Source: Alphaproteobacteria bacterium (GTDB taxonomy: Bacteria; Pseudomonadota; Alphaproteobacteria; UBA6615). From it: DNA of 37,231 bases. Below, piece after piece: positions 1 through 37,231 of this stretch. The stretch lies in contig JAPUHN010000333.1 in the NCBI GenBank assembly GCA_027297685.1, positions 1 to 37,231 on the forward strand. The letters are read 5' to 3'. The notes beneath the pieces are model-generated. The model was not told the DNA's origin, did not search any database, and saw only the letters and a list, made by a program, of their open reading frames with translations. Made by a program: the position numbers and the translations under genes. Every line of letters starts with the position of its first letter. Within the stretch, counting starts at the first letter, position 1.

Positions 1-148
1 TACGTTCATTCACTTCATGCACAGTCGGGTGACGGCATAGGTTGGCCATGCTACCAGCGCCGCGGTAAATTCAGGGGCCGACGATAGCGGCTGGCCATGT
101 GGGAACCTATAATGAGAACAGGTCGGAATTAACGGAGACTCGCGGACG

Positions 149-409
149 ATGGCGAACGTCGAAATCTACACCGGGATGATGTGCGGCTACTGTGCCGCCG
201 CCAAGCGCCTGCTCAAGAAAAAAGGCGTCGAGTTCACCGAGACCGACGTCACCTGGAAGCCGCGCAAGCGCGTCGAGATGATGGAACGCGCCAACGGCAG
301 CCATTCGGTGCCGCAAATCTTCATCGACGGCGAGCACATCGGCGGCTGTGACGATCTATACGCCCTCGACGCCGGCGGTGAACTCGACGCCAAGTTGGGC
401 TTGAGTTAA
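149..409 (+). CDS. grxC: Glutaredoxin 3 (GrxC)
   Basis: A small cytoplasmic thiol-disulfide oxidoreductase, expected to reduce disulfides and glutathione-mixed disulfides using glutathione. The 86-residue protein has the usual glutaredoxin length. The active site is Cys12-Gly-Tyr-Cys15, with Gly where the classic motif has Pro. The cis-proline motif SVPQIF and the C-terminal GGCDDL motif that contacts glutathione are both present. The ATG at 149 is preceded by GGAG at 134-137, which supports the start. In related bacteria this gene usually sits just upstream of a nitrilase-family gene and a DUF1178 gene. Here a reverse-strand methyltransferase occupies that interval. The identification is secure; the physiological substrate is not known from sequence. 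Confidence 0.95.
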   Translation: MANVEIYTGMMCGYCAAAKRLLKKKGVEFTETDVTWKPRKRVEMMERANGSHSVPQIFIDGEHIGGCDDLYALDAGGELDAKLGLS

Positions 410-539
410 CCGCGACGCGGCTGGTCTCTCACCCTTCGAGCCGCCTCCGGCGTAGCCTTCGGCAATGCCGAGCAGGCTCTAGGAGAGTTGTTTGGGTGCG
501 CACACCTTTCCAAGGCAATGCTGCATCCCCTCTATTCGA

Positions 540-1103
540 CTAATATAAGGGTGTTGGGCCGACGTTTTGTCTAACCGCGCAGATCCGTTGTATGACAGCG
601 GGGCGCGGATCGTCGGTCAGGCCATTTTCATAGCCAACCACCTGTAATTGTCCGCTGACGGCGTCGAGTAGCTCGCCCGGCTGTAGCAAATAATCAGGAT
701 TACTCGGTTTCCCGTAGCGGGCGTTTCCGGCGGCGAAGGTCTCGTACACTAGAACACCGTCTTCGGCGACGGCAGCGACGATGGCGGGCAGCAGCGGCCG
801 CCACAGATAGTTGGTGACAATCACACCGCCGAACCGGCCGCCGGGTAACGGCCCGGCGCCGGCAGTGCCTCCGGCCTCGAGGTCGGCTTGGTGCAACACC
901 AACCCGTCGCTATTTTCCAAATCCGTGAGGCGGCTGAGGTCGCGATCGACCGCTGTCACTCGATGGCCCCGCGACAGGAAAAAACGCGTATGGCGGCCGC
1001 CGCCGCAGGCGACGTCGAGGACATCGCCGGTGATGCGTGGGGCGAACCGAACAACCCAGGGCGAGGGTGGGACGTTAACCGTGTTGTGATGCCGTGGCGC
1101 CAT
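540..1103 (-). CDS. Class I SAM-dependent methyltransferase, small
   Basis: A putative soluble methyltransferase of 187 residues. The SAM-binding motif I is visible as VLDVACGGG at residues 28-36, followed by the acidic end of strand beta-2 (VTAVDRD). A later VIVTNYLWRPLLP segment corresponds to the motif IV region. No substrate-recognition domain is present beyond the Rossmann core, so the acceptor cannot be named. It lies on the opposite strand between grxC and the DUF1178 gene, apart from any operon. The start at 1103 leaves 113 bases to the divergent DUF1178 start, an AT-rich interval that could carry both promoters. Similar short proteins are often annotated only as methyltransferase-domain or TehB-like; I see no basis for a specific name. 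Confidence 0.8.
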   Translation of the reverse strand: MAPRHHNTVNVPPSPWVVRFAPRITGDVLDVACGGGRHTRFFLSRGHRVTAVDRDLSRLTDLENSDGLVLHQADLEAGGTAGAGPLPGGRFGGVIVTNYLWRPLLPAIVAAVAEDGVLVYETFAAGNARYGKPSNPDYLLQPGELLDAVSGQLQVVGYENGLTDDPRPAVIQRICAVRQNVGPTPLY

Positions 1104-1216
1104 TGTGGTGAAATAATATTGCTTGTTTTTCGCTGTAAAATCGCCAATTTACGTGGCCATGGTATTCTAAAAAGGGCCTCATATAGGCTTTATACGTGCA
1201 ACCGACATTATGAGCG

Positions 1217-1633
1217 ATGATCAGCTTTAATCTGAACTGTTCGAAGGGTCACGAGTTTGGGGGTTGGTTTCCAAACTCGGCCGATTTCGAGAAACAGGCA
1301 AAGAAGAAGCAGATAGCCTGTCCGACCTGCGGTGATACCGCGGTAACGAAGTCCGTTATGGCGCCCGCGGTTACGGCGAAAAGTACGGTCAAAGCCGAGC
1401 GCAGGGCCGAGGCAGCCAAATTGCGGAAAATGCTGAACGAGGTGCGCGACCATGTCGAAAAGAATTTCGACGATGTGGGCGACCAGTTTCCGGAGGAAGC
1501 GCGGCGTATTTACTACGGTGAATCCGAATCCCGCGATATCTATGGCAACGCCTCCGACGAGGAAGCGGAGGATCTGGTCGAAGAGGGTGTGCCGGTCGGA
1601 CGCCTGCCTTGGATCAAGCGCCCTAGCGGCTAA
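1217..1633 (+). CDS. DUF1178 family protein
   Basis: A 138-residue protein recognised as DUF1178 by its overall pattern. It has an N-terminal putative zinc-binding part with Cys8, His12, and Cys35-Pro-Thr-Cys38, a central helical segment rich in Lys, Arg and Glu, and the conserved C-terminal stretch around ARRIYYGESESRDIYG and ending in VEEGVPVGRLP. The family is widespread in Alphaproteobacteria and has no established function; the four Cys/His residues suggest a zinc ribbon, which is inference. Its usual neighbours are grxC and ubiG, and it keeps that position here although separated from both by opposite-strand genes. An overlapping ATG at 1210 is out of frame, so 1217 is the start. Confidence 0.9.
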   Translation: MISFNLNCSKGHEFGGWFPNSADFEKQAKKKQIACPTCGDTAVTKSVMAPAVTAKSTVKAERRAEAAKLRKMLNEVRDHVEKNFDDVGDQFPEEARRIYYGESESRDIYGNASDEEAEDLVEEGVPVGRLPWIKRPSG

Positions 1634-1660
1634 TTACGATTTGTATCGCTCCGAAATCTC

Positions 1661-2425
1661 TCACGGGGCCTTTACCCCACACCCCATATAATTGACGTCG
1701 AGGTCGCGCCGGTTGAGCGACCACTGGTCGGTCAACGGGCTGTAGGTCACCCCCGTCATGCCGGTCACGTCGATGCCGGCGCCGGCCAGTCCGCGTGTGA
1801 ATTCGGAGGGCCGTACAAACTTGCGCCAATCGTGGGTACCGCGGGGCAGCCACCGCAGAATGTATTCGCCGCCGACGATCGCCAGGGCAAAAGCTTTAGC
1901 GGTGCGGTTCAGGGTAGAGAAAAACATGAGGCCGCCATCGCCGACCACCGCGCCGCAAGCGCCAAGAAAGGCATCGACATCGGCGACATGTTCGATGACC
2001 TCCATATTGAGCACGATATCGAACTGGCGGTCCTCGTCCATCAACTCCTCGACCGTCGCCATGCGGTAATCAATCGATACGGCTGAGGCCTCGGCATGCA
2101 CGTGCGCGATTTCGATATTGCGCGACACCGCATCGATACCCGTCACCGCGGCGCCGAGGCGGGCCAGCGGTTCGCACAAAAGACCGCCGCCGCAACCGAC
2201 ATCGAGCACCGTCAGGCCTAAAAACGGGGTCAAAGTAGCGGGGTCGAGATCGAAGTGCTCGCAAGCTTCGTCGCGGATGTATTTGAGCCGGACCGGATTA
2301 ATCTTATGTAGAGGTCGAAACTTGCCGTCAGGATCCCACCATTCTTCGGCCATGGCGCGAAACTTATCCAGCTCGCCAGCATCGATCGAAGGGCTGTTTT
2401 TACGGTTTGTCGCGGTGGCCGCCAT
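1661..2425 (-). CDS. ubiG: Ubiquinone biosynthesis O-methyltransferase UbiG
   Basis: Expected to catalyse both O-methylation steps of ubiquinone synthesis using S-adenosylmethionine. The 254-residue length fits the family. The N-terminal segment with ELDKFRAMAEEWWDPDG and FRPLHKINPVRL is the UbiG signature. Motif I is VLDVGCGGG at residues 73-81, and the D of VTGIDA binds the ribose. VIEHVADVDAFL and FFSTLNRTAKAFAL are also characteristic, as is the C-terminal YSPLTDQWSL / DVNYM tail. It is transcribed divergently from lysC. UbiG normally associates with the membrane, though no transmembrane helix is evident here. The identification is firm. Confidence 0.96.
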   Translation of the reverse strand: MAATATNRKNSPSIDAGELDKFRAMAEEWWDPDGKFRPLHKINPVRLKYIRDEACEHFDLDPATLTPFLGLTVLDVGCGGGLLCEPLARLGAAVTGIDAVSRNIEIAHVHAEASAVSIDYRMATVEELMDEDRQFDIVLNMEVIEHVADVDAFLGACGAVVGDGGLMFFSTLNRTAKAFALAIVGGEYILRWLPRGTHDWRKFVRPSEFTRGLAGAGIDVTGMTGVTYSPLTDQWSLNRRDLDVNYMGCGVKAP

Positions 2426-2581
2426 GGTTATGTCCTGTCAACGCCACTTGTCATGGATTCAACGACTGAGTATGGATACGCCGCCTCCGCCGGGCAAGGA
2501 AGCAAATTTGCCGCGGGAATCTGGCAGGAAATTTCCCGCACTGGATTGCGTGGGGCGGGGCAGTCGGCGAACGGGGATTAC

Positions 2582-3817
2582 ATGGGCCGGATAGTCGCAA
2601 AATTTGGCGGAACTTCTGTCGAGGATCTCGACCGCATTCGTGCGGCCGCGGCCACGGTGAAGTCGGAAGTCGATCGGGGCAACAGCGTCGCTGTCGTGGT
2701 GTCGGCGATGGCCGGCGTTACCGACAATTTGGTTGCGTTAACCCGGGAAGCTAACCCGATGCACGATGCACGCGAGTATGATGCGGTCGTGGCGAGCGGT
2801 GAGCAGGCGACCAGCGGTTTATTGGCCCTGTGTTTGCAGAAAATGGGCGTGTCGGCGCGCTCGTGGCAGGGATGGCAAATTCCGATCCGCACGGACGACA
2901 TCCATGGCAGAGCCCGAATTCTCGACGTCGAGACCGCTGAACTGGAGAGCCGGCTGGCCGCCGATCAGGTCTGCGTGGTGGCGGGATTTCAGGGCATCGG
3001 ACCCGATAACCGCATCACAACGTTGGGCCGCGGCGGTTCCGACACCACCGCGGTCGCGCTCGCTGCCGCGCTGGCCGCCGATCGTTGCGACATTTATACC
3101 GACGTCGATGGCGTATATACGTCGGACCCGCGAATCGTGACGCGCGCGCGCAAGCTCGATAAAATCACCTACGAGGAAATGCTGGAAATGGCGTCGCTGG
3201 GCGCCAAGGTCCTGCAGACGCGATCGGTTCAACTGGCGATGAACCATGGCGTGCCCCTACAAGTGTTGTCTGCGTTTGACGGCGGAGTGGGCAGCGATCT
3301 GCCCGGAACGCTCGTCGTTGCCGAGGAAGAGAAAGTGGAACATGAAATCGTAAGCGGCGTAACTTACAGCCGCGACGAAGCGAAAATCACGTTGGTGCAA
3401 GTTCCCGACCGTCCCGGCGTGGCGGCGGCGATTTTCGGTCCGCTTTCGGATGCCAATGTCAATGTCGACATGATCGTCCAAAACGTGTCCGAAGACGGCA
3501 GCGCCACCGACCTGACGTTTACAGTGTCGCGAGGCGATTTGGATCGTGCGCTGAGCGTCTTGGAGGCCTGCAAGAGCGAGTTGGGCTTCTCGGCATCGGT
3601 GCCCGACGCCAACGTGGTGAAGGTGTCGGTCGTCGGGGTCGGCATGCGCAGCCACGCCGGTGTCGCCAAACGCATGTTCTCCGCGTTGGCCGAGCACAAC
3701 ATCAATATCCTGGTTATCTCGACGTCTGAAATTAAAATTAGCGTGTTGATCGCTGAAGAATTTACCGAACTGGCGTTACGCGCGTTGCACAGCGCCTACG
3801 GGCTCGACGCCGTTTGA
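2582..3817 (+). CDS. lysC: Aspartate kinase (aspartokinase) LysC
   Basis: Phosphorylates L-aspartate with ATP, the first step to lysine, threonine, methionine and diaminopimelate. The protein begins MGRIVAKFGGTSV, the family N-terminal nucleotide-binding motif, so the ATG at 2582 is chosen although the frame is open from 2453. A GGGGA at 2573-2577 can serve as ribosome binding site. The 411 residues comprise the kinase domain (about 1-250, with TTLGRGGSDTTAVALAAAL and VYTSDPR) and two ACT domains (about 270-335 and 345-405) that bind allosteric amino acids. This layout is typical of monofunctional, feedback-inhibited aspartokinases. The gene is 77 bases upstream of ptsP on the same strand, an arrangement familiar in Alphaproteobacteria. 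Confidence 0.96.
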   Translation: MGRIVAKFGGTSVEDLDRIRAAAATVKSEVDRGNSVAVVVSAMAGVTDNLVALTREANPMHDAREYDAVVASGEQATSGLLALCLQKMGVSARSWQGWQIPIRTDDIHGRARILDVETAELESRLAADQVCVVAGFQGIGPDNRITTLGRGGSDTTAVALAAALAADRCDIYTDVDGVYTSDPRIVTRARKLDKITYEEMLEMASLGAKVLQTRSVQLAMNHGVPLQVLSAFDGGVGSDLPGTLVVAEEEKVEHEIVSGVTYSRDEAKITLVQVPDRPGVAAAIFGPLSDANVNVDMIVQNVSEDGSATDLTFTVSRGDLDRALSVLEACKSELGFSASVPDANVVKVSVVGVGMRSHAGVAKRMFSALAEHNINILVISTSEIKISVLIAEEFTELALRALHSAYGLDAV

Positions 3818-3894
3818 CCGCGCGATGATCCGACGCCCCCAATCGCCCCGGCACGGACAATTTCGCGCTCGGGTGCGGTGGGGTTGAGACTGGA

Positions 3895-6165
3895 ATGACG
3901 GCTGAAATAGCGCCTTGGACGGGCTCCCGGCGACTGTTGCGCAGTTTGCGCGACGTCATGGCTGGACCGGGTACCCCGCAGCAACGTTTGGACCAGATCG
4001 CCACGCTGATCGCCCGCGATCTGGTCGCCGAAGTGTGCTCGATCTATGTCCGCCGGGCCGGCGACATCCTCGAGTTATTCGCGACCGAAGGTCTCTACCA
4101 GGATGCCGTACACCGGACACGGCTGATGGTTGGCGAAGGTTTGATCGGGTTCATTGCGGCGCAGGCGATGCCGATTGCCCTGGCGGATGCGCAAGCGCAC
4201 CCGCTGTTTGCCTACCGGCCGGAAACCGGCGAGGAGAGCTATTCGTCGTTGATGGGGGTACCGATCCTGCGTGGCGGCCGGGTGATCGGCGTTCTGGCGG
4301 TGCAAAATCGCACCCAGCGCAGCTATGCCGATGAAGAAGTCGAAATTCTCGAAACCATCGCCATGGTGCTCGCTGAGCTTGTCGCCGGCGGCGACGTTAT
4401 CAGCCCGGAAGAAGCCAGCGTCGGCCAGGATTTGGGAGCCTTGCCGCAGCGCCTGGAGGGGCTGTCGCTAAGTCCTGGTCTCGCGCGTGGCACCGCGATT
4501 TTGCACCGTCCGCGCGTGACCATCGATCGTATGCTGTCCGACGACCCCGCCCATGAGTCCGAGCGGGTGCTCGAGGCTGTTGCGGCGGTCCACGGACAGC
4601 TCGATGCGATCCTGGAACGGCCCGACTTGTCCGACGCCGGTGAACACCGCGATGTATTGGAAGCTTATCGAATGTTTGCCCATGATCGCGGCTGGTTGCG
4701 GCGGATCGAGGAGGCGGTGCGCACCGGACTGTCGGCGGAAGCCGCGGTCCAACGGGTTCAGGATGATACCCGGGCGCGCATGGCCCAGGTGAGCGACACT
4801 TATCTGCGCGAGCGGTTGCTGGATTTCGAAGATCTGACCAATCGCTTGCTCAGGAATTTGACCGACGACAGTTTCGACGACAACATACAGCTGCCCCACG
4901 ATACCGTCCTCGTTGCACGCTCGCTGGGTCCCGCCGAGCTGCTGAACTACGATCAAACCCGGTTGCGCGCGATTGTGCTGGAGGAAGGTTCGACGACCGC
5001 GCACGCAACGATCGTGGCGCGGGCGCTCGATGTTCCTATGGTGGGCCGCGTCGAGGGGTTGCTCTCACGGGTCGAAACCGGCGATGCGGTTTTGGTGGAT
5101 GGCGATAATGCCGTGGTCTATCTGCGTCCCAGCGACGATGTCCACGCCAATTTTGATGCCGCCCTGGATGCCCGCGGTGAACGGCTGCGCTCCTATCGCG
5201 GGCTGCGCGACCGGCCGGCGATAACCAAAGATGGCGTTTCGGTGTCGCTGCAGCTAAATGCTGGCTTGCTTGCCGAGATGAATCATCTGTACGACACCGG
5301 CGCTGCCGGTGTGGGTCTGTTTCGCACCGAGATACCCTTTATGGTGCGGGCGGCGTATCCGGATGTTGCAACGCAAACAGAATTTTATCGGCGTGTGATC
5401 CAAGAAGCCGATGGTCTTCCGGTCACCTTCCGCACCCTCGATATCGGCGGTGACAAAGTATTGCCCTATATCCGCGCCGGCGAGGAGGCTAATCCGGCAA
5501 TGGGTTGGCGGGCGACACGGATCGCGCTCGACAGGCCAGCGATGTTACGCCACCAACTACGCGCGTTATTGATGGCGAACGATGGCGGTGCGCTGTCAGT
5601 GATGTTTCCCATGATCGCTCAAGTCGCCGAATTCGACGCGGCGCGCCGATTGCTCGACATGGAGGTGGCCTACTTGCGCGAACGAGGGTTGCCGCTACCC
5701 GATGACATTCGCGTCGGCGTCATGCTCGAAGTCCCTGCTTTGGCGATGCAGTTGGCGACGTTGCTACCGCGGGTCGACTTTGTCTCGATCGGCAGCAACG
5801 ATCTTGTGCAGTTTCTGTTCGCATCCGATCGTGGCAATCCCAGGCTCGAAGGGCGCTATGACCCTCTGTCGCCGGCGGTCTTGACGTTCATCGCGCAGAT
5901 CAGCGAAGCATGCAGGGCCGCAAATATGTCGTTGACTGTTTGTGGAGAGATGGCCGGTGACCCGCTCGCCGCGATGGCATTGATTGGGATTGGCATTCGC
6001 GAGTTGTCGATGTCGCCGGCCAATATCGGTCCGGTCAAGGCTATGACCCTGAGTTTAGACTTGGCAACTATGAGTAGTTATTTGGAAACATTACTAACGT
6101 CCTCCGCCCCGAGTATCCGGTCGCGCCTCAAAGCGTTTGCCCACGATCACGGCATTGTACTTTAA
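3895..6165 (+). CDS. ptsP: Phosphoenolpyruvate-protein phosphotransferase PtsP (EI-Ntr)
   Basis: First enzyme of the nitrogen phosphotransferase system: it takes phosphate from PEP onto a histidine and passes it to NPr, a regulatory rather than sugar-transport chain. Domains in order are an N-terminal GAF domain (about residues 20-165), the HPr-interacting helical domain (about 190-310), the swivelling phosphohistidine domain with the active His370 in TTAHATIVAR, and the C-terminal PEP-binding barrel (about 430-725) with catalytic Cys683 in VCGEMAGDP. FRTEIPFM and FRTLDIGGDK are further PEP-binding motifs. All catalytic residues are intact. The 756 residues fit the GAF-containing EI-Ntr subfamily. 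The GAF domain is known in relatives to sense glutamine or related signals. The ATG at 3895 has only a weak ribosome binding site. Confidence 0.95.
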   Translation: MTAEIAPWTGSRRLLRSLRDVMAGPGTPQQRLDQIATLIARDLVAEVCSIYVRRAGDILELFATEGLYQDAVHRTRLMVGEGLIGFIAAQAMPIALADAQAHPLFAYRPETGEESYSSLMGVPILRGGRVIGVLAVQNRTQRSYADEEVEILETIAMVLAELVAGGDVISPEEASVGQDLGALPQRLEGLSLSPGLARGTAILHRPRVTIDRMLSDDPAHESERVLEAVAAVHGQLDAILERPDLSDAGEHRDVLEAYRMFAHDRGWLRRIEEAVRTGLSAEAAVQRVQDDTRARMAQVSDTYLRERLLDFEDLTNRLLRNLTDDSFDDNIQLPHDTVLVARSLGPAELLNYDQTRLRAIVLEEGSTTAHATIVARALDVPMVGRVEGLLSRVETGDAVLVDGDNAVVYLRPSDDVHANFDAALDARGERLRSYRGLRDRPAITKDGVSVSLQLNAGLLAEMNHLYDTGAAGVGLFRTEIPFMVRAAYPDVATQTEFYRRVIQEADGLPVTFRTLDIGGDKVLPYIRAGEEANPAMGWRATRIALDRPAMLRHQLRALLMANDGGALSVMFPMIAQVAEFDAARRLLDMEVAYLRERGLPLPDDIRVGVMLEVPALAMQLATLLPRVDFVSIGSNDLVQFLFASDRGNPRLEGRYDPLSPAVLTFIAQISEACRAANMSLTVCGEMAGDPLAAMALIGIGIRELSMSPANIGPVKAMTLSLDLATMSSYLETLLTSSAPSIRSRLKAFAHDHGIVL

Positions 6166-6347
6166 GCGTATTGTCGCTAGGCGGGCCGATCTGGTAAAAA
6201 ACAAGGGTGACCGCCAAAAAATATGGTTTATTTTCTTTTACTTAATACTTATTTAGTAAGATGTTCAGACTGTAGGACCACGTTTTTTTAATTGTCTTGG
6301 ATGGCTGTGGCCGGATGTGACCCGGCCGTTAGAAATCGGGATCGAAA

Positions 6348-7673
6348 TTGGTTAGACTGAAACCACAATCTTTCCGCGTAATCGAAGCCGACAGCGCGAC
6401 GACGGAACAAGACGAATCGCCGATCCAACATGTCGGTGCATTTCTGCGCGAGGCACGCGAGACAACGGGCCGTAGCCTCGCCGATGTCGCGACAGCTTTG
6501 CGCATCCGCGCGAAGTTTCTAAAATCCATCGAAGATGGCCGTTATGAGGATCTGCCGGGTCCCACCTACACGCTCGGTTTCATCCGCTCCTATGCCGACT
6601 ATCTTGGCCTGGATAGCGATGCTTTGTTGGTAAGGTTCAAGACCGAATCGAGTGGATCTGACGGGCATCCCAATCTCGAATTTCCTGCGCCGTCGACCGT
6701 CGGTTGGTTCCCCACCGGCACGGTTGTCGTGGCCTGTGCTGTTTTGGCGGCAGTAGTTTTTGCTGGTTGGTTCTATCTTCAAACCAAGAATTCGGTGGAC
6801 GTGGCCATCGTGCCGCCGCCGCCCGGTTTCAAATCGGCAATTGCAGCGAACGCGAATATTGAAAAGCCGCTGGACGACGAGGTGGCGGCGACGCGTCCGG
6901 CTGTGGCGGAACCGGTCGCGCCGGGCGATGATAGCAGCGCCGATCAAACGGTGGCAGCTATCGTGCAGCCCGCTGTTCCCGAGACCGACACCCCGCGTGC
7001 GACGTCCGGGGAAACGACATCCGACGCCGCCGAACAGCCCTATCAGCTTCCGATTGCCGCGCTGGTTTTGCCCGACCCGGTTGCCACCGAGGCTGATCTG
7101 AAACAACCGCGACCAGTCGAAACCGTAAGCGAGGCGCGGTCGCCCGCTATGGTCGCCCCCACCCCAGCGCCGATCAAAGTGGTCGAACCGCCACCCTCGG
7201 ACCAAAACGAACCAACTCCGGCTTCCGCGAACGCTGCTGAACCGCTGCGGCCCGTTTCAGAAGCCAGGCAGGAAGCGCCGCCATCGCCTGCGCCGGCTGT
7301 GGAACCCGTTGCACAAATAGCGGCATTGCCGAGAATTCCCACCGATATCGGTATCACCAATTCGGGCAACGATGGACGCACCTATGGAGTGATTAACCAG
7401 GAGGCGCGTGTGATTATCGGTGCTCAGGCCGATAGTTGGGTGCAAGTCCTCGATAGCGACCAGAATGTACTATTGACCAGAATGTTGCGGCCCGGCGATC
7501 GTTACCTCGTTCCCAACCGTAGAGACTTGATCATGTTGACGGGTAACGCCGGCGGTTTGATCATTTCTGTCGATGGTGAACCGGTTCCCCAGATAGGTTC
7601 GGACGGTGCGATCTTGCACAATGTGCGCCTCGATGCTGATTTGCTGAAAGCTGGCCGGGCGGTCATTGAGTAG
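6348..7673 (+). CDS. RodZ-like protein: HTH, one transmembrane helix, DUF4115
   Basis: A bitopic inner-membrane protein of 441 residues with RodZ architecture. It has an N-terminal helix-turn-helix domain (about residues 28-95, with LREARETTGRSLADVATALRI), one transmembrane helix (about 124-144), a long Pro/Ala-rich periplasmic linker (about 155-330) and a C-terminal DUF4115 beta domain (about 345-440, ending in LDADLLKAG). RodZ proteins link MreB filaments to cell-wall synthesis, so a shape role is inferred. The start is TTG at 6348: no ATG or GTG occurs in frame ahead of the HTH domain, and a GGGA at 6338-6341 precedes it. The 182-base upstream gap is very AT-rich and contains a 6-bp hairpin (6309-6314 with 6322-6327), so an own promoter is likely. 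Confidence 0.85.
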   Translation: MVRLKPQSFRVIEADSATTEQDESPIQHVGAFLREARETTGRSLADVATALRIRAKFLKSIEDGRYEDLPGPTYTLGFIRSYADYLGLDSDALLVRFKTESSGSDGHPNLEFPAPSTVGWFPTGTVVVACAVLAAVVFAGWFYLQTKNSVDVAIVPPPPGFKSAIAANANIEKPLDDEVAATRPAVAEPVAPGDDSSADQTVAAIVQPAVPETDTPRATSGETTSDAAEQPYQLPIAALVLPDPVATEADLKQPRPVETVSEARSPAMVAPTPAPIKVVEPPPSDQNEPTPASANAAEPLRPVSEARQEAPPSPAPAVEPVAQIAALPRIPTDIGITNSGNDGRTYGVINQEARVIIGAQADSWVQVLDSDQNVLLTRMLRPGDRYLVPNRRDLIMLTGNAGGLIISVDGEPVPQIGSDGAILHNVRLDADLLKAGRAVIE

Positions 7674-7782
7674 CTCGTTATTGCTGTAAGCAGCGGTGGC
7701 TTGATATTTGACAATGCCGCGCGCATGTTACGGCGCAACTCGCCCCCGCATTCAATTGGTCGTTTCGTTTTAGGAAAAAACG

Positions 7783-8919
7783 ATGAGCTTGCGCCCCTAC
7801 AGGGATATCCACCGTCGTAAAAGTCGCCAAATCATGGTCGGCGACGTGGCTGTGGGCGGCGATGCGCCGATTACCGTACAGTCTATGACAAATACGCTTA
7901 CCTCCGACGTTGCGGCGACAGTGGCGCAGATTCGCCAATTGGAAGTGGCCGGCGCCGACATTGTCCGGGTATCGTGCCCCGACGAGGCCAGTACGGCAGC
8001 CTTGAAGGAAATCCTGCCCGAAGTCACCGTACCGATCGTGGCGGATATCCATTTTCATTACCGCCGGGCCATCGAAGCCGCCGAGGCGGGGGCTGCATGC
8101 TTGCGGCTGAACCCCGGTAATATTGGCTCGCGCGAACGGGTGCGCGAAGTTGTCAAAGCCGCGCGCGATAACAATTGTTCGATGCGAATTGGCGTGAACG
8201 CCGGAAGCCTCGAGCGCGAGTTGCTCGAAAAATATGGTGAACCTTGCCCCGAGGCATTGATCGAGAGCGCGCTCAATTCCGCCAAGCTCCTGGAGGACGA
8301 GGATTTTCGCGAATTCAAGATTTCGGTCAAAGCATCAGATGTATTCCTGGCTGTCGCCGCCTACCAGGGCTTGGCCGAAGCCTGCGATTATCCGCTCCAT
8401 ATCGGTATCACCGAAGCCGGTGGATTGCGTACCGGCACGGTTAAATCGTCGGTTGGCATGGGGATGTTGCTATGGGCCGGTATCGGCGACACGATTCGCG
8501 TCTCGTTGTCAGCCGACCCGGTCGAGGAAATAGGGGTCGGTTTTGACTTGCTCAAATCGCTGGGGTTGCGCCACCGTGGTGTCAATCTGATATCCTGCCC
8601 GTCCTGTGCGCGCCAACAGTTCGATGTGATCGAGACCGTGCGGGTTTTAGAAGAACGGCTTGCCCATATTACCACCCCGATGACGGTTTCGGTCATGGGC
8701 TGCGTCGTCAATGGCCCTGGTGAAGCCGTGCAGACCGATGTCGGATTTACCGGCGGCGGCCGCGGCACCCATCAGGTTTATATTGCCGGCCAGCCGCATC
8801 ACCGGCTGAAGGATGCGGATATCGTCGATCATCTGGTCGGACTCGTCGAGGAAAAGGCGGCAGAGATCGAGGCCGATTTGGCCGCCGCGCCAGACGGCCT
8901 GTCGTCGGCGGCCGAATAA
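7783..8919 (+). CDS. ispG: 4-hydroxy-3-methylbut-2-enyl-diphosphate synthase IspG
   Basis: Penultimate enzyme of the methylerythritol phosphate route to isoprenoids; it converts methylerythritol cyclodiphosphate to HMBPP with a [4Fe-4S] cluster. The 378-residue protein has the bacterial two-domain form. An N-terminal TIM barrel includes [20 protein letters not shown] and [13 protein letters not shown], and the C-terminal cluster domain has ligands Cys272, Cys275 (CPSCARQ) and Cys307 ([11 protein letters not shown]). The glutamate that serves as fourth ligand in this family is in the GPGEA segment. All key residues are present. AGGA at 7771-7774 precedes the ATG. hisS follows 24 bases downstream, suggesting a common transcript. 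Confidence 0.97.
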
Positions 8920-8943
8920 CCACAACATTCCGGGAATTTTGTC

Positions 8944-10188
8944 TTGGCCAAACTGCAGCCTGTGCGCGGAACACGCGATCTTATCGGCGAAGACGCGCGG
9001 GCGCATCTCCATGTGATCGATGCCGCGCGCGCGACTGCGGGAACCTACGGATACCGTCCGATTGAAACACCGGTGTTCGAATTCACCGAAGTATTTCAGC
9101 GCACCCTGGGAGAGACCTCGGACATTGTCACCAAGGAGATGTACACCTTCCAAGATAAGGGCGGCGACAGTCTGACCCTGCGGCCCGAAGGAACGGCGGG
9201 AATCGCGCGGGCTGTACTATCGGGGGGACTACAAAACGAATTGCCGTTGAAATGGTGTTACGCCGGTCCGATGTTCCGCCACGAGCGGCCGCAAAAGGGT
9301 CGTCTGCGGCAATTTCACCAAATTGGCGTCGAATTAATCGGTGTCGCTGAACCGATCGGCGATGTCGAAGTAATCGCGCTGGCTGCCGCCACGCTGGATG
9401 CCTTGGGCGTATTGCCGGCCACTACGCTCGAGCTGAACACGTTAGGTGACAACGAAAGCCGGGGCGCCTACCGCGAAGCGCTTGTGAGCTATCTGGAGCA
9501 GTTCCGCGACCGATTGTCGGAAGACAGCAAGCAACGCCTCGCGCGTAACCCTTTGCGAATTCTCGATTCGAAGAATAACGACGATAGGGCGGTCATCGCT
9601 GACGCACCGTCGTTCAGCGATTATCTGACTCCCGATGCTCAGACGTTTTTCGATGCGGTGCGCGGCGGCCTTGACGATCTGGGAATCGCCTACCAAATTA
9701 ACCCGCGGCTGGTTCGCGGCCTCGATTACTATTGTCATACCGCGTTTGAGTTCACGACCGACCAGCTCGGCGCGCAGGGAACGGTGCTGGCCGGCGGGCG
9801 CTATGACGGGTTGATCGAAATGATGGGCGGACAGCCGACACCGGGTGTCGGTTGGGCGGCCGGAATCGAACGCCTGGCGATGTTAATTGGGCCAACGTCG
9901 ACGGGTCCGCGGCCGATTTCGGTCATTGGCATCGGCCCCGCCGGCGAGAAGGCGGCGCTTAAAGTGGCGCAAGATCTTAGACAAACGGGGTTCACAATCG
10001 AACTAAACTATCGCGGCGGTTTGAAGCGGGGTCTTCGGCGGGCCGACAAAATCGGCGCGGCGGTGGCGGTATTTTTGGGTGAAGATGAACTGGCGCGCGA
10101 TGGGGCGACGGTGCGTAACCTCGATGACGGGTCGCAAACCGATGTCTCTTTGGCCGAATTGAAAGACCATTTGGCCGAATACCGTTAG
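8944..10188 (+). CDS. hisS: Histidine-tRNA ligase HisS
   Basis: Charges tRNA-His with histidine. The 414-residue protein is a canonical class II synthetase. It begins with [14 protein letters not shown]; motif 2 surrounds [15 protein letters not shown]; the histidine-specific loops [15 protein letters not shown] and motif 3 [11 protein letters not shown] follow; and a C-terminal anticodon-binding domain runs from about residue 325. The start is a TTG at 8944, since no ATG lies in frame before the conserved N-terminus. The reading frame opens 24 bases after ispG, implying co-transcription. Nothing is truncated. Confidence 0.96.
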
Positions 10189-10315
10189 CTGCCCGCATCG
10201 CCGGCCACACCTACGGGCGGGTTGGCACGGCGGATCAGGACCCGCTGCATTACTGCGGTGGACGACGCCCCGAAACAACCGGCCCCATAACCCTCCCGCT
10301 GGAGAATACGCGCCA

Positions 10316-11392
10316 ATGAGTCTCGAAGGAAAACTCGATCGAGTTGTCGATCGGCACAAAGAACTGGAACGCCAGTTGTCCGAGGGCGACGCATCGGATT
10401 CGCAGGTCTATGCCAAATTGTCGAAAGAGTATTCGGATTTGACGCCAGTGGTGGAAACCATCACCGCGTTGCGCAACCTGCGCAGCGAATCCGAGGACCT
10501 CAGCTCGCTAATCGAGGACAGCGATACCGATGGCGATATGCGCGAGATGGCCGAGGCCGAACTCCAGGACTTAAAGTTGCGCGAACCCGAAATCGAACAA
10601 CAACTGCAGATCATGCTGCTGCCCAAGGATGTGGCAGACGCCCGCAACGCCATCCTGGAAATTCGCGCTGGCACCGGTGGTGACGAAGCCGGCCTGTTCG
10701 CCGCCGATTTGTTTCGCATGTACCAGCGCTATGCTGAATTGCGCGGCTGGAAAGTGGAGGTGATGAACGTCAGCAACACCGGCATCGGCGGCTACAAGGA
10801 AATCATCGCCAGTATCAGTGGGCGCGATGTGTTCGCGCGACTGAAGTTCGAATCCGGGGTCCATCGTGTGCAGCGCGTGCCCGAGACCGAAAGCAGCGGC
10901 CGAATTCATACGTCCGCTGCGACGGTTGCGGTGCTGCCCGAAGCAGAAGAGGTCGATATCGAAATTGCCGATATCGATTTGCGGATCGATACCTATCGCG
11001 CTTCGGGACCGGGCGGCCAGTCGGTCAACACAACCGACAGCGCGGTGCGGATTACCCATTTGCCGACCGGCCTGGTGGTCACCCAGCAGGATGAAAAGTC
11101 GCAGCATAAGAACCGGGCCAAGGCGATGCGGGTGTTGCGCGCGCGTTTGTACGAGCGCGAGCGCCAGCTGCAAAAAGACGAACGCGCCGCCGACCGGCGA
11201 AGCCAGATTGGTACGGGCGACCGCTCCGAGCGAATCCGTACCTATAACTTTCCGCAAGGCCGGGTCACCGACCACCGCATCGGACTGACGCTGCACAAAC
11301 TGGAAAAAGTCCTAAACGGCGAGGCGCTGGATGAAGTCGTCGACGCCCTTGTCACCGAAGATCAGGCGGCGCGCCTGGCACAAGACATTTAG
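10316..11392 (+). CDS. prfA: Peptide chain release factor 1 (RF1)
   Basis: Recognises UAA and UAG stop codons and triggers peptidyl-tRNA hydrolysis on the ribosome. The 358-residue protein has the full RF1 layout. The N-terminal helical domain is followed by the [17 protein letters not shown] motif and the catalytic Gly-Gly-Gln at residues 233-235 ([14 protein letters not shown]), the glutamine methylated by PrmC. The stop-codon tripeptide region reads Pro-Glu-Thr at about residues 189-191, where Escherichia coli has Pro-Ala-Thr. A GGAG at 10302-10306 supports the ATG. The prmC start lies one base after the stop codon, so the factor and its modifying enzyme are tightly coupled. Confidence 0.96.
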
Positions 11393-11393
11393 C

Positions 11394-12272
11394 ATGACGG
11401 TCGAAGCTGACATTGTCGGCATCGGCGACGATGTCGCCACCGCGTTGGATACGATTGCCCAGCGCCTCGATGCGGCCGCTGTCGCCAGCGCCCGGCTTGA
11501 CGCCCGGCTGCTGGTCTGCGCTGCGACCGGCGAAACTGCCGCTGGTTTGATCGCCCGGCCGGAGCGTCGTTTGTCGGTGGGAGAGGCCGATCTGCTGTCC
11601 GGCATGGTCGCCCGCCGCCGCGCCCGCGAACCGATGGCCCACATTCTTGGCAGCCGCGAGTTTTGGTCACTCGACTTCGAAGTTTCGGCGAGCGTCCTGA
11701 CGCCCCGTCCCGATTCCGAGACGGTTATCGAAGCCGCCTCCAAATGTATTGCAACGCCGGTTCGATCATTTCGCGCGCTCGATTTGGGAACCGGCTCCGG
11801 GTGTCTATTGCTGACGTTACTGCACGAATTCCCTGCGGCAACGGGGGTCGGTGTCGATATCAGCCCGGCGGCGATCGCGCTGGCGCGCCGCAACGCCGAG
11901 CTGTTGGGCGTCGGCACGCGGTCTGCGTTTGTAGTCGGCAACTGGGCCGCATCGTTCGACGGACGCTTCGATATTGTAATGAGCAATCCACCCTACATCC
12001 CGACCGGGGAACTCGAGGGACTGGCACCGGAGGTTTCCCGTTATGAGCCGCGGGGCGCATTGGATGGTGGTACGGACGGTTTGCAGGCGTATCGCGCTCT
12101 ATTTCCTCTCATTTCCAGTGTCCTCGCACCTGAAGGGACAGCCTTGTTCGAGATCGGCGAAGGTCAATACGAGCCAATATGTGCGCTGGCGAGCGGTTTT
12201 GGCCTTGCAATTGCAGGATATCAGGCCGATATCGCTGGCATTCCACGTGTTGCCATTTTACGTCTAGTTTAG
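11394..12272 (+). CDS. prmC: Release factor glutamine N5-methyltransferase PrmC
   Basis: Methylates the glutamine of the GGQ motif in release factors using S-adenosylmethionine. The 292-residue protein has an N-terminal helical domain, the AHILGSREFWSLDFEVSASVLTPRPDSE family signature split across the domain junction, a SAM motif I (ALDLGTGSGCLLL) and the catalytic NPPY at residues 198-201, which holds the glutamine amide. The frame is open upstream into prfA, but the ATG at 11394, one base after the prfA stop, is the natural start. Translational coupling with its substrate gene is likely. The gene ends shortly before an AT-rich non-coding stretch. Confidence 0.95.
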   Translation: MTVEADIVGIGDDVATALDTIAQRLDAAAVASARLDARLLVCAATGETAAGLIARPERRLSVGEADLLSGMVARRRAREPMAHILGSREFWSLDFEVSASVLTPRPDSETVIEAASKCIATPVRSFRALDLGTGSGCLLLTLLHEFPAATGVGVDISPAAIALARRNAELLGVGTRSAFVVGNWAASFDGRFDIVMSNPPYIPTGELEGLAPEVSRYEPRGALDGGTDGLQAYRALFPLISSVLAPEGTALFEIGEGQYEPICALASGFGLAIAGYQADIAGIPRVAILRLV

Positions 12273-12534
12273 AATAGATTCTGGTTTTTAAAAAAAAGGC
12301 TTGGAATATAGGCACGATTTTCTTAGGGTGGGGTAGGTTCACACGACAAAAATGTTTACGTGATCACAATCTATTAAGCATTTGCGTCGAGGGTGAACTC
12401 CCCGAATAGACTTACCGCACTCCACTCCACCGCAGGGGTGAGCGGAATTTAACTCGGTCCATAAGATTGGGCTTATGCGGTTGGATCGCAGAAGCGGCCA
12501 CCGGCTAGCGGTATTAATCCGGACTATTGGAGCT

Positions 12535-13143
12535 ATGCGTCAAAATCCGAACTCACGACGGTCACGAGGCCGCGGCAATAGAAAACCGGGAAACTCCCGA
12601 AACCAAATCTTCGACAGCAATGGCCCGGGCGCGCGCGTTCGGGGCAACTCGGCGCAGATCTACGAAAAATATCAACAATTGGCGCGGGACGCTACGTCCA
12701 GCGGCGACCGGGTGGCGGCGGAGAATTATTACCAGCACGGCGAGCATTATTTTCGAATGTTGGAGGCGGCAGGCCTCAATCGCAATGCCAACGCGCAGGA
12801 CGAGTCGCAACAGCGGAACGGCAACGCAGCCCAGGACGGGCCAACCGTCGAGGTGGCTGCAGCGGCGTCTGGACCCACCTCGGAACCCTCGCCCGAAGGC
12901 GCAGCCGAACCAACCCAAGCGGCTGAAACTGCAGCTTCCGGACAGCCGGAACAGGCGTCGTCCGAAGCGACAAACGGTAGCGGAGACAGCGAAGGCGACG
13001 CTACGCCGGCGCGTCGGACCAGAGCCCGTCGGCCGAACGGATCATCGAATGGCCGCGATGCGCCAGACAATGACGCCGACGCGGCAGCTTCCGAAGATGA
13101 TTCGGAAAAGAAAACCGAAGATCCCAATCCTGTCAGCGCATAA
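12535..13143 (+). CDS. DUF4167 domain-containing protein
   Basis: A 202-residue protein with the alphaproteobacterial DUF4167 domain at its N-terminus. The start MRQNPNSRRSRGRG is followed by FDSNGPGARVRGN, the EKYQQLARDATSSGDRVAAENYYQHGEHYFRM core, and then a long low-complexity tail rich in Ala, Glu, Ser and Pro. The basic, Gly/Arg-rich beginning resembles nucleic-acid-binding segments, but no function is established. The frame is open from 12475. I chose the ATG at 12535 because family members begin with MRQ, although the GGAG at 12529-12532 is very close to it. Its position between prmC and clpB is typical. The acidic tail is probably disordered. Confidence 0.88.
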   Translation: MRQNPNSRRSRGRGNRKPGNSRNQIFDSNGPGARVRGNSAQIYEKYQQLARDATSSGDRVAAENYYQHGEHYFRMLEAAGLNRNANAQDESQQRNGNAAQDGPTVEVAAAASGPTSEPSPEGAAEPTQAAETAASGQPEQASSEATNGSGDSEGDATPARRTRARRPNGSSNGRDAPDNDADAAASEDDSEKKTEDPNPVSA

Positions 13144-13256
13144 AGCCCGTCAGTAACGCCTCCCGACTGTCGAATTTCATTGACGAACCGTTATCTTGCG
13201 GCGTCGGCGCGTTCGGTATTACGTAAGGATTGCCCTGCATAATTGACCACGCACGG

Positions 13257-13284
13257 CTTGTGTTGCGGCAATGTCACACCATAT
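13257..13284 (+). promoter_or_regulatory. Candidate RpoH (sigma-32) heat-shock promoter for clpB
   Basis: CTTG at 13257-13260 is followed by 18 bases and then CCATAT at 13279-13284. This fits the sigma-32 pattern of CTTG, about 17-18 bases, CCAT known from heat-shock genes. It is in the 307-base gap ahead of clpB, a classic member of the regulon, which raises the likelihood. The implied transcript would start near 13291, giving a leader of about 160 nt. The leader contains a 7-bp hairpin (13326-13332 with 13339-13345) of unknown role. Activity is inferred from sequence only. Confidence 0.5.
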
Positions 13285-13450
13285 TCAAAGACGCCGGTTG
13301 AGTTGCGTAGAGGCAGCGGCACCGACCCTTCAGCATAGTGAAGGGCTCTGCTGGGTATCCGGCGAAATATGGGTTTCCTTGGGGTGGATGCCGCAATTTG
13401 GGTCCGCCGGTGTGTCTTGCCTCGAATGAGGAAGGCGGAAGAGGGGCGAA

Positions 13451-16051
13451 ATGAATTTTGAAGCGTTTACCGAGCGCGCACGGGGCTTTGTCCAGGTGGC
13501 CCACGATATGGCCCAAGGGCGCTCCCACCAGCATCTGACAAGCCAACATCTTCTGAAAGTCTTGCTCGATGACGAGGAAGGTTTGTGCGCCAATCTTATA
13601 CGCAGTTCAGGCGGCGATCCTGCAGCCGCGGAACAAGCTGTCGACACGGCGCTCGACAAGCTTCCACAGGTCGAAGGCGACGGCGTCAGCGGGGTCTACA
13701 TCGCCTCCGAGGCGGCAAAGATATTGAAAACGGCGCAGAATCTCGCCCAGAAAGCAGGCGATGAATTTGTCACTGTCGAACGGTTACTGCTCGCCCTGGC
13801 AATGGCGTCGGGCAACGAAGTCGCGAAAATTCTCGCCGACGCTGGCGTTACGCCGCAAAACTTGAACCGGTCGATCGAAGACCTGCGCCAAGGCCGTACG
13901 GCAGACTCGCCGACCGCGGAAAACGCCTATGAAGCCTTGAAGAAATATACGCTCGACCTTACCGAAGCGGCGCGCGAAGGCGGGCTGGATCCGGTCATCG
14001 GCCGCGACGAGGAGATACGCCGCACGGTTCAAGTTCTGTCGCGGCGCACCAAGAACAACCCGGTTCTCATCGGTGAGCCGGGTGTCGGAAAGACCGCGAT
14101 TATCGAGGGATTGGCCCTTCGTATCGTCAATGGCGATGTGCCGGAAAGCTTGCGCGACAAGCGACTATTGTCGCTCGATATGGGTGCGCTCATTGCAGGG
14201 GCTAAGTTTCGTGGTGAGTTTGAGGAACGGTTGAAGGCCGTATTGGAAGAAATTACTTCTGCCGCCGGTGAAGTCATTCTCTTCATCGACGAGATGCACA
14301 CGATCGTTGGCGCCGGCGCGGCGGAAGGCTCGATGGATGCCTCGAATATGCTGAAACCGGCGTTGGCGCGCGGTGAATTGCACTGCGTGGGCGCCACGAC
14401 GCTCGACGAATACCGCCGGCATGTCGAAAAAGACGCCGCGCTGGCGCGGCGGTTCCAACCCGTGTTTGTCGCGGAACCCTCGGTCGAGGATACCATCTCT
14501 ATCCTGCGGGGCTTGAAGGAAAAGTACGAACTGCACCATGGCGTCCGGATCACCGATAGCGCGCTTGTTTCGGCGGCGACGATGTCGAACCGCTATATCT
14601 CCGACCGTTTTTTGCCCGACAAGGCAATCGATCTCATCGACGAGGCGGCCTCTCGTTTGCGCATGGAAGTCGATTCCAAGCCCGAAGAAATCGACGAACT
14701 CGACCGCCGCATTATCCAGCTGAAGATCGAACGCGAGGCGTTGAAGAAGGAATCTGACACCGCTTCGAAGGAACGTTTGGAAACTCTTGAACGTGAATTG
14801 ACAGAGCTCGAAGGCCGGTCTGCAGATCTGACCTCGGTCTGGCAGGCCGAACGCGAAAAACTCGCCGGTTCGCAGAAAATCAAAGAAAAATTAGACAAAG
14901 CGCGCCAGGAGCTAGAAATCACCCAGCGCGAAGGGCAGCTCGAGCGGGCGGGACAGCTGGCCTACAGCGTTATTCCCGAACTCGAACAGCGGCTCGTCGA
15001 CTCCGAAGAGGCCTCGGGCGAACGAATGCTCGACGAGGAGGTCAAGGAAAACGACATCGCCGCCATCGTGTCGCGCTGGACCGGTATTCCTGTCGACAAG
15101 ATGCTCGAGGGCGAGCGGGAAAAGTTACTCCAGATGGAACAGATTCTTGGCACGCGTGTGATCGGCCAAGCCGAGGCGATCGCCGCGATATCCAATGCCG
15201 TACGCCGGGCACGTGCTGGTCTACAGGATCCCGACCGGCCGATCGGCTCTTTCCTGTTCCTCGGTCCGACCGGTGTCGGCAAAACCGAACTGACCAAGGC
15301 GCTGGCCGAGTTCCTGTTCGACGACGAGCAGTCGATGGTGCGCATCGATATGTCGGAGTACATGGAAAAGCATGCCGTGGCCCGGCTCATCGGCGCACCG
15401 CCTGGCTATGTGGGCTACGAGGAGGGTGGAGCACTCACCGAAGCGGTTCGCCGCCGCCCCTACCAGGTCGTTCTGTTCGACGAGGTCGAGAAGGCGCATC
15501 CCGATGCGTTCAACATATTATTGCAGGTGCTCGACGACGGCCGGCTGACCGACGGTCACGGCAGAACGGTCGATTTCAAAAACACGCTGATCATTATGAC
15601 GTCGAACCTGGGCAGCGAATTTCTCGCCAATCAGCCGGAAGGCGAAGAGAGCGAAGCGGTACGCGAGCAGATAATGACAGTCGTGCGCAGCACGTTTCGG
15701 CCAGAATTTTTAAACCGGTTGGACGAAACGTTGCTCTTCCATCGTCTCACGCGGGCACAGATGGGCGCCATCGTCGATATCCAGCTGGCACGGCTGTGCG
15801 ACCTTCTGGCGGAGCGCAAGGTGATGCTGGAACTCGATTCAGCCGCGCGCGAGTGGCTGGCGAACGCCGGCTACGATCCGGTTTATGGCGCCCGGCCGCT
15901 GAAGCGCGTGATCCAGCGCGGCTTGCAAAACCAGCTGGCCAGCCTATTGCTCGAAGGCCGTATCAACGAAGGTGACAGCGTGCATGTGAGCGCGGACGCC
16001 GGTGGCCTGGTGATCGATGGCGAGGCTGTGCACGCCGAAGCTGCCGAATAA
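13451..16051 (+). CDS. clpB: ATP-dependent chaperone ClpB
   Basis: A hexameric AAA+ disaggregase that works with DnaK to rescue aggregated proteins after heat stress. The 866-residue protein has all expected parts: a Clp N-domain with two repeats (about 1-145), the first AAA domain with Walker A GEPGVGKT and Walker [10 protein letters not shown], the coiled-coil middle domain that separates ClpB from ClpA and ClpC (about 410-530, rich in Glu, Lys, Leu), the second AAA domain with Walker A GPTGVGKT and [12 protein letters not shown], and a C-terminal domain. A strong purine-rich ribosome binding site precedes the ATG. It follows a candidate heat-shock promoter and is closed by an intrinsic terminator. 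Confidence 0.97.
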
Positions 16052-16078
16052 TTTTCCAAGGAAATATCCCTAGCGCAA

Positions 16079-16115
16079 CCGCTGGAGTTCGGTCTCCAGC
16101 GGCGGCGTACTTTTT
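16079..16115 (+). terminator. Rho-independent terminator of clpB
   Basis: A perfect 9-bp stem, CCGCTGGAG (16079-16087) with CTCCAGCGG (16094-16102), encloses a six-base TTCGGT loop. A run of five T follows at 16111-16115, eight bases past the stem. It starts 27 bases after the clpB stop codon. The gap before the T run is longer than ideal, so efficiency is uncertain. Confidence 0.65.
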
Positions 16116-16470
16116 GGGGAATAAAAGCCCGCCTGTCTTGTTTGTGAGGGGCCTAGGCAGACCAAACGGTGGGCCGGCGGGACGAACCGGTTCTGTGTTT
16201 TATTTGCGGAATCCGTCCCGCCGTCTCGTTGTATTGCCGAATAACCCAAGACGACGCCAGCCAGCGAAAGCTCGACGGCGTGCGGGAGTAAGACATGCGG
16301 GTAAAGCAAGGGACCCATCGCGGACTGCCCCTGTACCGTTGGGTAAAGGACGAGAAACCAGGTGACACGACGGGTCATAGGTTCAAGAATGTATGGACGG
16401 CGGCACAACCCTAATGCCGCTGGGGCGGCGTCGCTCCCCCCACGCGATGCCGCCCTCCATACTGCTCGGG
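16116..16470 (+). other. Hairpin-rich non-coding region ahead of the ECF sigma gene
   Basis: About 355 bases without a convincing gene between the clpB terminator and the sigma factor. Several helices can be drawn. A 10-bp stem joins 16175-16184 to 16214-16223. A 5-bp stem (16254-16258 with 16277-16281) encloses an AGC-GAAA-GCT hairpin with a GNRA loop. A 14-bp stem with one mismatch joins 16391-16404 to 16449-16462 and surrounds a further GCCGC/GCGGC hairpin (16416-16429). The last stem ends ten bases before the AGGGG ribosome binding site of the sigma gene. The density of helices suggests a structured leader or independent RNA. I compared it by eye with RNase P RNA, tmRNA, SRP RNA and the cobalamin riboswitch and recognised none. 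Confidence 0.35.
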
Positions 16471-16483
16471 AAAGGGGACGATA

Positions 16484-16996
16484 TTGTCGCGTAAGTTCGA
16501 CCTGGTTGAACCGCATATTCCAAGCCTCCGCCGTTATGCGATGGTGCTTTTGCGGTACGACGAAGATCGTTCCGATGATCTTGTCCAAGATTGTTTGGTG
16601 CGCGCGATGTCGAAGTGGCATTTGTGGCGGCGGCCGGGAAATTTGCGCGCGTGGCTTTTTACGATTTTGCACAATATCTACGTGAACGACGTGCAGAAAG
16701 CGGCAACGAGGCCGAATGTGATTGAATTGCAGGAGTATCTACCGGGAATTTCTGTAGCCCCCGAACAGGCCGATGGGCTGGCGTTGCGCGAGGTTGCGCA
16801 GTCGGTTCAGCGGTTGCCCGACGAGCAGAAGCAGATCCTCTTGCTGGTTGGCCTGGAGGGCTTCAGTTACGCGGAAGCAGCACATATCGCCGGCATTCCA
16901 GTGGGCACAGTGATGTCGCGGTTGTCGCGCGCACGGCGCAAGCTGCGGGAAATGTTGGAGGATGGTGACAACACAAGCGAGCGGAATGTGACGTGA
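16484..16996 (+). CDS. ECF-family RNA polymerase sigma factor
   Basis: A 170-residue alternative sigma factor. Region 2 spans about residues 12-75 (DRSDDLVQDCLVRAMSKW, then RPGNLRAWLFTILHNIYVND), and region 4 spans about 105-160 (LREVAQSVQRLPDEQ, then the helix-turn-helix around YAEAAHIAGIPVGTVMSRLSRAR). Regions 1 and 3 are absent, as in all ECF factors. The start is TTG at 16484 behind a good AGGGG at 16473-16477. The stop codon overlaps the next start in GTGA, so sigma and anti-sigma are translationally coupled, as usual for such pairs. The inducing signal cannot be read from the sequence, although the partner's periplasmic domain implies an envelope cue. A structured region lies immediately upstream. 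Confidence 0.93.
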   Translation: MSRKFDLVEPHIPSLRRYAMVLLRYDEDRSDDLVQDCLVRAMSKWHLWRRPGNLRAWLFTILHNIYVNDVQKAATRPNVIELQEYLPGISVAPEQADGLALREVAQSVQRLPDEQKQILLLVGLEGFSYAEAAHIAGIPVGTVMSRLSRARRKLREMLEDGDNTSERNVT

Positions 16997-17754
16997 GTGA
17001 TTTCGGACCAAAGCCAGACGAAGCCGAGCTTCAGGCCTACGTCGATAAGCAGCTCGACGATACGCGGCAATCGCAGATCGATCGTTGGCTCGAGGAGCAC
17101 CCTGACGAGGCTGCGACCGTGGCCCACTATGAGGCGCAAAATCAGGCGCTTCACGACGCCTTCGAGCCACTGCTGGCGCGGCCGGCGCACCAACGTTTTC
17201 AGAATCTGGACCGGGTACGGGAGAATACCACGCGCGTATGGCAGATGGCCGCTGCACTCGCACTCGTAATCGGCGCTGGTGTCGGCTGGGCAGCAAACGA
17301 ATATTTCCATGCTGGTCCCAGCGCTGAATTGGCCCTCGCGCGCGACGCCGTGGTTGCCCATCGCGTCTACGAGGTCGAAGTTCGCCACCCAGTCGAAGTG
17401 GTGGCAAGCGAAGAGAAACATCTGGTTGCCTGGTTATCGAAACGACTAGGTGCGCCAGTGCGCGCACCCGACTTGTCGCAGCGCGGCTTCCAATTGGTCG
17501 GCGGACGGCTGTTACCGGCGGCGAACGGTCCGGCGGCTCAGTTCATGTACGAAAACGACAAGGGCGATCGGCTTACGCTATATGTCGAGCCCAACCGAAC
17601 CGGCGATGAAACGGCTTTTCGGTTCGTCGAACAGGATGATATATCGGCGTTCTACTGGAAAGATGGCCCATTAGCCTATGCGCTGATCGGCCGGGCCGGG
17701 CGTGAGCAGCTTCTAGGCTTGGCTCGCGCCACTTACAACCAGATCAACCCCTGA
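16993..17754 (+). CDS. Transmembrane anti-sigma factor
   Basis: A 253-residue single-pass membrane protein, inferred to hold the preceding ECF sigma factor inactive. The N-terminal cytoplasmic part (ELQAYVDKQLDDTRQSQIDRWLEEHPD) is the usual anti-sigma helical domain, but it lacks the His and two Cys of the zinc-binding form. One transmembrane helix lies at about 84-101 (MAAALALVIGAGVGWAAN). The C-terminal periplasmic domain of about 150 residues contains conserved-looking RGFQLVGGRLLP and AAQFMYEN segments seen in related transcriptional-regulator anti-sigma proteins. The GTG start at 16993 overlaps the sigma stop codon by four bases. It is convergent with the M23 peptidase gene 33 bases on. 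Confidence 0.88.
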   Translation: MSDFGPKPDEAELQAYVDKQLDDTRQSQIDRWLEEHPDEAATVAHYEAQNQALHDAFEPLLARPAHQRFQNLDRVRENTTRVWQMAAALALVIGAGVGWAANEYFHAGPSAELALARDAVVAHRVYEVEVRHPVEVVASEEKHLVAWLSKRLGAPVRAPDLSQRGFQLVGGRLLPAANGPAAQFMYENDKGDRLTLYVEPNRTGDETAFRFVEQDDISAFYWKDGPLAYALIGRAGREQLLGLARATYNQINP

Positions 17755-17787
17755 ACCGAAAACCGTCAGCGGCGCGGTGGAACCAGC

Positions 17788-19179
17788 CTATTTTTCGTCA
17801 ACCGTGTTTTCGGCGAGGCGTGCGGCGGCTTCACGTAGCTGAGCGAACTCCAGATCCCTGGCGTCGCGCAGCGCCGTGAATTTCTTTAACTCGGCGCCTT
17901 TTAGTTTCTCCCCACTGGGAATACGCACCGAACGGGGATTGATTTGACGGCCGTTTCGAAGAACTTCGTAATGCAGATGAGGTCCAGTCGAACGGCCCGT
18001 GGTTCCGACATAGCCGATTATTTGCCCCTGCTTCACGCGGGCGCCGTTGCGGGTGCGCCGGGCAAATTTGGACAAATGCGCATAGGCGGTCTGGTAAGTG
18101 CCATTGTGGCGAACGCGAATGTACTTGCCGTAGGCGCCATTGCGGCCCGCTTTTACGATGGTCCCGTTGCCCGCTGCATAAATTGGCGTGCCACGCGGCG
18201 CGGCGAAGTCGACACCGGCATGCATGCGCGTATAGCCGAGGATTGGATGCTTGCGTTTTCCGAACCGAGAGGATAGCCGTGCTCCATCGATCGGCGTGCG
18301 CATCAGCGTCTTGCGAACGCTGTTTCCCTTGGCGTTGAAGTAATCGAGATTGCCCGCCGTAGTCGTGTATTGGTAGAGCGGTATCTCGGTGTTGCGCAGG
18401 GTCAGTTTGGCATAGCGGATATCGCCTTGGTGGACGATATCGCCATTTTCGTCGCGAAACTGCTCGTACATCAGTTCGAATTTGTCGCCTTGCCAAATAT
18501 CGCGTTGAAAGTCGACATCGAAGCTGTAGATCCGGATGAGTTCGGCCAGCACGCGAGGCGGTATGCCGGCAGCGCTGGCGTCGACAAACAGGCTGCTATC
18601 GATCGTGCCGGACGCTTCAACGACCTCGCGCTCGAGTTGGCGCTCGACTTCGCTGGCCTCGAAATCGCCCTTCTCGTTCCGGCTGACGTCGATTAGACGG
18701 TCGTAGGAAACCGGTATCGTCAGGCGTGCGAGCACATATTTGGCGGTGTCAATTGATCCGCCATCTTCGACCGTACGGATGGTGCCCGGGCCGAAGGTAA
18801 TCTGTAATTCATCGCCGACATTTAAATCGCGCCGCGGATCATAACTGCCCTTGAGCGATTGGATCGCGGCGTGCGCCACGGTTCGCTCGGCGCCGGCGCG
18901 TAACAAGACCCCCATCAGATTATCGCCGCTTTCAACGGCGACTATGCGGGTAATCGGTGCCGAAGGTTGACGATCAACCTCGGCTTCCCAATTTGCCAGG
19001 GTTCTGACCTGGGCGAAGGCATCGATTTGCGCATCAATTTCGCTCGGCGGCACTACGGTGTTTTGTCCGGCAAAAAATCCGCCAACAAATGCAGCGGCCG
19101 GAACGGCAATTGCTAAGACGACACCAATTGCAACCACCATAGGTTTCAGTGGCCAAACAGATTTTATCTCTTGCCTCAT
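17788..19179 (-). CDS. M23 family murein endopeptidase with OapA/LysM-like domain
   Basis: A probable membrane-anchored periplasmic hydrolase that cuts peptidoglycan cross-links. The 463 residues start with a signal anchor (about 13-36), followed by a LysM/OapA-like domain (about 75-130, VESGDNLMGVLLRAG, then LNVGDELQITFG) and a middle domain. The C-terminal LytM domain is complete, with the zinc ligands in HAGVDF (His320, Asp324) and the catalytic/ligand pair in HLHYE (His401, His403), so it should be active. The layout resembles MepM of Escherichia coli. A promoter-like TTGACA lies 87-92 bases upstream on the minus strand. The gene is separate from the MATE gene upstream (135-base gap). Confidence 0.92.
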   Translation of the reverse strand: MRQEIKSVWPLKPMVVAIGVVLAIAVPAAAFVGGFFAGQNTVVPPSEIDAQIDAFAQVRTLANWEAEVDRQPSAPITRIVAVESGDNLMGVLLRAGAERTVAHAAIQSLKGSYDPRRDLNVGDELQITFGPGTIRTVEDGGSIDTAKYVLARLTIPVSYDRLIDVSRNEKGDFEASEVERQLEREVVEASGTIDSSLFVDASAAGIPPRVLAELIRIYSFDVDFQRDIWQGDKFELMYEQFRDENGDIVHQGDIRYAKLTLRNTEIPLYQYTTTAGNLDYFNAKGNSVRKTLMRTPIDGARLSSRFGKRKHPILGYTRMHAGVDFAAPRGTPIYAAGNGTIVKAGRNGAYGKYIRVRHNGTYQTAYAHLSKFARRTRNGARVKQGQIIGYVGTTGRSTGPHLHYEVLRNGRQINPRSVRIPSGEKLKGAELKKFTALRDARDLEFAQLREAAARLAENTVDEK

Positions 19180-19242
19180 TTACGACCCTAATTTGAACTC
19201 TATCGCGAGCGTTGCACCCGCGCCGAACCGACCGGACGACCG

Positions 19243-19271
19243 AACATGAGCAACGGCGATTCTCATGTCAA
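19243..19271 (-). promoter_or_regulatory. Candidate promoter of the M23 peptidase gene
   Basis: On the minus strand TTGACA (19271-19266, a perfect -35 consensus) is followed after 17 bases by CATGTT (19248-19243), a poor -10 match. It is correctly oriented ahead of the peptidase gene, giving a leader of about 57 nt. Only the -35 element is convincing. Confidence 0.3.
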
Positions 19272-19314
19272 TCAATGAATTCAACGGTTTGCGTCAATAA
19301 AGCGTTAATAACCG

Positions 19315-20682
19315 TCAATTTTCACCTGTGTCGATGGCGACCGCTCTCTCGATTTTGGGGTATTGGATCGCCAGTGTTAGCGCGCGGGCGACCATGAAGA
19401 TCATGACCGACAGCCACAGGCCGTGATTTCCCAATAGTGCGGGCAGGGTTGCCATCGCCAGCACGTACAAAGCGACCGACGCCAGCATGGCATTTCGCAT
19501 TTCGGCGGAACGCGTCGCACCGATAAAAATACCATCCAGCTGATAGGACCATACCGACAGTAGCGGTGAGGCGATAATCCAAACCAGATAGTCGGATGAA
19601 AACGTGCGCAATTCAGCGATGTTTGTGAACAGTCGCACGATCGCCGGTCCGGCGCTGGCGTAGATCAGCGTATAGCCCGCCGCCACGATCGCCGCCATGA
19701 CGGTGGCGGCGACGACACAACGGCGCAGCGCGCGCCGGTCGCGGGCGCCGACCGCTTCGCCGACAAGTGCCGAGGTGGCGTGGGCGAAGCCATCCAGGCC
19801 GTGAGCTAAAAATGACTGGAAGTTCATCAAAATGGCGTTCGCCGCCAGTACGGTTGTGCCCAAGCGTGCGCTGCTCCAGGTCAGCAGTGACCAGGCAAAG
19901 ATCATCGCCAAAGTACGTAGGAAAATGTCGCGGTTGACGCGGAATGTCTCGCGTAAAGCGGTGGCGTCAAGAATGCGCGCGCGCCTCCATCTGCCGCCGA
20001 TTGCCCTCAAGTGGCGTCGCACCAAGAACAGCGCTAGGAATGCGCCGGCGTATTGGGCGATTGCGGTGGCCAGCGCGACCCCTTCAACGCCCCAGCCAAG
20101 ATCGAGAACGAACCACAGGTCGAGGACGACGTTCAGGCCGTTTATGAAAACCTGGACGACGAGTGCCGTGCGCACATACTGCATGCCCAACAACCAGCCG
20201 AGCAGGCTGTAATTGGCCAGGGTCGCCGGTGCGCCCCAAATGCGCGTGTCGAAATAGGCGCCCGCAAGCCGCTCGACCTGCGGCGCACCATCGATGATCG
20301 CAAGCGCGCCCAGTCGAACGGGCGTTTGCAGCGCGAGAATGACAAAGGCTAGCGCTACGCCGACCAACAGCGCGCGCGCGAGAACGGCCCGGATTTCGTC
20401 GGTGTCGCCGCTGCCCTTGGCCTGGGCGGCGAAGCCGACGGTGCCCATGCGCAAAAATCCAAAACCCCAGTAGACGAAACTGAAAATCATCGCGCCAACG
20501 GCGACTGCACCGACATAGGCGGCGTCGGGTAAGTGTCCCATTACAGCGGTATCGACGGCGCCCAGTAGCGGCACCGTCAAGTTCGACAGAATGGTCGGCC
20601 AGGACAGATTCCAAATGCGGCGGTACGGCCCGCTGCGCAGACTCTCGGTCAAGCTGAGCGTGATGTTTGTAGTCGCGGTCAT
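19315..20682 (-). CDS. MATE family efflux transporter (DinF-like)
   Basis: An inner-membrane antiporter of 455 residues with about twelve transmembrane helices in two homologous halves. The opening IWNLSWPTILSNLTVPLLGAVDTAVMGHL is the family signature, with the conserved proline and the Asp of VDTAVMG in helix 1. FGFLRMGTVGFAAQAKG is typical of the DinF branch. The exported substrate cannot be deduced. The start at 20682 lies 14 bases after the stop of the gamma-glutamyltransferase gene, so the two very likely form an operon and may act on related compounds. The downstream M23 gene is probably transcribed separately. Confidence 0.93.
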   Translation of the reverse strand: MTATTNITLSLTESLRSGPYRRIWNLSWPTILSNLTVPLLGAVDTAVMGHLPDAAYVGAVAVGAMIFSFVYWGFGFLRMGTVGFAAQAKGSGDTDEIRAVLARALLVGVALAFVILALQTPVRLGALAIIDGAPQVERLAGAYFDTRIWGAPATLANYSLLGWLLGMQYVRTALVVQVFINGLNVVLDLWFVLDLGWGVEGVALATAIAQYAGAFLALFLVRRHLRAIGGRWRRARILDATALRETFRVNRDIFLRTLAMIFAWSLLTWSSARLGTTVLAANAILMNFQSFLAHGLDGFAHATSALVGEAVGARDRRALRRCVVAATVMAAIVAAGYTLIYASAGPAIVRLFTNIAELRTFSSDYLVWIIASPLLSVWSYQLDGIFIGATRSAEMRNAMLASVALYVLAMATLPALLGNHGLWLSVMIFMVARALTLAIQYPKIERAVAIDTGEN

Positions 20683-20696
20683 GCTAGAAAGTGCGG

Positions 20697-22535
20697 CTAA
20701 CGACCAACCGCGTAAGCCTCTTGGAAGCGGGGGTGGGCGGCGCCCTTCAGCATCCAGCCGCTATCGGTTTTCTCGCGGCCAATCGCTGTCATGCGGCCCA
20801 ACGCCCAATCGTCGACCAACTCCATTCGATGACCCCGGTCGCGCAGGGCATCGATGGTTGCGGACGGCAGCCGGCTTTCGGCCTTCACTACGGCAGGCTG
20901 AAAGGTGCGTGGATAGAAACTCGACGGCAGGTGATCGGTGTGGAAAATGGGTGCGTCGATGGCTGCTTGCAGGTCCATACCGTGGTGGATATGGCGCAGG
21001 AACATGGTCAGTGCCCACTGGTCTTGCGCGTCGCCACCCGGCGTTCCGAACGCCAATGCCGGCGCGCCATCTCGCAGCGCGAGCGTTGGACTGAGGGTCG
21101 TTCGCGGCCGGATACCCGGTTGCAACGTCGTCGGGTAGCCCTCCTGCAGCCAAAACATCTGCGCGCGCGTGCCCAGGCAAAACCCCAGTGCCGGTATCAC
21201 CGGCGACGACTGCAGCCAGCCGCCGCTGGGCATGCAGCTCACCATATTGCCCAACTGGTCGGCCGCGTCGAGATGCACCGTGTCGCCGTCGGCGGGTCCG
21301 TGGTTCGCGGCGGCGGTTTCCCCGGTGGGCTCGACCGTCCTTCCCCGCGCCGCATTGGGTTCACCCGCGCCCGCCGGCAATTCGGCCTCATTGTCGGGGT
21401 CTGCTATCTCGAATTCAGCCAGATGAGGTTCGCGGCCATCCGGACTGCCGGGGCGTAATTCGAGCGACGCCTGGGTTGCGATTAATTTGCGCCGCGCATC
21501 GTTATAGGATTCCGACAACAGTGTCTGGAGGGGAATGTCGTGCACGTTGGGGTCGCCGTACCAAGCTTCACGGTCGGCGAGCGCCAGCTTGGCGCATTCC
21601 ACCTGAGTGTGAATGAAATCCGGCCCCATGGGGTCCATCGCCGCCAGATCGAAGCCTTTCAGCAGGGCTAATTGCTGCAGAAACACTGGACCTTGGCTCC
21701 ACGGGCCGGGCTTACACAAAGTATAGCCGTGATAATCGTAAGTTGCCGGGGCCTCGACGGTGGCACGCCAGCGGGCCATATCGTCGCCGGTCAATAAGCC
21801 GCCATGGGCTTCGCCAGAGCTGTCGAGCCATTCGGTTTGGCGGCAAAAGCGATCGATTTCCTCGGCAATAAAGCCTTCGTAGAATACGTGCCGTGCTGCC
21901 TCGACCACATCCTCACGGTTGCCGCCCTGGGCTTCCGCTTCACGCAGTAAACGCGCGTAGGTGTCGGCCAGGACGGGGTTGCGGTGCAGCGTTCCGACTT
22001 TTGGCGGTTCGCCATCGACCAGGTACGTCGCCGCCGACGTCGGCCATGCGGAGCGGAACAATTCGGCGACAACGTCGATGACGGTGTGCATCATTAGCAC
22101 CACCGCATAGCCGTTGCGGCCGTAGTCGATGGCCGGTTGGATAACGTCGCTTAGGGACAAGGTGCCGTAATCGCGCAGGAGCAGCATCCAGGCGCCGAAT
22201 GCGCCGGGCACGCAGGGCGCCAGCAGCCCCGTGCCGGGGACGAGATCGAGGCCCAACTGCCGGAAACGATCGATCGTCGCTGCCTGTGGCGAGACTCCTT
22301 GGCCGCAGATAACTTCGGTTTTGCCGGTTGCCGAATTGTGCAGAACGATTGGCAGGTCACCGCCGGGCCCGTTCTGATACGGTTGCACAACCTGCAGCGC
22401 CAAGCCGGTCGCAACCGCGGCATCAAAGGCGTTTCCGCCCTTTTCGAGCATTGCCCAACCGGCCATGGTGGCCAGATAGTGGGTCGACGCGACCATTCCA
22501 AATGTGCCACGAATTTCCGGTCGTGTGGTAAACAT
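20697..22535 (-). CDS. Gamma-glutamyltransferase family protein
   Basis: An Ntn-hydrolase expected to self-cleave into two subunits and act on gamma-glutamyl compounds or related amides. The N-terminal MVASTHYLATMAGWAMLEKGGNAFDAAVA is the family signature. The autoprocessing nucleophile is Thr419 in GDTVHLDAAD, and the oxyanion/substrate loop MPSGGW follows. The 612-residue length fits. The frame is open up to 22997, but homology begins at the ATG at 22535, which is preceded by GAAAGG at good spacing; the longer form would overlap the divergent DUF1611 gene. No classic signal peptide is visible, so the location is probably cytoplasmic, unlike periplasmic Ggt. Substrate could be a gamma-glutamyl peptide or an oxamate-type amide. 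It forms an operon with the MATE gene. Confidence 0.92.
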   Translation of the reverse strand: MFTTRPEIRGTFGMVASTHYLATMAGWAMLEKGGNAFDAAVATGLALQVVQPYQNGPGGDLPIVLHNSATGKTEVICGQGVSPQAATIDRFRQLGLDLVPGTGLLAPCVPGAFGAWMLLLRDYGTLSLSDVIQPAIDYGRNGYAVVLMMHTVIDVVAELFRSAWPTSAATYLVDGEPPKVGTLHRNPVLADTYARLLREAEAQGGNREDVVEAARHVFYEGFIAEEIDRFCRQTEWLDSSGEAHGGLLTGDDMARWRATVEAPATYDYHGYTLCKPGPWSQGPVFLQQLALLKGFDLAAMDPMGPDFIHTQVECAKLALADREAWYGDPNVHDIPLQTLLSESYNDARRKLIATQASLELRPGSPDGREPHLAEFEIADPDNEAELPAGAGEPNAARGRTVEPTGETAAANHGPADGDTVHLDAADQLGNMVSCMPSGGWLQSSPVIPALGFCLGTRAQMFWLQEGYPTTLQPGIRPRTTLSPTLALRDGAPALAFGTPGGDAQDQWALTMFLRHIHHGMDLQAAIDAPIFHTDHLPSSFYPRTFQPAVVKAESRLPSATIDALRDRGHRMELVDDWALGRMTAIGREKTDSGWMLKGAAHPRFQEAYAVGR

Positions 22536-22643
22536 ATCGAGCCTTTCGAGGGGGCTGCGGCGAAGGTGGACCTTAGCCTTGGCGCGGTATGCGCGGCAAC
22601 TGGGGCAGTATCCAGCCGGGGCCGAGGCGAAAGCGGTAGAACA

Positions 22644-23645
22644 ATGAAAATAGAACACCCGTATCTTATGTTTCTCGGCGATGCACCCGATCAGTTGGCG
22701 GCGAAGACGGCGACCGGCATTGTCCACTGGCGGCGCGATTGGTGCCTCGGACAACTCCAACTTCCGAGCTGCAAGGCCGATCTGGGCTTGCCCGGTATGT
22801 CTGTATCCGAGGCCGCCGCTGCCGGTTGCCGCACGTTGGTGATCGGTGTCGCCAATCGTGGCGGCGTCATTCCCGAAACGTGGATACCGACGCTGGTAAA
22901 CGCCCTGGAGGCCGGAATGGATGTTGCCGCCGGCCTGCATCAGAGGGTCGCCGATATCGACGATATCGCCGGCGCAGCTGCTGCCAATGGGCGTCAATTA
23001 TTCGACGTGCGCCACCCAACGCAAACCTTCAGCGTTGGCTCTGGCGAGCGGCGCCCCGGTAAGCGCCTGCTCACCGTTGGCACCGATTGTTCAGTGGGCA
23101 AGATGTATACCGCTTTGGCGATTGGGCACGAGTTGCAGTCGCGAAACGCCAAGGCCGATTTTCGCGCGACCGGCCAGACCGGTATTTTTATCGCCGGCGG
23201 CGGTGTCTCCGTCGACGCCGTGGTCGCCGATTTTATTTCCGGAGCGACCGAATGGTTGACGCCGGCCAACGAACCCGACCATTGGGATCTGGTCGAAGGC
23301 CAGGGGTCGTTGTTTCATCCCTCTTACGCCGGCGTTACCATGGGCCTGGTTCATGGCGCGCAGCCAGACGCGCTTATCGTTTGCCACGAACCGACGCGCA
23401 GCCATATGCGCGGGTTGCCGCATCAACCGCTTCCCGACGTTCAGGACTGCATCGACGGGCACGTCGCGGCGGCGCGGTTGACGAACCCGGACGCGGTGTG
23501 TCTCGGTGTCGCTGTCAATACGTCGGCCCTATCGAGTGACGATGAGCGGCGGCGTTGCTTGTCCGAAATTGAACAGCGGACAGGATTGCCGGCAGTCGAC
23601 CCGGTGATCGACGGTGTAGCGGCGCTTGTCGCAAAAATGGTTTAG
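22644..23645 (+). CDS. dgcN: DUF1611 family protein, DgcN-like D-glutamate N-acetyltransferase
   Basis: A 333-residue DUF1611 protein. The N-terminal Rossmann-like domain (about 1-125) includes VIGVANRGGVIPETW, and the C-terminal P-loop-like domain carries GTDCSVGKMYTALA (about 146-159), FRATGQTGIFIAGGGVSVDAVVADF, and VEGQGSLFHPSYAGVTMGLVHG. Proteins of this family paired with an enolase-superfamily epimerase have been described as DgcN, which N-acetylates D-glutamate in marine Proteobacteria. The function here is by family and by the adjacent epimerase gene, 11 bases downstream. The frame is open far upstream, but the ATG at 22644 gives the family N-terminus. Divergent from the gamma-glutamyltransferase gene over 108 bases. 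Confidence 0.85.
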   Translation: MKIEHPYLMFLGDAPDQLAAKTATGIVHWRRDWCLGQLQLPSCKADLGLPGMSVSEAAAAGCRTLVIGVANRGGVIPETWIPTLVNALEAGMDVAAGLHQRVADIDDIAGAAAANGRQLFDVRHPTQTFSVGSGERRPGKRLLTVGTDCSVGKMYTALAIGHELQSRNAKADFRATGQTGIFIAGGGVSVDAVVADFISGATEWLTPANEPDHWDLVEGQGSLFHPSYAGVTMGLVHGAQPDALIVCHEPTRSHMRGLPHQPLPDVQDCIDGHVAAARLTNPDAVCLGVAVNTSALSSDDERRRCLSEIEQRTGLPAVDPVIDGVAALVAKMV

Positions 23646-23656
23646 CGCGGTCGGCC

Positions 23657-24637
23657 GTGGTGACGCTCGAGGCACGGATCGAAACCTTTCCTCTCAGACA
23701 GCGCTTTGCGATCTCGCGCGGCAGCAAGACCGAGACGATCGTCGTTACGGTTGAACTCGGTGACGGCGAACATAAGGGCTATGGAGAGTGCGGGCCGAAT
23801 ATCCGCTACGACGAGACGCCTGAAAGTGTCGCCGATGCGATTACCGCGATAGCGGGCGACATTGCAGGTGGGCTCGATCGTGACGGTTTGCAGCACGCCA
23901 TGCCGCCGGGCGCAGCGCGTAACGCAATTGATTGCGCGTTCTGGGATTTGGAAGCGAAGCAAACCGGCCGGCCGGTATGGGCGCTTGCCGGACTCGCGGA
24001 GCCGGCCCCGGTCGAGACCGCTTACACGCTCAGTGTCGACACTCCGGCGGCGATGGCGGCTGCCGCCCGGGCTCATGCATCGCGGCCTTTGCTCAAACTG
24101 AAGCTGACCGGCTCCGGCGATCTCGACCGCGTTCGTGCGGTGCGTAATGGGGCGCCGGATGCTCGGCTCATCGTCGATGCCAACGAGGCGTGGACGCCTG
24201 AAGACTTCAACGCGCTGGCGACGGAACTGGCCCATATTGGCGTCGAAATGATCGAACAGCCGCTTCCCGCCGATGATGACGCTGCATTGGCCGAGGTCGA
24301 CCACCCAGTACCGATTTGCGCCGACGAATCTTGCCATGACCGGACGAGCGTGGCCGGTCTCGCCGGCCGGTACGACATGATAAACATAAAGCTCGACAAG
24401 ACAGGCGGTCTGACGGAGGCGTTGGCGACTGCGGCGGAGGCGCGGGCTGTAGGTCTCGACATCATGGTCGGTTGTATGGTTGGAACCAGTTTGGCAATGG
24501 CACCGGCCCATCTGGTGGCTCAAGGCGCCGTAATCGTCGACCTGGACGGTCCCCTGCTGTTGGCCGAAGACCGCGAGCCGCCACTGCAAGTGCGCGGCAG
24601 CCGAATTTTCCCGCCAACCGCCGCGTTGTGGGGCTAA
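23657..24637 (+). CDS. dgcA: Enolase-superfamily dipeptide epimerase, DgcA-like
   Basis: A 326-residue member of the muconate-lactonising/dipeptide-epimerase branch of the enolase superfamily. It has the capping domain, then the acid-base Lys pair Lys147-Leu-Lys149, metal ligands in LIVDANEAW, EQPLP and CADES, and the second catalytic lysine in INIKLDKTGG. The GCMVGTSLAMAPAHL segment is typical of L-Ala-D/L-Glu epimerases. Paired with DUF1611, such enzymes are reported as DgcA, which racemises N-acetyl-D-glutamate to the L form; dipeptide epimerase activity is the alternative. It starts with GTG at 23657 (a second GTG follows directly) and lies 11 bases after the preceding stop, so the two genes are an operon. 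Confidence 0.87.
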   Translation: MVTLEARIETFPLRQRFAISRGSKTETIVVTVELGDGEHKGYGECGPNIRYDETPESVADAITAIAGDIAGGLDRDGLQHAMPPGAARNAIDCAFWDLEAKQTGRPVWALAGLAEPAPVETAYTLSVDTPAAMAAAARAHASRPLLKLKLTGSGDLDRVRAVRNGAPDARLIVDANEAWTPEDFNALATELAHIGVEMIEQPLPADDDAALAEVDHPVPICADESCHDRTSVAGLAGRYDMINIKLDKTGGLTEALATAAEARAVGLDIMVGCMVGTSLAMAPAHLVAQGAVIVDLDGPLLLAEDREPPLQVRGSRIFPPTAALWG

Positions 24638-24670
24638 ATATCAGATATTACTCAATAAACTTGAGACGAT

Positions 24671-24699
24671 TTGGATACCTAGGAACGCCGGCGTATGCT
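24671..24699 (+). promoter_or_regulatory. Candidate sigma-70 promoter of the histidine kinase gene
   Basis: TTGGAT (24671-24676), a 17-base spacer, then TATGCT (24694-24699), in the 102-base gap before the kinase start. Each hexamer has about half to two-thirds of the consensus bases. Orientation and position are right; the call is weak. Confidence 0.25.
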
Positions 24700-24739
24700 G
24701 TAGAATCGAGTGTTAGTGTAACTGAAATGCTAGTGATAG

Positions 24740-27700
24740 ATGGCTGCTGCGTTCGATAATACCGGCTCGACCGGCCAGGTAGGCACAATTCCTGCTAACG
24801 AAATGGCGGGGAAGGACGACCGCGTTCGCGTCGCGCAGCTCACAGCGATTTACCGTCAAGGACGCATATCGAACTTGGCTTCACCCGTCATTGCTGCAAT
24901 TGTCGGTTACGTATTGCTGACCGAGAGCGCCGCCGAAAGCATTTTTATTTGGCTGGCCTTGGTCGGTCTCGCCAGTGTCGCGCGAGGTATCGTTCATCGA
25001 AAATTTGGACGGAACCTTCCGGCAGCCGACACCGTTTCGGATTCCACAAGACGGGCTTTCCTAATAACGATTTGCCTCAGCGGGCTGGCATGGGGTGTTG
25101 GCGTGCCGATGATATTCCCCGTGGACAACCTCGCGCTACAAGCGTTTCTAATTGTCGTGGTTCTGGGAATGGGCGCCGGTGCGATGGCCAGTTTTGGGCC
25201 TTATTTCCCCGCGCTTGCGGTTTATGTAGTTCCTCTGATCGTGCCGGTTGCAGCGATCCTGATGTTTCAGCAGACGACAACGCATGTCGCGTTCGCAACA
25301 TTTGGGATTATTTTTCTCGTCGTTCTACTTCTGCTCGGTTCGACCGGACATCGGAATTTTGCTTCGAGCGTTCGTTTGGAATTCGAGAATGCCTATTTGG
25401 CGCTTGGCCTCGAGCATGCACAACGACGATTGGAGGACGCCGTCGACAGCATGTCGGAGGCTTTTGCGTTGTTCGATGCCGACGACCGGTTGGTGTTGGC
25501 CAATGGCCAGCTTCGCGAACTAATTCCAGAATTGAACCGACCGTCCGATGCCGACATCACTTATAGAGAGTTTCTCCAGTTGTTTGCTCAAATTGGGCTG
25601 ACTGGTGCTGCGCCGGAGAAAATTGACAGTTGGGTGGAAGGTTTTATGCGCCGCCACCGCACGTCGGGCGAACCGTTCGAAGTCGAAGTAGCCGATGGTC
25701 GATGGTTGCGGGTTACCGAGCGGTCGACAAGCGATGACGGCGTCGTGTCGATTTTTTCCGATCTCACTCAATTAAAAACCCGTGAAGCAGAGCTCGCAAA
25801 AAGCGAGCAGCGGTTTCGCGATTTTACTGAAGCTGCTTCCGACTGGGTTTGGGAGCTGGATGCCGATTTACGCTGCACTTCTGTCAGCGGGCGTTATTCC
25901 GAAATAACAGGGCGCAGCCCTGATTTCTTGATCGGTAAAAAATTGACGGACTATCCGTCGCTCAACCGGGATTCGGATTGGCGCGCCGTTGCCGACGCGA
26001 TTGCTCAACGGCAACCATTTCGCAATCGCCGGATTACCCGGTCGGATACCAGTGAGGAACCGTTTCAGTTTTTGTTTAGCGGCGTTCCGGTTTTCGCCGA
26101 TGACGGTACCTTCGTGGGCTATCGAGGAACGGGTTCGGATATCACCGCGATCGCCCGCGCCGAAGCGCTTGCGGGCGAAGCCCGAAAGCAATTGTTCGAT
26201 GCCATCGAGGCGATCCCCGCCGGCTTTGTTTTGTTCGATGAATATGGCCGTCTGATTTTATGGAATTCAAGAGCACCGGAATTGTTACCGGCCGGCCCTG
26301 CGCTCGTGCGCACCGGTACTCACTTCGAGAAATTGGTGCGATCGAGCGCTGAAAGCGGTAATGTTATCGACGCCCGCGATGACGTCGATGCCTGGATTGC
26401 CGACCAGATGCGTTGGTACGACGAACCCGAGACGGCGCGCGAGATTCGGTTTTCCGATGGTCGTTTCATTCAGGAACTCGGTCGGCGTACTGCCGATGGC
26501 GGTGTTGTCGCCATCCTGACCGACATCACCGATATTCGCCGCGATCAGCAGGAATTGGCGGAAAAAACAACCTTGCTGCAAGCAACGCTGGAAGGCATGG
26601 GCGAGGGGATACTCGTTCTCGATCGATCACAATGTGTGATGCTTGCCAATAACCAACTACAGCAATTATTCGGCCTGCCGCCAGAAGTAACTGCTGTTGG
26701 CGCGTCGTTTGCCGATATTACCCGCCATTTGGAGCGTGATGGGGGTTCGGAATTATCGGGCGATCAAGGTGCTGGTCGACCGTCTGTCAGTGATCAATTT
26801 GCCGCTGGGAAACCATTTCAATTCGAACAAATGCGTCCGTCCGGCACACGGCTATTGGTTCGCGCCAACCCTCTCGAGGACGGTGGTTGGGTGCTGTTGC
26901 TTACCAATGTTACTGCCGAACGTACCGCCATTGCAGCGCTCGAGGAAAGCGAGGATCGATACCGTCAGCTGGTCGACTATTCGCCGGACTTGATTTCCGT
27001 TCACCAGGACGGCCGGTTTGTTTTCGTAAATCCAGCGGGGGCGCGTTTGGTCGGTGTATCTTCGCCCAAAGAACTGATCGGCCGTAGGGTGCTCGATTTT
27101 ATTCATCCTGACCATCACGCCTATTTGCGCGCTTCCGATTCAACCGTGTTAGCAAACAGTGCAGACGACTCCTTTTTCGAATTTCGAGCCTTGCGCGACG
27201 ACGGGACGGAGTTTGAAGTTGAAGGCATAACCGTAGAATTTACCTATCGTGGCGGGCCCGCGAGCCTCAGCGTCATTCGGGACATCACCTTACGCAAATT
27301 GGCCCAGGCGCAATTAGTTCAAACGTCGAAATTGGCGACGCTGGGTGAATTGGCTGCAGGAATTACTCATGAGCTCAACCAGCCACTCAATGTCATACGC
27401 ATGGCGGCCGACTCCAGTTTGATATTGATGGAAGAAGGCAAGACCGATCAGGAGTTCGAGCGAAATCAGTTTGCACGGATATCTGCGCAAGCGGTGCGGA
27501 TGGCCAAAATAGTCAGCCACATGGGGACATTCAGCCGGCGTCAGGACGACGATAGCAACCGTGAATTGATCGACCCGCTTGAATGCGTGAAGGACGCCAT
27601 ATCGTTGGTGCGCGACCAATATGCTGTCGACGAAGTGCATATCGATGTTGAATTGCCCAATAGTTCAAGTCTGGTACACGGCAACCCTGTTCGTCTCGAG

Positions 27701-28147
27701 CAGGTAATCTTGAACTTGCTGACCAACGCCCACGACGCGCTGGTATTGGATAAAGTCGACCCGGAGTCTGGTCGCACTTTCAAGGCGGAGACATCGGGAC
27801 GCATACAGGTTTCCGTGCGGTACGAGGAGCACGACCCCATCGAGCTCGAAAGCCCACAGAGTGATATTGTAATTCGCATCGACGACAATGGCGGCGGCAT
27901 TCCGACCGACGCATTGGATCGTGTTTTCGATCCCTTCTTTACAACGAAACGAACGGGACAAGGCACCGGTCTCGGCCTGGCCATTGGCTACAATATCGTG
28001 GATGGTATGGGTGGACGCATTGTGGCATCGAACGGGCCCGCGGGCGCCCGGTTCGAAGTATGGTTGCCGGTCGCAAACGACACCGATATTGCCGCGACGA
28101 TTAAGCAATCCGAACCTTCGGGTACGGCCACTGGGCAAAGGTTTTAA
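24740..28147 (+). CDS. Multi-PAS membrane sensor histidine kinase
   Basis: A 1135-residue two-component sensor. The N-terminal region (about 45-205) has about six hydrophobic helices. Then come five PAS-type modules at roughly 231-345, 357-475, 487-605, 613-730 and 735-855; several share the pattern of a FVLFDxxxRL-type strand. The transmitter follows: a HisKA domain with His877 in [12 protein letters not shown], and a HATPase domain with N box [12 protein letters not shown]1 DDNGGGIP and G2 GTGLGLAI. All phosphotransfer and ATP-binding residues are present. No heme or flavin ligand motif is obvious by eye, so the stimulus is unknown. A receiver-only protein is encoded nine bases downstream and is the likely partner. 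The transmembrane module does not match a sensor family I can name. Confidence 0.93.
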
Positions 28148-28155
28148 ACTAAAAT

Positions 28156-28569
28156 ATGTCAGATGACAGGAACATGCGCCCATTCGATATTGGCGGCGAT
28201 TCCCGACCTACAATACTGGTCGTCGATGACGACCGCGAGCAAGCAGAACAAATCGGTACGTTCTTGTCGAAATTTGGCATTTCCGTGCTGCTCGAGGACA
28301 ATGGATTTGCTGCGGTCAACACGATTCGGCGCGTTCAGCCGGCCGTCGTCCTCATGGATGTCCGAATGCCGGGACTTGACGGTATCAAGGCGGCGCAATT
28401 GACATCGGGTCCGGAAAACAAGGCCAAGATCATTTTAATGTCGGGTTACGCCGACCAGATCAAACGCGTATCAGAAGAAGAACTCGACGTATTCGCTGTC
28501 GTGGACAAACCCCTGGCGCTTCGGGTGTTGATCCGCTTTATACAAGCAGCACTACACGACACCACCTAG
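28156..28569 (+). CDS. Single-domain response regulator (receiver only)
   Basis: A 137-residue cytoplasmic receiver without output domain. Acidic pocket residues lie in LVVDDDRE, the phospho-acceptor is Asp68 in VLMDVRMPG, the conserved Ser in ILMSGYA stands in the Thr/Ser switch position, and the invariant lysine is in VVDKP (about 118). It starts eight bases after the kinase gene and is surely co-transcribed with it. Lacking a DNA-binding domain, it may relay phosphate onward or act through protein contacts. A short 18-residue N-terminal extension precedes the receiver. Its TAG stop codon overlaps the stop of the convergent lipoprotein gene. Confidence 0.92.
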   Translation: MSDDRNMRPFDIGGDSRPTILVVDDDREQAEQIGTFLSKFGISVLLEDNGFAAVNTIRRVQPAVVLMDVRMPGLDGIKAAQLTSGPENKAKIILMSGYADQIKRVSEEELDVFAVVDKPLALRVLIRFIQAALHDTT

Positions 28570-29237
28570 GCGCGCCGAGCCGATTGACCAGTCTGCAGGG
28601 TCCAAACGACAAGGTCCTTCAGCGCTTTGCCGAGTGCCTTGTCGAACGCTCCAATAATATCTTCGATCCGATCCGCATTTGCGCCGACTCTCGCCTCGAA
28701 AGTTTCCGAGCCAATAATTGTACGTTGCGGCATTTTGACCATTTTGGCATTCAACCGCACATGGGCGTTCGGTCGTCCGCTAGTGGTGTATTCGCTTTGA
28801 AATTCACGCAGCTCCATTTTTAGAACAAAGTCGGCGCGCAACCCCAACGACTCACGTCCGACGGCGACGATTTTTCCTGAATTTTCGAACGACTCCACAA
28901 CCAGAGTTTGAATCATCGCCGGCGCCAGATCGGTCCAGTTCGCGCGCGCGTAATATTCGAGTTCGATCGCCGCGCGATGAAGTGCAATGCGGGTGGTATC
29001 GAGGCCGGCCGGCGCCAGTGGGGGCTCGATCACGAGCTGCCAGTCGACGGTCGGCAATCCGTCGGGAAACGTGTTTTTGGGTGTGAGGCGGAACAGGCGC
29101 GGCGGCGGTCCTGTACCCGGCAGAACACCCGCACACGAGCTTGTCAGTGTCGCGAATGCCACCAGGGTCATAGTTTTCAGCAATCGGCGGCGATCCTGGA
29201 TCGCACCGACGAGTTTCCTTTTATTACCAGCGCTCAT
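28566..29237 (-). CDS. ABC-type transport auxiliary lipoprotein (PqiC-like)
   Basis: A probable outer-membrane lipoprotein of the ABC_trans_aux family (DUF330), the class that includes PqiC and partners of MCE transporters. From the ATG at 29237 it has a basic start, a hydrophobic stretch TMTLVAFATL and a lipobox-like TSSC, then the mature domain with PPRLFRLTP, LVIEPPLAPAGLDTTRIAL and ELEYYARANWTD, typical of the family. In-frame ATGs at 29255 and 29303 would overlap the mlaD end; 29237 begins one base after the mlaD stop and is preferred. It is the last gene of the Mla-type operon, and its role is inferred to be at the outer-membrane end of lipid transfer. Its stop overlaps that of the convergent receiver gene. 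Confidence 0.85.
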   Translation of the reverse strand: MSAGNKRKLVGAIQDRRRLLKTMTLVAFATLTSSCAGVLPGTGPPPRLFRLTPKNTFPDGLPTVDWQLVIEPPLAPAGLDTTRIALHRAAIELEYYARANWTDLAPAMIQTLVVESFENSGKIVAVGRESLGLRADFVLKMELREFQSEYTTSGRPNAHVRLNAKMVKMPQRTIIGSETFEARVGANADRIEDIIGAFDKALGKALKDLVVWTLQTGQSARRA

Positions 29238-29238
29238 A

Positions 29239-30195
29239 TCACTGCCGTGTCTCATAACCCTTTTGCTGATTGCCGAAAATAAAGCGCGCAGGGTCCCGTT
29301 CAACTTGCGTGGTGACCCGATTAAGGACGTCGATCAACGTACGCGCTTCGCTCAAAAAATTCGTCAACTCGTATAAACCCTCGCTGGTAAAATCGCGCAA
29401 CGGTGCGCGGTTTTCGGCGATCAGCGCTTCGATCTCGTTCGAAACACGGGTCATTGTTGTCGCCGATTTTCGTAGATCGCCAATTAAGCTCGCCACCTCG
29501 GGCTCGTTCCGTGCGACGGTCGCGTTGATTGTACCGGCGGTCTTTTTCAGGGCATCGCTGGCGTCACGCAGATTGGCCATGGTTTGCGCGGCGCTTGTGA
29601 ACAACGTTTCGATATCGTCCGTACGCGCGGCCAAGGCGCCGGTCAGTGCCGAAACGTTGCGCAGCGATTCCGCGAAGGCGGCTTGATTGTCATCGCTTAA
29701 CAGCGCTGATGCTCGGCTGACGAGCAATTGCAGGCTTTGTAATAATTCGGGCGCATCTTCCAGAAAACGTTCGAGCGTAGAGGCCTGTGAGGCAATGGCC
29801 GCTCTTTTCTCGCCAGGTTTGGGCGCCAATGGCGGCGCATCTTGGGTACCGCCGGCCAGTAGGATCGTGACGCCGCCGGTCAGTCCTGCAATCTGCAGGC
29901 TCGCCTGCGTGTCTTCGCGCACGGGCGTCTCCGCGGGAACCTCGATGGCAACGATAACATTCTCGACCTGGTCGGGATCGATGCGTATGCCGACCACTTC
30001 GCCGACCAGAATGCCGTTTAACTCGACCGAACTGCCCACTTTCAGACCGCTGACGGAGCCCGGGAAGTGGATATCGTAGCGCGTAAATTGCACATCGAAT
30101 TGGAATTTCGCCAGCCACAGAAAAAACACCGTGGTGCCGACTAATATCAACAGCACGAAGCTGCCGACCAGGAGATTATTTGCGCGGGTTTCCAT
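29239..30195 (-). CDS. mlaD: MlaD family substrate-binding protein (MCE domain)
   Basis: Periplasmic lipid-binding component of an ABC transporter anchored in the inner membrane. The 318-residue protein has a single N-terminal transmembrane helix (about 8-29, LLVGSFVLLILVGTTVFFLWLA), an MCE domain (about 37-115, with GSVSGLKVGSSVELNGILVGEV and the loop IAGLTGGVTILL), and a long helical C-terminal region (about 125-300). It is longer than Escherichia coli MlaD (about 183 residues) and closer to the helical-tail MCE proteins such as those of plants and many Alphaproteobacteria. The ATG overlaps the mlaF stop by one base. Phospholipid as substrate is inferred from the family. Confidence 0.92.
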   Translation of the reverse strand: METRANNLLVGSFVLLILVGTTVFFLWLAKFQFDVQFTRYDIHFPGSVSGLKVGSSVELNGILVGEVVGIRIDPDQVENVIVAIEVPAETPVREDTQASLQIAGLTGGVTILLAGGTQDAPPLAPKPGEKRAAIASQASTLERFLEDAPELLQSLQLLVSRASALLSDDNQAAFAESLRNVSALTGALAARTDDIETLFTSAAQTMANLRDASDALKKTAGTINATVARNEPEVASLIGDLRKSATTMTRVSNEIEALIAENRAPLRDFTSEGLYELTNFLSEARTLIDVLNRVTTQVERDPARFIFGNQQKGYETRQ

Positions 30196-31004
30196 TATCG
30201 TTGATCGTCGACGCCAGCTATATGGTCAAGAGCCGCACGCGCGCGCGGTCCGTGAAAGTACTCGTGTATCCACGGCTCGGTGTCTTGCCGCAGGCTTTGC
30301 ATTGTGCCGACCTTGACACGTTTGTCGAGTAGTACGGCGATGCGGTCGCAAATCGCGCCAAGGCTGTCGAGGTCGTGGGTCACCATAATCACCGTTAAAT
30401 TGAGCGCTTGGCGCAACTCGCCGATCAGTTGATCGAACGCTGCGGCGCCGATCGGATCGAGCCCGGCCGTCGGTTCATCGAGGAATAAAATTTCTGGATC
30501 GAGCGCCAGCGCCCGTGCCAGCCCAGCCCGTTTGCGCATGCCGCCGGATAGCTCGGACGGATATTTGTTGGCGGCATCGGGCGGCAGGCCGACCATGTTG
30601 ATTTTCAATTCGGCGATTTCGAGACGTAACGCGGGCGGCAGGTCGGTGTGCTCGGCAAGCGGCAGCATGATGTTTTGTGCCACCGTTTGCGAACTGAACA
30701 GCGCGCCATCTTGAAACAGCACGCCGATCCGTTTCTGCAACGCTGCGCGCGCGGCGTCGTTGAGCGCGGTTATATCTTTGCCCAGCACCGTGATTTGGCC
30801 GGCCGCCGGGCGGATCAGTCCGACCATGGCGCGTAACAGAACCGATTTTCCGGATCCCGAGCCGCCAACGATCCCTAAGATTTCACCGCGTTCGATCGTC
30901 AGCTCCAGATTGTCGTGGATGACCTCGGCGCCGAACTGGGTGCGCAGCCCGGAGACACGCAAGATCGTCTCGGCAGCCGCACCGCTGGTCGCCGGGGCCG
31001 TCAT
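30195..31004 (-). CDS. mlaF: MlaF family ABC transporter ATP-binding protein
   Basis: Cytoplasmic ATPase of the Mla-type lipid transporter, 269 residues. Walker A is GGSGSGKS at residues 47-54, the signature is LSGGMRKRAGLARAL, Walker B is ILFLDEPTAGLDP and the switch histidine lies in VTHDLDS. The C-terminal tail (EPWIHEYFHGPRAR) is characteristic of MlaF proteins. The frame is open well upstream inside mlaE, but the ATG at 31004 overlapping the mlaE stop codon by one base is the evident start. One-base overlaps on both sides indicate strict translational coupling. Confidence 0.95.
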   Translation of the reverse strand: MTAPATSGAAAETILRVSGLRTQFGAEVIHDNLELTIERGEILGIVGGSGSGKSVLLRAMVGLIRPAAGQITVLGKDITALNDAARAALQKRIGVLFQDGALFSSQTVAQNIMLPLAEHTDLPPALRLEIAELKINMVGLPPDAANKYPSELSGGMRKRAGLARALALDPEILFLDEPTAGLDPIGAAAFDQLIGELRQALNLTVIMVTHDLDSLGAICDRIAVLLDKRVKVGTMQSLRQDTEPWIHEYFHGPRARAALDHIAGVDDQR

Positions 31005-32155
31005 CAGATTCCCAGCTCGGCGAATAATATTGAAAACAACGCGTCGAGAATGATCACCAAGAAGATCGATTCGACGACCGAGCGGGTGGTCCGCATTCCG
31101 ACCGACTCCGCGCTGCCGGAAACGCGCAAACCTTCGTAGCAGCCGACCAATCCGATGATGAAGCCGAACATCGGCGCTTTGATGATGCCGATCCAGAATG
31201 TCCACAGGGTTGTGGCGCTGGCGAGCTGGCGCGCGAACTGGAAAAACGTTATGTCGAGCGCCGTCGTTGCCATAATCGCACCGCCGAGCAGCCCCATCAT
31301 GTTGGCGAAGAAAGCGAGCAGTGGCAGGCAGATGACCATGGCCCACATGCGCGGCAGCACCAGCACCTCCATCGGGTCGAGGCCGATCGTGCGCATCGCG
31401 TCGATCTCTTCATTGACTTTCATGGTGCCGATCTGCGCGGTGAACGCGCTGCCGGACCGACCTGCCAGTATAATCGCAGTGAGAAGTACGCCCATTTCGC
31501 GTAGTACGCCGGAAGCGACGATGTTGACCGTGAATATCTCGACCCCAAACTTCGCCAGTTGCTCAGCGCCCTGGAACGCCAATACCACGCCGATCAAAAA
31601 CGATATCAAGCCGACGATGGGGATAGCGTTCAGGCCACTCTGCTCGATGTGAAAAATCAGCGGCGTTAGTCGAATACGGCTGGGCCGGACGATCGAACGG
31701 CCCAGGACGATCACCACAAGGCCGAGGAAGTTAATCAGGTCGCGCGCTTCGTAAAGTACGGCGAACGTTGCGCTGCCGACCCGGTCGATCATGCTGACGA
31801 AAGCGTTTCGGCGTGGCGGCGGTTCCGGGCATTTCACGGCGTTGCGGGCTACCGTATCGATCAATGAAGTATGGGCCGGACTGGCCGAGATCAGTTCGGT
31901 TTCGATGCCTTGGTCTTTGAGCGCCGAAATGGTGCGCCAGACCAGCCACGCACCCGCTGTGTCGAGCGCCGAGACTTGGGCCATGTCGACGGTTACGCGA
32001 TGGTTGGGTATGGCAGGTAATGCTTTCAGCGCGCGGTCGATACCGGCCGCCGCCGCCACGGTCCATTGGCCGCCCAGCACGATGCGCCAGAGATCGCCCT
32101 CGCGCCGGCTATCGACTGTCCCGATGTCTCCCGCCGTGCCGGCGTCGGTGCTCAT
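31004..32155 (-). CDS. mlaE: MlaE family permease with N-terminal STAS domain
   Basis: Inner-membrane permease of the lipid transporter, 383 residues. The C-terminal 260 residues are the MlaE domain, with GLNAIPIVGLISFLIGVVLAFQGAEQL, LREMGVLLTAIILAGRSGSAFTAQIGTMKVNEEIDAMRTIG split over the conserved coupling loop, and several further membrane helices ending in DALFSIL. The N-terminal part (about 15-105, VTVDMAQVSALDTAGAWLVWRT) is a STAS domain like the separate MlaB protein of Escherichia coli. The fusion explains why no separate mlaB gene is present. No mlaC-like periplasmic shuttle gene is in the operon. A 93-base gap separates it from the putative transglycosylase gene upstream. Confidence 0.94.
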   Translation of the reverse strand: MSTDAGTAGDIGTVDSRREGDLWRIVLGGQWTVAAAAGIDRALKALPAIPNHRVTVDMAQVSALDTAGAWLVWRTISALKDQGIETELISASPAHTSLIDTVARNAVKCPEPPPRRNAFVSMIDRVGSATFAVLYEARDLINFLGLVVIVLGRSIVRPSRIRLTPLIFHIEQSGLNAIPIVGLISFLIGVVLAFQGAEQLAKFGVEIFTVNIVASGVLREMGVLLTAIILAGRSGSAFTAQIGTMKVNEEIDAMRTIGLDPMEVLVLPRMWAMVICLPLLAFFANMMGLLGGAIMATTALDITFFQFARQLASATTLWTFWIGIIKAPMFGFIIGLVGCYEGLRVSGSAESVGMRTTRSVVESIFLVIILDALFSILFAELGI

Positions 32156-32248
32156 GCGTTGCCACTGCCATGCGAATAGCTGAACGTTCCTTGCCCAACC
32201 GAGCAGGATACAACCGACAGGATGGCATGGTTAACCGGGTGACGGAAG

Positions 32249-32920
32249 CTAGCGCGAGCGGGCTATCAGACTAAGATTGCGTTCGCGCTGCCGTTCGGCG
32301 CGCCGCTGCTTGTAGGCGATGATGACCGATTGGCGGTAGACCTCAGCCGACGTTCGTTGTTTTTTGTGCCAAAAGTTCAGGACCCGCTCCCGGTAGGGTT
32401 CGCCGCGGCTGGGGTCGGCCGAGTGATAGCGCCGGACGGCTTCAGACCAGGATTTGTTGTCGCGCTGCAGTTTGCCGAGGAACTGCGCGGCGTAGCGCGC
32501 GTTGATGTTCGGGTCGAACGCCTCTTCCAAATTGGCGAAAGCGTCGGGGTGGTAACGCAAATTCACCTGTAGGCAACCGACGTCGATATTGCGGACGCCC
32601 TTGCGTTGCAGGTCGTGCACAAATGCAATGGCAGTTTTCTTGTCAGCGAAAAAGTTGCCCTTGCCGCCGCTTGTAACGGTCCATGGCCAGGCAATAATTG
32701 CCTGCACTTCGGCGTCCCATCGGCCGGATTCAACGAACGAAATCGCTGTCAGCAGATCTTGCGGCAAGGCGCCACTGGCCTCGGCGTGCTGTATCGCGCG
32801 CTGGCAAATGTGCCGGAATTGCGGGATCGGCAGGGGTGTCGCCGCGCTGGCAACGGAAACCGATAGGTAGGTGGCCAGCGTCACCGCGATTAGGAACCAG
32901 AGCTTTGATGACCTTTGCAT
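32249..32920 (-). CDS. Lytic transglycosylase-like protein, SLT domain
   Basis: A 223-residue secreted protein. A signal peptide is clear (about 1-26, hydrophobic LWFLIAVTLATYLSVSV and cleavage after ASA). The mature part resembles lysozyme-like SLT domains: the putative catalytic Glu64 is in AISFVESGRWD, followed by WPWTVTSGGKGNFF, the NIDVGCLQVNLRYH motif and YAAQFLGKL. These support a peptidoglycan-cleaving role in the periplasm. The C-terminal tail (about 175-223) is strongly basic and helical. It is upstream of and collinear with the Mla operon, 93 bases away, so co-transcription is possible but not shown. Enzyme activity is inferred. Confidence 0.88.
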   Translation of the reverse strand: MQRSSKLWFLIAVTLATYLSVSVASAATPLPIPQFRHICQRAIQHAEASGALPQDLLTAISFVESGRWDAEVQAIIAWPWTVTSGGKGNFFADKKTAIAFVHDLQRKGVRNIDVGCLQVNLRYHPDAFANLEEAFDPNINARYAAQFLGKLQRDNKSWSEAVRRYHSADPSRGEPYRERVLNFWHKKQRTSAEVYRQSVIIAYKQRRAERQRERNLSLIARSR

Positions 32921-33084
32921 GAGTTAAACGGAGCAAATCCCATGCCAAACTGCGCTATTTTTTTGGGTGAACGAAGCGCAACACCATAATTATTGTGCGA
33001 TGCAATATATTCTTGTAATAATATGTCGTCAAAATGGGAAAATATGGCGAAATAATTCTTATTTTCAGACAGTTATGCGAGCCA

Positions 33085-33113
33085 TTGAAAATGCTGCGAG
33101 TGCGAAGTATTTA
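33085..33113 (+). promoter_or_regulatory. Candidate promoter of the small RNA
   Basis: TTGAAA at 33085-33090 matches five of six bases of the -35 consensus. After exactly 17 bases comes TATTTA at 33108-33113, a weak -10. Transcription would start near 33120, exactly where the first hairpin of the candidate RNA begins. The surrounding 32921-33119 is AT-rich and holds no other gene I can support. Confidence 0.4.
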
Positions 33114-33119
33114 TTGCAC

Positions 33120-33204
33120 TGCGGTATCGGCCAATGGCCGAGGCCGCCTATTTAGCGTTTCCTCCCTTTACTTGGGCCGTGGCTTCAACCACGGCCTTTT
33201 TTTT
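33120..33204 (+). ncRNA. Candidate trans-acting small RNA, about 85 nt
   Basis: A stand-alone transcript is predicted because a strong terminator points right although no rightward gene lies upstream. Its parts are a 5' hairpin (GCGG 33121-33124 with CCGC 33144-33147, and TCGGCC 33127-33132 with GGCCGA 33136-33141), a single-stranded linker with CCTCCC at 33161-33166, and the terminator hairpin with eight T. A promoter-like pair ends at 33113. The CCTCCC could pair with ribosome binding sites, as known for several alphaproteobacterial small RNAs. No name can be assigned. The 3' end is antisense to the last codons of phhA. Confidence 0.45.
33175..33204 (+). terminator. Strong Rho-independent terminator (rightward)
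   Basis: A perfect 8-bp stem, GGCCGTGG (33175-33182) with CCACGGCC (33189-33196), encloses a CTTCAA loop and is followed directly by eight T (33197-33204). On the minus strand no T run follows, so it works only for rightward transcripts. The phhA stop codon lies across the loop-stem boundary at 33185-33187. Confidence 0.85.
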
Positions 33205-34057
33205 GCATTTTCGTGGCGCTGCCGCGATCTGTAAAACTGCCACCGACCGATGTGTCGGAGGGCTGAATATCGCCGGGCTCGATTTCCGCCAATCCGGCGA
33301 GCTCACGATAGATCGGCGCGAAGTCGGGCGCCGTTTCGCTCATCAGCTGCTCGAAGCTATCGATCACGAAATAGGTTTCTTGAAAATCGTCGATGCGATA
33401 ACGCGTGCGCAGTATGCGCTTTAGGTCGAACGCGATGCGGTTGGGTTTCCGATCGTCGAGGCAATAGATCGACTCGCCTCTCGACGACAAAATGCCGGCG
33501 CCGTAAATGCGCGGACCATCTGGGGTGTGCAGCAGGCCGAATTCGACCGTGTACCAGTATAGCCGCGCCAGCTTATCGAGGGCGCCCAGGCGCAGGGCCT
33601 TAAGCCCGCCACGGCCATAGGCTTGCAGATAATCGGCAAACGCCGGATTGGTGAGCAGCGGAACGTGGCCATAGACATCGTGAAAAATGTCGGGCTCTTG
33701 CAGGTAGTCCATTTGCTCGGGCGAACGAATCCATCGGGTGGCGACGAACCGGCGTTCGGCCATGTGGCCAAAAAATGCCGCTTCGGAAATCAGACCGGGC
33801 ACGGCGACAACTTGCCAACCCGTCGTTTTTCCAAGCACGTCGTTCAATTTGCGAAAGTCGGGAATACCGTCGGCGCAAACGCCCAATTGATCGAGGCCGG
33901 CGAGATATTCGTCGCATGCGCGGCCGACGAGCAGCCGGGACTGGCGTTCGAACAATTGCCGCCAGGTGGCGTGATCGCGGTCGCAATAGGCCTCCCAGTC
34001 CTGCGCTATCGTGCAATCGTCGGTATTGGTGTCGGGGCTATCTGCTGCCGTGGTCAT
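33185..34057 (-). CDS. phhA: Phenylalanine 4-monooxygenase (PhhA)
   Basis: Non-heme iron, pterin-dependent enzyme converting phenylalanine to tyrosine. The 290-residue bacterial monomeric form is complete, with iron ligands His126 and His131 in DIFHDVYGHVPLL and Glu172 in YWYTVEFGL. VPGLISEAAFFGHMAERRF and LSSRGESIYCL are other family motifs. A GAGGAA ribosome binding site precedes the ATG. The last residues (KMQKKGRG) are encoded by the complement of a rightward terminator and its T run. It is divergent from an AsnC/Lrp regulator, inferred to control it. No pterin dehydratase gene (phhB) is in the window. Confidence 0.96.
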   Translation of the reverse strand: MTTAADSPDTNTDDCTIAQDWEAYCDRDHATWRQLFERQSRLLVGRACDEYLAGLDQLGVCADGIPDFRKLNDVLGKTTGWQVVAVPGLISEAAFFGHMAERRFVATRWIRSPEQMDYLQEPDIFHDVYGHVPLLTNPAFADYLQAYGRGGLKALRLGALDKLARLYWYTVEFGLLHTPDGPRIYGAGILSSRGESIYCLDDRKPNRIAFDLKRILRTRYRIDDFQETYFVIDSFEQLMSETAPDFAPIYRELAGLAEIEPGDIQPSDTSVGGSFTDRGSATKMQKKGRG

Positions 34058-34108
34058 AATTTTTTCCTCGACTCCAATATAGGCAGCGGGGCGGGGAATT
34101 AATTTCTC

Positions 34109-34142
34109 TTTTTTCTAATGATTCGAATAAAATTAGAAAAAA
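34109..34142. promoter_or_regulatory. Dyad operator candidate 1 in the phhA/lrp intergenic region
   Basis: A perfect 11-bp inverted repeat, TTTTTTCTAAT (34109-34119) with ATTAGAAAAAA (34132-34142), separated by 12 bases that contain the palindrome ATTCGAAT (34121-34128). It is midway between the two divergent starts. AT-rich dyads of this kind suit AsnC/Lrp proteins; binding is inferred. Confidence 0.45.
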
Positions 34143-34169
34143 TTACCGAAATTAAGATAATTAAGGTAA
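34143..34169. promoter_or_regulatory. Dyad operator candidate 2 ahead of the lrp gene
   Basis: A 27-bp imperfect palindrome: TTACC (34143-34147) and AATTA pair with TAATT and GGTAA (34165-34169), ten of twelve positions per arm. It directly adjoins the first dyad and includes the AAGG ribosome binding site of the regulator gene, so bound protein could block its own expression. Confidence 0.4.
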
Positions 34170-34178
34170 GATTTTACT

Positions 34179-34649
34179 ATGGATGCGTTGGATACAAAAA
34201 TTTTAATTGTTCTACAGGAGGATGCCTCCTTGCCCGTTGCCGCGGTTGCCGATGCGGTCGGCCTGTCGGTAACGCCCTGCTGGCGGCGGATCCGAAAACT
34301 GGAAGAGGCCGGCATCATTCTGCGGCGGGTCACCTTGCTTGACCGCAAGGCCGCCGGGATCGGCGTGGTGGTTTTCGCCAGCGTATCCTTGGTCCGCCAT
34401 ACCGAGCAAACGGTGGCCGAGTTCGACGATTTCGTTTCGCGCCGGCCGGAAATTCTCGAAGCCCACGCGGTCAGCGGCGACCGCGACTACCAGTTGAAAA
34501 TTGCCGTACGCGACATCGAGGAATATGAGGGTTTCCTCAACCGCAACCTGTTGGCGCTATCGTGTATCGCGTCGGTCAATTCTCGTTTCATGTTGCGCGA
34601 AATCAAATATACGACGGCGCTTCCCTTGCCGGCAGCAGATGGCGGCTAG
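34179..34649 (+). CDS. AsnC/Lrp family transcriptional regulator
   Basis: A 156-residue DNA-binding regulator. The N-terminal winged helix-turn-helix (about 2-55, LDTKILIVLQEDASLPVAAVADAVGLSVTPCWRRIRKLEEAGII) is followed by the ligand-binding RAM domain (about 65-145, with SVSLVRHTEQTVAEFDDF and VSGDRDYQLKIAVRDIEEYEGFL). Such proteins form octamers and respond to amino acids. The divergent phhA suggests phenylalanine or tyrosine as effector, which is inference. Two adjacent dyads lie between the genes. The TAG stop codon shares its AG with the outer end of the 298-bp inverted-repeat element, so the present C-terminus may have been set by that insertion. Confidence 0.93.
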   Translation: MDALDTKILIVLQEDASLPVAAVADAVGLSVTPCWRRIRKLEEAGIILRRVTLLDRKAAGIGVVVFASVSLVRHTEQTVAEFDDFVSRRPEILEAHAVSGDRDYQLKIAVRDIEEYEGFLNRNLLALSCIASVNSRFMLREIKYTTALPLPAADGG

Positions 34650-34945
34650 AGCAGTATCCGGCCAGATTGAATCAATTCTGTTGGCGCCATGGGACCTTGG
34701 CGGGGCGGCGGTCCACGCGGAAGACGGTGCGGCGCGATGCGGTGGCATCCCGCAAGCCGTCTGACAAAGTGGCCGCCCGCCGATCGCCAACCCCCCAATT
34801 CGTCAAAAGGGGGGGCGTGCGGCTATGCGTCAATGCCGGCGGGCTTCGGCTCGACCATAGCTTAAGCTATGCTCTTCACCGATGCCCTTGTCCTTGACAC
34901 ACATCCGCTCCGCCAGAATGGTTCAATCTGGTCGGATACTGCTCT
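34648..34945. mobile_element. Candidate MITE-like element with 33-bp terminal inverted repeats
   Basis: The left end (34648-34680) and right end (34914-34945) are inverted repeats with two mismatches and one gap over 33 bases. The outer 13 bases (AGAGCAGTATCCG) are identical. The 233 bases between contain a CCCCCC/GGGGGG stem and a perfect 16-bp palindrome (34856-34871) but no credible gene and no transposase. Size and ends suggest a non-autonomous element or dispersed palindromic repeat. I could not find a clear target-site duplication, and only one copy is in the window. It fills the 331-base gap between the regulator and the GNAT gene. Confidence 0.6.
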
Positions 34946-34980
34946 GGCGTTTGATACGTATCGCCTGGACTGAATAAACG

Positions 34981-35514
34981 CTACTCGGGCAGGGTTGTAT
35001 CGCCGGGCCCGAGCGGTCGTTGCATGCGCACGCTGTCGACCCAGCGGCCGAACTTAAAACCGACTGCCGGCATCAATCCGGATTGGAGAAACCCGTGTTT
35101 GGCATGCAATTCGATCGAGGCCTGGTTGGCGCTATCGCCGATCACCGCCACCATCTGCCGGAAACCGCGCTCGGTGCATCGCTCGATCAGAACCGACAAT
35201 AACGCCGATCCGATCCCGGCGCCCAACGCTTCCGGCGCGACATAAACCGAATCTTCGATTGTGTAGCGATACGCGGGGCGGTTGCGGAAGGGGCTGGCGT
35301 AGGCGAAACCTCGCACCGCGCCGTCCCTTTCGGCCACCAGATAGGGCAGATCATGGTCGCGCGCCACGTTGCGTCGGCGCGAAATTTCGGCGAGGTCGGG
35401 CGGGATTTCCTCGAACGAGGCCAGCCCATGGTCCACATGATGCGCGTAGATGGCCTGGATTGTCGCCAGGTCGTCTTCGGTCGCATCGCGGATTGAAACG
35501 CTGTCGCCGGGCAA
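34981..35514 (-). CDS. GNAT family N-acetyltransferase (phosphinothricin acetyltransferase-like)
   Basis: A 177-residue acetyl-CoA-dependent transferase. The order of motifs matches the PAT/MnaT subgroup: IRDATEDDLATIQAIYAHHV at the start, ASFEEIPPDLAEISRRR, ASPFRNRPAYRYTIEDSVYV, the acetyl-CoA binding EALGAGIGSALLSVLIE, and the C-terminal GFKFGRWVDSVRMQRPL. Relatives acetylate phosphinothricin, methionine sulfone or other free amino acids, so a role in detoxifying amino-acid analogues is possible. Its stop is 35 bases from the inverted-repeat element. The start lies 23 bases downstream of the amidohydrolase stop on the same strand, so the two may share a transcript. Confidence 0.9.
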   Translation of the reverse strand: MPGDSVSIRDATEDDLATIQAIYAHHVDHGLASFEEIPPDLAEISRRRNVARDHDLPYLVAERDGAVRGFAYASPFRNRPAYRYTIEDSVYVAPEALGAGIGSALLSVLIERCTERGFRQMVAVIGDSANQASIELHAKHGFLQSGLMPAVGFKFGRWVDSVRMQRPLGPGDTTLPE

Positions 35515-35537
35515 GGCGTTGTGCCGGGTTGTCGTGG

Positions 35538-36422
35538 CTAAGCGGCGAGCGCTTGCGGCTCTAGGCCCACGAGGCGTTCGGTTAACCGGGACATGTTCGC
35601 GACCACCTCGGTCATTGCGGGAGCACGGCTATAGGTGGCTTCATTCATATAAAGCGCGCGATTGATCTCGATCTGCAAGGCGTGCACGCCCTTGGTTGGC
35701 TTGCCATAGTTGCGGGTGATGAAGCCACCCGAATAGGGAGCGTTGCGAACGACGGTGTAGCCCATCCCGCGCAGGGTTTCCTCGACCATCACGGTGAGGG
35801 CGCGCGAACAGCTGCGCCCATGGGCATCGCCCAGCACGAAATCAACCTGACGCCGGCGCCCGGCGTCGTTATCCATCGGTCCGCCGACCGATGGCATCGA
35901 GTGGCAATCGATCAGAATGCAGTGGTCGAACATGCGCTGGGTGGTCTCGATCAGGTCTTCCAGCGCCGCGTGATAGGGGCGGTAGCACCGGTCGATCCGT
36001 TCGCAGGCTTCGGCATAGTTTAGTTTGCCGGCGTAAATTTCGGCGCCGTTCGCGACCACCCGTGCGATCGTCCCCAGGCCCGCCGCAACCCGCGGAGAGC
36101 GCTTATTAACGAAACCAGGGAGCGGTTGCTCGAACATCGCGGGATCGAGCTCGTAGGGCTCGCGATTGGGGTCGACAAAGGCGCGCGGATATAGGGCTTT
36201 CAGCAACGGTGCGCCGTAAAGCGGTGACTGGCCGAATATCTCGTCAACGAAACTGTCTTCCGAGCGCCGGATCGCTTGTTTGTCCAGCCGCGTCGCCGCA
36301 AGAAACTCTTCCGGGTATTCGCGTCCGCTATGGGGTGACGAAAAAACCACTGGCGCCGTCTGCTGCGCCGGCGCCAGAATCTCGATTGCTTGATCTGCTT
36401 CGATTCGAGTTTCTTGATCCAT
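35538..36422 (-). CDS. N-formylglutamate amidohydrolase family protein
   Basis: A zinc-dependent amidohydrolase of 294 residues (FGase family), which in the histidine pathway releases formate from N-formylglutamate. The motifs are FSSPHSGREYP, YPRAFVDPNREPYELDP, ILIDCHSMPSVGG, FVLGDAHGRSC and the C-terminal YSGGFITRNYGKP...LQIEINRALYMNE. No other hut gene is nearby, so I do not assign hutG; a housekeeping deformylase or related amidase role is equally possible. The frame is open from a GTG at 36449, but the ATG at 36422 is taken because conserved sequence begins after it. It is divergent from the cpdR-like gene, a pairing common in Alphaproteobacteria. Confidence 0.9.
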   Translation of the reverse strand: MDQETRIEADQAIEILAPAQQTAPVVFSSPHSGREYPEEFLAATRLDKQAIRRSEDSFVDEIFGQSPLYGAPLLKALYPRAFVDPNREPYELDPAMFEQPLPGFVNKRSPRVAAGLGTIARVVANGAEIYAGKLNYAEACERIDRCYRPYHAALEDLIETTQRMFDHCILIDCHSMPSVGGPMDNDAGRRRQVDFVLGDAHGRSCSRALTVMVEETLRGMGYTVVRNAPYSGGFITRNYGKPTKGVHALQIEINRALYMNEATYSRAPAMTEVVANMSRLTERLVGLEPQALAA

Positions 36423-36459
36423 GACCCTATTGATTAACCAAAACCACACGCTCTGTCAT

Positions 36460-36502
36460 CCCCGGCCGCGCTGCGAAATACAGGACAAACCTGTATCCGG
36501 GG
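36460..36502. repeat. Short palindromic element (CCCCGG...CCGGGG)
   Basis: Outer arms CCCCGG (36460-36465) and CCGGGG (36497-36502) enclose a second arm pair ATACAGG (36478-36484) and CCTGTAT (36490-36496). One side carries a 12-base bulge. The outline resembles the TCATCCCCG-type intergenic palindromes seen in many bacterial genomes. Only this copy is in the window. Confidence 0.35.
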
Positions 36503-36657
36503 TCGGTCTTCGTGGTAACGGTACTATTGTAGGAAATTAATAACTTTGTTAAATGCTTCATAGTTTCGCAAGAACTGCCGATTAGCCTAAGTATAGATTG
36601 CTGTGACGCCGACCGCGGCCGCCACGGCGAAGCGAATAATAAGAGGATCGCCAAGTC

Positions 36658-37020
36658 ATGGCGCGTATTTTGCTGGCTGAAGACGACACGTCCATGCGCG
36701 AGTTTCTGGCGCGTGCGCTGGAGCGCAGTGGCCATGACGTGGTTGCCGTGCCCGATGGGCTGGCGGCGCTCCACGAAGTTCACGAGCGGCCCTTCGAATT
36801 GCTGATCGCCGATATCGTCATGCCGGGAATGGACGGCATCGAATTGTCGCACCAGGCCAACCGGGTGAACGCCGATTTGAAAGTTCTGTTCATCACCGGA
36901 TTTGCCGCGGTCGCCATGAATGCGCGTGTCGAAATGGGCGAGACAAAGGTTCTGTCGAAGCCGTTTCATCTGCGCGAACTGGTCGACAATGTCGACCGCA
37001 TCCTCTCCGTCGGCCCTTAG
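36658..37020 (+). CDS. cpdR: CpdR-like single-domain response regulator
   Basis: A 120-residue receiver-only protein. The acidic pocket is AEDD (residues 7-10), the phospho-acceptor is Asp52 in LLIADIVMPGMDG, the Thr of FITGFA is the switch residue and Lys lies in VLSKPFHL. The start MARILLAEDDTSMREFLARAL and the conserved tail match CpdR, which in Caulobacter directs the ClpXP protease to its polar substrates when unphosphorylated. Its position between the N-formylglutamate amidohydrolase and a tRNA-Val is a typical alphaproteobacterial arrangement. Regulation by the CckA-ChpT phosphorelay is inferred from the family. Confidence 0.88.
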   Translation: MARILLAEDDTSMREFLARALERSGHDVVAVPDGLAALHEVHERPFELLIADIVMPGMDGIELSHQANRVNADLKVLFITGFAAVAMNARVEMGETKVLSKPFHLRELVDNVDRILSVGP

Positions 37021-37154
37021 TCTCCTGATGCGCGCGCCGCGCGGCGGCGTAGGCTTGCCATCAAATCAGTGACGTTGTAAGACGCGCGACCGGACCGCCG
37101 TTCTCATTGCGCCTGTCCGTCGGGCGCAATAGCGGCATCCAACCGGCAACGGTG

Positions 37155-37229
37155 GGGCGCGTAGCTCAGCGGAAGAGCACCTCGGTGACATCGAGGGGGT
37201 CGTAGGTTCAAACCCTACCGCGCCCACCA
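37155..37229 (+). tRNA. tRNA-Val (anticodon GAC)
   Basis: A full cloverleaf: acceptor stem GGGCGCG with CGCGCCC, D stem GCTC with GAGC, anticodon stem CCTCG with CGAGG, seven-base loop GTGACAT with anticodon GAC, and T arm GTAGG-TTCAAAC-CCTAC. The CCA end is encoded. It reads valine codons GUC and GUU. A hairpin (37106-37113 with 37123-37130) lies between cpdR and this gene. Confidence 0.97.
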
Positions 37230-37231
37230 TT

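Follow-up and report, generated by a model that had tools for sequence, protein, structure and literature searches.

The alpha-r8 small RNAs have been defined, in a 2025 study of Caulobacter, by a terminator, a single-stranded 10-nucleotide core (UUUCCUCCCU) that follows a weak hairpin, and a location, usually in single copy, beside the gene for N-formylglutamate amidohydrolase (PMC12559287). SisA, a C. crescentus member, represses the mRNAs of TonB receptors via this same 10-mer; compensatory mutations, studied in E. coli making Caulobacter Hfq, proved the pairing (PMC12559287). The locus described here, at 33120–33204 (+) of the window (the whole 37,231-nucleotide stretch of DNA that was analysed), is a real gene and a new member of this already known MmgR (alpha-r8) family. 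The preliminary description had called it ‘undescribed’, a label that has to be withdrawn: the gathering threshold of the Rfam model RF00519 is exceeded and the published features of alpha-r8, MmgR and SisA are present (PMC12559287). The elements of the locus and its surroundings are as follows.

32249–32920, minus strand: LT, a lytic-transglycosylase-like exported protein; conserved upstream neighbour (synteny)
33085–33113, plus strand: promoter-like element TTGAAA-N17-TATTTA (sequence; similar element in 11 relatives)
33120–33204, plus strand: alpha-r8/MmgR-type small RNA of ~85 nt (Rfam RF00519, fold z-score, synteny)
33121–33147, plus strand: 5′ stem-loop 1, GCGGU A UCGGCC / GGCCGA G GCCGC (fold; helix kept in 12 aligned sequences)
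33145–33157, plus strand: what is left of the weak hairpin typical of the family, with 3 pairs, CGC/GCG (pairs flagged as broken in the Rfam alignment)
33158–33167, plus strand: 10-mer pairing core UUUCCUCCCU, anti-Shine-Dalgarno (the alpha-r8 core of PMC12559287; invariant in 12 aligned sequences)
33174–33204, plus strand: intrinsic terminator with a 9-pair stem, 6-base loop and T tract (fold and terminator scan)
33185–34057, minus strand: phhA, phenylalanine 4-monooxygenase, convergent with the sRNA (gene calls and profile search)
35538–36449, minus strand: N-formylglutamate amidohydrolase, FGase (Pfam FGase, synteny; landmark in PMC12559287)

Reading the locus from left to right, we see a TTGAAA hexamer (33085–33090), a 17-base spacer and TATTTA (33108–33113), with the predicted start of transcription at ~33120. 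The promoter scan of 32900–33300 did not pick this arrangement up, and by the E. coli consensus the -10 element is weak (three of six matches to TATAAT); a TTG and an AT-rich -10 element are, though, present with similar spacing to the RNA in 11 relatives. Folded as RNA, 33115–33204 forms a 5′ hairpin joined by an unpaired linker to the hairpin of the terminator, at an energy of -37.7 kcal/mol against -25.4 ± 3.0 kcal/mol for 200 dinucleotide shuffles (z = -4.07; better than 200 of 200). The exact core UUUCCUCCCU remains unpaired in the minimum-energy fold, and the CCTCCC of the linker (33161–33166) lies within it. The terminator stem occupies 33174–33197, ahead of the T tract, and is the single terminator-like site returned by a scan of 32900–33300; there is no rightward gene in front of it, since LT and phhA are both on the minus strand. 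The phhA stop codon (33185–33187, minus strand) falls inside the terminator loop, so that the sRNA and phhA, which are convergent, overlap. All the parts originally proposed are thus recovered at their positions, in what is a strong two-hairpin RNA.

Between stem-loop 1 and the core there is a small departure from the family architecture. Most other families carry a hairpin of 4–6 pairs immediately ahead of the core (GCCC...GGGC or similar), whereas in the window this has shrunk to three pairs, CGC/GCG; as its 5′ arm is common to stem-loop 1, the two hairpins are mutually exclusive and compete, although another hairpin—stem-loop 1—does precede the core. In the window's clade this reduced and overlapping hairpin is a modest structural variation. 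Across the 12 aligned sequences the core is invariant (12/12) and the stem-loop 1 helix is kept in all, with exchanges at several pairs; two pairs show two-sided exchanges (one sequence has A-U in place of G-C, and the innermost pair varies between U-G, C-G and G-C), other pairs show one-sided changes, and one pair is mismatched in the window and in its relative G013—conservation being read here from a three-arm alignment made by hand in a script. Loss of the hairpin and CCTCCC from relatives that share the locus had been named at the outset as one observation that would count against an RNA gene; both core and hairpin are kept.

The model RF00519 (‘suhB’; ‘Makes More Granules Regulator RNA, mmgR’) gives 33139–33212 (+) a score of 45.1 bits, above its cut-off of 41 (E-value 2.7e-6 for the window), and GCGUUUCCUCCCU in the sRNA is identical to the consensus of the model. 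This is the one match in the whole 3.84 Mb genome, a search for a second copy across its length having returned none, and matches are present in 37 of 60 related genomes. Three same-strand copies are seen within ~600 bases at one locus from another family of the class (L063; G056:C7:54432-55030).

The surroundings of the sRNA are likewise those of the family. Between it and the FGase gene lie phhA, an Lrp-type gene and a GNAT gene, and beyond is a CpdR-like response regulator (166 bits against an NCBIfam cut-off of 180); a tRNA gene (37155–37226) is found downstream of the latter. The LT protein has no match in Pfam or NCBIfam, and its name is therefore a reading of the sequence only. After orienting, the order MlaEFD – LT – sRNA – [PhhA] – GNAT – FGase – CpdR-like is found, whole or partial, in 11 same-family relatives: L031–L034, L037, L040, L042 and L043 keep most of it, and L038, L041 and L044, where contigs or genes are shorter, keep part. 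A partial order (LT, GNAT, FGase, response regulator) extends to other families of the class (L051–L053, L055, L057, L062, L063). Such conservation identifies the locus as orthologous by position to the alpha-r8 gene and excludes a chance match. The site between sRNA and GNAT is more variable: phhA is present there in L031, L034, L037, L042 and L063 and absent from L032, L033, L040 and L043, indicating that the sRNA is independent of phhA, a gene that appears to have been repeatedly gained or lost at this point.

Taken together, the RF00519 score, the exact core, the sole copy and the conserved family location make it highly probable that the locus, present in single copy, is orthologous to MmgR of S. 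meliloti and SisA of C. crescentus and has an anti-Shine-Dalgarno mechanism. The traits that define alpha-r8 and are clearly present are the exact single-stranded 10-mer, the terminator and the single copy near the FGase gene; pointing the other way are the modest extent to which the RF00519 score exceeds its cut-off and the reduced pre-core hairpin. The family model, synteny and the conservation of core, terminator and promoter in relatives strongly support the idea of a compact trans-acting RNA of ~85 nt whose linker carries the anti-Shine-Dalgarno sequence CCUCCC.

Candidate targets were sought by pattern searches with Shine-Dalgarno controls, and the counts that follow rest on these pattern sets; duplex energies calculated without intramolecular terms gave uninformative long duplexes and were not used. 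The genome has 11 copies of AGGGAGGAAA, the perfect complement of the core: one is the opposite strand of the sRNA gene itself, eight are ribosome-binding sites directly ahead of an ATG, and two lie within genes. Because these last two fall within coding sequence, the AGGGAGGAAA sites of the genome contain no perfect-match candidate for a CrfA-like sponge. Three of the eight start-proximal sites belong to genes for TctC binding proteins, and the whole genome encodes only eight such proteins. With the pattern AGGGAGGA, 10 of 21 start sites precede Pfam-recognised solute-binding proteins (4 TctC, 4 DctP, 1 TAXI and 1 Peripla_BP_6); among the control Shine-Dalgarno starts the figure is 2 of 25 (AAGGAGGA, 0/7; other GGAGGAAA, 2/18). 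As the motifs were picked after the first matches had been seen, the p-values attached to these figures—~4e-7 for TctC among AGGGAGGAAA starts (hypergeometric, assuming ~3,700 genes) and 0.003 for AGGGAGGA against the pooled controls (Fisher), which are small sets—serve as guides rather than pre-planned tests. In G013, the closest relative with data, solute-binding proteins account for 5 of 8 AGGGAGGA-type sites (one frame-disturbed near a contig start), and four of the eight lie at genes whose orthologues in the window's genome also carry sites (TctC, 92% identity; DctP, 86% and 79%; acyl-CoA dehydrogenase, 88%); we regard this as a partial replication of the enrichment. Most of the other relatives have fewer copies of the full 10-mer complement, at 0–2 sites per genome. 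Two further observations concern the window's own genome: AGGGAGG stands ahead of the start codon in five of the eight TctC genes (L169–L172, L175), and on contig C89 the genes for the iron-sulfur and FAD-binding subunits of a molybdopterin dehydrogenase (L153, L154) both carry a full AGGGAGGAAA site.

AGGGAGG is itself a good Shine-Dalgarno sequence, and strong translation of solute-binding proteins could thus explain part of the enrichment. Carried further, this leads to an alpha-r8 RNA whose main role lies in the control of carbon storage (PHB), as for S. meliloti MmgR, with the transporter matches reflecting strong Shine-Dalgarno sequences and nothing else. MmgR does restrict PHB accumulation in S. 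meliloti (PMC7143759). Set against this, neither AAGGAGGA nor other GGAGGAAA starts are enriched for solute-binding proteins and sites are found again at the G013 orthologues, and we consider such an explanation unlikely; control of PHB and of transporters are in any case compatible, the one not excluding the other.

Membership of a different anti-Shine-Dalgarno family (AbcR/alpha-r15, SorY, SorX or NfeR1) seems very improbable. There is a sub-threshold likeness to SorY (RF02651; 25.4 bits) and SorX (14.8 bits), and AbcR and NfeR1 likewise target mRNAs of periplasmic binding proteins (PMC8844928); yet the two scores are far under their cut-offs of 111 and 46.6, AbcR/alpha-r15 needs two CU-rich anti-Shine-Dalgarno motifs within 114–121 nt, AbcR and NfeR1 having two or three where the present RNA has one core in ~85 nt, and the gene order is that of alpha-r8. 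The anti-hemB family of Rfam also scored below its cut-off. Equally remote is a structure that acts as a terminator only, for readthrough or for the convergent phhA, with no independent RNA: the phhA stop codon does lie within the hairpin, but only the rightward strand has the T tract, and core, 5′ hairpin and promoter are conserved even where phhA is missing (L032, L033, L043).

Returning to an alpha-r8 RNA that acts on transporters, we propose that transcription would run rightwards from the sigma-70-type promoter (33085–33113) to the terminator at 33204, following a signal that, we infer, switches the sRNA on. Assisted by Hfq, for which the genome has a gene and to which the RNA is predicted to bind, the unpaired core (33158–33167) could then pair with ribosome-binding sites of the AGGGAGGAAA type and would keep mRNAs from being translated, chiefly those that encode the periplasmic solute-binding proteins of tripartite (TctC), TRAP (DctP), TAXI and some ABC systems; such repression would in turn restrain nutrient uptake. 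The sRNA is thus most likely an Hfq-dependent repressor of nutrient-uptake mRNAs, with expression, Hfq binding and repression all predicted. Taken alone, the solute-binding-protein regulon is somewhat better than an even prospect. More tentatively, direct repression of a TctC/DctP/TAXI regulon may be combined with a core whose accessibility is switched by the reduced hairpin overlapping stem-loop 1. Our analysis places a known but little-characterised sRNA family in an uncultured alphaproteobacterial lineage, with synteny supporting vertical inheritance; what it adds is a concrete target prediction, namely the periplasmic binding proteins that serve tripartite and TRAP transporters. If true, this would widen the role proven for SisA, repression of TonB receptors, so that it also covers uptake systems of the inner membrane, and would point to restraint of nutrient uptake as a general function of alpha-r8 RNAs.

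Of the described systems, AbcR1/2 (alpha-r15) and NfeR1 share with the window RNA their anti-Shine-Dalgarno pairing and their binding-protein mRNA targets (predicted in our case), and differ in being longer RNAs with two or three motifs at other loci. MmgR (S. meliloti, alpha-r8; RF00519) has in common a CCUCCCU-containing core, a terminator and a single copy; compared with MmgR, which is regulated by NtrC and AniA, the window RNA differs in that its small pre-core hairpin is cut to three pairs and overlaps a stronger 5′ hairpin. SisA of C. crescentus shares the exact UUUCCUCCCU core, a site near the N-formylglutamate amidohydrolase gene and the presence of Hfq. Unlike SisA, the window RNA has no CrfA-like sponge among the AGGGAGGAAA sites of its genome; it is encoded once, whereas C. 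crescentus has four copies (SisA–D), and its predicted targets are TctC, DctP and TAXI binding proteins where those of SisA are TonB receptors.
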